A stretch of 64,000 nucleotides of DNA from NCBI GenBank assembly GCA_016283155.1, contig JAEEMI010000019.1, positions 1 to 64,000 of the forward strand, written 5' to 3'. Position 1 is the stretch's first letter, and every line of letters starts with the position of its first letter. This DNA comes from Clostridia bacterium. Its GTDB lineage: Bacteria > Bacillota > Clostridia > Christensenellales > UBA1242. This document shows, in pieces, positions 1 through 64,000 of the stretch. The translations under genes and the position numbers were made by a program. The notes under the pieces were generated by a model. It did no database searches, had not been told where the DNA came from, and saw only the letters and a list, made by a program, of their open reading frames with translations.

Positions 1-189
1 AATGAAGAAGGAATCACAATTGTGATGATTTCTCACGACATTGATGCCGCAACTAAATATGCTAGTCATGTTTTATACATCGATGAAGTTCCGTATTTTG
101 CTAAACGAACAGATTTTATGAAAAGCAAGGTCGGCAAAAAGTTTACCAATTTAATTGACGGACATATTGGAGGACATTCTCATGAGTGA
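1..189 (+). CDS. Metal ABC transporter ATP-binding protein, C-terminal fragment (5' truncated by window)
   Basis: Frame 1 reads NEEGITIVMISHDIDAATKYASHVLYID...GHIGGHSHE*; H-loop 'ISHD' typical of ABC ATPases; overlaps the start of the permease gene. Confidence 0.8.
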   Translation, partial: NEEGITIVMISHDIDAATKYASHVLYIDEVPYFAKRTDFMKSKVGKKFTNLIDGHIGGHSHE

Positions 190-1033
190 TATTTTTGAAA
201 CATTAGAATTTTATCTTTCATTTTCATTTGTGCAATATGCTTTAATTGTCGGCGTATTAGTGGCACTTTGTGCATCCCTTTTAGGTGTTACTTTGGTCTT
301 AAAAAGATTTTCTTATATTGGTGATGGATTGTCGCATACAGCTTTTGGAGCATTAGCAATTTCCTCGGTTTGTGGTTTGACTAATAATATGATTCTAACT
401 TTACCCGTTACAATTGTTTGTGCAATCTTATTGTTAAAGACAAGTCAAAGTAAGAAAATTAACGGTGATGCTTTAATTGCAATTCTTTCTGTTAGTGCAT
501 TGGCGTTTGGTTATTTGTTATTAAATGTCTGTGGTGCATCATCAAATATCGCAGGCGATGTTTGTACAACATTGTTTGGTTCAACTTCAATTTTGACCTT
601 ATCTGAGAGTGATGTCTGGTTAACGATTGTTCTTTCTTTGATTGTAATTACTTTCTTCGTTTTGTTTTATCATAAAATTTTTGCCGTTACTTTTGATGAG
701 AACTTTGCCAAAGCCAGTGGAACAAAAACTGAACTATACAATATTTTAATTGCGACAATTATTGCTGTTGTCATTGTGGTTGCTATGAATTTAGTTGGTT
801 CTTTGTTGGTATCTGCCTTGGTTATTTTCCCAGCACTTTCTGCAATGCGTGTTTTCAAAAGTTTCAAAGCGGTAACTATTTCATCGGCAGTAATTTCTGT
901 AGTTTGTGCATTCTTTGGAATGATGATATCCATCCTGGGCGGAACACCAGTCGGTGCTACGATTATTATTGTAGATGTAATTTGCTTTGTAATTTTTTAT
1001 GTTACAGGTTTGTTAATGAGGAGAATAAAATGA
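182..1033 (+). CDS. Metal (Zn/Mn-type) ABC transporter permease, ZnuB/TroC family
   Basis: Multi-TM protein with ABC-3 family pattern (VLKRFSYIGDGLSHTAFGA, NLVGSLLVSALVIFPA); ATG at 182 preceded by GGAGG, so the ORF start at 155 is probably too far upstream. Confidence 0.85.
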   Translation: MSDIFETLEFYLSFSFVQYALIVGVLVALCASLLGVTLVLKRFSYIGDGLSHTAFGALAISSVCGLTNNMILTLPVTIVCAILLLKTSQSKKINGDALIAILSVSALAFGYLLLNVCGASSNIAGDVCTTLFGSTSILTLSESDVWLTIVLSLIVITFFVLFYHKIFAVTFDENFAKASGTKTELYNILIATIIAVVIVVAMNLVGSLLVSALVIFPALSAMRVFKSFKAVTISSAVISVVCAFFGMMISILGGTPVGATIIIVDVICFVIFYVTGLLMRRIK

Positions 1034-1440
1034 AAAATAAATTATTATCATCGTTGGTTGTTGCATTTTTAATTACCATAATTTGTTTAACAGTTAGTGC
1101 TTGCGGAGTGGAACAAGCCGATATTGATTTAACTACAATGAACAGCACCATGGTTTATTCACAAGTTTCGAATATGGTTGGTAAACCTAGTGATTATAAA
1201 GGTAAGGTTGTTAAAGCCAAAGGCACTTGTGGCATTTATACTGACAGTAGAACTGGGAAAAAATATTATTCTGTAATTATTAAAGATGCAACCGCATGTT
1301 GTTCACAAGGTCTTGAATTCGTATTGAAAGACGGTCAATATCCAAGTAAAGGAAAAAGTATTACAGTTGAGGGAACATTCTCAACCTATTGCGAAGATGG
1401 CTATACTTATTGTCAATTATCTAACGCAAAACTTATTTAG
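1030..1440 (+). CDS. Small lipoprotein with probable OB-fold-like domain, in the metal ABC operon
   Basis: ATGA overlap with permease stop; signal peptide with lipobox LTVSAC; beta-rich GKPSDYKGKVVKAKGTCG...SITVEGTF. Confidence 0.7.
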   Translation: MKNKLLSSLVVAFLITIICLTVSACGVEQADIDLTTMNSTMVYSQVSNMVGKPSDYKGKVVKAKGTCGIYTDSRTGKKYYSVIIKDATACCSQGLEFVLKDGQYPSKGKSITVEGTFSTYCEDGYTYCQLSNAKLI

Positions 1441-1683
1441 TCAGTCTTAAAATGTTCTTTTTATGTGATAAATAGATTTGGAACTCGATTTGACTATAGA
1501 ATATCAATTCATTTTGTTACATTATAAGATTGAATTAAAACATTTTGGTCATAGTTTAGTCATAGTTTTATAAAAAAAATTGCATGTTTTATGGATTTTA
1601 TGAAAATTATTTAATAATACAAGCTATATGTCGTGCAACTATGAAACTTATTGCACAATATATGGTTTATTAAGTTATGGTTT

Positions 1684-1758
1684 TGGTAGTCCCGAAGGGA
1701 GTCGAACCCTTCATTGCGCCGTGAGAGGGCGCCGTCTTAACCGATTGACCACGGGACC
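1684..1758 (-). tRNA. tRNA-Glu (anticodon CTC)
   Basis: Reverse complement GGTCCCGTGGTCAATCGGTTAAGACGGCGCCCTCTCACGGCGCAATGAAGGGTTCGACTCCCTTCGGGACTACCA folds as a cloverleaf; loop CTCTCAC gives anticodon CTC; encoded CCA. Confidence 0.93.
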
Positions 1759-1772
1759 ATATGATTTACAAG

Positions 1773-1806
1773 TTGAATTATACGTGAAAATGCGATATTA
1801 TGCAAT
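1773..1806 (+). promoter_or_regulatory. Putative leaderless promoter of rimO
   Basis: TTGAAT (1773-1778) - 17 bp - TATTAT (1796-1801) - 5 nt - ATG at 1807; no SD. Confidence 0.6.
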
Positions 1807-3045
1807 ATGAATTTACCACCGAAGAAAGTTTGCATTACAACCTTAGGTTGTGATAAAAATCGTGCTGACAGTGAGGTTTTGGCTGGGTATTTACAAAGGG
1901 CTGGATGTCAGATGATTGATAATGATGCTGAGGCAGATATTATTATTGTTAATACTTGCGGATTTATTAACAGCGCTCGTAAAGAAAGTATTGATGTAAT
2001 CACTGGAAAATTACAATATAAACCACACGCTCAATTAGTCGTTTGTGGGTGTATTGTGCCTAACAATCAGCAGGAATTAAAAGATGGTTTACCAGAGGTT
2101 GATGTTTGGTGGGGGACAAAAGATTATCAAAAATTATCGGAATTATTGACAGGTAAGACTGCAGTAGAAGGTGATAAATTATTATCGACACCTCCGAGTT
2201 ATGTTTACGTTAAGATTGCGGATGGTTGTAACCGGCGTTGTGCTTTTTGTACAATACCTTTGATCCGTGGCAAATATGTATCACGTTCAATTGATGATAT
2301 TGTAAAAGAAGTGCGACATTTTGCAGAATTAGGTGTCCCGGAATATATTTTGGTAGCACAAGATGTGACAATGTATGGTTTGGATATCGGTTCAAATTTG
2401 GTAGAGTTATTGCGCGCGATTACAGCTGTTGATGGAGTAAAACGTGTGCGCTTGCATTATTGTTATCCGGAATTATTGACTGATAAATTATTAAATGAAA
2501 TTGCTACTAATGATAAAGTAGTAAAATATTTAGATATTCCATTGCAGCATTGTAATGAACGAATTTTAAAATTAATGGGTCGACGTGGTAGCGCATCAAG
2601 TTATCGTAACTTAATCAAAAAAATTCGACAGATCATCCCAAATGTGACCATTCGGGCAACAATGATGGTTGGTTTTCCTACCGAAACTGATGAAGAATTT
2701 GCCGAGTTAGTGCAATTTATGCAAGATGTTAAATTGGACTATGTGGGATTTTTTGCTTACTCCCGAGAAAAAGGAACAGCAGCTTATTCAATGCAACAAG
2801 TTAAGGCAGCAGTTAAGCGTGAACGTTTACGTACGATTGAAAGAGTACAGAAAACCATTTTAGATGCAAAACACGTTAAAGAAAAAGGTAGCACAGTGCA
2901 CGTAATTTGTGATGCTGTAGTAAATGGAGTAGCACGTTGTCGCACTGCGGCTCAAAGTCCAGAAGTTGACCCGTGTGTTTATATCAGTCAAACTGAAAAC
3001 TCTGAACCTTTCATTGTGGGTCGTGAATACGATGTTCGTTTGTAA
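1807..3045 (+). CDS. rimO: Ribosomal protein S12 methylthiotransferase RimO (radical SAM)
   Basis: TLGCDKNRADSE, NTCGFI, radical SAM motif CNRRCAFCTIP. Confidence 0.92.
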   Translation: MNLPPKKVCITTLGCDKNRADSEVLAGYLQRAGCQMIDNDAEADIIIVNTCGFINSARKESIDVITGKLQYKPHAQLVVCGCIVPNNQQELKDGLPEVDVWWGTKDYQKLSELLTGKTAVEGDKLLSTPPSYVYVKIADGCNRRCAFCTIPLIRGKYVSRSIDDIVKEVRHFAELGVPEYILVAQDVTMYGLDIGSNLVELLRAITAVDGVKRVRLHYCYPELLTDKLLNEIATNDKVVKYLDIPLQHCNERILKLMGRRGSASSYRNLIKKIRQIIPNVTIRATMMVGFPTETDEEFAELVQFMQDVKLDYVGFFAYSREKGTAAYSMQQVKAAVKRERLRTIERVQKTILDAKHVKEKGSTVHVICDAVVNGVARCRTAAQSPEVDPCVYISQTENSEPFIVGREYDVRL

Positions 3046-3099
3046 TTTGGTCGGTGCAAATACTTGCGTGGCAATTGAAAAATGTGGTTTAATTAGATT

Positions 3100-4338
3100 A
3101 TGGAAAACTTGTTTGATAATTTGCATCAAACGCAAAAACCATTAGCCGAACGGATGCGTCCGCAAGTTTTAAATGAATTTGTTGGTCAAAAACATATACT
3201 TGGTGAAGGAAAATTATTACGTCGTTTAATTCAAGCGGGGCGTGTCCCAAGTGTGATATTTTTTGGTCCACCTGGAACAGGTAAGACAACATTAGCACAA
3301 ATTATCGCTGATAGTAGTAATGCTAAATTTATAAAAATTAATGCTGTTTCAACTGGTGTAGCGGAAGTCAAAACGGTAATGCAACAAGCCAAAGCTGATT
3401 TTGAAATCAGTGGTAAAAAAACTTATTTGTTATTGGACGAATGTCATCGTTGGAATAAAGCACAAAGTGATTCACTGTTAGGCGCCTTGGAAGCCGGTTA
3501 TTTGCTGTTAATTGGTTGTACAACTGAAAATCCTAGTTTCAGTATGACACGCGCTATCGTATCACGCTGTACAGTATTTGAGTTTAAACGATTAACGGAA
3601 ACTGATATTAAAGAGGTTTTAAAGCGTGCACTGAACGCACCACGGGGTTTACGTGATTATCGAATGCAAGTTGATGATGAGGCTCTAAATTATTTTGTTA
3701 CCGCATCAGCTGGTGATGTGCGTAGTGCTTTGAATGGTTTGGAATTATGTGCGATTACAACTAAGCCAAATCAAAATGGTGAGATTATTATTGACCAAAA
3801 AATTGCGGCCGAATGTATGCAACAAAAAGCTTTAAATTTGGATGAAACACTTTATTATCATATTTTAAGTGCGTTCTGTAAAAGTTTACGGGGAAGCGAT
3901 TCAACAGCTGCGTTATATTATGCTAACCGCTTAATAGCAGCAGGTATGCAACCACAAATTTTAGCGCGCCGGGTAATTGCACACGCCAGTGAAGATGTTG
4001 GTTTGTCTGATCCTCAAGCATTAGTACAAGCGTGTTCGGCTTTGTATGCTTTAGATAACTTGGGTATGCCAGAAGGTAATTTAGCCTTAACGCAAGCGAT
4101 TGTTTATGTTTGTAACGCACCTAAAGATAATCGAGTTGTTGTGGCAATGGAACGCGCTAAAGATGATGCATTAAATAATGCTGATGACCGTATTCCTGAA
4201 TATTTGAAAAATCATACCGAAGCCAGTAAGGATTATAAATATCCGCACGATTTTGGTGGTTATGTTGAACAACAATATTTGCCAGATAGTTTAAAAAATC
4301 GTAAATACTTTGAAGAAAAGAAAAACAACAAGGATTGA
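3100..4338 (+). CDS. rarA: Replication-associated recombination protein A (RarA/MgsA AAA+ ATPase)
   Basis: PLAERMRPQVLNEFVGQKHILGEGK, Walker A FFGPPGTGKTTLA, C-terminal region typical of RarA; Walker B reads LLLDECHRWNKAQSD. Confidence 0.9.
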   Translation: MENLFDNLHQTQKPLAERMRPQVLNEFVGQKHILGEGKLLRRLIQAGRVPSVIFFGPPGTGKTTLAQIIADSSNAKFIKINAVSTGVAEVKTVMQQAKADFEISGKKTYLLLDECHRWNKAQSDSLLGALEAGYLLLIGCTTENPSFSMTRAIVSRCTVFEFKRLTETDIKEVLKRALNAPRGLRDYRMQVDDEALNYFVTASAGDVRSALNGLELCAITTKPNQNGEIIIDQKIAAECMQQKALNLDETLYYHILSAFCKSLRGSDSTAALYYANRLIAAGMQPQILARRVIAHASEDVGLSDPQALVQACSALYALDNLGMPEGNLALTQAIVYVCNAPKDNRVVVAMERAKDDALNNADDRIPEYLKNHTEASKDYKYPHDFGGYVEQQYLPDSLKNRKYFEEKKNNKD

Positions 4339-4342
4339 AATT

Positions 4343-4636
4343 ATGTCAACGACAAAGGATTATTGTGATTTTATTTTAGAACAATTAAGTGATTTAAATG
4401 AAATTGATTATCGACCAATGATGGGGGAATATTTGTTATATTATCAAGGTGTCTTGTTTGGTGGAATTTACGATAATCGTTTGTTAGTAAAAAAAACGAT
4501 TAATAATGCTAAATTTAATTTACCGGAAGTGATACCTTATGATAAAGCTAAACCAATGTATCAAATTGAAGATCTGGATGATCGTGAAAGAATGCACACG
4601 ATAATTGTGGCAACTTATCAAGATTTAAAAAAGTAA
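4343..4636 (+). CDS. TfoX N-terminal-like domain protein
   Basis: IDYRPMMGEYLLYYQGVLFGGIYDNRLLVKKT pattern of TfoX_N; ATG at 4343 just after the rarA stop. Confidence 0.7.
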   Translation: MSTTKDYCDFILEQLSDLNEIDYRPMMGEYLLYYQGVLFGGIYDNRLLVKKTINNAKFNLPEVIPYDKAKPMYQIEDLDDRERMHTIIVATYQDLKK

Positions 4637-4781
4637 TTAAAAATTTAAAAAAGTGCTTGTTAAGGAAATGCGTCAAAGAACTAATACAAAGTTAAAACCC
4701 TGAACGCAACAATGACAACTGCTAACTATAAATATAATGAACCTGAATACTGTTTATAAAATTAATTAATGATTATAAATT

Positions 4782-4806
4782 AACCCGAAGTAATTCGGGT
4801 TTTTTA
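4782..4806 (+). terminator. Rho-independent terminator
   Basis: AACCCGAA-gtaa-TTCGGGTT followed by a T-tract. Confidence 0.85.
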
Positions 4807-4844
4807 TTGTTCTATGGCATTGGGTTGAAATTTTATCTGGAGTC

Positions 4845-4881
4845 TTGATTTTGGTTTCTAAGTTGTGTTAATATGACCGTA
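4845..4881 (+). promoter_or_regulatory. Putative leaderless promoter
   Basis: TTGATT (4845-4850) - 18 bp - TAATAT (4869-4874) - 7 nt - ATG at 4882. Confidence 0.6.
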
Positions 4882-5952
4882 ATGGAAAACAATGGACATA
4901 AGTTGAAAACTTTTATTGGTAAATTAGGAATGATTGATATTAGAGGAATTTTTGAACCAACTGAGCGTGTTACGAAGGGACTTCGTGATGTTGAAAAACA
5001 ATCAATTTGGGATAGCTCAATTTCGCGTGACCGTTTTTATCTTAAAGGTTTAGAAGATTATGGACAAGGTAAAATTTTTCAAGCAAGTAATGAATTAATT
5101 AAGGGTGTAACCGATTCTGCAATTGCCGAAGGTGTTTATCGCGATACTAATTACACAACACGTTCTGGAAAAGTAGGTACAGCAGAATATTGGTTGCGTG
5201 ATAATTTCGACCAGAATTTTAATTATTCAGTTAAGACCGATGGAAAGGTCGATTATATTCATTCGGTTGAAGATAATGGTTTAGGAATTGATGCTTCAAT
5301 GCGAGTTAACCTTCAGGATTTTTATGCACTGCAAAAGATGTATCCAAATTTTGGGAAGTTTGATGTTGTGAAAGATTCTAATGGTAATGTTCTTTATCAT
5401 ACAGTTAAACTTGGTTTTTTGCCACAAACAAGGGTAAAAAGTTCACCAATGTATGATGCGCTTTTAAAGTATAATCAGGTAAAACCAACAGGTAAAAATT
5501 ATACGGGCTTTATGCGACGTGATCTTTCATATAGTTACGATGCCGAGTATAAATATCAAAGTGAAAGATTGGTGCGTAAAGAAGTTAATGTACTAAATCA
5601 ACCACTTGGCAATTCTTATAATGACGATACGTTAGTAACATATCGTGATTTTGTTTGGTTAAAAGTTGAGCCAATTGAATTTATTGTTTTGAATTGGGAC
5701 GAAGTACAAAGTGGTAAAGCTGCTTATATGGATATCTGTAGTGAAAAAGTTCTTAAAGGCGGAATGCCTTTTAATCCCAATCATCGTGCTAAAAATAGTA
5801 CAGTTTATCATAACAGTTTGCCATATGCTTATTTGGAAGGGGTTAATAATTTTGCACACGTTGGTGGATTTGCTAGAGATGCTTTTGTTTTTTCTTCTGA
5901 CTTATTAAAGACAAAAGAAGAACTGATGTCGTTGGAAGAAAAAGGTTTCTAA
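4882..5952 (+). CDS. Uncharacterised protein, possibly with DUF6273-like segments
   Basis: Long ORF bounded by promoter and terminator; contains EYWLRDNF...SVKTDGKV and WLKVEPIEFIVLNWDE...MDICSEKVLKGGMPFN. ORF track starts at 4873; 4882 preferred from the promoter position. Confidence 0.75.
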   Translation: MENNGHKLKTFIGKLGMIDIRGIFEPTERVTKGLRDVEKQSIWDSSISRDRFYLKGLEDYGQGKIFQASNELIKGVTDSAIAEGVYRDTNYTTRSGKVGTAEYWLRDNFDQNFNYSVKTDGKVDYIHSVEDNGLGIDASMRVNLQDFYALQKMYPNFGKFDVVKDSNGNVLYHTVKLGFLPQTRVKSSPMYDALLKYNQVKPTGKNYTGFMRRDLSYSYDAEYKYQSERLVRKEVNVLNQPLGNSYNDDTLVTYRDFVWLKVEPIEFIVLNWDEVQSGKAAYMDICSEKVLKGGMPFNPNHRAKNSTVYHNSLPYAYLEGVNNFAHVGGFARDAFVFSSDLLKTKEELMSLEEKGF

Positions 5953-5967
5953 ACATAGGGAAAAAAT

Positions 5968-5992
5968 GACCTGAAATTACAGGTCTTTTTTT
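5968..5992 (+). terminator. Rho-independent terminator
   Basis: GACCTG-aaatta-CAGGTC followed by TTTTTTT. Confidence 0.85.
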
Positions 5993-6048
5993 AAAAAAAT
6001 AGATGCTAATAATCAATTATTTTGCTATCCTAATAAAGGAGGTAAATT

Positions 6049-6822
6049 ATGAAAAAGAAATTATTGAGTTTAACTTTGGTTTTGGTTAGTGTTTTGGCTT
6101 GTATAGTTTGTTTAAGTGCTTGTGGTAGTAAAAAGTCGGGAATCAGTTATAAGATTTCACTGAAATTACCAGAATGTGTACATGTTGAGTACAATAATGG
6201 AATGATTTTAGTTAAAGACGGTAATGAATATTATGTTAAAGCGGCGACCATTTATTCTTCGGATCGATTAGAAGTTTATGCAAAAGTTGATTTATCAAAT
6301 CCTGTAATCTTAGATCAACCACAATATTCACAAGGTTTTATAACAGCACGTTGGGTTGATGTTGATAACGTTTGGCAATGCGCTGAAATGGATACGAATT
6401 ATTCACCTTGGCATGCTAATATGAATAATTGTGATGTATATACAAAAGGTGAAAGTTTCTTAAGAACTGGATACACCGATATTAATATGCCATATGAAAT
6501 GGATGGTGTTACGATTGCTCAAAAAGATAATGAAGTATTAACGATTAGTGGAGAACAAGTTGAATGCATTGTTTGGGAATATATTTATGATAAAGATAAT
6601 ATTTATCAAAAGGCAAAGTATTGGTTTGCTAAAGATACAAACATTTGTTTAAAACATTCGGACATCTTTGATCGAACGGGTGATATTAATGATGAATCAA
6701 GAATTAAATTACAAGCTACCTATTATAAAGTTGGAAACAATATGGATACGGCATTGGAAATCGTGTCACAACATATCGGTGAAACAAGAACAAAGTATAA
6801 ATTTGATCCAAAATATGCTTAA
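6049..6822 (+). CDS. Uncharacterised secreted lipoprotein
   Basis: SD aggagg upstream; MKKKLLSLTLVLVSVLACIVCLSACG lipobox. Confidence 0.8.
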   Translation: MKKKLLSLTLVLVSVLACIVCLSACGSKKSGISYKISLKLPECVHVEYNNGMILVKDGNEYYVKAATIYSSDRLEVYAKVDLSNPVILDQPQYSQGFITARWVDVDNVWQCAEMDTNYSPWHANMNNCDVYTKGESFLRTGYTDINMPYEMDGVTIAQKDNEVLTISGEQVECIVWEYIYDKDNIYQKAKYWFAKDTNICLKHSDIFDRTGDINDESRIKLQATYYKVGNNMDTALEIVSQHIGETRTKYKFDPKYA

Positions 6823-6852
6823 TGGATTGAGTTTCAAAAGTATAAAAATGAT

Positions 6853-6892
6853 TTGTCTAAAATATTTTGATTGATATATACTAATTACAAAT
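6853..6892 (+). promoter_or_regulatory. Putative promoter with very short or no leader
   Basis: TTGTCT (6853-6858) - 18 bp - TATACT (6877-6882) - 10 nt - ATG 6893; no SD. Confidence 0.5.
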
Positions 6893-9800
6893 ATGGGGGC
6901 ACGACAAAAGATAATTAATAGTTGGCGATATTGCACTTTAAGCGTGTTGATGGTGCTAGCTTTTTTTGTTATGACTATTGGTTTTGGTGTCGTAGATTTT
7001 GGTCGAGTAATTACTTCAAATTTGAATTTCGGAACAGCTGCTGCTAATAGCGGCGAAATTGACCGTTACTGGGTTGATCTTCGTTCAGATTCAATTGCCC
7101 AAACCGATGTTGATCAGAATGGAAAAACAGTTTGGCATATTCGTACACCAGCTGAATTAGCATATATGAATTATGCAATAACTCACGAGGGTTCAAGTGG
7201 TTCAACTACGGATTATTCTGAGAATATATATGTTTTAGAAAATGATATTAATTTAAATGATTTGGAACTTAATATTGTTGGTGAAACGGTCTTCCCATAC
7301 TGGACGCCGATTGATATTGGTAATCGCGGTAAGAATAAAAATATTAAGTTTAATGGAAACGGTTACAAAATTAAGGGGATGCGTATTAAATGTGATCCTG
7401 AAGACACCAGTTCAATTCTGAATGCTGGTTTTTTTGCTAATATGATTGGTGGAACTGTCGAAAATGTAATATTTGAAAATCCTGAAATTGTTTATGAATA
7501 TGTGTCGGCAAGTATTAGTGAAAACGATCCTGATCGTCCTCGATTGCCAACTGATATTTGCATTGGGGTTGTTGCTGGTGAGGCTGATAGTACTTACATT
7601 CATAATGTTGAAATTACTAATCCTAGAATTACGTTTACTTCCATAGATGTTAATGCTCATAACTTTTATGTCGGAACAGCTGTTGGTAAATTATCTAATA
7701 CAACTGTTTTTGATAGTAATAATCGAATTTCAACAATTAATACAATGTCGCCAAAAAAATGGGGTATTGATACGGTTGATATTAATAAAACCACTATTGT
7801 CAATAGTTCCCATATAACCGTTAACATTAACCACGGACATAGTACTGCCGATACTTACGGTAAAGCGACTAGTTTGTATTTTGGCGGTTTAGTAGGTGCT
7901 AATATTTCAAGTAAAATTATTAATTCTACATTACGTGATTTATCGGTTACGCCAAATATTGCCGATAATGTTGAAGGGGCGTGTTACGTTGGTGGTTTAG
8001 TTGGATTATCAACGCAAGTTGCTGGTGATGAACATTTGATTGTTGCTGCTGGATTGTATAATAATTTATTGATTGACGTTAATCTTGGCAGTATCACTAC
8101 AACAGGTATTGATAAACGTTATTGTGGAAATTTGATTGGTCGTGTTTATGCTGGCGGTTGGGTTTATAATAATATTATCGTTGGTGGTACTATGCCGTAT
8201 AACCACGGTACGGTTGATGTAAATACTGTTGCTTATGAAAAATTATGGGAACAGGTAACCAATTCTGCTACAATGGTATGTAATGATGAACATTGTGTTA
8301 GCCACATTAATGGTACACTTGATCCTTACTTCTTTGATGAACAGAATAATTATATTGGTGATTTAAATTGCGTTTATACAAGTTCTTTACTCTTTGAAGA
8401 ACCGTATGTTTTTTGTAATACTCATCAAAGAATCATAACATTAAATAGTTCAGCTCAACAGTCGGAAATGATTAAGTATAATTTTCACTTTACTGGTTGG
8501 GATGATCCAGCATATGCTTCATTCTTGAATACACCTGTGTACACGCCGCAAGCTGGTGATCCGTTAAGTAAGTTTCAGTTAGTAAGTAGTATTATTGAAA
8601 ATGGTGGATATGCATATTATGCTGCACGTGGTATTTTGCAATATGAAAAAGGTTTAACGATTCCGACTGATGAAGAAAATGTTTCCATTGAAGAAGAGGA
8701 ACGCGCTTTTAATGACCTATTAGCTGCTGTTAATCAATTCAGAGTTTTACAACACGATAATGATAATAATGAATTATACTTAGGCGATTATTTTGGTAAA
8801 GAATGTCCAGTTATTTTTAAAGCAAATGATGATGACCACCCGAAACTTTCAACTGCTTATTTTGAAGTTGAAAACAATTGGGGTAGTACAAATTTATCGC
8901 CTGATGATTATGTCGAAAACCTTACTTTCCAAGAAATTATTCGTAAACCAAGTGATCCGGTCTGTGAGGGTTATGAATTTAAAGGTTGGCGTATAAAAGG
9001 TTGGGATCAAGATGGGTCTAATATTACCGATTGTCCTTATAAAACGTACCTTGATCCGAATGGTGCATATTATATTTTTGATCGTGAACGTATTTTGGAA
9101 CCTGGTCGTGTTTTTGTCGCAATATGGGAAGTTAAAAAATATTCAGCAGCTTATATGGTTCGTGAATATAGTCAAGATGGACAAAGTTATGAAGATGTTC
9201 CATTTGCTAATTACCCAACTGAGGATAATATTCCTTTTGGTGGAACATTAAAAGGGCCGATCCAAAATCCTACATCGAATCAAGGATATGCTTTTGTTGG
9301 TTGGTTCTTGGAAAATAACTTACCTGAATATGGTGAAAATGCAAATGCTGATTTACAGTGGCAATTTGGTCAAAACGGCGCCACAATGGGAGTGCCTGAA
9401 AATGGTAATGTTTTGTATTTATATGCTGGTTGGATTGATAATTTTACAATGTTAAGAGCATTGTTGGAAGATATAAAGTATATTGAATATAGTATTAATT
9501 ATGCAGTATATTTTAATGATACTACTGGACAAAATTTTAAAAATGCTTATGACGATGCGAATGAGGCGTTGATTGCTAATGATGCTACAAATGCAAACGC
9601 TCTGTTGGATAATTTAAAAAATACTTATGCTGCTTTACGTGTTGACCCTAAAAAATTATTGAATTTACCTGCATTTGATGAAAGCAAAACGGAAAACTCT
9701 TGTCCTTTCTTATATGATTATAATGCATATTTAAGCTACATTACATTTAAAAAGACAGTTGAAAAATATGCTAACGCTGATGCTGATGATGAAGTCTTGA

Positions 9801-10366
9801 GTAACATAGAAGGTTACATAAAGAATTATGAAACGATTATTGAATTGTTTGATGCGTTGAAAAATAACTTAAAAAATAGTGTCGAGGTCGTTGGTGGTGT
9901 TCAATCTAAAGAAGTGCAAGATTTGATTAAACAATATCAAGATTTGGAAGCTTCTTATGAGGAATTGTATCGAACCGAAGAATATATTAAGTATGATTTG
10001 GATGCTTTGGTCGCAATTAAAGAACGTGCTGAAGAATTATGGACTAAGGTTGATGGTGTGGTGGTTTTGGCTGATGTTAAATCAGCAATTAATGATTACG
10101 CAGCAGCATTGAACAATTTACAACCAAAGAATGTAACGGTCGATGAAGAAGAATCGACTGGGGAAAAAGAAAAAATTGTTAAAACATCGTCTGGTTCGGG
10201 AATTTCTCCAATAATTCTTGGTATTATTATTGTATCGATTTTAGGTGTCGGAGTTATTGGATATATTGGTGTTGATGTAATCGTTAATAAACATCGTGCG
10301 AAGATTAATGCTCAAAATGCTAAATCAAAACGTAAACGATATAAAGATGATGAAACGTATGTTTGA
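6893..10366 (+). CDS. Large surface protein: signal/TM, GLUG-like region, InlB B-type repeats, FIVAR-like helices, C-terminal TM plus basic tail
   Basis: Repeats 'YEFKGWRI...AIW' and 'YAFVGWFLENN...LYLYAGWI' (InlB B-repeat pattern), 'GGLVGANISSKIINSTLRDL' / 'YVGGLVGL' (GLUG-like), 'FKNAYDDANEALIANDATNANALLDNLKNTYAAL' (FIVAR-like), TM SPIILGIIIVSILGVGVIGYIGVDVIV then KSKRKRYK. Confidence 0.8.
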   Translation: MGARQKIINSWRYCTLSVLMVLAFFVMTIGFGVVDFGRVITSNLNFGTAAANSGEIDRYWVDLRSDSIAQTDVDQNGKTVWHIRTPAELAYMNYAITHEGSSGSTTDYSENIYVLENDINLNDLELNIVGETVFPYWTPIDIGNRGKNKNIKFNGNGYKIKGMRIKCDPEDTSSILNAGFFANMIGGTVENVIFENPEIVYEYVSASISENDPDRPRLPTDICIGVVAGEADSTYIHNVEITNPRITFTSIDVNAHNFYVGTAVGKLSNTTVFDSNNRISTINTMSPKKWGIDTVDINKTTIVNSSHITVNINHGHSTADTYGKATSLYFGGLVGANISSKIINSTLRDLSVTPNIADNVEGACYVGGLVGLSTQVAGDEHLIVAAGLYNNLLIDVNLGSITTTGIDKRYCGNLIGRVYAGGWVYNNIIVGGTMPYNHGTVDVNTVAYEKLWEQVTNSATMVCNDEHCVSHINGTLDPYFFDEQNNYIGDLNCVYTSSLLFEEPYVFCNTHQRIITLNSSAQQSEMIKYNFHFTGWDDPAYASFLNTPVYTPQAGDPLSKFQLVSSIIENGGYAYYAARGILQYEKGLTIPTDEENVSIEEEERAFNDLLAAVNQFRVLQHDNDNNELYLGDYFGKECPVIFKANDDDHPKLSTAYFEVENNWGSTNLSPDDYVENLTFQEIIRKPSDPVCEGYEFKGWRIKGWDQDGSNITDCPYKTYLDPNGAYYIFDRERILEPGRVFVAIWEVKKYSAAYMVREYSQDGQSYEDVPFANYPTEDNIPFGGTLKGPIQNPTSNQGYAFVGWFLENNLPEYGENANADLQWQFGQNGATMGVPENGNVLYLYAGWIDNFTMLRALLEDIKYIEYSINYAVYFNDTTGQNFKNAYDDANEALIANDATNANALLDNLKNTYAALRVDPKKLLNLPAFDESKTENSCPFLYDYNAYLSYITFKKTVEKYANADADDEVLSNIEGYIKNYETIIELFDALKNNLKNSVEVVGGVQSKEVQDLIKQYQDLEASYEELYRTEEYIKYDLDALVAIKERAEELWTKVDGVVVLADVKSAINDYAAALNNLQPKNVTVDEEESTGEKEKIVKTSSGSGISPIILGIIIVSILGVGVIGYIGVDVIVNKHRAKINAQNAKSKRKRYKDDETYV

Positions 10367-10413
10367 CACCTTTTTTAATTTAAATTTATTTGACAAAATT
10401 AGTAAAAATATGC

Positions 10414-10442
10414 TTTACAAAATATTTTATATGTTGTAATAT
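10414..10442 (+). promoter_or_regulatory. Putative promoter of the infA-rpmJ ribosomal operon
   Basis: TTTACA (10414-10419) - 17 bp - TAATAT (10437-10442). Confidence 0.55.
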
Positions 10443-10481
10443 GTTTGTTATTGTGGATTTATCAGCGGGGAGGAGCGGTTT

Positions 10482-10730
10482 TTGAGTAAAGTTGATGCGA
10501 TTGAGGTCGAGGGCATCGTCATTGAAGTTATGCGCAATGCAAAATTCAAAGTCAAGTTGTCCAATGGTCATATTATTATGGCTTACTTATCAGGAAAACT
10601 TTACAAGAATAACATTAAGGTCCTTGAAGGTGATGCGGTTAAGTTGGAAATTTCACCATATGATTTAAACAACGGCCGTATTACTTGGCGTAGTAAATCT
10701 GTAATTGATAACGGAGGAAATGGACAATGA
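10482..10730 (+). CDS. infA: Translation initiation factor IF-1
   Basis: [66 protein letters not shown] start with ggggaggag SD. Confidence 0.93.
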
Positions 10731-10861
10731 AAGTGAGAAGTGGAGTAAAACCAATTTGCAATAAATGCAAGGTTATTAAACGCGATGGCACTGTAATGGT
10801 TATTTGTGAAAATCCAAAACACAAGCAACGTCAACCGCGTCCGTCCAAATCACCGCGATAA
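10727..10861 (+). CDS. rpmJ: 50S ribosomal protein L36 (bL36), 44 aa, missing from the ORF track
   Basis: Translation [48 protein letters not shown] overlap with infA; C-x2-C and C/H zinc ligands. Confidence 0.93.
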
Positions 10862-10872
10862 GGCAGATTCTC

Positions 10873-10910
10873 GCGCACCCCGCGCGGCAATTTTGGGGTG
10901 TGCGCTTTTA
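10873..10910 (+). promoter_or_regulatory. GC-rich hairpin between rpmJ and rpsM (terminator/attenuator or r-protein leader candidate)
   Basis: GCGCACCCC-gcgcggcaatttt-GGGGTGTGCGC followed by TTTTATAAAT; strikingly GC-rich against an AT-rich background. Confidence 0.55.
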
Positions 10911-10935
10911 TAAATAATTAAAAAAGGAGAAAATA

Positions 10936-11307
10936 ATGGCAAGAATTAGTGGTGTGGATATACCAAAAGATAAATGCATTAAATATGCTTTAACGTATAT
11001 CTATGGCATTGGTGAAAAAACGGCAGATAAGATTTGTGCGGAATGTAAGGTTGACCCTACTGTACGTACTAAAGATGTGCCGGAAGCAAAAATTAACGAA
11101 ATCAGAACTTACATTGATAAGAATATTAAAACCGAAGGTGATTTGCGTCGTGAAGTATCTTTGGATATTAAACGTTTGACAGAAATCGGTTGTTACCGTG
11201 GTATTCGTCATCGTAAAGGTTTACCTGTTCGTGGTCAATCAACCAAACAAAATGCGCGCACGCGTAAAGGTCCAAAGAAAATGGTTATCAGGACCAAGGC
11301 ATCATAA
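10936..11307 (+). CDS. rpsM: 30S ribosomal protein S13
   Basis: [26 protein letters not shown]...[19 protein letters not shown] pattern. Confidence 0.95.
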
Positions 11308-11326
11308 GGAGTTTAGGAGGAAATAA

Positions 11327-11743
11327 ATGGCAGAAGCAAAATCAAATGCACCGATGAAAAAAAAGCCAGCTACCAAGCGTAAACAAAAAAAGACGTTAAA
11401 CGCAAAAGGTAAGGCATACATCAATGCATCATTTAACAATACGATTGTAACTTTGACCGATGACCAAGGTAATGTAATTAATTGGGCTAGTGCTGGTGTC
11501 GCTGGTTTTAAAGGAAGTCGAAAATCAACTCCATTTGCAGCTCAAACTACTGCTGAAAAAGCAGCAGCTACGGCTAAGGAAATGGGATTATTAAAAGTCG
11601 ATGTCTTTGTTAAAGGCCCTGGAGCTGGTCGTGAAAATGCTATTCGGGCTCTTAACCAAGCAGGTTTAGAAGTGTTGTCGATTACTGATACTTCACCAGT
11701 TGCTCACAATGGTTGTCGACCACCTAAGAGAAGGAGGAAATAA
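11327..11743 (+). CDS. rpsK: 30S ribosomal protein S11
   Basis: [30 protein letters not shown]...[12 protein letters not shown]. Confidence 0.95.
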
Positions 11744-11745
11744 TT

Positions 11746-12366
11746 ATGGCAAAATATGTTGGACCAGATTGTCGTCTTTGCCGTCGTGAAGGCTGTAAAT
11801 TATTCTTAAAAGGCGAACGTTGTTTATCAGCTAAATGTGCAATGGAAAAACGTCCAGTTGTTCCAGGTCAACACGGTTTAGCTCGCAAGAAAGAAAAAGA
11901 ATATGGAACCCAGTTGCGTGAAAAACAAAAAGTAAAACGCGCATATGGTTTACAAGAAAAACAATTCCACGCTTTATATGAGAAAGCTGCTAATTCAAAA
12001 GGACGTACCGGTGATAATTTATTATCATATTTGGAACGTCGTTTGGATAATGTAGTTTATCGTATGGGAATTGCTGATAGTCGTAGTGAAGCTCGTCAAT
12101 TAGTTTCACACGGACACATTACTGTTAATGGTAATGCTGTTAATATTCCATCTTATTTAGTTGAAAAGGGCGATGTTATTGCAATTAAAGAAACTAAAAA
12201 AGATTTGGAAATTTTCAAGGTTTTGAAAGACCAAAAAATGAGTTTACCAAAGTGGTTGGAATTTTCGGGGGCAAAATTATCAGGTAAAATTTTGGAATTA
12301 CCAACTCGTGAAGATATCGATTTGAACATTCAAGAAAACTTGATTATTGAGCTGTATTCTAAATAA
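11746..12366 (+). CDS. rpsD: 30S ribosomal protein S4 (Cys-containing form)
   Basis: CRLCRREGCKLFLKGERC zinc-type N-terminus; S4 domain RLDNVVYRMG...VSHGHITVNG. Confidence 0.95.
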   Translation: MAKYVGPDCRLCRREGCKLFLKGERCLSAKCAMEKRPVVPGQHGLARKKEKEYGTQLREKQKVKRAYGLQEKQFHALYEKAANSKGRTGDNLLSYLERRLDNVVYRMGIADSRSEARQLVSHGHITVNGNAVNIPSYLVEKGDVIAIKETKKDLEIFKVLKDQKMSLPKWLEFSGAKLSGKILELPTREDIDLNIQENLIIELYSK

Positions 12367-12394
12367 AATGTAATTTGAAAGGGAGAAAATTATT

Positions 12395-13366
12395 ATGCTA
12401 AAAATGGAATTAATGAAACCGAAAATTACGGTTAACGAAAGTACTGGAGCAAAAAGTGCACACTTCATTATTGAACCATTGGAACGTGGTTATGGTACAA
12501 CCTTAGGAAATATGATTCGTCGCGTTACTTTGGGTAATTTACCTGGTACTGCTGTTACCGCGATTCGCATTAATGGTGTTAATAACGAGTTTTCAACAGT
12601 AAAAGGTGTAGTCGAAGATGTAACAGACATCGTATTAAATGTTAAAAGTTTGATTTTAAAAGCATTAACTGATGATTTAGATTATACAACTACAATGCAT
12701 ATTAACAAAAAAACTGCTGGTCCGATTTATGCAAAAGACATTGAGCACGACAGTCTGATTGAAATTTGTAATCCAGATTTAGTTATTGCTACTTTGGATA
12801 GTAATACCGAATTCAAAATGGAATTATCCGTTGCTCGTGGTCGTGGTTACGTCGTTGCTAAAGACCAAAAGGGTGCTCACGACAGTATTGGTTATATTGC
12901 TGTTGATAGTCTTTATAGTCCAGTTGTTAAATGCAATTACTTCGTTGAACCTAGTCGTGTTGGTGGTGATATGAACTATGACAAGTTGACGGTTGAATTA
13001 ACCACAAATGGCAGTGTTGAAGCAAAAGAGGTCGTTGCTTTAGCTGCAAAATTAATCCAAGACCATTTGACATTATTAATTAATATGGTTGAAGGTATGG
13101 CAGGACATAATACTTTTGTCGAAAGTAAAGAAGAGACTGTTGAAAAGATTTTTGAAACCAGTATTGAAGATATGGAACTTTCACCACGTAGTGCAAATTG
13201 CTTGAATCGTGCTAACATTAAAACAATTCGTGATTTAACAAGTAAATCTAAAGAAGATATGTTACGCGTTCGTAATTTGGGTTCAAAGAGTCTTGACGAA
13301 ATTATTTCAAAATTGGCAAGTCTTGGTCTGTCATTGCGATCATCAGAAGAGGAGGGGAACTTTTAA
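12395..13366 (+). CDS. rpoA: RNA polymerase subunit alpha
   Basis: FIIEPLERGYGTTLGNMIRRVTLGNLPG...; C-terminal RNLGSKSLDEIISKLASLGLSL. Confidence 0.95.
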   Translation: MLKMELMKPKITVNESTGAKSAHFIIEPLERGYGTTLGNMIRRVTLGNLPGTAVTAIRINGVNNEFSTVKGVVEDVTDIVLNVKSLILKALTDDLDYTTTMHINKKTAGPIYAKDIEHDSLIEICNPDLVIATLDSNTEFKMELSVARGRGYVVAKDQKGAHDSIGYIAVDSLYSPVVKCNYFVEPSRVGGDMNYDKLTVELTTNGSVEAKEVVALAAKLIQDHLTLLINMVEGMAGHNTFVESKEETVEKIFETSIEDMELSPRSANCLNRANIKTIRDLTSKSKEDMLRVRNLGSKSLDEIISKLASLGLSLRSSEEEGNF

Positions 13367-13875
13367 TGAAACCAGCAAAATTAGGACGCGAAACTTCACA
13401 ACATATGGCAATTTTGCGTAACCAAGTTTCAACTTTGTTTTGGACTGGTCGTGTTGCTACAACATATGCACGTGCAAAAGCTACAGCTGCATTGGCTGAA
13501 AAATATTTAACTTTGGCAATTAATACTTATGCTGATACCGTTACTACGGAAAAAGAATTTACTGATAATAAAGGTGTCAAAAGCAAACGTAAAGTTTTAG
13601 TTGATGGTCCAAAGAAATTGGCTGCTCGTCGTGAATTAATGGCTAATCTTTATGATTATCAAGAAATTCGTAGTAAAGATGAGAGCAAAAAAAGTTTCGA
13701 AAAACGTACACAACACATAAACCACCCTATTATTGAAAAAATCTTTAATGAATTAGCACCTAAATATGCTAAACGCATTAAGGAAACTGGTAGTGCAGGT
13801 GGTTATACCCGTGTATTAAAAACGGGTATTCGCAAAGGTGACGATGCGATGACAGCAATTGTTGAGTTAATTTAA
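13366..13875 (+). CDS. rplQ: 50S ribosomal protein L17
   Basis: LGRETSQHMAILRNQVSTL...GGYTRVLKTGIRKGDDAMTAIVELI. Confidence 0.93.
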   Translation: MKPAKLGRETSQHMAILRNQVSTLFWTGRVATTYARAKATAALAEKYLTLAINTYADTVTTEKEFTDNKGVKSKRKVLVDGPKKLAARRELMANLYDYQEIRSKDESKKSFEKRTQHINHPIIEKIFNELAPKYAKRIKETGSAGGYTRVLKTGIRKGDDAMTAIVELI

Positions 13876-14126
13876 CTAACTTCTTCAATTTGAACTTCAC
13901 CGCAAAGCACGTCATTATAAGAATAAGATAGACACGGAATTCGTTCTGTGTCTTTTTCTTTGTTTTTTAATCGAACAATAAAAACACTTGGAAAAGTGTT
14001 TTCGATGGTTCCAGCATATTTTGAAATCCTTTTACGACCACGACAAACTGACATTTTGATATCCTTTCCCAGCATCGCGTGAATTTTAGCTTTGATGATT
14101 TCAATTGATTGAGTTTTTTTACGCAT
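13872..14126 (-). CDS. veg: Veg family protein
   Basis: IEIIKAKIHAMLGKDIKMSVCRGRKRISKYAGTIENTFPSVFIVRL. Confidence 0.85.
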   Translation of the reverse strand: MRKKTQSIEIIKAKIHAMLGKDIKMSVCRGRKRISKYAGTIENTFPSVFIVRLKNKEKDTERIPCLSYSYNDVLCGEVQIEEVS

Positions 14127-14171
14127 ACATTAATTATTGCCCAAATATAATTTGTTATAGGGGGAAAAATT

Positions 14172-15698
14172 ATGATGGAAGTTTTGAAAGAAGATTTAGC
14201 CGAACGTGAATTAATTACATTGGATAATATTCAATTTAAGATGGAACACAAGGTGAATTTGCCTGAAAATGCTAAGAAATTAATTGGTGTAAATTGTCAA
14301 TTGTTAGGACAAAATGTGCAAATTAATGACAATGAAATTGTATTAAATGGTAGTTTAATCGTACGTTTAGTTTTTATTAACGAATTCGAGAAATTTGATA
14401 GTCAAGATATTACGGAAACATTTGAAAAGAAAGTTAGTATCAAAGATGGTAATGCTAATCAGTTCTTTGCGAATGTGACTTTAGTTGATAGTAATTGGCA
14501 ATTACAGGATAATCAAATTATTTTGGAAAATTTGTTGGCAGTAACAATACAAACCATTAAATCCCAAGATTTACAAATTGTTAGTGATTTAACAGGGGAT
14601 GTAGAAGTGCGCAAAACGGAACATCAGATTTTGACGTTTAATTCAGTCTTGCACGATAAATTTGAAATTGAAGAAAATGTTGAATTAGATACATTCTGTG
14701 AAGGTGTATTAGGTGTTGATGTCAATCCTAATCTAAAAGAGGTAGTCGCAAGTAGTGGTAAAATTAATCTAAAAGGTATGTTATCAGTAAATGTTTTAGG
14801 TGTGAAGACGGTTGAAAATGTCAGTGTTCCATATAATACAATACGTGAAATTGACTTTTCGAAGAGTATTATAATAAATGGAATTACAAGTGAAGATTTG
14901 GCCTGTGGTGTGGTTGTCGTGAATGCTGTTAATATGCACATCGAAAATACTCAGAACGGTGCGGTGTTGACTCTAAAATTAGAATTGATGTTTAATGGTT
15001 GTGTATATAGTAACCACAAATTTAATACAGTTGTTGATGCGATTTCTTTTGATAAAGAACTTACTTTTCAAACGACACAAGCAAACTGTATTGAAGTTTT
15101 GCCACAGGTTAATACAACTATTGATATTGAGAATAATATTAATTTGGCTTCAAATATGCCGTATATATCGCATGTCTTATCGGTTGATGGTGCGCGAATT
15201 AATCGTTTACAGGTTAGTGCGGCCGATGGTAAGACAATCTTAGAAGGTGTTTTAGCAGTTAATTTGTTATTAGAAAATGAAGAACATTTATTAATTGGTA
15301 ATTGCTATGAAGTTCCGTTTCAAACGCATATTCGGATGGATAATTTAGATCGTGACTATGAGGTTAGTGCAGTTGTTGTTCCCTTAACGGTTAATGCTAA
15401 AGCACGTCGTGGTGTTGAATTGTTGATTGATGCTCAATTAAGCGTAGTTGTGCAAGCAAACACAAAGAAAAAAATTACTGTTGTTAATAATTTGGAAGAG
15501 GGTGCACCGAAAACTGATGATGGTAGTGCAATTCGTATTTATATCATTGGGGATAAAGAAAGTCTTTGGGATTTAGCTAAACGTACAAATCTTAGTAGTG
15601 CGGCTTTGTTACAACAAAATCCCAACCTTGAAAATGGTTGTACTCCTGGTGAACGCATTGTGGTTTATCGACACGAAAATGTTAATTTATCTTTGTAA
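14172..15698 (+). CDS. SPOCS (DUF3794) repeats plus C-terminal LysM; SipL-like spore morphogenesis protein
   Basis: Repeated beta-rich SPOCS-like units (LDTFCEGVLGVDVNPNLKEVVASSGKINLKGMLSVNVLG) and LysM IYIIGDKESLWDLAKRTNLSSAALLQQNPNLENGCTPGERIVVYR; next to veg. Confidence 0.85.
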   Translation: MMEVLKEDLAERELITLDNIQFKMEHKVNLPENAKKLIGVNCQLLGQNVQINDNEIVLNGSLIVRLVFINEFEKFDSQDITETFEKKVSIKDGNANQFFANVTLVDSNWQLQDNQIILENLLAVTIQTIKSQDLQIVSDLTGDVEVRKTEHQILTFNSVLHDKFEIEENVELDTFCEGVLGVDVNPNLKEVVASSGKINLKGMLSVNVLGVKTVENVSVPYNTIREIDFSKSIIINGITSEDLACGVVVVNAVNMHIENTQNGAVLTLKLELMFNGCVYSNHKFNTVVDAISFDKELTFQTTQANCIEVLPQVNTTIDIENNINLASNMPYISHVLSVDGARINRLQVSAADGKTILEGVLAVNLLLENEEHLLIGNCYEVPFQTHIRMDNLDRDYEVSAVVVPLTVNAKARRGVELLIDAQLSVVVQANTKKKITVVNNLEEGAPKTDDGSAIRIYIIGDKESLWDLAKRTNLSSAALLQQNPNLENGCTPGERIVVYRHENVNLSL

Positions 15699-17609
15699 AG
15701 TTAAAGCATTAATTACTACACAAATTGAACTTAAACTCATTGCGCTAGCAGCAATCATTGGATTTAAAGTTAAATGCAAAAATGGATATAAAATTCCGGC
15801 GGCTAATGGTATTCCTAATAGATTATAAATGAATGCCCAAAATAAACCACGTTTAATATTTCGTACTGTGCGATGACTAAGTTTAATTGCTGTGACTAGG
15901 TCAGTAAGCGAATTCTTAATTAACACGATGTCTGCTGTTTCAATAGCAATATCTGTTCCACTGCCAATTGCCACGCCAATGTTAGCAATCTTTAGAGCCG
16001 GAGAATCATTGATACCATCACCAACCATTAAAATGTGATGTCCATTTTTCTGTAACGCAGTAATAATTTGATATTTTTCTGTCGGTAACACATTAGCAAT
16101 AACTTGATTGATACCAACTTTTTTAGCGAACGCTGTAGCAGTGGTTTGATTGTCACCGGTTAACATAATAACGTGTAAACCCATCTTTTTTAAGCATTGA
16201 ATGGCATTAATGCTATCTGGGCGAATGGTATCGGCTAAAGCTACCGCACCAAGAAGTTTGTCGGTAGTGGCACATAGAATTGTGGTTTTGCCTTCTTGTG
16301 CATATTGTTCAGTTAGTTCAATTGCTTTTTGGCGGTCTGTTTGATGTAGGTAAGGGGCAATGAATTTGGCATTGCCTAGATAAATTGGGCGATTACCAAG
16401 ATTGGCTTGAATACCTTGTCCAGGAGTTTCACGAAAATGATTAATGTCAAGATAAACGCGTTTGTTACCATATGCCGTAACAATCGCTTTAGCTAACGGA
16501 TGTTCACTGTAACGTTCAATGCTAGCATAAAATTGTAATAAATTTATTTGATTTAAATTTGCTTGCAACGAAAGGATATCGGTTATTTTAAATGTACCAT
16601 TGGTTATGGTGCCAGTTTTATCAAGAATTACTGTATCAATTCGATTAAGATTTTCTAGATGAGTGGCATCTTTAAATAGAATTCCAGCAGTTGCGCCTTT
16701 GCCAGTGGCAATCATTATTGCAAGTGGGGTAGCCAATCCTAAGGCACACGGACAAGAAATTACTAAAACACTGATGCTAAAATTAAAGGCTAAAGAAAAA
16801 TCGCGACTGATTAATAACCAAATTATTAATGTAATCAGCGCGATGCTAATTACAATTGGTACAAAAATTCCACTAACTTTATCGGCTAAACGGGCGATGG
16901 GGGCTTTTGAGTTACTTGCTTGGTTAACAATTTGAATAATTTGTGATAAAGTGGTATCTTTTCCAACTCTAGTGGCTTGAAAAGTAAATGTGCCATTTTC
17001 GTTAGTGGTGGCGGCAATGACAGTGTCGCCGACTTTTTTTGTGACAGGTAAACTTTCGCCAGTAATGGTAGCTTGATTTAATAAACCAGTCCCGTTAATT
17101 ATGACACCATCGACGGGAATAATATCACCTGGCTTTATTAAAATAATGTCATTTAATGATAAAGCATCAATTGCAATGTTTTGTGGCCTTCCATTTTTAA
17201 TGATGGTGCAGTTTTTTGGTGCTAATTGAATTAATTGTTCAAGGGCTTTTGATGTGCGAACTTTGGCTCTTGATTCAAAATATTTCCCTAATGATACTAA
17301 AGTGATAATAGTTGCAGCACTTTCAAAATATAGATTATGATTGATGTGTTGACCCAGAATAATTAAGATTATGACGACAATACCATAGATGTAAGTAGCG
17401 CTGGTGCTAAGGGCAACTAATGTATCCATATTGGGTACAAATTTGAAAAGTGCTTGGTATCCACGTGTAAAAAATTGGTAGTTTAAAATTAAAATTATTG
17501 AAGTAATACATAATTGGATAATTCCAAAAAGAATTAAATGATTTGTGCTGTGCATTGTTAACATTGCAAAAATCATTAGTGGTAGCCATAATGTTATAGA
17601 AATTATCAA
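15687..17609 (-). CDS. copA: Copper-translocating P-type ATPase (CopA) core; joins the HMA ORF by a -1 frameshift
   Basis: VISCPCALGLATPLAIM, DKTGTIT, MVGDGINDSPAL; only a TTG and no SD at the apparent start; upstream codons in this frame read SKKKLIK-LIISITLWLPLM. Confidence 0.9.
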   Translation of the reverse strand: MIISITLWLPLMIFAMLTMHSTNHLILFGIIQLCITSIILILNYQFFTRGYQALFKFVPNMDTLVALSTSATYIYGIVVIILIILGQHINHNLYFESAATIITLVSLGKYFESRAKVRTSKALEQLIQLAPKNCTIIKNGRPQNIAIDALSLNDIILIKPGDIIPVDGVIINGTGLLNQATITGESLPVTKKVGDTVIAATTNENGTFTFQATRVGKDTTLSQIIQIVNQASNSKAPIARLADKVSGIFVPIVISIALITLIIWLLISRDFSLAFNFSISVLVISCPCALGLATPLAIMIATGKGATAGILFKDATHLENLNRIDTVILDKTGTITNGTFKITDILSLQANLNQINLLQFYASIERYSEHPLAKAIVTAYGNKRVYLDINHFRETPGQGIQANLGNRPIYLGNAKFIAPYLHQTDRQKAIELTEQYAQEGKTTILCATTDKLLGAVALADTIRPDSINAIQCLKKMGLHVIMLTGDNQTTATAFAKKVGINQVIANVLPTEKYQIITALQKNGHHILMVGDGINDSPALKIANIGVAIGSGTDIAIETADIVLIKNSLTDLVTAIKLSHRTVRNIKRGLFWAFIYNLLGIPLAAGILYPFLHLTLNPMIAASAMSLSSICVVINALTLQR

Positions 17610-17614
17610 TTTAA

Positions 17615-17869
17615 TTAGTTTTTTTTTACTGGTTTTTTATTTGGTGGTAGGTTGGTGCTATTGTTACGTTCAGTAGCTCCGTAACCAATACTGGTAACTT
17701 TATCAATAATTGATTGGTCAGTAATATTATCATCACATTCTAGTGTCATTGTTGCAGAAACTAAATTAACGTTGACATTTCGAACACCTTTCATTTTACT
17801 GACGGCTTTTTGAATGTTGTGTTGACAACTAGCGCAAGCCATACCGGTAATATCAAATTCGCGATACAT
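17615..17869 (-). CDS. HMA (copper-binding) domain ORF; N-terminal domain of CopA or standalone chaperone
   Basis: MYREFDITGMACASCQHNIQKAVSKMKGV...; GMxCxxC motif; ends AAA AAA AAC TAA. ATG 17869 is preferred over the TTG at 17938. Confidence 0.9.
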   Translation of the reverse strand: MYREFDITGMACASCQHNIQKAVSKMKGVRNVNVNLVSATMTLECDDNITDQSIIDKVTSIGYGATERNNSTNLPPNKKPVKKN

Positions 17870-17875
17870 ATTTTC

Positions 17876-17904
17876 TTTATAATACCTTATGATTAAATTG
17901 TAAA
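17876..17904 (-). promoter_or_regulatory. Putative leaderless promoter of HMA/copA
   Basis: Minus strand TTTACA (17899-17904) - 17 bp - TATAAA (17876-17881) - 6 nt - ATG 17869. Confidence 0.6.
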
Positions 17905-17931
17905 GTTTTTTGCAAAACTCTACTTGTAATA

Positions 17932-17960
17932 TTGACAAATATCGCCATTTTTGCTATCAT
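17932..17960 (+). promoter_or_regulatory. Promoter of coiled-coil gene
   Basis: TTGACA (17932-17937) - 17 bp - TATCAT (17955-17960). Confidence 0.65.
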
Positions 17961-18008
17961 TAATGCTGATATCTTGGCAAAAAATAAATAAGATAATTGA
18001 GGGGAAAA

Positions 18009-21000
18009 ATGAAAAAATTATTGTTAATGGATTGGAATTTATTTAACGCAGATGGCACACCAAGTGCTTTTATGTGGGGGCTTTTAACCCTGGCTGCTGT
18101 AATTGTCTTTACGACGATTGGAATTTTAATTTGGCGTTTGGGACGAAGTTGGCGTAATAAGAAAAATGCCGAAATGTCAACACCTGTTTATAATAATGTT
18201 CAAGTCCAACCAACTCCTGTTACACCAGTGACGCAAGTACAGTTTGAGAAACGAGATGATAATAATCAGTTAGAGTTTTATGACCCCAATAAAGCCCGTG
18301 AAGAAGCTGCTAAGATTGAAGAACAACGTCGTTTAGAAGAAGAAAAACGTCAACAAGAAGAAGAGCGTTTGCGTGCTTTGATGTTGGAAGAAGAACAAAA
18401 ACGTCAAGAGCTAGAAGCGAAAGAACGTGAATTCGAAGAAAAACGTCAACGTGAACGTGAGGAGGCGGAACGAATTGCCGAACAAACACGTTTAAGTGCA
18501 GAAAAAGATAGTAAGCGTAATAACGATAATGATGTAAATAATTTCTTTGCTTCGCAAGAAGATGATGGTATGGCTTTTAACTTTAACCAAAAAGAAGAAA
18601 ATAGTTCCGATGATACGATTGATTTTTGGAGTCAAGCTGCTAATTCATCTAGCAATAATAAACCTGCGGAACCAATTGTTATGGCCGCATCAGCACCAGC
18701 AACTGATCCACGTTTGGAAAAAGTTTTGAACGAATTGGAAAATCAGAAACAAGCTGAACAGGAACGTTTTGCAAAATTAATGGCGGAACTTGATCAACAA
18801 AAGCAAGAAACAGCTCGTTTGCAAAGTGAACTACAGTCTAAACAAAAATCAGAAGATCTAATTTCTCAAGCTAAAAAAGAAATGGAACAAATGATTAAAG
18901 ATAGTCAAGCTCAAATTAATAACATTGAAAAACAAGAAAAAGCAGAAAACAATAAAAAAGAAGATAAGGATTTATTGCAAGAAATTAAAAGCGTTTTGGC
19001 AGCGGAACGCGAAGCTCAAGAACAACGTTTGCGTGAACAAGAAAATAGTTTGGCTGCGGTTTTAAATGCAATGGAAAATGAACGTCGTGCAAAAGAAGAA
19101 AATGCTTTAAATGCAGAACGTGAAGCTAAAAAGGAAGATGAGTTTGTAAAAATGCAAAATCAATATCAAGATGCAATTTTGCAAATGCAAGAAAAATTTC
19201 AAAAAATGTTAGATGATGCTAATGCACAAAAAATTGCGGCTGCAGCAAATGAAATGGAAGTAGAAAATGAAACACAAAGCGCACTTCAAGCGCAATTAGA
19301 ACGTGAACGTGCGGAAACTGCGACTTTGATTGATCAGATGCAACGTGAAGTTAATAAATTAAGTGCGGAACGTGAAGCAGAACGTCAAGAATATGCAGAA
19401 AAACAGAAAGCATTAAATGATACAATGGCAGAAGCGTTAGAGACACAACGTAAAGAGTTTGAACAAGCGCAACAACGTGTTACTGAAACTAATGTAGCAA
19501 ATATTGAAAAAATCTTGCAAGATGTGGAAAAACAACGTGCTCACGAACAAGAAATGTTCAATAATATTTTGAGCGAGATGGCTGCAGAACGTGAAGGAAA
19601 TAATCAAGTTAAAGCAACCTTAGAACAAATGGTACGTGATAGTGAAGCTCGTATTGAGAAATTAGAGAATCAAAATTTGCCTCGTGGTTTAGACGAAGAA
19701 ACAATGGAAGCATTGAAGGGTGTATTAGCTGCGGAACGTGAAGAACAAACTAAACGTTTGGAAGAGTATAAAAACGAAATTGCTAATTTGCGTGAAACTA
19801 TTGCAGCCGAACGAGCACAAAAGGAATCTGAAGAAAATGATGATGATAATAATGATGAAGGAAATCAAGTTACTTATGTTGCTCGTGATACTGAAACTGA
19901 TGATGAAATGAATGCACGTATTGAAGCAATGCAAAATGAAATTCAACGTTTGAATGATATGCGCGAAGCAGAACGTGAAGAATCAGAAAAGCGTCACGCT
20001 GAACTATTAGAAGCTTTGAATCGAACAATTGTTACTGGCGAAAATGCCCGCAGTAAAGCAACACAAGAAGCTGAACGTGATAGCGTTAACCGTATCTTAA
20101 ATGACATTGAACAACAAAATCGCATCGAGCAAGATCGTTTTGCTGATATTATGAATGAATTGGTAGTTAGTCGTGAAGATACTCGTAAGGCTCAAGAAGC
20201 AATGCAACAATTGATTCAAGAAAGTACTGATTTAATTAATCAATTAAACAGTAAACAAGAAATTCGTGGTGTTGACGAAGAAACTATGGCTGCTTTGAAA
20301 GAATTATTAGCTCACGAACGCGAAGTACAAGAAAAACGTTTAGCCGAACACGAAGAAAAATTAAACTTTGCTGTTTCAACAATTGAAGAACAAAAACAAA
20401 GCGTTGCTGAAGAACAAAATAAACAGGCTGAATACGAACAAATGATTGCTGAAATGCGTGAACAATACGAAAATGAATTGGCAACTTTACGTGAAACTAT
20501 TGCTAATCAAGCAGCAGTTAATGAGGCGGAAAATGATAAAGTTATTGACAAGAAAAATAATAATGGTGACGATGATGACGATGTAGGTAATGAAACAGAA
20601 ATTAATAATGACACCGTTAACGATGAAGTTTTGGCTCAATTAGCGCGTTTGCAAGAAAACATTGCCGCATTAGAAGAATCACGTAATGCAGAAAAGGCTG
20701 AGTTTGAACAACGTTATGACGAATTGAATAAGGTTTTAGGTGATTCATTAAAAGTTCAACGTCTAGAAATGGAGTTGGCTAAAGAACGTGAAATTAACGA
20801 ATTGAAGATGCAACAAGCATTACAAGCACAACGTAATGAAATTGAAGCTGAGAAAGAACAAGCGTTGGCTGAACAACGTGCGGAAATGAAATCTGACAAT
20901 AATGAATCGACTGATGCAATTATCGCAAGTTTCAAAGAGGAAATGAATCGTCAATATGAAGAATTCTTGCGTTTATTGAATGAGAAGAAAGCAGAAGCAG

Positions 21001-22394
21001 AAAATGCACAAAAAGAATATGACGAAATGTTAGAACACGCTAGTGCAGAAGATCAAGCCGTTTTGAAAGGACAACAATATGACGTACAAGAAATGATGGA
21101 ACAATTACGCGCAGAACGCAAGGCGGCTCGTGAAGAAGCTCAAGCATTACGTGAAGAATTGGAAGCACAACGCATTGAAACTGAAGCCAAGTTAATGAAA
21201 CAATTATCTGAGGTTAAAGAAGGTTTAGTTTCAGAATTATCAAGTGAATTAGAAATTAAAGAAAAATTCAATGCAATGGAACGTGAAGTTGAAGCGCAAA
21301 ATCAAGAAAAATTACAACAGAATGAAGCTGAAGAAGCCCGAATCAAACAAGAATACGAAGAATTTAAACAGCGAATTGCGGATGAAGTTGTTGCTTTGGA
21401 AGAAAAGAATGCTGCTTTACAAGCTGAATTAGAAAAAGCTCGTGCAGAAAAAAACAGCGATGATGAAGCAAAACAAGCTGAATATGAAGAAAATGAAAAA
21501 CGTTTACGTGAAAAATATATGCAATTACGTAACGAATTGATGAAAGAGGCCGAACAAGTTAACAAACAATCCGAAGAAATTGCTGCGGAAAAACAATCAA
21601 TTGAAGATAAGAAAAAGGATTTGGAAGAAGAAAAAGCTCGTTTGCAAAATGAAGTTGCGATGTTGAAACAACAAGTTTTGGAAATCAAAACTCAAGATAA
21701 CAATCAAGGTGGTACAATTACTGAAGAACAACTGGCTGAAGTTCGTGCATCTTTGGAAGCAGAATATCAACAACGCGAGAAAGAAATGTTGAATAAATTA
21801 GAGGAAGAGAAACAAGCATTAGTAGCACGGGAATCACAATTGAAATTGAAGGAAGAAACTATTGCTCAAGAAGAAGAGCGTATTCGTGAACAAAGTAAAG
21901 CTGTTACGACAATGATTACTAACCGCGAATATACCAAAGAAGAACGTGAACGTTTAGTATTGGATTATAGCATGAAATTACAGGATTTAGAGGAACGTTT
22001 GCGCCAAAACGAAAAAGCATTGCGTGAGAACAACCGCGAATTTATTCCATTGCGTCGTATTAAAAATACATTAGACCGTGATTTACGTTTATTACGTAAG
22101 CGTGAAGCGATTGTTGCTAAACAAGAAGTTTTGGTCTATGGCGTTAATAATATTTCAACAGTTGAACCAGAACGTATTAAAAAATTAGAGCAAGATATTA
22201 AACAATTGACTGGTTTGCAACAAAGTGTGGCTAACTGCGAAACAATCTTGAATAAAAACAAGGATCGTTATCCGACTTTGGAAAATCTTGATCGAGTATT
22301 GCGTGCTCAAAATGAACAAATTCGTCGTGATTTGGAAGAAGTTAAATCTGCAATGGCAATGTTCGGTGAAGATGCTACAGGTGCAGTACAATAA
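18009..22394 (+). CDS. Giant membrane-anchored coiled-coil protein (about 1461 aa)
   Basis: ATG 18009 after AGGGGAAAA; one N-terminal TM (FMWGLLTLAAVIVFTTIGILIW), then >1300 aa of E/K/R/Q-rich heptad-like sequence with recognisable long repeats. Confidence 0.88.
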   Translation: MKKLLLMDWNLFNADGTPSAFMWGLLTLAAVIVFTTIGILIWRLGRSWRNKKNAEMSTPVYNNVQVQPTPVTPVTQVQFEKRDDNNQLEFYDPNKAREEAAKIEEQRRLEEEKRQQEEERLRALMLEEEQKRQELEAKEREFEEKRQREREEAERIAEQTRLSAEKDSKRNNDNDVNNFFASQEDDGMAFNFNQKEENSSDDTIDFWSQAANSSSNNKPAEPIVMAASAPATDPRLEKVLNELENQKQAEQERFAKLMAELDQQKQETARLQSELQSKQKSEDLISQAKKEMEQMIKDSQAQINNIEKQEKAENNKKEDKDLLQEIKSVLAAEREAQEQRLREQENSLAAVLNAMENERRAKEENALNAEREAKKEDEFVKMQNQYQDAILQMQEKFQKMLDDANAQKIAAAANEMEVENETQSALQAQLERERAETATLIDQMQREVNKLSAEREAERQEYAEKQKALNDTMAEALETQRKEFEQAQQRVTETNVANIEKILQDVEKQRAHEQEMFNNILSEMAAEREGNNQVKATLEQMVRDSEARIEKLENQNLPRGLDEETMEALKGVLAAEREEQTKRLEEYKNEIANLRETIAAERAQKESEENDDDNNDEGNQVTYVARDTETDDEMNARIEAMQNEIQRLNDMREAEREESEKRHAELLEALNRTIVTGENARSKATQEAERDSVNRILNDIEQQNRIEQDRFADIMNELVVSREDTRKAQEAMQQLIQESTDLINQLNSKQEIRGVDEETMAALKELLAHEREVQEKRLAEHEEKLNFAVSTIEEQKQSVAEEQNKQAEYEQMIAEMREQYENELATLRETIANQAAVNEAENDKVIDKKNNNGDDDDDVGNETEINNDTVNDEVLAQLARLQENIAALEESRNAEKAEFEQRYDELNKVLGDSLKVQRLEMELAKEREINELKMQQALQAQRNEIEAEKEQALAEQRAEMKSDNNESTDAIIASFKEEMNRQYEEFLRLLNEKKAEAENAQKEYDEMLEHASAEDQAVLKGQQYDVQEMMEQLRAERKAAREEAQALREELEAQRIETEAKLMKQLSEVKEGLVSELSSELEIKEKFNAMEREVEAQNQEKLQQNEAEEARIKQEYEEFKQRIADEVVALEEKNAALQAELEKARAEKNSDDEAKQAEYEENEKRLREKYMQLRNELMKEAEQVNKQSEEIAAEKQSIEDKKKDLEEEKARLQNEVAMLKQQVLEIKTQDNNQGGTITEEQLAEVRASLEAEYQQREKEMLNKLEEEKQALVARESQLKLKEETIAQEEERIREQSKAVTTMITNREYTKEERERLVLDYSMKLQDLEERLRQNEKALRENNREFIPLRRIKNTLDRDLRLLRKREAIVAKQEVLVYGVNNISTVEPERIKKLEQDIKQLTGLQQSVANCETILNKNKDRYPTLENLDRVLRAQNEQIRRDLEEVKSAMAMFGEDATGAVQ

Positions 22395-22397
22395 TTT

Positions 22398-22820
22398 ATG
22401 CGTTGTTTAGGAATTGATTATGGTCGCCGAAGAATTGGGTTAGCATTGTCTGACCCAACTTTGTTAATAGCATCACCGCTAATTATTATTGAAAATCGTG
22501 GCATTAAAAAAACTGTGTTGCAAATTTTAGATATTATAAAAAAAAATGATGTGAAACAAATTGTTGTTGGTTTACCATTACACGCTAATGGCGATGAAAG
22601 TGAAATGTCACGTGAAGCGCGACAATTTGGGGAAGTATTTGTTGCTTTAGGGTATCCTGTTGAATATGTTGATGAAAGATATACGTCTTTTGAAGCAGAA
22701 TCTTTGATTGGAAATAACCGTCAAAGTAAAAATTTAATTGACAAAGTGGCGGCTTCAATTATACTTCAAATATATCTTGACGAAAGGAGAAAGTCGTTAA
22801 ATGAAAGCAAAAATCACTAA
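22398..22820 (+). CDS. ruvX: Putative pre-16S rRNA nuclease / Holliday junction resolvase YqgF (RuvX)
   Basis: MRCLGIDYGRRRIGLALSDP...VVGLPLHANGDES...VEYVDERYTSFEAE. Confidence 0.92.
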   Translation: MRCLGIDYGRRRIGLALSDPTLLIASPLIIIENRGIKKTVLQILDIIKKNDVKQIVVGLPLHANGDESEMSREARQFGEVFVALGYPVEYVDERYTSFEAESLIGNNRQSKNLIDKVAASIILQIYLDERRKSLNESKNH

Positions 22821-23001
22821 TACTTGTATTTGTTGTGGTACTTGTGCGGGGATTTGTCCAATGGGTGCTGTGTCAATGGCAACCAGTGGTGACCATTATG
22901 AGGTTGACCCTAATAAATGTATTGCTTGCGGATCGTGTATTAATGCTTGTCCAGTTGAAGCAATAGTCGAAGATCATTCTGATGAAAAGGAAAGCAAGTA
23001 A
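22801..23001 (+). CDS. 2x[4Fe-4S] ferredoxin
   Basis: CICCGTCAGICPMGA and CIACGSCINACPVEA motifs. Confidence 0.92.
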   Translation: MKAKITNTCICCGTCAGICPMGAVSMATSGDHYEVDPNKCIACGSCINACPVEAIVEDHSDEKESK

Positions 23002-23002
23002 A

Positions 23003-23287
23003 ATGGTTTACGAGAGTATTGTTGAAAAATTATTTGATGAAAACAACGATGACATTATTGAACTAGAACAAAATGATGGTGTAGTTGTTAAATTCGAACA
23101 AGTTGCGGTTGTTGCTTATAATTCTCAATATTATGCGATTTTGCATCCAATCGATTTAAAAGATGATGAAGTGGTGGTTTTCCATTTAATCGAAGAAGAT
23201 GAGGATAGCTTAGAATTCGTTACTGATGAAAAACTATCAAAAAAAATTTTGGAGGTATATAAAGAAGATGTCAGCGAAGACGATTAA
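23003..23287 (+). CDS. DUF1292 family protein
   Basis: Acidic protein IIELEQNDGVVVKFEQVAVVAYNSQYYAILHPIDLKDDEVVVFHLIEEDE...; located after ruvX as often seen in Firmicutes. Confidence 0.75.
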   Translation: MVYESIVEKLFDENNDDIIELEQNDGVVVKFEQVAVVAYNSQYYAILHPIDLKDDEVVVFHLIEEDEDSLEFVTDEKLSKKILEVYKEDVSEDD

Positions 23288-23816
23288 CAAAAATGTGATT
23301 TGGCATTCAATGAATCCAAATCGAGTTACACCAGATGAATTTGTGGCTGTAATTGAAATTCCAAAGGGATGCAAGAAAAAATATGAATTGGATAAAGAAA
23401 CTGGTCTAATTATTTTAGACCGTGTATTGCGTACTGCAACACATTATCCTTGTTCCTATGGTTTAATCCCTTTAACTTTGTCGGAAGATCATGATCCATT
23501 GGACGTTATGGTAATCTGTTCAGAAACATTGGATCCAAATACTTTGGTAAAATGCCGTCCTGTCGGTTTAATTGAAATGATTGATAAAGGGGAAAGGGAT
23601 GAAAAAATCATTGCTGTAGCAGCCGATGACCCTTATGTAAACCAATATCAAGATATTAACGATGTACCGAAAATTTTGGTTGATGAAATTGAACATTTCT
23701 TAAAAGTATATAAAAATACAACTGATAAGGTTGAAGTTTTTGCACCAAAGAATAAAGCAGCCGCTAAAAAAGTAATTCAAGAGGCAATTGACACATATCG
23801 TCGTAACGTGTTATAA
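23268..23816 (+). CDS. ppa: Inorganic pyrophosphatase
   Basis: VIEIPKGCKKKYELDKETGLIILDRVLRTATHYPCSYGLIPLTLSEDHDPLDVMVI; ATG 23268 after GGAGG. Confidence 0.92.
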   Translation: MSAKTINKNVIWHSMNPNRVTPDEFVAVIEIPKGCKKKYELDKETGLIILDRVLRTATHYPCSYGLIPLTLSEDHDPLDVMVICSETLDPNTLVKCRPVGLIEMIDKGERDEKIIAVAADDPYVNQYQDINDVPKILVDEIEHFLKVYKNTTDKVEVFAPKNKAAAKKVIQEAIDTYRRNVL

Positions 23817-23924
23817 TCAAAAATCATTAAAATTTCACTTTGATTGTGAGTATTTACTTGTTGCGGAAAATCCGTTTAGCGAATATGATGACCAATCGAA
23901 GGCAGACAAACAAGGAGGTAAAAA

Positions 23925-24761
23925 ATGTCAGTAATTTCAATGAAACAACTTTTAGAATCGGGAACTCACTTCGGCCATCAAGTTAGTAAGTGGAACCCGA
24001 AAATGAAGAAATATATCTTCACCGCACGTAACAACGTGCACATCTTGGACTTGGAACAAACCACGGTCTTAATTGATCGTGCGTATGAATTCTTACGTGA
24101 CCAAGTCGCTGCAGGTAAAAACGTACTTTTTGTTGGTACGAAAAAACAAGCAGAAGAAGCAATTAAAACCGAAGCGGAACGTTGTGGAGCATATTATGTT
24201 AACAGTCGTTTCTTGGGCGGCACGTTGACTAATTTTGCGACAATTCGTAGCCGTGTTGAACGTATGAATAAATTGCACAATATGGAAAAAATGGGTGAAT
24301 TCGCTTATTTGCCAAAAAAAGAAGTTGCTAAATTGATGGATGAACGCGATAAACTGGAAAAGAATTTACGTGGTATCGCTGAAATGACTTCGTTGCCAGG
24401 TGTTTTAGTAGTCGTTGATTCGAAGAAAGAACACATTGCTGTTGGTGAAGCACGTAAATTAGGTATTCCAGTAATCGGTATTATTGATACCAACTGTGAT
24501 CCTGATGATGTTGATGTTATTATTCCAGCAAATGATGATGCAACCCGTAGTGTTAGTTTAATTTTGGCTGCATTAGCTGATGCTGTGATTGAAGCTAAAG
24601 AAGGTGTTGAATTACGTTCAACAGTTGGTGAGAAAGAAACTGTTTCAATGGCTGCAGCAATTAAAACTAAGGCTGTTTTAGAGCAAGTTGAACAAAAAGA
24701 AGATGATGGTGTTACCATTGAAAAAACGAAAACAACAAAAAATTCAAATGGAGATAAATAA
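23925..24761 (+). CDS. rpsB: 30S ribosomal protein S2
   Basis: MKQLLESGTHFGHQVSKWNPKMKKYIFTARNNVHILDL. Confidence 0.95.
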   Translation: MSVISMKQLLESGTHFGHQVSKWNPKMKKYIFTARNNVHILDLEQTTVLIDRAYEFLRDQVAAGKNVLFVGTKKQAEEAIKTEAERCGAYYVNSRFLGGTLTNFATIRSRVERMNKLHNMEKMGEFAYLPKKEVAKLMDERDKLEKNLRGIAEMTSLPGVLVVVDSKKEHIAVGEARKLGIPVIGIIDTNCDPDDVDVIIPANDDATRSVSLILAALADAVIEAKEGVELRSTVGEKETVSMAAAIKTKAVLEQVEQKEDDGVTIEKTKTTKNSNGDK

Positions 24762-24763
24762 TT

Positions 24764-25411
24764 ATGAGCGATATTATGAAGTTAAAAGAAGCAACCGGGG
24801 CTGGTGTTCTAGATTGTAAGAAAGCATTAGATGAAGTAAAAGGTGATTATGAAAAGGCAGTTGCTTTATTGCGTGAAAAAGGTAAAGCAAAAGCTCTGAA
24901 AAAAGGTAATAGTGATCGTATTGCCGCTGAAGGTGTAGTTGGCTCATATATTCATATGGGTGGTAAAATTGGTGTTTTGGTTGAAATTAACTGTGAAACT
25001 GATTTTGCACAAAAAAGCGATCAATTTAATCAATTAGTAAAAGATGTTGCAATGCATATTGCTGCTGCAAATCCTAAATATGTTAATTCAAGTGAAGTTC
25101 CTGAAGCTGTTTTAACTCAAGAAAAAGAAATCTTGAAAAAACAAGCAATGGAAGAAGGTAAACCGGCTGCGATTGCTGAAAAAATGATGGAAGGCCGCAT
25201 TAAAAAATATTATCAAGATTACTGTTTGATGGACCAACCTTTTGTCAAAGATGGTTCCAAAACTATTGCTGATGTTGTTAATGAAACCATTGCGTTTGTT
25301 GGTGAAAAAATTACGATTCGTCGTTTTGTTCGTTATGAAATGGGCGAGGGTATTGAAAAACCAAAAGAAGATTTTGCTGCTGAAGTTTCAAAAACTATGG
25401 AATCCAAATAA
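24764..25411 (+). CDS. tsf: Elongation factor Ts
   Basis: MKLKEATGAGVLDCKKALDEVKGDYEKAVALLREKG. Confidence 0.95.
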   Translation: MSDIMKLKEATGAGVLDCKKALDEVKGDYEKAVALLREKGKAKALKKGNSDRIAAEGVVGSYIHMGGKIGVLVEINCETDFAQKSDQFNQLVKDVAMHIAAANPKYVNSSEVPEAVLTQEKEILKKQAMEEGKPAAIAEKMMEGRIKKYYQDYCLMDQPFVKDGSKTIADVVNETIAFVGEKITIRRFVRYEMGEGIEKPKEDFAAEVSKTMESK

Positions 25412-25423
25412 GGGGGATGTTTT

Positions 25424-25999
25424 ATGGATTATCTTAACGAAAAACTTAATGAATTGTTGTTTAATTACGAAGAAAAATTAAGTAAACGCTTTGATTATCT
25501 GAAAAATGAATTTATTACTATACGTGCAGGTCGTGTTGATACGCGAATTGTTGAACGTGTTACAGTAGATTATTTTGGTACAATGACTCCAATTAAAAAT
25601 TTGGCGAATATTTCTTGTGCCGATGCACGAACTATCGTTGTTAATCCTTGGGATGGTTCAATATTAGCGTCAATGGTTAAAGCATTGAGTGCGGCTAATT
25701 TAGGTACAACCCCGGTCGATGATGGACGATTAATCCGTTTGGTGTTCCCTCAATTAACCGCAGAGAGTCGTAAAGAATTGGTTAAGAAAGTTCATAAGAT
25801 AGCGGAAGATACACGTGTTGGAATGCGTAATGAACGTCGTGACGCTTTGGATCAACTAAAGAAAATTAATCTTGCAGATAAATTAAGTGAAGATGATGTT
25901 AAAAATGTTGAACACGATGTTCAGAAAATGTTAGACGATTATATTAGTAATGTCGATTCAGCACTTAATCAAAAAGAAAAAGACATTATGACAATATAA
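25424..25999 (+). CDS. frr: Ribosome recycling factor
   Basis: FITIRAGRVDTRIVERVTVDYFGTMTPIKNLANIS...; RRF pattern. Confidence 0.95.
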   Translation: MDYLNEKLNELLFNYEEKLSKRFDYLKNEFITIRAGRVDTRIVERVTVDYFGTMTPIKNLANISCADARTIVVNPWDGSILASMVKALSAANLGTTPVDDGRLIRLVFPQLTAESRKELVKKVHKIAEDTRVGMRNERRDALDQLKKINLADKLSEDDVKNVEHDVQKMLDDYISNVDSALNQKEKDIMTI

Positions 26000-26004
26000 T
26001 TTTA

Positions 26005-26033
26005 TAGACGTTGTTTTGATACTGTGTTATAAT
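26005..26033 (+). promoter_or_regulatory. Putative leaderless promoter of cdsA
   Basis: TAGACG - 17 bp - TATAAT (26028-26033) - 8 nt - ATG 26042. Confidence 0.5.
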
Positions 26034-26041
26034 TTTATATT

Positions 26042-26995
26042 ATGGTTATGACTGAATTTAGTAAAAGAGTTTTGACTGCAACAGCATTAATTGCAGGTTT
26101 TACAATTTTTATTGTGTTGCGTGCTTTTGTTGGTGCATTTGGACTTTATATGTTTGATTTGTTGATTTTAGCGACAACTGGGCTTGGTACTTGGGAAATT
26201 TGTAATGCATGCAAATTAAACCGTCGTGGTGCTAATGTAGTTGTCGCTTTAATTGTTGATGTTTTAATTTATATGTTTTATATTATTGGTAGCCAAATCT
26301 TAAAGGAGCCATTGGTTTGGTGGTTACAACTATTTGTTTCTTTGTTAATTATTGCAATTTTTGTTTTATTCATCGGGCTCTCTAATATGATTGATAAAAA
26401 ATTTGCTAAAGAATGTGAATTACAAAAGAAGAACTTGAACAAAGAATCTTGGCTGGGGGCGGTCGATTTAATCTATATGTTAGTTTATCCTGGTTTTTTC
26501 TTTGCTTGTGCCATTCTTTTAAATCATATGACAATTGATAGTATCGGATTGTTTGGTTTATTATTAGTTATCTTTATCTCGTGTTTCACCGATATTTTTG
26601 CTTATTTGACGGGAAAGTTGTTGGGTAAAGGTTCAGCGAAAATGGCGCCCAAAATTAGTCCTAAAAAAACCTGGGTTGGTTTCTTTGGTGGCTTATTTGG
26701 TGGAATTTTTGGAGCATTAATTGTTGTCTGGATTATTAGTTGTAATAAGGCTGTTAGTGATCGTTTGGTTGAATTAACCGATGATGCTTTCTTAGCTCAA
26801 ATGTTGTTTTTAGTCGTTGGTTTAGCCGGCGCAGTAATTACAACTTTAGGTGATTTATTAGCAAGTTTCATCAAACGCAAAGTTGGAATTAAGGATTTCG
26901 GTAATTTATTACCAGGACACGGTGGGGTTATGGATCGTGTCGATGGTATTATCTTAAATGTGCCATTCATATTGTTAATAATGGGGATAATATAA
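26042..26995 (+). CDS. cdsA: Phosphatidate cytidylyltransferase
   Basis: C-terminal signature APKISPKKTWVGFFGGLFGGIF...LGDLLASFIKRKVGIKDFGNLLPGHGGVMDRVDG. Confidence 0.92.
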   Translation: MVMTEFSKRVLTATALIAGFTIFIVLRAFVGAFGLYMFDLLILATTGLGTWEICNACKLNRRGANVVVALIVDVLIYMFYIIGSQILKEPLVWWLQLFVSLLIIAIFVLFIGLSNMIDKKFAKECELQKKNLNKESWLGAVDLIYMLVYPGFFFACAILLNHMTIDSIGLFGLLLVIFISCFTDIFAYLTGKLLGKGSAKMAPKISPKKTWVGFFGGLFGGIFGALIVVWIISCNKAVSDRLVELTDDAFLAQMLFLVVGLAGAVITTLGDLLASFIKRKVGIKDFGNLLPGHGGVMDRVDGIILNVPFILLIMGII

Positions 26996-26998
26996 TTG

Positions 26999-28213
26999 AT
27001 GTCGCAAATTTTAAGTGTTTTACAAACTGTCGGTTATTTAGCATTAGCGATTTTTTTGTTAATGTTAATGATTACAATCCACGAATTTGGACATTATATT
27101 ACTGCGAAAATTTTAAAGTTTAAAGTTTATGAATTTTCGATTGGAATGGGAAAACCAATTTATAAGAAAACCAAAAAAAATGGTGAAATTTTTGCTATCA
27201 GAATGATTCCGGTTGGTGGATATTGTTCTTTTGGTGAAGATAATACTGAAATTCCAGATACGGATCCAAATTCATTTAATAACAAAGAACCGTGGAAGCG
27301 TTTGATTGTAATGTTTTCAGGGGCTTTCTTTAACTTTATTTCAGCGATTTTCTTTGCAGTGATTTTATTGTCACTGATGGGGTATGGACGTGTAACTAAC
27401 ATTGGTACGACTTTTTTAAATAAAGACCACGAAACGGACCCAACTCAACCAGAGAATATTACGTTGGCTGAAATTTTAAACCTTGATAATAAAGTTGTTG
27501 ATTTGGCGGGTGATCAATTTACTTTTGTTTATGATGATAATACTAAAATGTTAATTGAGTCCGTTAATGGTAAAAGTATGAATATCTTTAATGGAACATC
27601 AAAGATATTAGAACAAACTCACATTGGTGATAATGTACAATTCTCAGTGACCTGGAAAAATTCTGATGGAGCGATAGAACAAAAGGAAGTTATATTGAAA
27701 AATATTTCAGAGCGTCAATGGTCGGCTTTATCAAATGCAGGCTATTCTTTGCCATTAAATGATAAAATTTATCACAATGTTGGTGGAGCAATTTTGAAAT
27801 CAGTACCATTTTCGTTTGAGATTGCTGGTATGATTTTTAAAATCTTAGGAGAATTAGTTACTGGACAATTGGGAATGAACGCTATTGGTGGTACAGTAGC
27901 AACTGTATCAGTAATGGGCAATTCAATCGGTACAGCAATTTCTTCTTATGCTGCTGATATGGTTTTTGCACAAATATTTTATCTTTTAACTTTGATTAGC
28001 ATTAATTTAGCGGTATTTAACTGGTTACCAATTCCATCGTTGGATGGAGCACGAATGGTTTTCGTAATTATTGAATGGATTCGTGGTAAGCCAATAAATC
28101 GTGAATTAGAAGCTAAAATTCATACCATTGGTATTATTTGTTTGCTAGGTTTTGTGGTCTTTGCAGATATTTTTTGGGTTGTCAATAATTTATCGTTACA
28201 TTTCTTGTTGTAG
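26999..28213 (+). CDS. rseP: RseP/RasP site-2 metalloprotease
   Basis: MITIHEFGHYITAKILKFKVYEFSIGMGKPI HExxH; C-terminal NWLPIPSLDGARM. Confidence 0.92.
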   Translation: MSQILSVLQTVGYLALAIFLLMLMITIHEFGHYITAKILKFKVYEFSIGMGKPIYKKTKKNGEIFAIRMIPVGGYCSFGEDNTEIPDTDPNSFNNKEPWKRLIVMFSGAFFNFISAIFFAVILLSLMGYGRVTNIGTTFLNKDHETDPTQPENITLAEILNLDNKVVDLAGDQFTFVYDDNTKMLIESVNGKSMNIFNGTSKILEQTHIGDNVQFSVTWKNSDGAIEQKEVILKNISERQWSALSNAGYSLPLNDKIYHNVGGAILKSVPFSFEIAGMIFKILGELVTGQLGMNAIGGTVATVSVMGNSIGTAISSYAADMVFAQIFYLLTLISINLAVFNWLPIPSLDGARMVFVIIEWIRGKPINRELEAKIHTIGIICLLGFVVFADIFWVVNNLSLHFLL

Positions 28214-28223
28214 GTGAACGTTA

Positions 28224-28697
28224 ATGAGAAATATTGAAGAGTATTTATATTTTCACGAAAATCAAGATTATATCAATTTGAAGTTTTTATCTTGTACATA
28301 CTATCAAACGGAAAAACGGTTAGTTGTACGTTATATTTACAATGCAGAAATTGAAAATTATCTACCGACCTTACAAAAACGTTTAGAAGAATTATTTATG
28401 CGTCAGGTTGGGTTGCCATTAAAATACGATTTTGTTTATAAAAAAGCATTTATTGATGAATTAAGTTTACAATTAGAAATTATTTCGTTTTTACGCAAAA
28501 AATATGGAGCAATGTCAAAACAAACTAATGAAGATAATGTGACTGTTACTTTAGATGGTCATATTTGGCAAATTAAGTTGTCGTTACCAGTTAATTTGAT
28601 AGAGTTTTTAAAGAATAGTCAACAATGGTTAAAATTTCAGCAAGATTTGCGCGACCATAATTTCTATGATTTTAATTTTCAATATGTTGCAATTTAA
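28224..28697 (+). CDS. Uncharacterised; possible isolated PolC N-terminal-like domain
   Basis: Located directly after rseP; alternating alpha/beta pattern reminiscent of the N-terminal region of PolC (inference by eye). Confidence 0.6.
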   Translation: MRNIEEYLYFHENQDYINLKFLSCTYYQTEKRLVVRYIYNAEIENYLPTLQKRLEELFMRQVGLPLKYDFVYKKAFIDELSLQLEIISFLRKKYGAMSKQTNEDNVTVTLDGHIWQIKLSLPVNLIEFLKNSQQWLKFQQDLRDHNFYDFNFQYVAI

Positions 28698-29464
28698 AGT
28701 CGCGATTTGATGTTGGCTAAGGCGTTTTTTTCTAAACGTGAGACTTGAGCTTGGCTGATGCCAATTTCATTACTGACTTCCATTTGGGTTTTGCCATCAT
28801 AGTAACGCATCATTAAAATTTCGCGTTCTTTTTGTACAAGGCTATTAATCGCATCGTGCATTGCTTTATAACCAATCCAATCATCACTGTTAGGACTGTC
28901 TTGTGGTAATTGTTCAATTAAAGAAGTTGTATCGGTACTATTACTTTCGCCAATTGGTTCATCCAAAGAAACGACATTCCCAGTTGCTGCCAAAGCGAAG
29001 TAAACTTCAGATAAAGATTCACCAAGTGTTTTAGCAACTTCTTCCATTGTTACATCACGATTAAGTTTTTTTGTCATTTGTTCGGCAGTTTGAAGTGCGT
29101 GATAGGCGGTATCGCGAATACTGCGGGAAACGTGAATGCCATTTTCGTCACGTAAATAACGACGGATTTCTCCAATAATCATCGGAACAGCATAAGTTGA
29201 AAACTTGACATTAAAATTAGGATTAAAATTGTCAATGGCTTTGATTAAACCGACACAACCAACTTGAAATAAATCATCGTAACTATTTTTAGCATGAATG
29301 TATTTTTGAATAACTGATAGAACTAAACGTAAATTTGCAAAAATGAATTGTTCTCTGGCTTCAAAATCGTGATTACGGATACGTTGTAACATTTCCAAAG
29401 TTTGTGCGTTGGAAAGTTTGGGCAGACTACTAGTGTCGATTCCTACGATATCGACTTTTTTCAT
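28694..29464 (-). CDS. sigG: RNA polymerase sporulation sigma factor SigG
   Basis: VDIVGIDTSSLPKLSNAQTLEML...FIFANLRLVLSVIQKY...DDLFQVGCVGLIKAIDNFNPNFNVKFSTYAVPMIIGEIRRYLRD. Confidence 0.88.
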   Translation of the reverse strand: MKKVDIVGIDTSSLPKLSNAQTLEMLQRIRNHDFEAREQFIFANLRLVLSVIQKYIHAKNSYDDLFQVGCVGLIKAIDNFNPNFNVKFSTYAVPMIIGEIRRYLRDENGIHVSRSIRDTAYHALQTAEQMTKKLNRDVTMEEVAKTLGESLSEVYFALAATGNVVSLDEPIGESNSTDTTSLIEQLPQDSPNSDDWIGYKAMHDAINSLVQKEREILMMRYYDGKTQMEVSNEIGISQAQVSRLEKNALANIKSRL

Positions 29465-29527
29465 TAAGATAATTTTTTACATATTGTAAGAAAATTATTC
29501 TCAATCTTTAACAACTTAATCATATAT

Positions 29528-29848
29528 ATGGTTATGGGCGTAGAGGTTTCGTTTTGCGAACTGCGCACTAAAATGGTGATAAATGTAGTTGACGGCAAAG
29601 CATTAGGTCGCATCGCAGACATTGTCTTTTCACGTGAAAACGCCAAAGTTGTTGGTGTAATTGTTCCGGGGGATAAAGGATTCCATCTTTTTGGACGTAA
29701 AAATGAATTGTTTGTTCCATATAGTCGTATTATTCGCATCGGCTTAGATGCCGTATTGGTTGAATTGCGACCAATTAATACATATCGAAATAGTTGTAAT
29801 GTGGAAATTACACCAACTGAAAACTGTTTAATGCCACCAAATCATTAA
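29528..29848 (+). CDS. YlmC/YmxH family PRC-barrel protein
   Basis: FCELRTKMVINVVDGKALGRIADIVFSRENAKVVGVIVPGDKG...FVPYSRIIRIG. Start may be 29534. Confidence 0.82.
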   Translation: MVMGVEVSFCELRTKMVINVVDGKALGRIADIVFSRENAKVVGVIVPGDKGFHLFGRKNELFVPYSRIIRIGLDAVLVELRPINTYRNSCNVEITPTENCLMPPNH

Positions 29849-29850
29849 AT

Positions 29851-32800
29851 TTAAGATTTTTTACGGAAACGGGTTTGTTTAGATTTAAATTCATTAATAT
29901 CAGCAGTAGGAACTGGAGAATCAATGATCATTTGTCCATCTTTGGGATTACGATGGTAAAGTTTTGTGTAACCACATTTTACAGCATCGGCCATAATTCC
30001 CATACTATTTGACATATCAATGCCTTGATTAATACAAGTGCACATCGCAATGACTAGTGAAGGGCCATTATGTTCAGTAGCTTCTTTTAAAACTTTTAAG
30101 GTATGTTCCATATTTGCACCCATCGCAATTTGTGCAACATAAACATTGGGGTATTGCATCATCATTGCCCCTAAATCCTTTTTGTCGGTTGGTTTACCAC
30201 TTGCGGCAAATTTAGCAATTGCACCTTTCGGTGTGGCTTTACTGGCTTGACCACCAGTGTTGGAATAAACTTCTGTATCTAGTACTAAAATGTTAATATT
30301 TTCTTGAGAAGCAAGTACGTGGTCAAGTCCACCAAATCCGATATCGTATGCCCAACCATCACCACCAATTATCCAAACAATTTTATCGGTTTCACCACGT
30401 AAATTTAATGCCTTTCTTAAGCCAAAACCAAATTCGGCATTGTCTTCAAATAAACTATTTGCCCACGCTGGTCCGTGTCCTGCTGCGTTTTTTGCATAAG
30501 GACAGGTTGGAGAACTGCCACCATAAATTGATGAACAGCCGGTTGCATTGGCAATAACTAATTTATCACCGTATAATTGAGTTAATAATTTAATGTATGG
30601 GGTTTCGCCACAGCCAGCGCAAGCACCTGAAAATTCAAACAAAGGACGATTAAATTGTGCAAGTTTAACGTTGTTGGGGGTAACAGGAGTTTCCGGTAAT
30701 GTTAAGGAATATTGATAGTTCTCATCCTCGTGTACTTGTTCAAATGATTCCATTACCAATGCTTTGTTGCGGGCAGGACAAACTTTAGCACAAGAGCCAC
30801 ATCCTGTGCAATCGTGTGGTGAAATTTGCACACGATATTGATAATTTTCGTAACCTGGAACACCTAGTGCTTTAATCGTTTTGAAATTATCAGGTGTCTG
30901 TTGGTTAGTTAAAACAGGACGGATTGTAGCGTGTGGACAAACCATTGCACAACGGTTGCATTGAATACAATTCTCTGGAATCCAGTGTGGTAAACTGGTG
31001 GCAATATTTCGTTTTTCATATTGGGTTGTAGCGGTGGGAGCACTGCCATCTGGAGAAAAGGCGGAGACGGGTAAAGTATCACCCGCTAAACTATTAATGG
31101 TCTCAATCATTGTTTGTTTTTTCACTTCATCTTTTTGTTCGGTAATGGTTAATTTTTGAATATCAATTTTTTGTAAGGCAGTGTCAGCACTGTCAACAGC
31201 TCGATTGTTCATTTCGACAACTGCTGGACCTTTTTTACCATAACTCTTTTCGATTGCGGCTTTTAATAATGCTTTAAGTTTTTGGTAATCAATTAAATTT
31301 ACTAACTTAAAAAAGGCAGTTTGCATAATTGTATTGATACGAACTCCTAGACCTAATTCTTTCGCAATTTGATAAGCGTTAATAATATAGAAATTAATAT
31401 GTTTGTCACGGAGTGTGCGTTTTACGGCGTCTGGTAATATGCTATCAATTTTTTCGACAGGATATGTAGTGTTTAAGAGAAAAGTTCCACCATCTGTAAT
31501 ACCATTTAACATATCAAATTTTTTTAAAAAGGTTTGGTTATGACAAGCAACAAAATCGGGATGTGTAACTAAGTAAGGTGCGTGAATCGGTTGTTTGTCA
31601 AAACGTAAATGCGAAATAGTTGTTCCGCCACTTTTTTTACTATCATAGACAAAATATGCTTGGCTATATAATTCAGTGTTATCGCCAATAATGGCACAAC
31701 TATTTTTATTGGCGCCGACTGTGCCATCGCTGCCAAGTCCGTAGAAACGACAACCACCTTGTGGATGCAAGTCAGGACGTGGAATAACAATTAATGATGT
31801 GTGTGTTACATCGTCGTTAATACCAACTGTAAAGTGGTCTTTAGGTTGTTTTTGAGTTGCATTCTCATAAATTGATGCCACCATATCGGGAGTGAATTCT
31901 TTACTTGATAAACCATAACGACCAGCCAAAATAGTTTTATTTCGAATTACTGCAGCGACATCAAGATATAATGGATCGCCAACTGCGCCATTTTCTTTGG
32001 TGCGGTCTAATACAGTAATAGTTTTAACTGTTTGTGGAATTACATTTAATAGGTGTTTTGCAGAAAACGGACGGAAAAGGCGAACCTTAATTAGTCCATA
32101 TTTACCTTTTAATTTAGGTAATGTTTCTGCGATTGTTTCACACGCTGAACCCATTGCAACAATAATATGCTCGGCATCTGGTGCACCAACATAATCAAAT
32201 AATTGATATCGGCGACCAGTTAATTTTGCAAACTGTTGCATATAGTTTTCAACAATATTAGGGATAGCATTAATGTATGGGTTAGCAGCTTCACGATGCT
32301 GGAAAAATGTATCCGAGTTTTCCGCTGTACCATACATCTTAGGATTGTCAGAACTCATCGCTCGGTCACGAAATTTTGCTAGTGCTTCTTGATTCAAAAG
32401 TTTTTTTGCAATTGTATCCGTTGGAATTTGAATTTTATTAAATTCGTGACTAGTACGGAAACCATCAAAAATATGCATAAATGGATAACTCGCTTCGATT
32501 GCTGCTAAGTGAGAAATTAAAGATAAATCAGCATTTTCCTGTACGGAATTTGATGCTAGCATTGCAATACCTGTACTACGGCAAGCGTAGACATCACTGT
32601 GATCGCCAAAAATTGAAAGTGCGTGGGTCGCAATAGTACGTGCGGCAACGTGAACAACTGCTGGTAATAATTCACCAACCATTTTATATAGATTAGGAAT
32701 CATTAGTAGTAAACCTTGACTGGCAGTAAATGTTGTACCTAAAGTTCCACCTAGTAGTAAGCCGTGTAGCGTACCAGCTGCGCCCGCTTCGCTTTGCATT

Positions 32801-32997
32801 TCAATTACAGATGGTACAGTGCCAAAAATATTTTGGTGGCCTTTAGCCGACCATTGGTCGCAATATTCGGCCATATCAGAACTAGGTGTGATTGGGTAAA
32901 TTGAAGCAGCTTCTGTCAAAAAATATGCAGTGCGCGCTGTCGCTTCATTACCTGATATTGTTTCAAAATTTTGTTGATTGGTTTCTTTTTGATTCAT
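29851..32997 (-). CDS. nifJ: Pyruvate:ferredoxin (flavodoxin) oxidoreductase
   Basis: EAAYFLTEAASIYPITPSSDMAE, two [4Fe-4S] motifs CIQCNRCAMVCPHA / CTGCGSCAKVCPA, TPP domain GDGWAYDIGFGGLDHVLA. Confidence 0.95.
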   Translation of the reverse strand: MNQKETNQQNFETISGNEATARTAYFLTEAASIYPITPSSDMAEYCDQWSAKGHQNIFGTVPSVIEMQSEAGAAGTLHGLLLGGTLGTTFTASQGLLLMIPNLYKMVGELLPAVVHVAARTIATHALSIFGDHSDVYACRSTGIAMLASNSVQENADLSLISHLAAIEASYPFMHIFDGFRTSHEFNKIQIPTDTIAKKLLNQEALAKFRDRAMSSDNPKMYGTAENSDTFFQHREAANPYINAIPNIVENYMQQFAKLTGRRYQLFDYVGAPDAEHIIVAMGSACETIAETLPKLKGKYGLIKVRLFRPFSAKHLLNVIPQTVKTITVLDRTKENGAVGDPLYLDVAAVIRNKTILAGRYGLSSKEFTPDMVASIYENATQKQPKDHFTVGINDDVTHTSLIVIPRPDLHPQGGCRFYGLGSDGTVGANKNSCAIIGDNTELYSQAYFVYDSKKSGGTTISHLRFDKQPIHAPYLVTHPDFVACHNQTFLKKFDMLNGITDGGTFLLNTTYPVEKIDSILPDAVKRTLRDKHINFYIINAYQIAKELGLGVRINTIMQTAFFKLVNLIDYQKLKALLKAAIEKSYGKKGPAVVEMNNRAVDSADTALQKIDIQKLTITEQKDEVKKQTMIETINSLAGDTLPVSAFSPDGSAPTATTQYEKRNIATSLPHWIPENCIQCNRCAMVCPHATIRPVLTNQQTPDNFKTIKALGVPGYENYQYRVQISPHDCTGCGSCAKVCPARNKALVMESFEQVHEDENYQYSLTLPETPVTPNNVKLAQFNRPLFEFSGACAGCGETPYIKLLTQLYGDKLVIANATGCSSIYGGSSPTCPYAKNAAGHGPAWANSLFEDNAEFGFGLRKALNLRGETDKIVWIIGGDGWAYDIGFGGLDHVLASQENINILVLDTEVYSNTGGQASKATPKGAIAKFAASGKPTDKKDLGAMMMQYPNVYVAQIAMGANMEHTLKVLKEATEHNGPSLVIAMCTCINQGIDMSNSMGIMADAVKCGYTKLYHRNPKDGQMIIDSPVPTADINEFKSKQTRFRKKS

Positions 32998-33003
32998 AGC
33001 TTA

Positions 33004-33032
33004 ATTTTATCACGTATTGTGATTTTGGTCAA
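33004..33032 (-). promoter_or_regulatory. Putative leaderless promoter of nifJ
   Basis: Minus strand TTGACC (33027-33032) - 17 bp - TAAAAT (33004-33009) - 6 nt - ATG 32997. Confidence 0.7.
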
Positions 33033-33051
33033 AAAGTTGGCAATTGATTTA

Positions 33052-33080
33052 ATGACAAATTTTGTCGTTTTGCATATATC
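33052..33080 (+). promoter_or_regulatory. Putative leaderless promoter of ddl
   Basis: ATGACA (33052-33057) - 17 bp - TATATC (33075-33080) - 5 nt - ATG 33086. Confidence 0.6.
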
Positions 33081-33085
33081 AAGTT

Positions 33086-34126
33086 ATGTTAAAAATTGGA
33101 ATTATTTATGGCGGAAACAGTACAGAACACGATGTATCAATTTTAACTGGTTTACATCTTGCCAAACACATAACTGAAAATTATCAATATTTTTTAATCT
33201 ATTTAACCCGCGATAATCGGACTGTTATTGGTAGTCGTAAAATTAGTGATTATATTACAGGTAAGGCTACTAAGGCTAGGTCGTTTCATCATTGGCGAAA
33301 ATTGGATTGTGTTGTTAATTGCTGTCACGGCGGAATGGGGGAAGATGGAACCTTAGCTGCAGTGCTAAAGTTCTATCAAATTCCAATTACCAGTTGTGAT
33401 GCAGTGGCTGGGTGGTTACAGCAAAGTAAAACTGCTACGCGACAGATTCTAACTGCAGCTGGTTTTTTGCAACCGCATTTTCAAGTATTAACAACTTTTG
33501 ATGTAACCCAAGTTAAATTACCTTTGCCTTTGGTCGTAAAACCAGATTTGCAGGGGAGCTCAATTGGTATAACTGTAGTACGGACTAAAGAAGAATTAAG
33601 TGAAGCATTAAAAACTGCTTTTGCTTTGGATAATCGAGTGATTGTTGAAGAATTAATTACTAATATGCGTGAAGTTAATATTGCGGTGATGCGCGAAAAT
33701 GGTAAGGTAATTACATCAGCTTTAGAAGTTGTTGGTGGAGAAAAATTCTTTTCGTTTAGTGAAAAATATTTTAATAATGAAAGTGGTTTTATTAAGAAAA
33801 ATGGACAGTCATCCGATGATAAATTTTTAGCTGAAATTGAACCGAAGATAAAAGACATGGCAGAGCGTGCCTATTATTTGTTTGGATCTTGTGGTGTAGT
33901 AAGAGTTGATTTTATGGTGCAAAAGGAAAAAATTATTTTAAATGAAATTAACACTGTACCGGGCTTTATGGCTTATCATTTATGGTTAAAAGCCAAAATT
34001 CCGTATGGTGTTGTGATTGATAACTTGGTTCAAGATGCTATAATACGTTTTAATAAAAACAAACATTTAATTACACATTTTGATAGTGAAATTTTAAAGA
34101 AAAATCAGCAATTAGTTGTTGAATAA
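33086..34126 (+). CDS. ddl: D-alanine--D-alanine ligase
   Basis: IGIIYGGNSTEHDVSILTG...GGMGEDGTLAAVLKFYQIPIT...VKPDLQGSSIGI...NEINTVPGFM. Confidence 0.92.
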   Translation: MLKIGIIYGGNSTEHDVSILTGLHLAKHITENYQYFLIYLTRDNRTVIGSRKISDYITGKATKARSFHHWRKLDCVVNCCHGGMGEDGTLAAVLKFYQIPITSCDAVAGWLQQSKTATRQILTAAGFLQPHFQVLTTFDVTQVKLPLPLVVKPDLQGSSIGITVVRTKEELSEALKTAFALDNRVIVEELITNMREVNIAVMRENGKVITSALEVVGGEKFFSFSEKYFNNESGFIKKNGQSSDDKFLAEIEPKIKDMAERAYYLFGSCGVVRVDFMVQKEKIILNEINTVPGFMAYHLWLKAKIPYGVVIDNLVQDAIIRFNKNKHLITHFDSEILKKNQQLVVE

Positions 34127-34159
34127 TATTCATAATCGTGATACAATTAAATTTGTATT

Positions 34160-36547
34160 ATGAGTAAATATGATAGCACAATTTTATTAAACAAAACGCC
34201 AGCGTCGTTTATGGAAAATGCTTTTTTGGATGGCAGTATTTTAGGAAATGGTCGCGTTGGTGTAGCAATTCTTGGTGCAATATCCAATGAACAAATTTTA
34301 ATCAATCATAATGCTTTAGTGCATAATGGCAAAAATGGTGTTTTACAAGATGTCAGCGATGATTTTCTAACTTTACGAAAGAAGTTTGCCGATGGAAAAA
34401 TGCTGGAAGCCGAAGAAATCTTGGAAAAATCATTCATTAAGAAAAATTGTCATTTAGCGCCGGCACAGCCTAAGCCAATGGTAAAAGTGAAGTTGGATTT
34501 TTATAATACTGGTGTGATTACCAATTATGAACGTTTGACTGATATGAAAAACGGAGAGTTGGCGGTAAGTTTTAATGCCGATGAAAAAGAACAAACCGTA
34601 CGTCGTCTTTCACTCGCTAAGTCAACTGATGTAATTGCTTATCACGTGACAAAGACTAACGGTAAAGTTCGTGTAACGATTCAATTACAGCCTTGTGATA
34701 TTGGTTGTAAATTTAACCAAGTAAAATATGAAAATGGCTACTTCTATTTCAGTTCACGCAGTGAGAATGGTCGTGATTATGGTTTAGTGGTGCGTTTAAT
34801 TATTGCTGGCGGTAATGTTAATGTTGCTGGGAATGTGGTAACATTGAAAGATGTTAATGAACTAACCATTTTGGCTAAACCATTTGTTAATGCCGATGCA
34901 AGCACAGAATTTAATAAAATCAAGATGGAATTGTCTTTAATTAAAGATAGTTATAATAAAATTGCTACTCGTAATGCTGTACCTTTTAAAAAAGCATTTG
35001 AAGAAACCAATTTGGAATTAAATACTGCTAAAACAGATGCGGATTTTAAAGAATACATTGAAAGAACTAATAATAATGAATTACCAGCAGAATTATTAGA
35101 AAGAATGTGGAATTTTGCTAAATATCTGTCTTTATGTTTGGATGGTGCTTTGTTAACTCCGGCTGGCTTATGGTGTGCAGATAATCAGTGTGATAACGGA
35201 GTAGCGGCTTTGGATGGTGTAGCTCAACTATTATATTCGGGTGTGATGAAATCATTTACGCCAGGGGCTTTGCTAAAATTATTGGATTTTTATATGAATT
35301 ATGAATCTGATTTGAAAAAGAATGCAGCTCGTGTATATGGTATGCGGGGTTATTTTGTGCCACGAATTACGGCTATGGATTCAGCGACATTTGGTGCAGT
35401 CGATTCAGCAACATTGCACTTTATTGCTTCATCGGCTTTGGCTGCAAATATGTTTTACGATTACTATTTGGTTACTGGGGATGAGAAAGTATTACGTAGT
35501 AAAATTTTTCCATTTATGCGCGGTGTTTTTGATTTCTATTCAGATTTCTTAAAATTAGATGCATCGGGTAAATACGTTACTATACCAAGTTACAGTCCGA
35601 ATGCGACACCTGGTAATTTGGTTGCTGGACGTCCATTGGTTAATTTTGCGTTGTCTTCGTCGTCGACCATTGACTTCTTAGCTTTGCAAACTTTATTAAA
35701 TAATTTAGTTAATGCTGCAAAGTTATTAAATACGGCTAAAGATGATGTGGCTGTTTGGCAAGATATGTTGACTAAAATTCCAACATTTACAGTGAATGGT
35801 GATGGATGTTTAAAAGAATATACTAATTCTGTTTTTATTGATAAGGTTGAAAACGCTGGTGTAATGCACGGTTATGGTTTGTACCCATTAAAGAACTTTA
35901 TGGTAAATGATCCACAAATTACTTATCGTCCAGCAATGATTCAAGGGGCAAGTCCTGAAGCTGAGATTGCTGCTACGGTCGCTAGTGCAAATGCAGTTAA
36001 AGCCCGTGTACGTAATGCTGCTTCATTCCAACCAACTCGTAATTTAGTGATGGCAGCGTGTCAATTAGCTTATGCAGGAGATGTAGCCGAGGTTAAAAAC
36101 TTATTGGTTAAAACGGTAAACAGTTCGGCTACGCCATCAGGATTGTTTTTATCAAATGACTGGCGTGGTTCTGGTATGACAAACAATGATAAACCTAATT
36201 TAGACATTGCAGTTTCAATGGGTGTCGGTACTGTAATTACGGATTGTATTATTCAAAGTTCAATGAATACTTTGAAAATATTGCCAATTTTAATTGAACC
36301 TTTAATGACAGGTAGTGTGAAGAATTTAGCAACTGATTTTGCAGCTAAAGTTTCAATGAATTGGGATGTGAATAAAGGTAAATTGACATTAAAAATTATG
36401 CCAACTAAAACTGTAACTGTGAATATTATGTTTAATAATGCTTTCCGTAAATTACGTAATAAAGAATTATTTTGGAATAAAAATATTAATGGCCTTGAAG
36501 CATTTAAATTAACAGCAGGAAAAATTTCTTCAATAGAAATCGGTTAA
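34160..36547 (+). CDS. Glycoside hydrolase family 95-like protein, no evident signal peptide
   Basis: N-terminal GNGRVGVAILGAISNEQILINHNALVHNG resembles GH95 'GNGRxGAMVxGG...LNEDTLWSG'; (alpha/alpha)6-type helical core. Confidence 0.65.
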   Translation: MSKYDSTILLNKTPASFMENAFLDGSILGNGRVGVAILGAISNEQILINHNALVHNGKNGVLQDVSDDFLTLRKKFADGKMLEAEEILEKSFIKKNCHLAPAQPKPMVKVKLDFYNTGVITNYERLTDMKNGELAVSFNADEKEQTVRRLSLAKSTDVIAYHVTKTNGKVRVTIQLQPCDIGCKFNQVKYENGYFYFSSRSENGRDYGLVVRLIIAGGNVNVAGNVVTLKDVNELTILAKPFVNADASTEFNKIKMELSLIKDSYNKIATRNAVPFKKAFEETNLELNTAKTDADFKEYIERTNNNELPAELLERMWNFAKYLSLCLDGALLTPAGLWCADNQCDNGVAALDGVAQLLYSGVMKSFTPGALLKLLDFYMNYESDLKKNAARVYGMRGYFVPRITAMDSATFGAVDSATLHFIASSALAANMFYDYYLVTGDEKVLRSKIFPFMRGVFDFYSDFLKLDASGKYVTIPSYSPNATPGNLVAGRPLVNFALSSSSTIDFLALQTLLNNLVNAAKLLNTAKDDVAVWQDMLTKIPTFTVNGDGCLKEYTNSVFIDKVENAGVMHGYGLYPLKNFMVNDPQITYRPAMIQGASPEAEIAATVASANAVKARVRNAASFQPTRNLVMAACQLAYAGDVAEVKNLLVKTVNSSATPSGLFLSNDWRGSGMTNNDKPNLDIAVSMGVGTVITDCIIQSSMNTLKILPILIEPLMTGSVKNLATDFAAKVSMNWDVNKGKLTLKIMPTKTVTVNIMFNNAFRKLRNKELFWNKNINGLEAFKLTAGKISSIEIG

Positions 36548-36568
36548 AACACATATAAATAATATAGT

Positions 36569-37597
36569 ATGCGAACCATAGTATTAACAGGTGGTGGTAC
36601 GGCAGGACACGTTTTACCACAAATGGCTTTATTACCGTATTTAAAATTGTATTATGATCGTATTGTATATATCGGTGGTAATGGTATTGAAAAGACAATC
36701 GCGATGCAAAATGGATTGTCTTATTATGAAATAACGACAGTTAAATTGCGTCGTAAATTAACTTTGAAAAATTTATTAATTCCTTTTAAGTTATTTAAAG
36801 GAATTAATGATGCTAAAAGGATTTTACGTCAATTAAAACCTGACATTGTTTTTTCAAAAGGTGGATTTGTGGCTTTACCAGTGGTAATGGCTGCATCTCA
36901 TTTGAGGATTAAAATTGTTGCTCACGAAAGTGATATGTCATTAGGATTGGCTAACCGTTTAACAGCAAAAAAATGCCAAGTACTTTGTACAACTTTCCCA
37001 TTAAAGGAAAATAAATATTCCCAAATGGTACAGACTGGTGCGATTATTCGTCAAAGTATTTATAAAGGTGATCCGAAACAAATTAAGTTACCAATTAATG
37101 GGAAGCCAAACTTATTAGTTATGGGTGGAAGTTTAGGGTCAACCGCTATTAATGATATAATTTGGTCAAATTTATCTGGACTATGTCAACAATGGAATGT
37201 ATTGCACATTACTGGTAAAGGTAAATCAAATGGTAAATACCATTGTTCAAATTATCAGCAATTAGAATTTATTGATGCACCACAGAATGCTTTTGCGTGG
37301 GCAGACGTGGTTTTAACTCGGTCTGGTTCAGGTACAGTATCGGAATTATTGGCTTTGCAAAAACCAGCAATATATGTTCCGTTACCAAAAAATGAAAGTC
37401 GCGGTGATCAAATTCAAAATGCTAATTTTTTACATCAACTTGGTGTGTGTGAAGTTTTACTTCAGGAATCATTAAACGGACCTGATTTAATAAAAATGTT
37501 AGGACAAGTTTATCGTGACCGCCAACGTTATATTGTTAATTGTGGTAGGCAAACTTGGATTGATGGTACAAATAAGATTATTGATTACTTAAAATAA
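36569..37597 (+). CDS. murG: UDP-GlcNAc transferase MurG
   Basis: VLTGGGTAGHVLPQMALLPYL...HESDMSLGLANRL...LVMGGSLGSTAIND...VLTRSGSGTVSELLALQKPAIYVPLP. Confidence 0.92.
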   Translation: MRTIVLTGGGTAGHVLPQMALLPYLKLYYDRIVYIGGNGIEKTIAMQNGLSYYEITTVKLRRKLTLKNLLIPFKLFKGINDAKRILRQLKPDIVFSKGGFVALPVVMAASHLRIKIVAHESDMSLGLANRLTAKKCQVLCTTFPLKENKYSQMVQTGAIIRQSIYKGDPKQIKLPINGKPNLLVMGGSLGSTAINDIIWSNLSGLCQQWNVLHITGKGKSNGKYHCSNYQQLEFIDAPQNAFAWADVVLTRSGSGTVSELLALQKPAIYVPLPKNESRGDQIQNANFLHQLGVCEVLLQESLNGPDLIKMLGQVYRDRQRYIVNCGRQTWIDGTNKIIDYLK

Positions 37598-38222
37598 AAT
37601 TTGTATCACCATTTTGTGAATTTGCATTTTCGCAATCAATTTGGTTAATTGAAATTTCGTAGGCAGTACGTGTTTGTACATCGCCGTTGTCTAAGCGTTT
37701 TTGATAATCTCGGCTTTGAATGCGCCCATAGATGTGTACTTGTTCGCCAACCATAATGTTTTTAGCAAATCGTGCGTTACGACCCCAAGCAATTGCTGGC
37801 AAATAATCGCTTTTGTTACCACTGCGGTTGCAAGCAATTAATAAATCCGCAATTTCACGATTAAATGGAGTAGTACGATATACTGGGGCTTTGCATATGT
37901 AACCAGCTAATTCAATTATATTGGGGTTTGTTGTATCAATATCATCGGTAATTTCAGTTACATATACAGTTAACATTAATCGACTGCGATTGTTTTCAAT
38001 TTTATTATAACTGCGAAATTCACCAATGATTGCTAAATTATCGCCCAACTTGACATCGTATTGTTCGACTAAATCACGATGTAAAGTGACAGGAATAGTG
38101 TCAATAATACTTGATAAACGACGTACTGACATTTGAATGTTACAGTACTCACTACCATAATAATCGTCGCAAGGGGTTGGGTTAGTGACCACCAATCCGT
38201 AAAGGTAAACTTTGTTTTCCAT
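37578..38222 (-). CDS. Tandem OB-fold single-stranded DNA-binding-like protein
   Basis: Two SSB-like units (NKVYLYGLVVTNPTP... and NIIELAGYICKAPVYRTTPFNREIADLLIACNR..YLPAIAWGRNARFAKN); ATG 38222 after aaaggag. Confidence 0.8.
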   Translation of the reverse strand: MENKVYLYGLVVTNPTPCDDYYGSEYCNIQMSVRRLSSIIDTIPVTLHRDLVEQYDVKLGDNLAIIGEFRSYNKIENNRSRLMLTVYVTEITDDIDTTNPNIIELAGYICKAPVYRTTPFNREIADLLIACNRSGNKSDYLPAIAWGRNARFAKNIMVGEQVHIYGRIQSRDYQKRLDNGDVQTRTAYEISINQIDCENANSQNGDTNFILSNQ

Positions 38223-38282
38223 AATTTGTTTTTCTCCTTTTATTTTTATGGTTATGATTTCAAGATATTGGTTATTGCACAA

Positions 38283-38349
38283 TTCGACAATCGCGAACAA
38301 AGTCGAAACTTGTTAGTTTTTTGTCGAAATTTAATGTAATTCGTCGAAA
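38283..38349. promoter_or_regulatory. Array of phased GTCGAAA / TTCGAC boxes
   Basis: TTCGAC 38283-38288; GTCGAAA at 38302, 38323 and 38343 (about 20-21 bp spacing). Confidence 0.5.
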
Positions 38350-38420
38350 TCGGGGTTAATTTAACATAATAAATTTAATTTAGTTTACTTTACTGCCACT
38401 TTGTTGTAATTTTTTTACTA

Positions 38421-39968
38421 GTGATTGCAATTAAAAGTTTTGGAATTACCGGAGTTAATGGTTATATTGTCGATGTCGAAGTTGATATTGCTAAGGGTTT
38501 GCCCGGATATACATTAGTCGGTTTACCTGATAATGCGGTAAAAGAAGGTAAAGAACGTGTTAAGAGCGCAATTTTAAATTGTGATTATAAATTTCCAATA
38601 GGTAATGTGATAATTAATCTAGCTCCTGCTTCGGCTAAAAAAGAAGGTGCAATTTATGATTTGCCAATTGCTGTTGGGATTTTGGCAAATACACGAGTAA
38701 TTACTAAATCCTTAAAAGATTGGGCTTTTTTAGGTGAATTATCTTTAAATGGTGAACTGCGAAGAGTAAATGGAGTTTTACCTGCATTATTAACGGCGGT
38801 AGAACATAAAATTAAAAACGTAATTATTCCTACAGATAATTATAATGAAGCTGCCTTCGTATCGGGTATTAATGTTTACACGGCTCGTAATTTAGCTGAT
38901 GTTGTTGATTATTTTGCTGGAGATATGATAGATGCAACACCATTGTGTCAAGTTCAAACTGCTAATTTTGAAACTTTATTAGCAGATGCAGTGTATCCGT
39001 GTGATATGAAATATGTTCGTGGTCAATTTGTTGCTAAACGAGCATTGGAGATTGCTGCCGCGGGTGGTCATAATATCATATTAATTGGACCACCTGGTAG
39101 TGGTAAAACGATGTTAGCAAAATGTTTTCAAACAATATTGCCACCAATGACTTTTAATGAAAGTATGGAAACAACTAAAATTCATAGTTGTGCCGGATTA
39201 TTAGATGCAGAACACGGAATTGTATTAACGCGCCCTTTTCGTTGCCCACATCACACAGCTTCAACAGTTTCATTGGCGGGTGGTGGTAAATTCGCCCGTC
39301 CTGGAGAAATTTCTTTAGCTCATAATGGTGTTTTGTTTCTTGATGAAATGCCTGAATATAATCGTGGCTGTTTGGAATTATTGCGTCAGCCTTTAGAGAA
39401 TCATAGCATTATGATTTCACGTGCAGCAATGACAGTTGAATACCCGGCTTCATTTGTTTTGGTGGCTAGTATGAACCCGTGTCCGTGTGGTTATTATGGC
39501 AGTCGCATAAAACGTTGTAAATGTACACAATCAAAAATTCAGCACTATCTTGGTAAGATTTCTGGGCCATTATTAGATCGGATTGATTTACATATTGAAG
39601 TTGATCAAGTTACTTATAACGATTTAACTAACGATAAATTAGCAGAAGATAGCGCGACAATTCGCAAAAGAGTTACTGCGGCACGAGCAATTCAAAATCA
39701 ACGTTTTGCTGAAACTTTAATTCATAATAATGCGACAATGGATGCGGCAATGGTAAAAAAATATTGTAAGTTAAGTAGCGAAGGTGAAAATATTTTAAAA
39801 TCTGCTTTTGAGAATCTAAATTTATCAGCACGTGCCTATACGCGAATTTTGAAAGTGGCACGTACCATTGCTGATTTGGCGGGTTCACCTGAAATTTTAC
39901 CTGAACATTTAACTGAAGCAATTTCTTATCGAAGTTTGGACCGTTTTAATCGAGGTGTAAATGAATGA
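38421..39968 (+). CDS. comM: YifB/ComM family Mg-chelatase-like AAA ATPase (GTG start)
   Basis: VIAIKSFGITGVNGYIVDVEVDIAKGLPGYTLVGLPDNAVKEGKERVKSAI...GPPGSGKTMLAKCFQTILPPM. Confidence 0.92.
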   Translation: MIAIKSFGITGVNGYIVDVEVDIAKGLPGYTLVGLPDNAVKEGKERVKSAILNCDYKFPIGNVIINLAPASAKKEGAIYDLPIAVGILANTRVITKSLKDWAFLGELSLNGELRRVNGVLPALLTAVEHKIKNVIIPTDNYNEAAFVSGINVYTARNLADVVDYFAGDMIDATPLCQVQTANFETLLADAVYPCDMKYVRGQFVAKRALEIAAAGGHNIILIGPPGSGKTMLAKCFQTILPPMTFNESMETTKIHSCAGLLDAEHGIVLTRPFRCPHHTASTVSLAGGGKFARPGEISLAHNGVLFLDEMPEYNRGCLELLRQPLENHSIMISRAAMTVEYPASFVLVASMNPCPCGYYGSRIKRCKCTQSKIQHYLGKISGPLLDRIDLHIEVDQVTYNDLTNDKLAEDSATIRKRVTAARAIQNQRFAETLIHNNATMDAAMVKKYCKLSSEGENILKSAFENLNLSARAYTRILKVARTIADLAGSPEILPEHLTEAISYRSLDRFNRGVNE

Positions 39969-40812
39969 AATTCAAACAATTCGGTTAGGTGATAGTAATT
40001 ATCCAAAATCTTTATTAGATTTAAAAGATCCGCCAAAACAATTGTATGTTAAAGGTAATTTAAATTTATTAAACCATCCAATGGTTTCAATTGTTGGAAC
40101 ACGTGATTGTACACGATATGGTTTGATGGTTGCTAAAGATTTGGCAACTCATTGTGCAGAAGCAGGTTTTGTTGTGGTTTCGGGGTTGGCAGAAGGAATT
40201 GATACTGCAGCACATCAAGGAGCAGGCGAAAAAACTATTGCTGTATTAGGTAATGGTATTAATGTTTATTATCCAATTATTAATAAAGAGTTGCAGAATA
40301 AAATTGCCAACACTGGATTATTAATATCAGAATATCCACCAGATTTTCACGGTGACAAGTCAACTTTCCCACAACGAAATCGCATTGTAGCAGCACTAGG
40401 ACGGGCTGTAATCGCCGTAGAGGCCGATTTACATAGTGGAACACTAATTACTATCCGTAAGGCACAAACTCTACAGCGTGTTGTTTATGCTGTTCCTGGC
40501 AATATTAATTGTTATGCTAGTCAAGGTACTAATGATTTAATTGCCAACCACGGTGCAAAAATGATTACTAATGCGGCTGATTTGATTAAAAATTTAACTG
40601 GACATAAAAGTTCAAGTCAATTACAACCAGTAAAACAAATTACTATGGATCAACAGAAAATTTTAAATATTTTGAAAACTGATGAAATTCACTTTGATGA
40701 TTTAGTTATGGAAAGTGGTTTGTCTGTTCCACAGTTGTCAACACTCTTGACAAATATGGAAATGATTGGTTTAATAGAGAAATTGCCAGGCAATTATTTT
40801 ATTGCTAAGTAA
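39961..40812 (+). CDS. dprA: DNA processing protein DprA
   Basis: VSIVGTRDCTRYGLMVAKDLATHCAEAGFVVVSGLAEGIDTAAHQGA...FPQRNRIVAALGRAVIAVEAD. Confidence 0.93.
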   Translation: MNEIQTIRLGDSNYPKSLLDLKDPPKQLYVKGNLNLLNHPMVSIVGTRDCTRYGLMVAKDLATHCAEAGFVVVSGLAEGIDTAAHQGAGEKTIAVLGNGINVYYPIINKELQNKIANTGLLISEYPPDFHGDKSTFPQRNRIVAALGRAVIAVEADLHSGTLITIRKAQTLQRVVYAVPGNINCYASQGTNDLIANHGAKMITNAADLIKNLTGHKSSSQLQPVKQITMDQQKILNILKTDEIHFDDLVMESGLSVPQLSTLLTNMEMIGLIEKLPGNYFIAK

Positions 40813-40827
40813 TGAGGTAGGAGGTTA

Positions 40828-42903
40828 ATGAAACTAGTAATTATTGAGGGTATTGGTAAAAAAGACACAATTAAGAAATACCTGGGTAACGGATATCAAG
40901 TTATGGCAACTGGTGGACATTTTCGCGATTTAAAAAAACGTGAATTATCTGTCGATGTCGAAAATGGTTATGAGCCACAATATGTAATTACATCAGATAA
41001 AAAAGATGTTGTTAAGTCGTTAAAGGAAACAGCGGCCAAAGCTGAATCCGTTTTAATTGCAACTGACCCGGATCGTGAGGGTGAAGCAATTGCATATCAT
41101 TTGACTTATATTTTGGGGATTGATCCAGCTAAAGCACAACGTATTGAATTTAATGAAATTACGAAGAATGCAATTAATCAAGCTTTAACTAAACCAAGAC
41201 CGATTGATATGAACTTAGTTTATGCACAAACTGCACGTCGTGTTTTGGATCGATTGGTCGGCTATAAATTGTCACCTGTTCTATCAAAGAAAATTAAATC
41301 TGGTTTATCGGCTGGTCGTGTGCAAAGTGTTACTTTGAAATTGGTAGTTGAACGTGAACGTGAGATTCAAAATTTCAAACCAGAAGAGTATTGGGATTTT
41401 TGGGCTAATCTTGAAAAAGATAAAATGAAATTCCGTGCGGCTTTGTATTATGGGCCAGATGGAAAACGATTGAAACCTGCCAATGAAGCACAAGTACAAC
41501 AAATTGTTTCGGCGCTTAAAGAAGCAAAATATACAGCAAAAGATGTAAAAAAATCGGTTACAAAACGTCATGCTCCGGCGCCATTTACTACTAGTTCAAT
41601 GCAACAAGATGCTGGTGCTAAATTAGGTTTATCATTAAAACGCACTACGATGGCAGCACAAACGTTGTATCAAGGTGTTCATATGGGTGCTCGCGGTATG
41701 ACAGCATTGGTAACTTATATTCGTACAGATAGTGTCCGTGTTTCCGCAGAAGCACAAACGGCTGCCAAGGAATATATTACGCAAAAATATGGTGCAAATT
41801 TTGTACCAGAAACTCCAAATATTTATAAAACAAAAAAATCAGCACAAGATGCCCACGAAGCGATTCGTCCAACACATTTAGATATTACGCCTGACGAGGC
41901 TGATAAATATTGTAAACCAGATGAAGCAAAACTTTACCGTTTAATTTATAATCGTTTTATTGCTTCACAAATGGCAGAAGCTACATTTAATAGCGTTCGT
42001 GTTGATATTGATGCAAATAATTATATATTCCGCGTTACTGGTCGTACGCCATTATTTGATGGTTGGTTAGCAGTTTATGGCGGTAGCAATAGTAAAACAA
42101 AGGAAGAAACCGAAAAAGAAAACGAAGATGATGCAGGTGAAAGTGCGGCAATTTTACCTGATATTAATATTGGTGACCAATTGAACTTTAAAAAATTAGA
42201 ATTTGCACAAAAATTCACACAACCTCCAGCACGTTATACAGAAGCTACTCTGGTTAAAGTAATGGAAGAAAAGGGTATTGGTCGTCCAGCAACTTATACG
42301 CCAACAGTGGCGACTTTGTTTGCACGTTTGTATATTGAAAAAGACGGTAAAGCGTTGAAACCGACCGAATTAGGCTGTTTGGTTGTGGATTGGTTAATCC
42401 AATATTTTCCTGAAATTATGAATACTGGTTTTACTGCAGATATGGAAGATAAATTGGATGATATCGCTGCAGATGGAATTGATTGGGTAACTGTTGTTGA
42501 CAACTTTTATAAACCTTTTATAAAAGTTGTTGACGAGGTTCGTGCAAACGATGGTGCGGCTAATCGCATTAAACCAGTTGAAAGTGATGAACATTGTCCA
42601 AATTGTGGTCGTGTGATGTTGATTCGTGAGAGTCGTTATGGTAAATTCTTGGCTTGTAGTGGTTATCCGGAATGTAAAACTACAAAGCCATTTGAAAAAC
42701 CTGTTTGTAAATGTCCAAAATGCGGTAAAGATATTTATAAACGTCGTAGCAAGAAAGGTAAATATTTTTATGGCTGTTCAGGATATCCAAATTGTGATTT
42801 TGTAGCGTTTGATGAACCTACCGGTGAATTATGCCCGAAATGCAAAAGTCCTTTGGTAAAAATCAAAGATGTAGTAAAATGTAGTAATCGTAATTGTCAA
42901 TAA
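40828..42903 (+). CDS. topA: DNA topoisomerase I
   Basis: TOPRIM LVIIEGIGKKDTIKKYLG; ATDPDREGEAIAYH; C-terminal zinc ribbons CPNCGRVMLIRESRYGKFLACSGYPECK. Confidence 0.94.
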   Translation: MKLVIIEGIGKKDTIKKYLGNGYQVMATGGHFRDLKKRELSVDVENGYEPQYVITSDKKDVVKSLKETAAKAESVLIATDPDREGEAIAYHLTYILGIDPAKAQRIEFNEITKNAINQALTKPRPIDMNLVYAQTARRVLDRLVGYKLSPVLSKKIKSGLSAGRVQSVTLKLVVEREREIQNFKPEEYWDFWANLEKDKMKFRAALYYGPDGKRLKPANEAQVQQIVSALKEAKYTAKDVKKSVTKRHAPAPFTTSSMQQDAGAKLGLSLKRTTMAAQTLYQGVHMGARGMTALVTYIRTDSVRVSAEAQTAAKEYITQKYGANFVPETPNIYKTKKSAQDAHEAIRPTHLDITPDEADKYCKPDEAKLYRLIYNRFIASQMAEATFNSVRVDIDANNYIFRVTGRTPLFDGWLAVYGGSNSKTKEETEKENEDDAGESAAILPDINIGDQLNFKKLEFAQKFTQPPARYTEATLVKVMEEKGIGRPATYTPTVATLFARLYIEKDGKALKPTELGCLVVDWLIQYFPEIMNTGFTADMEDKLDDIAADGIDWVTVVDNFYKPFIKVVDEVRANDGAANRIKPVESDEHCPNCGRVMLIRESRYGKFLACSGYPECKTTKPFEKPVCKCPKCGKDIYKRRSKKGKYFYGCSGYPNCDFVAFDEPTGELCPKCKSPLVKIKDVVKCSNRNCQ

Positions 42904-42915
42904 AAGGAGATTAAA

Positions 42916-43449
42916 ATGGAATTACACGGAACAACAATTATTGCGGTAAAACGCGACAATAAAACGGTCGTAGCAGGTGATGGTCAGGTTACCGCTGGCG
43001 AATCTGTAATTTTGAAAGGAAATGCTGTCAAGGTTCGTCGTTTATATGATGATAAAGTTGTGGCTGGTTTTGCCGGCTCTGTTGCAGATGCTTTCACTCT
43101 ATGTAATAAATTTGAAGAAATGTTGCAAAAGCATTCTGGAAACTTATTACGTTCGGCAGTCGAATTGGCACAAACTTGGCGTACCGACCGTGCACTTGGT
43201 AAATTGGAAGCAATGATGATTGTTGCCGATAAAGAACGTGTCTTGTTGTTGAGTGGTGATGGCAACGTCATTGAACCTGATGGTGGCTGTGTGGCGGTTG
43301 GTAGCGGTGGTAACTATGCTTTGGCAGCTGCAAAAGCATTAATGAAGAATACTAAAATGACCGCACGTGAAATCGCACAAGAAGCAATGAATGTTGCCAG
43401 CGACATTTGTATTTTCACTAATAAAAATTTAACGATTGAAGAGTTGTAA
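42916..43449 (+). CDS. hslV: ATP-dependent protease subunit HslV
   Basis: [59 protein letters not shown]. Confidence 0.94.
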
Positions 43450-43477
43450 ATTTTATATAAGGATATATTTCGATTCG

Positions 43478-43936
43478 ATGGATTGTTATTATTGCACCCC
43501 AGATGAAAGTAAAGTTTTATATAAAGGAAAATTCTGGACACTTGTTTTTCATAAACAAGATTATTTGGGTCGTTGCATATTAAATACTAATCGGCATATT
43601 GATAATTTTTCTAAATTATCTGATGATGAAATCATTGATTTAAGAAATATGTTATCTGCTGTTGAGAATGAACTTAAAGATTTATTTGGTTGCACAATGT
43701 TAAATTGGGCTTGTAATATGAATAACGTATACTCAGAAGAAAATCCAAATCCACACGTTCACATACACATTAGACCTAGATACAAAAATCCAGTAAATAT
43801 AAACGGAACAATTTATGTTGATAGGGAATTTGGTTCTCATTATGACAGAAAAGCTTCTGTTCAGTTTGACACAGTAACAATAAAGTTTATTTTTAATCAA
43901 ATTAAAGACAATTTCTTAAAATATTATATTAAATAA
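43478..43936 (+). CDS. HIT-family (histidine triad) protein
   Basis: PNPHVHIHIRPRY histidine triad; MDCYYCTPDESKVLYKGKFWTLVFHK. Confidence 0.8.
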   Translation: MDCYYCTPDESKVLYKGKFWTLVFHKQDYLGRCILNTNRHIDNFSKLSDDEIIDLRNMLSAVENELKDLFGCTMLNWACNMNNVYSEENPNPHVHIHIRPRYKNPVNINGTIYVDREFGSHYDRKASVQFDTVTIKFIFNQIKDNFLKYYIK

Positions 43937-43965
43937 AGTTTTGTGTACTTTGTTTATATTTTCTT

Positions 43966-45708
43966 TTATGATGCCTTCTTTAAGGCTTTGCGACGGGTAT
44001 TGTCGATGCGTTTTAAGGAGCGGACGATCTTTTTATATTCACGCAAGACCGCATTTTCCATTTGTTCAATGGTTAATTTTTGTTTGATTGAATTGATAAA
44101 ACAAATGTAGAGTGCATCCCAGAAAGTTGGAATACCCATTTCGTCAAGGGCGGAGTATTTTTCGGAAAAACGTTCTTGTAATTCCGGATCTTTTAAGTAA
44201 TCAACAATGTTTTCGTCGTTATAGGCAAATGGAATTTCAAACGGAACGTGTGTGAAGACATCTTTGAAATTGTTGTTACTTAATAAGTAATGATTATAAA
44301 CCAAAATCATTACGTTATCCCAGTCTTCGCGGTGTGCTAAATTCAAGACAAAATCTTTTTTGTATTTTTTGCGGTATAACGGGTGTAAGGTTTCACTGAT
44401 ACGCGACAAGGAAACACCTTGTTCAATGGCGGCAACAAAATCGTTATAGAGATATTGGTGAGTAATAAAACGTTCAGCATCAACTAAATAGGTACAAAAC
44501 TTATAAAGTTTGCCTTGGGTCGCAGACATTGTATATTCGGGCAAATTGGTATCTTTGTTGACTGCGAATTTATTGTAAGGTGCAATTCCGTTTTTGTCTT
44601 TGTATATGGTGCGGTCCATTAGGAAACACGCTGCAGTTTCGATAAAGTAACGTTGGAAATAACGTTCCAAATTTGGTTGTGATAATAAGACTTTTTTCTC
44701 TTGAATTTTTTGTTTACGTAATTCTGCGGTTTCAGTATTGATATGAACAACTTTAGCATTGGTTAAATCGACAGGAGTTAATTGTGGTTGTTGTGTGGGT
44801 TGTTCTTTAGGTAGACGTGGCATTATTGGTTCGGTTGGTAAGATAAATGTTGGGTCATCAAGTGAAGGTTCTTCGGCTTCTACGGATTCTTCGACTGTTT
44901 TCTCGAACATCGGTTTGACGACGGATTCAGATGCCGGTGTTGATGTAATTTCGGTTGCTGGTTGTCTTTCAATAATCATTTCTGGTTCATTCAATTCCAT
45001 TGATTGTAATGTGTCAAAATCATCAATCGCAAATGTATAAGGTTTTTCCAAATTAGTATTTGATTTATTCTTGTCAGAATTATTAATATTGTTGCTTTCA
45101 ATAGTATTTTCTAATTTTTCGAGTTCGGAAATATTTTCATTAATTGTTTCGTTCTTAATTAATTCAGCCGGAACTTCAGTAGTAAAGAATGCTGGTGCAG
45201 TGGAGGCTTCTTCACGTTGACGGAGAAGTTCTTCATTAGTAGTGTTTTCTATGGCAGTAGTTTGATCGATGGTTTTATGTTGATTAAGATCAAAATCTGG
45301 TAAAACTATTTCTGGTATGTTGAATTTAGAACGGTGGTGTGTTTCGTCGTTGGCTTCGCGTAAACGTTTAGCAATTTCTTCATCATCAGCGTAACCATTG
45401 TAAAATGGTTCTAAATCATCGTCATCACTAATTTCATCTTTTAATAAAACATCTTTGCGTTTATTAACAATTGATGTAATATTGGAGGTACTAATTTTAG
45501 TAGTTGTAGGATTTAGGTTTAATTCTGGTTTTTCGTGGTAGAAAAATACGTGATAGATTAGGTATCCAACAGTTGGTAAAGATAAGACTATGCCAACAAA
45601 AAAGAAAATTGGATTGCCGGCTGGAATACCAATAATTGATAGCACAATTCCTGCGACGCAAAGCAGAATTGCTATCCAAACAAGATTACGCTTGAAAAAA
45701 TCGTTCAT
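43966..45708 (-). CDS. Uncharacterised membrane protein: two N-terminal TMs, long acidic linker, conserved-looking C-terminal domain
   Basis: MNDFFKRNLVWIAILLCVAGIVLSIIG...FFFVGIVLSLPTVGYLIYHVFF, acidic/low-complexity middle, helical C-terminal ~230 aa; SD ggggg upstream. Confidence 0.8.
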   Translation of the reverse strand: MNDFFKRNLVWIAILLCVAGIVLSIIGIPAGNPIFFFVGIVLSLPTVGYLIYHVFFYHEKPELNLNPTTTKISTSNITSIVNKRKDVLLKDEISDDDDLEPFYNGYADDEEIAKRLREANDETHHRSKFNIPEIVLPDFDLNQHKTIDQTTAIENTTNEELLRQREEASTAPAFFTTEVPAELIKNETINENISELEKLENTIESNNINNSDKNKSNTNLEKPYTFAIDDFDTLQSMELNEPEMIIERQPATEITSTPASESVVKPMFEKTVEESVEAEEPSLDDPTFILPTEPIMPRLPKEQPTQQPQLTPVDLTNAKVVHINTETAELRKQKIQEKKVLLSQPNLERYFQRYFIETAACFLMDRTIYKDKNGIAPYNKFAVNKDTNLPEYTMSATQGKLYKFCTYLVDAERFITHQYLYNDFVAAIEQGVSLSRISETLHPLYRKKYKKDFVLNLAHREDWDNVMILVYNHYLLSNNNFKDVFTHVPFEIPFAYNDENIVDYLKDPELQERFSEKYSALDEMGIPTFWDALYICFINSIKQKLTIEQMENAVLREYKKIVRSLKRIDNTRRKALKKAS

Positions 45709-45809
45709 TGTTTTCCCCCAATTATTATTTAATCATTATAATGATATAATAATTGCGGAAATTTGTAAAATGTATTAAAATAATGTCATTTAGTAAGGAG
45801 GTTTAATTT

Positions 45810-47141
45810 ATGGACATTTTCCCAAAGGATATTGTAGATCAACTTGACCGTTATGTTATTGGTCAAAAGCAAGCTAAACGTGTAGTAGCAATTGCATTAC
45901 GTAATCGTTATCGTCGTTCACAATTGCCAAAGGCGATTGCCGACGAAATTACACCAAAAAACATTATTATGAAAGGTCCAACCGGAGTTGGTAAAACTGA
46001 GATTGCACGTCGATTATCAAAATTGGTTGGTGCACCTTTTATTAAAGTTGAAGCCACAAAATATACTGAAGTAGGTTATGTCGGACGTGATGTTGAAAGT
46101 ATGATTCGCGACTTGGTTGAAGTAGCAATTCGAATGGTTCGTGATGCTAAATATGCTGAAGTTAAAAAGAAAGCTGAAGCTATTGTAGAAAAACGAATTG
46201 TTAATGCAATTGTTGCCGAAAAGAAAAAGAAAGTTACGGACATCGCAGAAAATTTATTATATGAACAATCATTGAATGAATATCGTGATGGTAAACTGGA
46301 AAATTTCTTAATTGAGTTTGATGTTGTACGCGAAATGAAACCAATGGTAGACATTCCGGTGGGTATGGGTGTCGGTATTGAAATTGGTTCAATTTTTGAT
46401 AAAGTTGCTCCTGGTTTCTTTCCTAAACAAACTAAAAAGAAAACTATGACTGTTAGTGCAGCACGTGAAATTTTTATTGAGGAAGAATGTAGTAAGTTGA
46501 TTGATAAAGATACAATTAATGCTGAGGGAATTGCTTTAGCGGAACAAAGCGGTATCATCTTTATCGATGAAATTGATAAAATTGGTGCAACTGGTGGTGG
46601 TAATGGTCCTGAAGTTAGTCGTGAGGGTGTGCAACGTGATATTTTACCAATCGTTGAAGGTTGTACTGTGCAAACAAAATATGGTATGATTAAGACTGAT
46701 TATATTTTGTTTATCGCGGCAGGTGCATTTCACGTTAGCAAAATTGACGATTTAATTCCCGAATTACAAGGTCGTTTCCCAATCCGTGTCGAATTAAATT
46801 CTTTAAATAAGGATGATTTCTATAAGATTTTAACACAACCCGACAATGCTATTACAAAACAATATCAAGAATTATTAGCAGTTGATAATGTTGAATTGAA
46901 ATTTGAAAAAGATGCATTAATGTTAGTTGCGGAATTAGCTGAGAATGAAAACGAAACTAATGAAAATTTAGGTGCACGACGTTTGCATTCGATTATGGAA
47001 CAATTGTTAGAAGATGTTTTGTTTAATGCTGGTAGTAAGAAATCTACGGAAAAAGAAACAATTGTTATTGACAAGGCCTTCGTTGAGAAAAATATGAAAC
47101 AATTAATCAAGAAATTTGATTTACATAAATATGTTTTATAA
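45810..47141 (+). CDS. hslU: ATP-dependent protease ATPase subunit HslU
   Basis: FPKDIVDQLDRYVIGQKQAKRVVAIALRNRYRRSQL...PKNIIMKGPTGVGKTEIARRL. Confidence 0.94.
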   Translation: MDIFPKDIVDQLDRYVIGQKQAKRVVAIALRNRYRRSQLPKAIADEITPKNIIMKGPTGVGKTEIARRLSKLVGAPFIKVEATKYTEVGYVGRDVESMIRDLVEVAIRMVRDAKYAEVKKKAEAIVEKRIVNAIVAEKKKKVTDIAENLLYEQSLNEYRDGKLENFLIEFDVVREMKPMVDIPVGMGVGIEIGSIFDKVAPGFFPKQTKKKTMTVSAAREIFIEEECSKLIDKDTINAEGIALAEQSGIIFIDEIDKIGATGGGNGPEVSREGVQRDILPIVEGCTVQTKYGMIKTDYILFIAAGAFHVSKIDDLIPELQGRFPIRVELNSLNKDDFYKILTQPDNAITKQYQELLAVDNVELKFEKDALMLVAELAENENETNENLGARRLHSIMEQLLEDVLFNAGSKKSTEKETIVIDKAFVEKNMKQLIKKFDLHKYVL

Positions 47142-48128
47142 TTGTTTTAAAGTTTCTTGATGTAATTTTTGCATATCAGTAATTAGGTTTGATGGTGTGC
47201 TTTTGAATTTTTGGATGGTAATATGTTTACCATCCTTTTTTTTAACTAATAAAATCTGATTACTTTTTTGTGTAATACAAAAGAAGTTGTTTTTACAGTT
47301 CCGACAGCGGGTACTATGTACTTCGGTATATTTTTTATTAGGATTAAAAGTATTATCGACGCGTAATGGGGTATGATATTTTTCTAATAATTTAGCCACG
47401 TTTTCGTGAATTATTCCGGCACCATTGTGAGTTAAAATATCTAGTGAATTAAAATCTAAACACGGAATAGTCATTGTATTATTGACCAAACGTGGATTAG
47501 CTGTTTGAATACCATTTGTATCAGTGTAATTCTTGTAAATATCAGCGTTCATTAATGTTGCTAAAATAGCACCAGTATAATCGCTACCACCGCGTGTGAA
47601 GAGTGCAATTTTACCATTTCGTTGTCCATAAAAACCACCAATTACAAATGGTAAATTTTGTTTTAGACGATTCTTCTTGATTCGTTGTTTTGTTGCTGTT
47701 AAATTAATTGTTGCATCTGAGTTGATAATTAGAATATCTTTTGCATCAATAAATTGGTAACCGAGATATAAAGCAAATAATTTTGCGGATAAATATTCAC
47801 CACGTGATATAATGAAATTATAATCGTGAGTGGTATTAAGTATTTCCTTGTGCGTCTGGTGTAGAATACTAAGAAAAATTTGATATTGGGGTTGTGTTAA
47901 TAATTCTAGTGCTAAATCATTAAATCGTTTAAAAATTGATTTTAGGATTGGTGCACCTTTTGTGTAACGGATTAAATCATCAGTGATTTTTGTTTCATAA
48001 ACGCCATAAGCACCAGGGGCAGAAACAACAACAGCTTGTAATGCGCGATTGTTGAAAACAATATCGCGACACAGTTTAATCGTCGTTGGTGTCGCCATAG
48101 ATGAGCCGCCAAATTTGACTATTTCCAC
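47136..48128 (-). CDS. Aspartate kinase (short, ACT region reduced)
   Basis: EIVKFGGSSMATPTTI...GEYLSAKLFALYL...GGSDYTGAILATLMNADIYKNYTDTNGIQTANPRLV...LTHNGAGIIHENVA; probable GTG start at 48128. Confidence 0.85.
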   Translation of the reverse strand: MEIVKFGGSSMATPTTIKLCRDIVFNNRALQAVVVSAPGAYGVYETKITDDLIRYTKGAPILKSIFKRFNDLALELLTQPQYQIFLSILHQTHKEILNTTHDYNFIISRGEYLSAKLFALYLGYQFIDAKDILIINSDATINLTATKQRIKKNRLKQNLPFVIGGFYGQRNGKIALFTRGGSDYTGAILATLMNADIYKNYTDTNGIQTANPRLVNNTMTIPCLDFNSLDILTHNGAGIIHENVAKLLEKYHTPLRVDNTFNPNKKYTEVHSTRCRNCKNNFFCITQKSNQILLVKKKDGKHITIQKFKSTPSNLITDMQKLHQETLKQL

Positions 48129-48149
48129 AATTATATCATATTCATAATT

Positions 48150-49460
48150 ATGGAATATGTTTTTCGTTTCAACCAAAGCAGTACTGATGGACGAGTTGTA
48201 GAGCTAAAACAATTATTCATCAATCAGGGATATAAGGCATTTGATTTTAGTGAAAAATGTGATCAAAAAGGAATTTATTATTTAGAACCGCGAATTTCAT
48301 TAACTCAAGATTTTTGGCAAAATGTGGTAAAAGGAAGTATAGTTTTTGGTTATCAATTATTAGTTGATAATCTACCTACTGATGTTACGTATGTTAGTTT
48401 AAATGAGGATAATCAATTTATTATTGAGAATAATCAACTGACAGCGAAAGCGTTTAGACAAATAGTTGATCAAATATATCACAACCGAAATAAGAAAATT
48501 TTGTTTTGTGGTGCCGGAAAACTAACATCGGCACTTATAAACGTTTTTCAGGATTGGACAATTTCAATTTTAAATTTTAATTGGCATAAAAAGGATGAAC
48601 TGATATCTAAATATGGCAAACGTGCTTATTTTAAAACTGCGCCATTTGCTAGTTTTCCAGTTATCGTTAATACAATTCCAAGTCCGTTGATTAAGCCAGT
48701 TGAATGGCAACAACATCGTACAAAACAAACAATTTATGATTTAGCGTCTGCACCATATGGTTTTGATTGGAATGGAGTTGATCGGCAGAAATTTAAATAT
48801 CAGATTTTACCTGGATTACCAGGAAAATATTATCCAAAAGCTGCTGCTATTATTGTTTATGAATGTATTCAGCGTTATTTAGAAAAGAATACCAAACCAG
48901 CATTGGTGTTATGTATTACAGGCAGTGCGTGTAGTTTTTCAAAGTTGTTACCAATTCTTGAAACTATAGTACAACATTATAAAATTTATCCGGTTGTTTC
49001 ACCAAATGCTAATGTGCCAAATCGTTTTGTTGATAATCTAACTTTTCAAAGTGAAATTCGCCGTTTAACTGGCAACGATATTATTACAACAATTGCTGGG
49101 GCAGAGCGTTTGTCCAGTATTTCTAATTTATGTGGTAGTGTGGTATTTCCAGCAACTGGAAATACTATTGCAAAATTGGCTAATGGTATTACTGATACTT
49201 GTGTTTTAATGGCCGTAAAAGCGTTATTACGAAATAATAAACCTTGTGTAATTGGTTTAGCAACTAATGATGCACTATCTGGTAATGCTAAAAATATTGG
49301 TGAATTATTGAATCGTCGTAATTATTATTTTGTGCCGTTTGGTCAAGATAATTCAGAAGCAAAACCTTACTCGTGTATTTGTGATTTCAATCAAGTTTTA
49401 CCAACTATTGATTCGGCTTTAAAAGGCCAACAGATTCAACCGTTATTATTAGGAAAATAA
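48150..49460 (+). CDS. Fused dipicolinate synthase: DpaA (SpoVFA) N-terminal half, DpaB (SpoVFB) C-terminal half
   Basis: DpaA-like TIYDLASAPYGFDW...QILPGLPGKYYPKAAAIIV followed in the same ORF by DpaB-like ALVLCITGSACSFSKLLP...VVFPATGNTIAKLANGITDTCVLMAVKALLRNNKPCVIGLATNDALSGNAKNIGELLNRRNYYFVPFGQDNSEAKPYS...ALKGQQIQPLLL. Confidence 0.85.
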   Translation: MEYVFRFNQSSTDGRVVELKQLFINQGYKAFDFSEKCDQKGIYYLEPRISLTQDFWQNVVKGSIVFGYQLLVDNLPTDVTYVSLNEDNQFIIENNQLTAKAFRQIVDQIYHNRNKKILFCGAGKLTSALINVFQDWTISILNFNWHKKDELISKYGKRAYFKTAPFASFPVIVNTIPSPLIKPVEWQQHRTKQTIYDLASAPYGFDWNGVDRQKFKYQILPGLPGKYYPKAAAIIVYECIQRYLEKNTKPALVLCITGSACSFSKLLPILETIVQHYKIYPVVSPNANVPNRFVDNLTFQSEIRRLTGNDIITTIAGAERLSSISNLCGSVVFPATGNTIAKLANGITDTCVLMAVKALLRNNKPCVIGLATNDALSGNAKNIGELLNRRNYYFVPFGQDNSEAKPYSCICDFNQVLPTIDSALKGQQIQPLLLGK

Positions 49461-49760
49461 AATTCTTTCAATGCTGTTACGTAAAATTGCTACTGATTTT
49501 ACACCGATAATTGTTGTCAGGAGATAGCCGTTTCGAAACAATAAAAGGCTTGGTAGCGATGTAATATTATATTTTTGTACTAAGTTGGAATAGGTATCAG
49601 CATTGACACGATAAAAACGAATGTAGGGCATAGTTGCTTCTAATTGTGTCAGAATAGGCGACATAATTTGACAATTCATACAACCATTACCATAGATTTC
49701 AACAATAACTATGCCAGTTTGAGTTATGAAATTTAAATTAGATGTGTAGATATTTTCCAC
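49449..49760 (-). CDS. Thioredoxin-fold protein with CMNC active site (GTG start)
   Basis: VIVEIYGNGCMNCQIMSPILTQLEATMPYIRFYRVNADTYSNLVQKYNITSLPSLLLFRNG. Confidence 0.85.
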   Translation of the reverse strand: MENIYTSNLNFITQTGIVIVEIYGNGCMNCQIMSPILTQLEATMPYIRFYRVNADTYSNLVQKYNITSLPSLLLFRNGYLLTTIIGVKSVAILRNSIERILFS

Positions 49761-49833
49761 TATTTATTTTATGTTGTTAAAAAGCTTTTCTGACACTTTA
49801 CAAAATTGCTTTTTATTGCTATTATGTTTTAAT

Positions 49834-49910
49834 GTTTCCGTAGCTCAGTTGGATAGAGCATCGCCCTTCTAAGGCGAGGGTCCCGTGTTCGAGCCACGGC
49901 GGAAACACCA
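49834..49910 (+). tRNA. tRNA-Arg (anticodon TCT)
   Basis: GTTTCCGTAGCTCAGTTGGATAGAGCATCGCCCTTCTAAGGCGAGGGTCCCGTGTTCGAGCCACGGCGGAAACACCA; loop CTTCTAA; encoded CCA. Confidence 0.95.
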
Positions 49911-49964
49911 CAAAAAGAAATATTCTTGTCATCGTTAACTATTGATGCTAACATAAAAAATAAT

Positions 49965-50678
49965 ATGGTAGATTTTCTTAAAAACAAGAAAGCAATAATT
50001 TTTGATTTTGATGGTACTTTGGCGGACACTGTCGGTATTTGGAATAAAATTGATCAATTATCAATAAAAGAATTTTGTGGACTTGATATTGATTTAGAAA
50101 TAATTCAATTTGATCGAGAAAATTTCATCAATAACCATAATGATGGAAAAGTTTATGAAAACTATGTGATTTTTTTAATAAAAAAATATAAGATAACAAA
50201 AGATGTGGATTATGTGATTAATCGTCGTCGAGAAATAGCATTGGATTATATTATTAATCAAGTTGATTATAAGGAAAATGCGGATAAAGTGTTGAAGCGA
50301 CTCAAACAGCTTGGATATAAATTAGTATTGGCAACAACCACAGCCAGAAGAACAATTGAAAATTACAATATGAAAAATCAAAACTTAATTCGTAAAGCAA
50401 AGTTTGATGATATTTTTGATTATATTATTACTAATGATGAAATTAGTGAAAAGAAACCTAGTCCACAGATTTATCAAAAATCGTTAGAAATATTAAAACT
50501 AAAAAAGGAAGAATGTCTTGTTGTAGAAGACTCTATTGAAGGTATTTTATCAGCTAAAAGAGCAGGAATTGAAGTGTTAAATATTCCGGATAATTATGCA
50601 AAATTAAGTCAAAAATCGATTGACGAACTTTCAGATTATAAAATTAAAAATTTTGCCGAATTTTTAAAACTACTATAA
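49965..50678 (+). CDS. HAD-superfamily hydrolase (phosphoglycolate phosphatase / beta-phosphoglucomutase-like)
   Basis: IIFDFDGTLADTV...KLVLATTTARRTIENY...KKPSPQIYQKSLEILKLKKEECLVVEDSIEGILSAKRAGIEVL. Confidence 0.88.
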   Translation: MVDFLKNKKAIIFDFDGTLADTVGIWNKIDQLSIKEFCGLDIDLEIIQFDRENFINNHNDGKVYENYVIFLIKKYKITKDVDYVINRRREIALDYIINQVDYKENADKVLKRLKQLGYKLVLATTTARRTIENYNMKNQNLIRKAKFDDIFDYIITNDEISEKKPSPQIYQKSLEILKLKKEECLVVEDSIEGILSAKRAGIEVLNIPDNYAKLSQKSIDELSDYKIKNFAEFLKLL

Positions 50679-50717
50679 AATAATAGATTTTATATTTTTT
50701 TCAAAATCAAAATATGA

Positions 50718-50773
50718 TTGACAATAACTTTATTGGCATATATTATAATATTAGAACATTTGAAAAAGTGTTC
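50718..50773 (+). promoter_or_regulatory. Promoter and ArsR-type operator of the cadC-like/HMA/cadA operon
   Basis: TTGACA (50718-50723) - 17 bp - TATTAT (50741-50746); imperfect inverted repeat GAACATTTGAAAAAGTGTTC at 50754-50773. Confidence 0.65.
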
Positions 50774-50793
50774 AAATAATCAAAGGAGTTAAT

Positions 50794-51111
50794 GTGGATA
50801 AAGTTGATGATATTCGACAACAATTGCCAGATGACCAAGATGTATATAATTTAACTGAATTCTTTAAAATGTTTGGTAATCCAACGCGTGCAAAAATTTT
50901 GTATTGTTTACATTTGCGCGATTTATATGTAGGAGAGATTGCTGAAATTTTAAATATGAGCATTTCAGCAGTATCGCATCAATTATGGATTTTGCGTGCA
51001 GCAAAATTGATCAAGTGTGTTAAAGAAGGTAAGGAAGTTAAATATTCTTTAGATGATGATCACGTTAATCAAATTATGGATTGTGGGATGACACACGTAA
51101 AAGAACAATAA
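50794..51111 (+). CDS. ArsR/SmtB-family metal-responsive repressor (CadC-like)
   Basis: FKMFGNPTRAKILYCLHLRDLYVGEIAEILNMSISAVSHQLWILRAAKLIKCVKEGKEVKYSLDDDHV; GTG start. Confidence 0.88.
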   Translation: MDKVDDIRQQLPDDQDVYNLTEFFKMFGNPTRAKILYCLHLRDLYVGEIAEILNMSISAVSHQLWILRAAKLIKCVKEGKEVKYSLDDDHVNQIMDCGMTHVKEQ

Positions 51112-51129
51112 GGAAAGGAGAAGAAAAAA

Positions 51130-51348
51130 ATGACTAAAGTTTTTCGTTTAAAAGATTTAGATTGTGCTAATTGTGCAGCGAAGATGGAACATTGCTTGAA
51201 TAAAATTGATGCAATTAATCACGTATCGGTAAATTTTTTAACTCAAAAAATGGTGATTGAAGCTGATGAAAATGAATTTGAAACGGTAATGCAAGAAGTT
51301 GTAAAAGTCTGTAAAAAGATAGAACCTGATTGTAAAATAATAATGTAA
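51130..51348 (+). CDS. Standalone HMA-domain metal-binding protein
   Basis: MTKVFRLKDLDCANCAAKMEHCLNKIDAINHVSVNFLTQKMVIEA; DxDCxxC motif; aaggag SD. Confidence 0.88.
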   Translation: MTKVFRLKDLDCANCAAKMEHCLNKIDAINHVSVNFLTQKMVIEADENEFETVMQEVVKVCKKIEPDCKIIM

Positions 51349-51357
51349 AGGTTGTTT

Positions 51358-53274
51358 ATGAAAAAGAAGTTAATCCGCATTATAGTTGCGTTTGGTTTAT
51401 TCATAATAATTTTTACCGTTGACAAGATTGTTAATTTGGGTAATGTTTTTGACGGCGTAGATGGTCTTTGGTTGCCTTTAGGATTATATTTGGTCGTATA
51501 TTTGTTGGTTGGCTATGATGTGATTTGGAAGGCAATACGCAATCTATTTCGTGGGCAATTATTAGATGAAAATTTCTTAATGGTAATTGCAACTTTTGGT
51601 GCATTTGGTTTAGCAATTTACCGTGGTTTGATTGGTCAAAACATAGATGGATTTGATGAAGCTTGTGCTGTTTTGTTGTTTTATCAAATTGGTGAATGGT
51701 TACAAAAGTATGCCACAGGTAAATCACGTAATTCAATCGCTCATCTAATTGATTTGCGTCCGGATTATGCAAATTTGTTAGTTAATAATGAAATTACGAA
51801 AGTTGATCCTTATGAGGTTGCACTGGGGGCGTTGATAATAGTTAATCCTGGTGAAAAGATTCCTTTAGACGGTGTAATAGTTAAAGGCAATTCTGATCTT
51901 GATACGAAAAGTTTGACTGGTGAATCGTTGCCACGTTCAGTGAAAGTTAATGATGAAGTATTGAGCGGTTGTGTGAATTTAACAACACAAATTACAGTGC
52001 GTGTTACAAAAGTATTTTATGATTCAACTGCAAGTAAAATTTTAGATTTAGTCGAAAATGCAGCTTCAAAAAAATCAAAAACAGAAAATTTTATTACAAA
52101 ATTTGCACGTTATTACACACCAATTGTAATTACTGCAGCAGCCATATTGGCAATATTAACTGGGTTAATAATTAATGATTGGGGTATATCATTGTATCGT
52201 GCTTTAAACTTTTTGGTAGTTTCTTGTCCTTGTGCTTTGGTAATTTCTGTGCCTTTGTCATTTTTTGTGGCTTTGGGTGTTGCATCAAAAAATGGAATTT
52301 TAGTTAAGGGTTCTAATTATTTGGAACAATTAAACCGGGCAAACATTTTTGTCTTTGACAAAACGGGTACTCTAACTAAAGGTAACTTTGCGATTACTGC
52401 AATAGAACCGAAGGTAAACCAAAAAGAAATTTTAGCTTTGGCAGCGATTGCTGAACAAAATTCTAATCACCCAATTGCTCGTGCAATTGTTGCTGCATAT
52501 CAACACAAAATTCCCAATGGTTATTCACTAACTAATGTAGCTGGTTCAGGTGTAATTGCAACCAAAGATGATGAAACAATTTATTGTGGTAATGCTCATC
52601 TGTTAGAAAATCATCACATAAAATTTGTTCCGTATCCATCAGTTGGCACAGTAGTATATGTAGCCCATAATCAATCTTATGTTGGTTGTCTTGTCATTAA
52701 AGATGAAATCAAGACCGAAACTAGAGAAGTATTGGATTACCTAAATAAAATTCCTGCAAAAACTGTGATGTTAACAGGTGATAACGAGGCAGTCGCTACC
52801 GATGTTGCAACATCGTTAAAATTGACAATTTATCGTGCCAATTTATTACCACAAGATAAATTAAGTGCGGTAGAAGAATTATTTGAAACAAAAAAAATAA
52901 ATGATACTCTATGTTTTGTTGGTGATGGAACTAATGATGCACCAGTTTTAATGCGTTCTGATGTTGGTATTAGTATGGGTGGCATTGGTAGTGATGCGGC
53001 GATTGAAGCTGCTGATATTATTCTAATGCACGATGATTTACGTGGATTGATTGATGCTAAATGTTTAGCACGACGTACAATGCAAATTGTGAAACAAAAT
53101 ATCGTTTTTTCGATAATGGTTAAAATTGGTATTTTAGTACTATCGGCGGTAGGATTAGCAAATATGTGGTTGGCAATATTCGGTGATGTTGGAGTAACAT
53201 TATTAACAATTTTAAATGCTTTTCGGGTGAAGAAAAAATTGATTTTTAAATCAACAAAAAAGCGTGCCATTTGA
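51358..53274 (+). CDS. Cd/Zn/Co-type P1B ATPase (CadA/ZntA family) lacking its own HMA domain
   Basis: FLVVSCPCALVISVPLSFFVALG, DKTGTLT, VGDGTNDAPVL; ATG 51358 with AAAGG upstream. Confidence 0.9.
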   Translation: MKKKLIRIIVAFGLFIIIFTVDKIVNLGNVFDGVDGLWLPLGLYLVVYLLVGYDVIWKAIRNLFRGQLLDENFLMVIATFGAFGLAIYRGLIGQNIDGFDEACAVLLFYQIGEWLQKYATGKSRNSIAHLIDLRPDYANLLVNNEITKVDPYEVALGALIIVNPGEKIPLDGVIVKGNSDLDTKSLTGESLPRSVKVNDEVLSGCVNLTTQITVRVTKVFYDSTASKILDLVENAASKKSKTENFITKFARYYTPIVITAAAILAILTGLIINDWGISLYRALNFLVVSCPCALVISVPLSFFVALGVASKNGILVKGSNYLEQLNRANIFVFDKTGTLTKGNFAITAIEPKVNQKEILALAAIAEQNSNHPIARAIVAAYQHKIPNGYSLTNVAGSGVIATKDDETIYCGNAHLLENHHIKFVPYPSVGTVVYVAHNQSYVGCLVIKDEIKTETREVLDYLNKIPAKTVMLTGDNEAVATDVATSLKLTIYRANLLPQDKLSAVEELFETKKINDTLCFVGDGTNDAPVLMRSDVGISMGGIGSDAAIEAADIILMHDDLRGLIDAKCLARRTMQIVKQNIVFSIMVKIGILVLSAVGLANMWLAIFGDVGVTLLTILNAFRVKKKLIFKSTKKRAI

Positions 53275-53282
53275 CACGCTTT
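53259..53282 (+). terminator. Hairpin overlapping the cadA 3' end, possibly bidirectional terminator
   Basis: AAAGCGTG-ccatttga-CACGCTTT between convergent genes. Confidence 0.65.
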
Positions 53283-53287
53283 CTAAA

Positions 53288-54883
53288 TTAAAAATTACCT
53301 GTTCCTTCTTTTTCAATTATTGGTTGATCTTTAATATCACCTTTATCATAAGGATCATTTAGAATTGGATGATTTAAATTTTTTCCATAATCTTTGATTA
53401 TTTTAGAATTAAGATATGTGATGCCAATACCCGCACCGAATCTACCATATTTTGTATCAAAAACTATGCCGCCACCAATTCCTAAATTAAATTGCTTTTC
53501 ATTAAAGTTATAATTATTGTAACTAGCACAATACAAAGAAATGTTATCGTTTAATTTTCTTCCATAGTGAGCTATATTTACTCCTAAATTAAAACTATTT
53601 TTCCCGCTAGAAAATTGTAAACCTGGTTCAAGTTGTAATTCGGTATGAGAACCATTAGCCCAATTTCTACCGCCTGCAACATTTACAAATAGTGTATTTG
53701 ATTTAACATTGCCATTTTCCCATTGTTGTTTAAAACCGATACCACCATTTGCGTAATATTTGGTTGAATCAACTGGTATTTTACTTTTGACATCTATCGA
53801 GAAACCATCAAATGGTTTAAAATCGGGGTCTGGGTTAAGGTTTATACTTCCATCAACAAAGACAAAGTCACCAATTGTGATTTCATTTGGATCAATTTCA
53901 TTGCTGTAAACAATTTGTTTTTTGTTTTCGGCATCTTTTTTTGCGTGTTTAGCATTTTTAGTAAGGCCATCTGCAATGCATTCATCAATATCACGACCTA
54001 ATTTTTTTAATTTAGTAAATAAACGGGTAGTAGCATATGGCAATGCAATGTTTGTTACGATACCTTTGCACATTTGAGAATCACCAAACATTTCGCTAGG
54101 TAATACACTATAGATTTCATTTTGGGCAGCGTCAAATGTTTGTTTATCTGCATTGGTGAAACTATCTTTTGATGCTAATGTCATAATTTTGCTGAAATTT
54201 TTAATTAATGAATTTTTAATTTTGTTAGCATCTTGACCTTTATAATCATAATATGCCGATACAAGAGTAATAAAATCATTAATATAGGCATCGGTAACTG
54301 AAATACTTTCTGCACAAACATCTCGCTTACCGTTAACATTAAATTTAATATAAGTATTAACAGGATATCGTTCATCTGACCTAGCAATTACACCTTCTTT
54401 TGCACCATAGTTAACTAAAGCTGCACTGTCAGTAAACATATGGTTCTTGTGGGGCATCTCAACATTAACAACTTTAATTAGTTCGTCAACTGGTGCAGAA
54501 GTTTTTCGTTCAACAATTTGTTGCATTTTTTCATCTGATAGACCAGCTTTGTTGGCAATATTATGGTTTTTATTTTCTAATGCCAAAGCGAAGCAACCAT
54601 ACGATACATAAGCATCATTTACTTCTTTTATCAAATTAACAATTTCTTTTTTAAATTCAGCATCGGGTAAATCTTTTAATTTATTATATTGATTGAATAA
54701 TATATCGGATAAAAGTTCTGATGCTTTTTCATTATTATATAATTCTTTTTCCAAATTAACTTTTTTGTTTTCTGTAGCCGTTGGATTCTTGGCGAATACT
54801 GGACAGCACATCGCTCCCAACATACTAATTACACATAAGAATCTTTTACTTGATTGGTTAATGTTAATATCCTTTAATTTCAT
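53288..54883 (-). CDS. Secreted two-domain protein: helical Cys-containing domain plus C-terminal beta-barrel-like domain
   Basis: Signal peptide (FLCVISMLGAMCCPVFA); helical region ending SEMFGDSQMCKGIVTNIALPYATTRLFTKLKKLGRDIDECIADGL; then amphipathic strands GGIGFKQQWENGNVKSNTLFVNVAGGRNW...LQLEPGLQFSSGKNSFNLGVNIAHYGR...FNLGIGGGIVFDTKYGRFGAGIGITYL. Confidence 0.8.
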   Translation of the reverse strand: MKLKDININQSSKRFLCVISMLGAMCCPVFAKNPTATENKKVNLEKELYNNEKASELLSDILFNQYNKLKDLPDAEFKKEIVNLIKEVNDAYVSYGCFALALENKNHNIANKAGLSDEKMQQIVERKTSAPVDELIKVVNVEMPHKNHMFTDSAALVNYGAKEGVIARSDERYPVNTYIKFNVNGKRDVCAESISVTDAYINDFITLVSAYYDYKGQDANKIKNSLIKNFSKIMTLASKDSFTNADKQTFDAAQNEIYSVLPSEMFGDSQMCKGIVTNIALPYATTRLFTKLKKLGRDIDECIADGLTKNAKHAKKDAENKKQIVYSNEIDPNEITIGDFVFVDGSINLNPDPDFKPFDGFSIDVKSKIPVDSTKYYANGGIGFKQQWENGNVKSNTLFVNVAGGRNWANGSHTELQLEPGLQFSSGKNSFNLGVNIAHYGRKLNDNISLYCASYNNYNFNEKQFNLGIGGGIVFDTKYGRFGAGIGITYLNSKIIKDYGKNLNHPILNDPYDKGDIKDQPIIEKEGTGNF

Positions 54884-54889
54884 ACTAGA

Positions 54890-54918
54890 ATTTTAGCAAA
54901 TTTTGTTAAGATAGTCAA
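54890..54918 (-). promoter_or_regulatory. Leaderless promoter
   Basis: Minus strand TTGACT (54913-54918) - 17 bp - TAAAAT (54890-54895) - 6 nt - ATG 54883. Confidence 0.7.
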
Positions 54919-54970
54919 TATATGCTAGATAAAAATATTGACAATTTTTGCAAAGTTGAAATTTCACAAT

Positions 54971-55900
54971 TTATAAACTCTTTTCAGTTTCGGTTGTAGA
55001 ATTGTTTTTAATTGTATCAGTTAAAATGATTACGATGTCATCAATGTTATGACCTTTTTCTTTGGTGACAATCAATAAATGATTTAATGCTTGAATTCTA
55101 ACATTTTTGATAACTAAATTGAAACACGCATTTTTATCGCCCCAGACGGATTCAGGTAAATTATCAACTATATTATTAACTGCATTTTTTAATTGATTGG
55201 TTAAGTCTTGAACTTTCGTATCATTTGGGTCACTGACATTATAAGCATAGATTTGGTCCATTATCAGATGCATTTGTTGGTAATTTTGCACTAAAATGTT
55301 TTCAACTTGTTCGACAGGTTTCTTCGTGGTCTTTTGATAATAATCTAATGTACGTAACATTGTTTGATTTTCTAACTCTTCAGATACTAAATTGGTGTAA
55401 TCACATTTGTCAGTATTTTTCAGTAAATTATAACTGAATGTTGTATTGTATTTTTCATTGATTGCTTGAACATCATCGGGTTGATGATTGCCAGAGTAGG
55501 ACAACGATATCATATCTAAACAGGCACTGATAACAGGATTATGTTTATTGTAAGCATTAGATAGTTTATTATTGTTTTCAATTTCGTTAATCAGATATCC
55601 AGAAATATCGTTTTTAATTGCTTGTTCTTTTTGTGTATCGTCAATTTTTTCGTCAGATGATTCGTTCTGATCAAAATCTAAGTCATAACAAATAATTGAA
55701 TTTAATTGCTCCAAACCTTCTTGCTCAGTAAAAGTAATGCCATTATTATCGGCGGGGCGTTCAATTGGATTTTCGGCAAAATAATCACTCATTCCTGATG
55801 GTACACAACCTACTAATAATGTGCTAGCCAAAACTCCGGTAGTTGCTTTACCAATTTTTTTCCCAATATTCTTAAATTTTTCAGTAATATGGTTTACCAT
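54971..55900 (-). CDS. Lipoprotein paralogous to the helical domain of the 53288-54883 protein
   Basis: ASTLLVGC lipobox; PESVWGDKNACFNLVIKNVRIQALNHLLIVTKEKGHNIDDIVIILTDTIKNN aligns with PSEMFGDSQMCKGIVTNIALPYATTRLFTKLKKLGRDIDECIADGLTKN. Confidence 0.8.
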   Translation of the reverse strand: MVNHITEKFKNIGKKIGKATTGVLASTLLVGCVPSGMSDYFAENPIERPADNNGITFTEQEGLEQLNSIICYDLDFDQNESSDEKIDDTQKEQAIKNDISGYLINEIENNNKLSNAYNKHNPVISACLDMISLSYSGNHQPDDVQAINEKYNTTFSYNLLKNTDKCDYTNLVSEELENQTMLRTLDYYQKTTKKPVEQVENILVQNYQQMHLIMDQIYAYNVSDPNDTKVQDLTNQLKNAVNNIVDNLPESVWGDKNACFNLVIKNVRIQALNHLLIVTKEKGHNIDDIVIILTDTIKNNSTTETEKSL

Positions 55901-55906
55901 AAAATA

Positions 55907-55935
55907 ATTTTAACAAAAGATGTATAGACCGTCAA
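55907..55935 (-). promoter_or_regulatory. Leaderless promoter
   Basis: Minus strand TTGACG (55930-55935) - 17 bp - TAAAAT (55907-55912) - 6 nt - ATG 55900. Confidence 0.7.
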
Positions 55936-55963
55936 TTGAGTAAGGGAACAAAAATATTTGTGA

Positions 55964-56671
55964 TTATTTTTCTAAATCAGTTACTCGATCAAATTTAACG
56001 CCGAATCCGACTGATGCTTTTTTTAAACGACGTTCGGCAGCAATACCGACGGAAGAATGAAGTTTATTTCCTTGCGGATCGTATAATACGGTGAAGTCAA
56101 CTTGTGATTTGTTTTTCTTTTCGTTTTTACCTATTGTAATTTCACCACCAAATGGCGTATGCCACATCTTTTCGTGGCGGTAGGCAATGTTACCATTATA
56201 AACAATCATTGAATTCTCGGTACGATATTCAACTCCGCCAATTGCCGTTACATCAAAAAAATTACCATTTTTAAATTCTTTTTGAATCCCAATGTTAACT
56301 GCAGCTAAATTAGTAGTATTATCAACTCCTAAAGCCGAATATGAATCATCTTTAGTATTTGCAAGTTCAATGCCAGTGGTAAGTGCCCAATTATTTTTTA
56401 ATGGAAAAGCAGAATCAACTTTGGTATATGTTCCAAATTCGCTTGTACCATTGTCAAAAATGGCGACTTTGCCTCCAATGTTAGTGCTAACGATTGGTTC
56501 CTTTTTGATTTCTTCAAAATAAATATCTTCGACTGTTACGTCGTTTTTATCTTCATTATTAGTTTTCTGCTTTTTTATGTTTTTACTATAAACTGGTGTA
56601 ATACCTGCTAAAGCCCCAGTTAATGTAATTGTTGCTAGTAATTTTTTGTTAAGACGTCTTAATTTTTTCAT
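55964..56671 (-). CDS. Secreted beta-barrel-like protein
   Basis: Signal peptide (LLATITLTGALAGITPVYS) then amphipathic strands (WALTTGIELANT, LAAVNIGIQKEFKNGNFFDVTAIGGVEYRTE, SSVGIAAERRLKKASVGFGVKFDRV). Confidence 0.78.
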   Translation of the reverse strand: MKKLRRLNKKLLATITLTGALAGITPVYSKNIKKQKTNNEDKNDVTVEDIYFEEIKKEPIVSTNIGGKVAIFDNGTSEFGTYTKVDSAFPLKNNWALTTGIELANTKDDSYSALGVDNTTNLAAVNIGIQKEFKNGNFFDVTAIGGVEYRTENSMIVYNGNIAYRHEKMWHTPFGGEITIGKNEKKNKSQVDFTVLYDPQGNKLHSSVGIAAERRLKKASVGFGVKFDRVTDLEK

Positions 56672-56677
56672 ACGGGT

Positions 56678-56706
56678 ATCTTACTATATGTATATAGAAT
56701 AATCAA
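56678..56706 (-). promoter_or_regulatory. Leaderless promoter
   Basis: Minus strand TTGATT (56701-56706) - 17 bp - TAAGAT (56678-56683) - 6 nt - ATG 56671. Confidence 0.7.
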
Positions 56707-56779
56707 TAGGATTTAGAAAAAATAATTAAAAAAAATGCTTGTATTTTTAGTAATGGTATGTCATAATGGCAATACGAAT

Positions 56780-56854
56780 GCGGGAGTAGCACAGCGGTAG
56801 TGCGTCGCCTTGCCAAGGCGAAGGTCGTGAGTTCGAACCTCATTTCCCGCTCCA
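56780..56854 (+). tRNA. tRNA-Gly (anticodon GCC)
   Basis: GCGGGAGTAGCACAGCGGTAGTGCGTCGCCTTGCCAAGGCGAAGGTCGTGAGTTCGAACCTCATTTCCCGCTCCA; loop TTGCCAA; encoded CCA. Confidence 0.95.
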
Positions 56855-56866
56855 AATAAAGTAAAA

Positions 56867-56897
56867 AATCTCGGTGGTTATACCGGGATTTTTTTGT
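56867..56897 (+). terminator. Rho-independent terminator of tRNA-Gly
   Basis: AATCTCGG-tggttata-CCGGGATT then TTTTT. Confidence 0.8.
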
Positions 56898-57023
56898 TGT
56901 AAAAAATTGTTAATTTTTTTTGCCAAAGGGTATTGACAAACAGGTTGAGATATTATAAAGAGAAAATGAAATAAGTTATTGATTAGTATGACAATTAAAT
57001 AAGAATAAAAGGGGGTACAAGGT

Positions 57024-57830
57024 ATGGAATTAAAAGACTATATCGCGGAAAAAGTAGAAGTTGAAAACTACAAAGAAAATTGCGCAATATTAGGTCCTGG
57101 TAAGTTGCGGTTCTGCATTTTAAACGATGCAAAAGAAATCGCAAAATTTTATGATACTTACAATGGAAGTCGTAGTAAAATGCACCCCTTAAGTTATGAA
57201 CGTGTAAATGAATATTTAGATAAAGGTTTTGTTCTAGTTGGAGCAAGATACGATGGTGAATTGATTGCTTCAACAGTTAGTCGTCAATTTCCCGAAAACT
57301 ATCCATATTTTACTTTGCCAATTAAAGAAGTTAAAGGTCCAATCTATACTTTAGGTGGTCTGTATGTACGACCAGATTTTCAAGGGCACGGTATTGCAAC
57401 AAAACTCTCTCGTTTAGCAATTAAAGGTACAGCAGAGTTTGGCTGTGATACTGGTAAAGTAGTTGGGATTGGTTATGAAGTCAGTTACGATAATAAAAGA
57501 AGTTTGGCAGCATTGTCTCAACAAGGAAATCTAATTGGAATCTATTATGATAAAAATAAGCAAGAAGGGTTGTCGGTAATGCTTTATCGTCCATTCTTTA
57601 ATTATCCAGTACAAATGGAAAGAAATCCTGAGATTAAATTAATTAAGGATGACGAAACAACTTCTTTGCAAAATTTAAACCAAGCGTTAATCTATATGGG
57701 ACGTCATAAAGATGTTGGTGGCGTTACCAAGGGAATTCGTACATTAGATGATGGCAATGTTGTTTATACGAGTGTGTTAAATAATACCGTAGATACCGTT
57801 ACCAAACCAGTTTTTTGTTACGAAAGATAA
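57024..57830 (+). CDS. GNAT-family N-acetyltransferase
   Basis: LGGLYVRPDFQGHGIATKLSRLAIKGTAEFG acetyl-CoA binding pattern. Confidence 0.8.
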   Translation: MELKDYIAEKVEVENYKENCAILGPGKLRFCILNDAKEIAKFYDTYNGSRSKMHPLSYERVNEYLDKGFVLVGARYDGELIASTVSRQFPENYPYFTLPIKEVKGPIYTLGGLYVRPDFQGHGIATKLSRLAIKGTAEFGCDTGKVVGIGYEVSYDNKRSLAALSQQGNLIGIYYDKNKQEGLSVMLYRPFFNYPVQMERNPEIKLIKDDETTSLQNLNQALIYMGRHKDVGGVTKGIRTLDDGNVVYTSVLNNTVDTVTKPVFCYER

Positions 57831-57839
57831 GAGGAATAG

Positions 57840-59201
57840 ATGAACGATTTAACTAAATTAGTATTAGACTATTTTAAGCAAATTGCTGCAATTCCACGTC
57901 AATCGGGAAATGAACAGGGAATGCAAAATTATTTAGTTGATTATGCTCGAAAACATAATTTGCGATTTTATCAAGATAAACATCATAATGTAATTATTTA
58001 TAAAAAAACAGCTGATATAGAACCAATAATTTTACAAGCACATACTGATATGGTTTATGTAACTAAAAACAATCATTTTTGTGCTAAGCAACGTAAGGGA
58101 GTTAAGTTAGTTAAAAAGAATCATTGGTTATTTGCTAAAGATACTTCATTGGGTGCTGATGATGGAATTGGTGTAGCATTAATTTTAGCATTATTAGATG
58201 CAGATATCCCTTGTAATATTGAAGCAGTTTTTACAGCTTCTGAAGAAACAACAATGGATGGAGTTTACCATATTGATGTTTCAAGACTAAAGGGTAAAAA
58301 GTTAATTTGTTTAGATGGATTTGAAAGTAATGCTATCGTAATTTCGTCAGCCAGTTTTACTGATTTCTTGGTCAAATTTAATACTCAAATGCAATTATTA
58401 GAATCGGATTATAATTGGTTTCGAATTACTTTAAAAGGATTGTTAGGTGGGCACTCGGGATTCGATATTGACAAAGCCCGTGGTAATAGTCATCAATTAA
58501 TTAGTGATTTGTTACAACACATACCCGATGCTGTTTTAAATCGAATGATTGGTGGTTATCAATTCAATGTTATTCCATCAGAAAGTACTGTGGTTTTTGC
58601 AACTAAATCTGATGAAGAGACTGTAGACACCATTGTAAAAGCTTTTATTAATGATCACGCGGAAACTTATCCAACATTGGAAATTGATACTTTGAAAATT
58701 GAAAAGACACAACAAGGTTTAAAACAAAGTGAAAACATATTGAATTTTATTAAGGAATTTCAGTATGGTGTTTTATTAAAAGATAAAGAAGATAATGTTT
58801 TAATATCACAAAATTTATCCGAAATTAATACCGAAAAAGGAACAATTAAAATTGGAGTTCGTTCTAATATAAAAGAGAAGGAAAGTGAAATTTTGAAAGA
58901 TTTACAAAATTTATGTAATAAACACCATTTAGATTATGAAATTGAGGACACGCAACCTGGATTTGCGACATTATTAAAATCCTCGTTGTTGGAAGATTTA
59001 CAAAGCGCTAATCCTTTGGCTAAAAAAATTAAAATGCATATCGCAGTTGAATGTGGTGTCTTTCAGAAGCGTATTGAAAACTTAGATACAGTGATTATTT
59101 CGCCAACAATTTTATGTGCACATTCAATTCAAGAACGACTTAATTTAGATTCAGTTGAATTAACAGCAAATTGGTTGGAAAAGTTTTTAACTTTAAATTG
59201 A
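57840..59201 (+). CDS. pepD: Aminoacyl-histidine dipeptidase / Xaa-His dipeptidase (M20)
   Basis: FKQIAAIPRQSGNEQGMQNYLVDYA...ILQAHTDMVYV...DTSLGADDGIGVALILALL. Confidence 0.88.
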   Translation: MNDLTKLVLDYFKQIAAIPRQSGNEQGMQNYLVDYARKHNLRFYQDKHHNVIIYKKTADIEPIILQAHTDMVYVTKNNHFCAKQRKGVKLVKKNHWLFAKDTSLGADDGIGVALILALLDADIPCNIEAVFTASEETTMDGVYHIDVSRLKGKKLICLDGFESNAIVISSASFTDFLVKFNTQMQLLESDYNWFRITLKGLLGGHSGFDIDKARGNSHQLISDLLQHIPDAVLNRMIGGYQFNVIPSESTVVFATKSDEETVDTIVKAFINDHAETYPTLEIDTLKIEKTQQGLKQSENILNFIKEFQYGVLLKDKEDNVLISQNLSEINTEKGTIKIGVRSNIKEKESEILKDLQNLCNKHHLDYEIEDTQPGFATLLKSSLLEDLQSANPLAKKIKMHIAVECGVFQKRIENLDTVIISPTILCAHSIQERLNLDSVELTANWLEKFLTLN

Positions 59202-59331
59202 CAATCGATTATTAACTAACTACAATGACGGATACAAATTAATATAATTAATTGTCAATTTGATATAGCAGTGGATTTGTGTCTATTAGCGATAAAACAA
59301 TTTATGACAACTTAGTTCAAGGAGCATTACA

Positions 59332-60663
59332 ATGGAAATTAAACTTTCTGATCATTTTACTTATCGCAAATTAATTAAATTTTGTATTCCACCAATTATT
59401 ATGATGGTGTTTTCCTCTATTTATTGCGTTGTTGATGGGGTATTCGTTTCAAATTATGTTGGACAAATTCCGTTTAATGCCATTAATTTAATTTTCCCGT
59501 TTATTATGATTTTAGGTGGTATTGGCTTTATGATTGGTGCTGGTGGTACAGCGCTAATTGGTAAAACCCTAGGACAAGGTCAGCGCGAGAAAGCTAATCA
59601 GTATTTATCAATGATTGTTATTTTAACTGTTACGATAGGTGCAATTTTAACAATTGTTAGCACAATATCCTTACGTCCAGTAGCGAGATTGTTAGGTGCA
59701 GAAGGGGATACCTTAGAATATTGCGTAATTTATGGCCGGATTGTTTTATCGTTTATTATTTGTTTTATGTTACAAAATGTTTTTCAGGTCGTCTTTCCAT
59801 TAGCCGAAAAGCAAAAATTAGGACTTTATTTTACTTTGGCTGGTGGCATTACTAATATTGTTTTAGATGCATTATTTATTGGGGTATTCCACTGGGGAAT
59901 TATTGGAGCAGCATTTGCCACTGGAATTAGTCAAACAGTTGCAGGAATATTACCCATTTTTTATTTTTTATCAAAACGCAACAAGAGTTTACTTCGCTTA
60001 ACCAAAACTCGATTTGAAATTAAGCCGATGTTGTGCGCTTGTGGTAATGGAATATCAGAATTGTTTTCAAATGTATCAGGTTCGATTGTAAATATTGTTT
60101 ATAATTGGCAATTAATTAAATATGCCGGTGCAGATGGGGTTTCAGCATATGCAGTATTAATGTATCTTAAGTATATTTTTATTGCTATCTTTATTGGTTA
60201 TACAATCGGTTCAGCGCCTGTGATAAGTTATCATTACGGTGCTGAAAATCACAATGAATTAAAAAATCTCTTAAGGAAAAGTTTAAGGTTAAATTTGATT
60301 GTTGGTCTTGTGATGATGAGTTTAGCGTTTTGTTTATCAAAACCTTTTACACAAATCTTCGTTGGTTACAAGCCAGAATTGTTGGATATGACCGCTCACG
60401 CTTTCCGGATTGTTTCATTAGGTTTTATAATCGTAGGAGTTAATATTTTTATTTCATCATTTTTTACAGCATTAAACAATGGCGTAGTATCGGCGGTGAT
60501 TTCGGTATTACGTACTCTAATCTTTAAATTATTAGCTGCAATTTTGTTGCCAATTTGGTTTGGGGTAGAAGGAATTTGGTGGTCAATAACCCTTGCTGAA
60601 GTGACAGCCCTAATTATCTCGGTTTTCTTCTTGGTGATTAAAAAGAAGAAATATCATTACTAA
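59332..60663 (+). CDS. MATE-family efflux transporter
   Basis: 12-TM; VVDGVFVSNYVGQIPFNAINLIFPFIMILGGIGFMIGAGGTALIGKTLGQG. Confidence 0.88.
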   Translation: MEIKLSDHFTYRKLIKFCIPPIIMMVFSSIYCVVDGVFVSNYVGQIPFNAINLIFPFIMILGGIGFMIGAGGTALIGKTLGQGQREKANQYLSMIVILTVTIGAILTIVSTISLRPVARLLGAEGDTLEYCVIYGRIVLSFIICFMLQNVFQVVFPLAEKQKLGLYFTLAGGITNIVLDALFIGVFHWGIIGAAFATGISQTVAGILPIFYFLSKRNKSLLRLTKTRFEIKPMLCACGNGISELFSNVSGSIVNIVYNWQLIKYAGADGVSAYAVLMYLKYIFIAIFIGYTIGSAPVISYHYGAENHNELKNLLRKSLRLNLIVGLVMMSLAFCLSKPFTQIFVGYKPELLDMTAHAFRIVSLGFIIVGVNIFISSFFTALNNGVVSAVISVLRTLIFKLLAAILLPIWFGVEGIWWSITLAEVTALIISVFFLVIKKKKYHY

Positions 60664-60664
60664 T

Positions 60665-61768
60665 TTATTTTATATTTAGTCGTGATGCTAGTGATTGCCA
60701 GGTTTTCATAACAAGCTTTTCTTTTTTACCTTCTAACATAATCCGTAATAATGGTTCGGTACCACTTTTTCGGATAACTTTACGCATACCATTTGGTAAA
60801 ATAAAATTGTCCAATATTTCTTCGTAATTTGCTGGTAATTCTTCAATTTTAACATTGCGGTTAAATTGGAAATAGGGATGGTAGGTTTTTAAAATATCTA
60901 ATAAGCCATTCAAACCTTTTTCGTGGTAAGCGTTGGCTATTAAAATAATGGCATCAAGAGAGTCCGAAGTCCAAATATTACTATCAAAATAGTAATGTCC
61001 ACTTTTTTCTGCACCAAAATTAACGTGAGCGGTTCGCATCGTTTTAATAATATTTTGTCCACCAACTTTACTGCGGATAATATTGAAGTTTTTACTTAAG
61101 GCAGTATTAACTGTTTCATCAACTACAACATTTGGCAAATTAAGTAGTGTAGCAATTATAGTTGTAACTTCTTCGCTGGATAATACGTGGTCATTTAAAT
61201 ACATCATAAAACGGTCAGCATCACCATCTACCGAAAAACCAATTTCCAATTGATGATCTTGGCAGTATTTTGTTAAGAACTCTGGGTGTGTAGCCCCACA
61301 ATCTTTGTTAATTTCCCCATCGTAATTGATAATGTTGGTAAAACCAAGTGAATGTAATTTATGGCCTAAACCACCATTAGCACAGTCAATGATGATATCT
61401 TTAGGTAATAAATTATATTTATTATATACCGGTACGGGTGGCAAATCCAATGTGCTATATTCAAAGTGATTTACGTAAACCTTGAAACCACAATATTGCG
61501 AAGGGTTATGTGAGGCAGTAATCATTATAGCTAAACCATTTTGTGCGGCTATTTCTGGAGTGGTTACAATACCTAGGTTATGAACAGTGCCAGTGAAATT
61601 CTTAATAAATTCATTCATTAATTTTTCGCTACCAGTACGTCCATCGCGTCCGATGATAACTTCTTGCCAACCTTTAGCAGATAATTGTTCTGCAATTTGC
61701 TTTGCTACGTGTTCTTTTAGTAATTTTTCTGTTAAATCACGAATGCCAGATGTTCCAAATTTCAACAT
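60665..61768 (-). CDS. Compact phosphohexomutase (phosphoglucosamine/phosphomannomutase family)
   Basis: FGTSGIRDLTEKLL, ITASHNPSQYCGFKVY, SVDGDADRFMMY, AEKSGHYYF, RKSGTEPLLRIMLEG. Confidence 0.88.
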   Translation of the reverse strand: MLKFGTSGIRDLTEKLLKEHVAKQIAEQLSAKGWQEVIIGRDGRTGSEKLMNEFIKNFTGTVHNLGIVTTPEIAAQNGLAIMITASHNPSQYCGFKVYVNHFEYSTLDLPPVPVYNKYNLLPKDIIIDCANGGLGHKLHSLGFTNIINYDGEINKDCGATHPEFLTKYCQDHQLEIGFSVDGDADRFMMYLNDHVLSSEEVTTIIATLLNLPNVVVDETVNTALSKNFNIIRSKVGGQNIIKTMRTAHVNFGAEKSGHYYFDSNIWTSDSLDAIILIANAYHEKGLNGLLDILKTYHPYFQFNRNVKIEELPANYEEILDNFILPNGMRKVIRKSGTEPLLRIMLEGKKEKLVMKTWQSLASRLNIK

Positions 61769-61769
61769 T

Positions 61770-62552
61770 TTATTTTTGCTCCTTTAATAAATCTTCTAAC
61801 CAAGTTTTAAATTCAGGTTTAGCTTTCAAGGTTGCATAAGTCATTGCTTGTGCTAAACCCAATGGATTACCTAAATCAAAGCGTTTACCTGTTAATTCAA
61901 TATGACGTAATTGTGATAATTTGTTAATTACATTGGGAATAGAAATTTCACTTTCGCCATCATTATGTTCTGGAATCAAATCAAGAATCTCTGGTACTAA
62001 AACATAAGTACCTAGCGATGCAAGATTAGATGGTGGATTATCTTTAGGTTTTTCAATAATACCTTTAATGTCATTACCTTTTTTAGGAATAATGATACCA
62101 TAACGATAAGCAACTTCTAATGGGATCTGGTAAGATGACAATACTGAAACGTGGTGTTGATTAAAATCATCAATCAAAACTTTATATGGATTTTGTTCTA
62201 ACATTAATTCGTCAGGGAATATTAATAAGAATGGTTCATGATTAATAAAGTCCTTTGCAATCATTGTAGCAGGACCAGTACCTTCCATCTTTAATTGTTT
62301 ACCATAGGAAATTTTAATATCGGGATACATACCGTTAAAATGATTTATAATGCACTCTTTGTTGTCACTGATAACAATAAAAATCTCTTTAATACCAGCT
62401 TCAATTACTTGATCAATAATAATTTGCAATAATGGTGTAGTTTGGACAGGCAACATCTCCTTTGGTTGTGATTTAGTGTAGGGCATCATTCGTGTGCCTT
62501 TACCTGCACAAAGGATGACGGCTTTACGAACAGTTTGTTTTTTGTCTTTCAT
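61770..62552 (-). CDS. galU: UTP--glucose-1-phosphate uridylyltransferase
   Basis: RKAVILCAGKGTRMMPYTKSQPKEMLPVQTTPLLQIIIDQVIEAGIKEIFIVIS; ATG 62552 preceded by aaagga. Confidence 0.9.
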   Translation of the reverse strand: MKDKKQTVRKAVILCAGKGTRMMPYTKSQPKEMLPVQTTPLLQIIIDQVIEAGIKEIFIVISDNKECIINHFNGMYPDIKISYGKQLKMEGTGPATMIAKDFINHEPFLLIFPDELMLEQNPYKVLIDDFNQHHVSVLSSYQIPLEVAYRYGIIIPKKGNDIKGIIEKPKDNPPSNLASLGTYVLVPEILDLIPEHNDGESEISIPNVINKLSQLRHIELTGKRFDLGNPLGLAQAMTYATLKAKPEFKTWLEDLLKEQK

Positions 62553-62663
62553 ATTTGGTTCCTTTTTTTTGAGTTTTTTTATTAGCATAACTTTTCAAGT
62601 TATCCTAATAAATTAGGCTAACACACTGAAAGATTAATCACAACTTAATTTATTTAAAATTGG

Positions 62664-63650
62664 TTATTTCATCCGAAAAGTAAGTAACTTTTCGCGTACT
62701 TCTTTAGCACGTTCACGGTCACGTTGTACTTGGTTTGCATTTTGTAGTTGATGATTAGTAATTATGGTTGCCGGTTTTGTAATAAAAAACAGGTCATCAA
62801 CAATTCGATTATTACGGAAAGATAAAATCTTAAATCCGATGCCGAGTTTTATCCATACTAATTGTTCGACTACTTCATCACTAGTTAACAGATGAGCATT
62901 GGTTAAAATTCCCCAAGCGCGCATTACTTTATCGATAATTTTATCAGGAGACTTTTGCCATAGTTCACGTTGCATGTTTAATTCTGTTGTCGCAATACTA
63001 GTAACAATTTGATTGATCATTTTTATTACTTCCGTATCGGACATAGTTAAACAGTTTTGATTGGATATTTGATAAATGCATCCACTTGCATCACTATTTT
63101 CTCCGTATACACCACGAATAGTAATTTTTTGATTATCTAGTTTTTTGAACACATCAGCAATCTTTTTAGTAATAGTTAGTGCTGGTAAATAAATCATTAC
63201 GCTAGCACGTAACCCACCGCCCAAGTTAGTAGGGCATTTGGTCAAATAACCCCAATTGGGATCTTTTGCAATTTCAAAGTCGGTTTCTAATTGGTCGGCA
63301 ATATTTTTCGCGGTTTGATAGGTTTGCCACAAATCGTAATGGTTAGTAATAGCTTGAATGCGTAAGTGATCTTCTTCTCCGAGCATAATATTAATTGTGT
63401 TATCATAATTGCTTACTAAAACGCCGACGTCTGCATTGCGTAAAAAATCAGCGCTAATTAAATGTTGCTCAAATAAACTATCACGGATTGATAAATCATT
63501 AAGTTTGTAAGCCTTTAAATCTGGTCGTTGACATATAATACTATCGGCGATGTGTGTAAAGAATTTACGATCTTTACAGTCAAATGGTACATGGGCGATA
63601 TTACGTGCAAGTCGGATTCGGGTTGTCATAATTAAATTTTCAATATTCAT
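62664..63650 (-). CDS. mcsB: Protein arginine kinase McsB
   Basis: TTRIRLARNIAHVPFD...LVSNYDNTINIMLGEEDHLRIQAI...YLTKCPTNLGGGLRASVMIYLPAL...IRGVYGENSDASGCIYQISN. Confidence 0.92.
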   Translation of the reverse strand: MNIENLIMTTRIRLARNIAHVPFDCKDRKFFTHIADSIICQRPDLKAYKLNDLSIRDSLFEQHLISADFLRNADVGVLVSNYDNTINIMLGEEDHLRIQAITNHYDLWQTYQTAKNIADQLETDFEIAKDPNWGYLTKCPTNLGGGLRASVMIYLPALTITKKIADVFKKLDNQKITIRGVYGENSDASGCIYQISNQNCLTMSDTEVIKMINQIVTSIATTELNMQRELWQKSPDKIIDKVMRAWGILTNAHLLTSDEVVEQLVWIKLGIGFKILSFRNNRIVDDLFFITKPATIITNHQLQNANQVQRDRERAKEVREKLLTFRMK

Positions 63651-63855
63651 TGATATATGACTCCAGTTCTTTTTTGAAATATTGGTAACAATCAGAGCAT
63701 CCAAGATAGCCAGTTTTGACAAATTCATTGAAATCATAGCCACAATTTCCACAAATTTTTGATTGTAAATGTGGCACTTTAAAATCGCCAGTAATTCCTT
63801 CGGGTAATGATTTCATTGAATATGTCTTTTTTACTGGTTCATACGGAATAACCAT
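63640..63855 (-). CDS. Short McsA-like zinc-finger protein (one CxxC...CxxC unit)
   Basis: KICGNCGYDFNEFVKTGYLGCSDCYQYF matches the McsA second zinc motif; overlaps mcsB; ATG 63855 from promoter position. Confidence 0.8.
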   Translation of the reverse strand: MVIPYEPVKKTYSMKSLPEGITGDFKVPHLQSKICGNCGYDFNEFVKTGYLGCSDCYQYFKKELESYINEY

Positions 63856-63861
63856 AAAATT

Positions 63862-63892
63862 AGTATACAATATTTTACAAAAATACTACAAT
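63862..63892. promoter_or_regulatory. Overlapping divergent leaderless promoters for mcsA and the Clp-like gene
   Basis: Plus: TATACA (63864-63869) - 17 - TACAAT (63887-63892) - 6 nt - ATG 63899. Minus: TATACT (63862-63867) - 6 nt - ATG 63855. Confidence 0.55.
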
Positions 63893-63898
63893 CAATAT

Positions 63899-64000
63899 AT
63901 GAACGTTTTAAGCATATCAGGTAACTTAAAACGGATTTGGCAATTCGCAAACCGAGCCGCAGGAAATAATCCGCAAAAGGTTACACCAATTCACTTGCTT
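63899..64000 (+). CDS. Probable Clp ATPase (ClpC-like), N-terminal fragment truncated by window end
   Basis: MNVLSISGNLKRIWQFANRAAGNNPQKVTPIHLL resembles the Clp N-domain 'A...A...ARRLGHxxIGTEHILL'; divergent from mcsAB. Confidence 0.55.
   Translation, partial: MNVLSISGNLKRIWQFANRAAGNNPQKVTPIHLL

Follow-up and report, generated by a model that had tools for sequence, protein, structure and literature searches.

Three tandem genes on the minus strand of the window (the whole stretch of 64,000 nucleotides of Clostridia DNA that was analysed) encode exported proteins in which a helical module and a predicted beta-barrel module occur both joined and apart. In our best reading, to which we assign a probability of roughly 40%, they represent a genus-restricted, fast-evolving family of surface or secreted proteins, whose OmpX/Ail-type barrel would enter or adhere to a membrane outside the producing cell. 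To our knowledge, an entire syntenic family of such architecture has not been described so far. The three genes, first proposed in a sequence-only reading, were confirmed as open reading frames, and the arrangement suggested there was borne out: helical plus barrel in the 531-aa protein, helical in the 309-aa protein and barrel in the 235-aa protein. The features of the region are:

51352..53274, plus strand: P-type metal ATPase, the neighbour on one side (context only; kept in G001, G002 and G007)
53257..53284, minus strand: terminator-like hairpin of 12 pairs with a T-rich tail, 3' of the fused gene
53288..54883, minus strand: fused protein, 531 aa (an ORF with AlphaFold helices and strands and orthologs in six other species), comprising a signal peptide (~1-31), a helical domain (~48-305), a beta-barrel domain (~334-492) and a short C-terminal tail
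54884..54918, minus strand: fused-gene promoter, TTGACT-N17-TAAAAT with an extended -10 (TGC), 6 nt from the ATG, a layout kept in all six orthologs
54971..55900, minus strand: helical-only lipoprotein, 309 aa, lipobox LLVGC32, paralog of the fused protein's helical domain
55901..55935, minus strand: promoter of the helical lipoprotein gene, TTGACG-N17-TAAAAT, 6 nt from the ATG
55964..56671, minus strand: barrel-only exported protein, 235 aa, with a signal peptide and a beta-barrel domain (recognised by HMM) and without a Pro-rich tail
56672..56706, minus strand: promoter of the barrel-only gene, TTGATT-N17-TAAGAT, 6 nt from the ATG
56780..56854, plus strand: tRNA-Gly(GCC), adjoining the cluster

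The signal peptides of the cluster proteins, of the Sec type expected of OMPs, and the lipobox of the 309-aa protein are visible by direct reading of the sequence. The hairpin is the single terminator-like structure found in the whole cluster and is common to all three genes; as each gene also has a promoter of its own, the cluster is no simple operon. Searches of Pfam, NCBIfam and PDB sequences with the cluster proteins, and of the PDB with a profile, returned nothing above threshold. In the libraries searched the family is neither named nor annotated, in agreement with the earlier suggestion that it is undescribed.

The proposed paralogy of the helical modules in the 309- and 531-aa proteins was upheld by BLASTP (E=1e-4 for the pair) and by a Smith-Waterman score of 83, which was reached by none of 500 shuffles; the best match of the 309-aa protein was the fused ortholog of G007 (score 100, ~7 sd above shuffles). 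An HMM built from the six fused proteins of the other species, with the window sequences left out, misses the 309-aa protein (3.6 bits), whose homology therefore rests on the pairwise tests. As for the barrels, the pair originally quoted in support of their likeness is weak when the 235- and 531-aa proteins are compared within the window, 10 of 500 shuffles reaching its score, but the likeness is significant through the orthologs: with the same HMM the 235-aa protein scored 27.5 bits, where ~1000 shuffles peaked at 9.7, and the 531-aa protein 135 bits. The Cys by which the helical domain had been characterised did not hold up as a conserved part of its motif, since Arg occupies this place in six of the seven fused proteins. 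A 369-aa lipoprotein with a leaderless promoter (L062:1536-2645) has an N-terminus resembling that of the 531-aa protein (MKLKNINTNLFN vs MKLKDININQSS); beyond this, no homology between the two was detectable.

Profile searches of ~1,100 genomes placed all relatives in a single genus. The fused protein is present in 7 of its 10 genomes (species), the window's included, while 287 further genomes from the taxonomic family yielded none; the three genus genomes lacking it are 73-85% complete, and its absence there is uninformative. Order-wide (396 genomes) and class-wide (391) searches yielded only weak, unrelated-looking matches, to InlB-type repeat and similar surface proteins in the former and mostly over short N-terminal stretches in the latter. 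Helical-only relatives were found in G004 (294 aa, adjoining the fused gene), G007 (a 375-aa lipoprotein at another place in the genome) and G008 (a fragment at a contig end). The fused genes of G002 and G005 lack a helical gene next to them, and the second genes that accompany fused genes proved to be variable paralogs.

Judged by its recurring flanks, the family mostly occupies one inherited chromosomal slot. The tRNA-Gly(GCC) lies beside family genes in G000, G001, G002, G004 and G008, and the other flank is the P-type ATPase or a thioredoxin/tRNA-Arg block in G000, G001, G002, G004 and G007; the exception is G005, where the fused gene stands between rpoB and a MATE gene. Contamination of one metagenome-assembled genome was rejected because several genomes show the same slot flanked by the same neighbours. 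A phage or plasmid origin was likewise discarded, as no match was found in phages, plasmids or IMG/VR and the genes lie in a syntenic chromosomal position instead. Mean identity among the fused proteins is 30% (24-46%), compared to 69% for the neighbouring P-type ATPase, 72% for phosphoglucomutase, 82% for ArsR and 48% for the thioredoxin-like protein, indicating that the family evolves fast relative to adjoining genes. Its helical and barrel modules are equally divergent (30.4% and 29.4% identity).

Although the proteins diverge, the promoter block is conserved among orthologs. Each gene of the family is preceded by a separate promoter of the type TTGAY-N17/18-TANNNT, near the vegetative sigma-A consensus, which ends 5-7 nt before the ATG, the gap being exactly 6 nt in all seven fused genes; most fused orthologs also have in common an upstream AT-rich tract (AAAATATTTTT) and TATTGAC. 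No Shine-Dalgarno sequence was found before the family genes; SD-like sequences precede several neighbouring genes. With so short a gap and no Shine-Dalgarno sequence, the family genes are predicted to give rise to leaderless mRNAs. The G005 fused ORF (L011:7042-7066) has a GTG start inside the promoter, and an ATG eight codons further fits the leaderless layout. Leaderless promoters are not a trait specific to the family, as such sites occur genome-wide: G000 holds 16 in which a -35/-10 pair ends 5-7 nt before an ATG, vs 1 in a reversed-pattern control, and 13 of the 16 are unconnected with the family and in most cases mark genuine gene starts (rpmH, gmk, acyl carrier protein). Leaderless transcription seems common in the window's Clostridia lineage. 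Examples of such sites are found at 32995-33032 of the window and in L056, L057 and L070.

The idea of a barrel-like domain gained support from structure prediction. In the AlphaFold2 model of the 531-aa protein the helical domain reached a pLDDT of ~75-94 and the barrel (strands 334-492) only ~50-70. The confident barrel model is that of the G001 ortholog's domain (8-row alignment; pLDDT 92, pTM 0.81), with nine strands of alternating faces. Nine strands, as counted by DSSP, would be an unusual number for a barrel. With this model, Foldseek pointed to an OMP-like fold, the nearest being FapF (probability 1.00), OmpX (1.00; TM 0.55-0.60) and OmpW (0.96), along with other porins, at weak E-values that were all above 0.001 (best 0.023); low-probability matches included soluble barrels of the GFP type. 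Sub-threshold Pfam matches were mostly to OMP families (OMP_b-brl in three of eight members, best E 1.1e-4; autotransporter, 0.0023), and no OMP-family profile exceeded its curated cut-off, the G001 member scoring 19.8 bits vs 28.7 for PF13505. Strand faces, assigned by a simple hydropathy-window method that provides supporting evidence only, had a polar-face Gly fraction of 0.17-0.28 (mean 0.23) in the family, 0.08-0.22 (0.14) in five E. coli OMPs and 0.03-0.06 (0.04) in five soluble beta proteins (Blc, YceI, ZinT, LolA and LolB); charged residues made up 0.31, 0.34 and 0.48, respectively. By this measure the family's Gly-rich polar strand faces resemble those of transmembrane OMPs, unlike those of soluble beta proteins. 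Taken together, these data suggest an OMP-like (OmpX/Ail-type) fold that may close into a beta-barrel of ~8-9 strands. The fused proteins run on past it into a hydrophilic, often Pro-rich tail. For the helical domain, the fold search gave no convincing match.

Such a barrel is indeed unexpected in this host, as had been noted from the sequence. Neither Omp85 nor TamB was detected in any of the 10 genus genomes (positive controls were detected in 7 and 6 known genomes, respectively), and no OMP-folding machinery was found in them. The genomes are 73-90% complete, so that a joint chance absence of both proteins across ten genomes is improbable. Spo0A was present in all ten, and the genus reads as monoderm. 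These results support the earlier description of a monoderm and, putatively, a spore-former. Profile surveys have reported OMP-family matches in Firmicutes outside Negativicutes (OMPdb, PMC9581022), so an isolated OMP-like match in such bacteria is not unheard of.

The family shares with OmpX, Ail and the eight-stranded transmembrane domain of OmpA a predicted single-chain antiparallel barrel-like domain of ~150 residues, with a Gly-rich polar face and a hydrophobic-aromatic other face, and OmpX is among its best Foldseek probabilities. It differs from them in its ninth strand, its N-terminal helical domain, the hydrophilic tail after the last strand, a host without Omp85 and the lack of a sequence match above the Pfam cut-off. 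The likeness to PF13505 is confined to the three members mentioned, those other than the G001 member being known by E-value only. FapF, an amyloid secretion barrel with a helical plug, also combines a barrel and a helical part in one exported protein; it is a 12-strand barrel operating in the outer membrane, whereas the family has ~9 strands and a much larger helical domain.

One way in which these proteins might work is as follows. The helical module, joined to the OmpX/Ail-like barrel, would be exported to the surface or medium by a cell that has no outer membrane of its own and uses the small barrel externally. There the barrel may insert into, or stick to, the membrane of another cell that it meets, be it of a host, a protist or a bacterium; the fused protein would then act as a membrane-anchoring adhesin, not a pore. 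From the membrane of the producing cell, the helical lipoprotein may pair with the fused protein's helical domain and serve as its tether, and the rapid divergence would mirror a changing partner or immune pressure. Among the roles considered we favour an adhesin-like surface or secreted protein, whose barrel may bind a membrane and whose helical module may serve for pairing or presentation. A bolder version, which we regard as less probable, is that a monoderm without Omp85 makes self-inserting OMP-type barrels that, with helical module and lipoprotein tether, serve as BAM-independent adhesins. OMP-type barrels are thought to depend on Omp85 and on the presence of an outer membrane. A barrel family that is inherited vertically and evolves fast in a genus with neither would offer a natural test of BAM-free barrel folding, and would be a candidate means by which a gut bacterium with a reduced genome makes contact with its partners.

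The most serious competitor, less probable than the reading above but still a sizeable possibility, is a small soluble barrel that binds a ligand or adheres, with its hydrophobic residues turned inward as in a lipocalin or avidin, and that is secreted or exposed at the surface without ever entering a membrane. It would suit a genus without an outer membrane or Omp85 for insertion, a barrel followed by a hydrophilic tail, and the soluble barrels among the low-probability Foldseek matches; the high-probability matches, however, are OMPs, and the polar faces, rich in Gly and less charged, are closer to those of transmembrane OMPs than to those of the five soluble proteins. Residence of the barrels in a cryptic outer membrane, or in another OMP-bearing envelope layer, would explain an OMP-type barrel with export signals, yet it is very improbable given the absence of Omp85 and TamB from all ten genomes, the presence of Spo0A in each and the absence of the family from all other genera sampled. 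An Omp85/BamA-assembled outer membrane in particular is contradicted by that same absence. Hardly more probable is a housekeeping role in sporulation or the envelope, between mother cell and forespore membranes: engulfment does create an intermembrane space in spore-formers, and Spo0A is present in all ten genus genomes, but the promoters fit the vegetative sigma-A consensus, the proteins diverge far faster than their neighbours and the rest of the taxonomic family lacks them.

The sequence-only reading had also considered a toxin/immunity pair and a surface pore. A contact-dependent or secreted effector, antibacterial or directed against a host, whose barrel permeabilises foreign membranes and whose lipoprotein confers immunity, agrees with the fast divergence, the export signals and the lipoprotein gene adjoining the fused gene. 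We consider it improbable: the toxin/immunity pairing, with its obligate adjacency, is unsupported because the fused genes of G002 and G005 stand without a helical neighbour, second genes elsewhere are variable paralogs, and the lipoprotein has, instead of an unrelated immunity fold, a module paralogous to one in the fused protein. Furthermore, a single-chain barrel of 8-9 strands is expected to be too narrow for good conductance. OmpX and OmpA, which are of this size, lack a wide open channel, which makes a single-chain pore unlikely, and no family or PDB sequence match linked the cluster proteins to beta-pore-forming toxins.

Several smaller observations concern the relatives. In G004, C48 (L037:2-1988) holds degenerate copies of the helical module, a 286-aa open end followed by 194 and 173 aa in different frames, which likely represent a decaying paralog. 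The fused proteins of G001, G002 and G008 (L009, L012, L034) end in a common [EHN][KD]PVDL[ST] after a Pro/Thr-rich tail. Finally, the G001 record L040 (JAMPCO010000006) is titled Prevotella sp. in GenBank, the records of the other relatives being 'uncultured Clostridia'; as its contig is syntenic with the window's Clostridia genus, this title is probably wrong.
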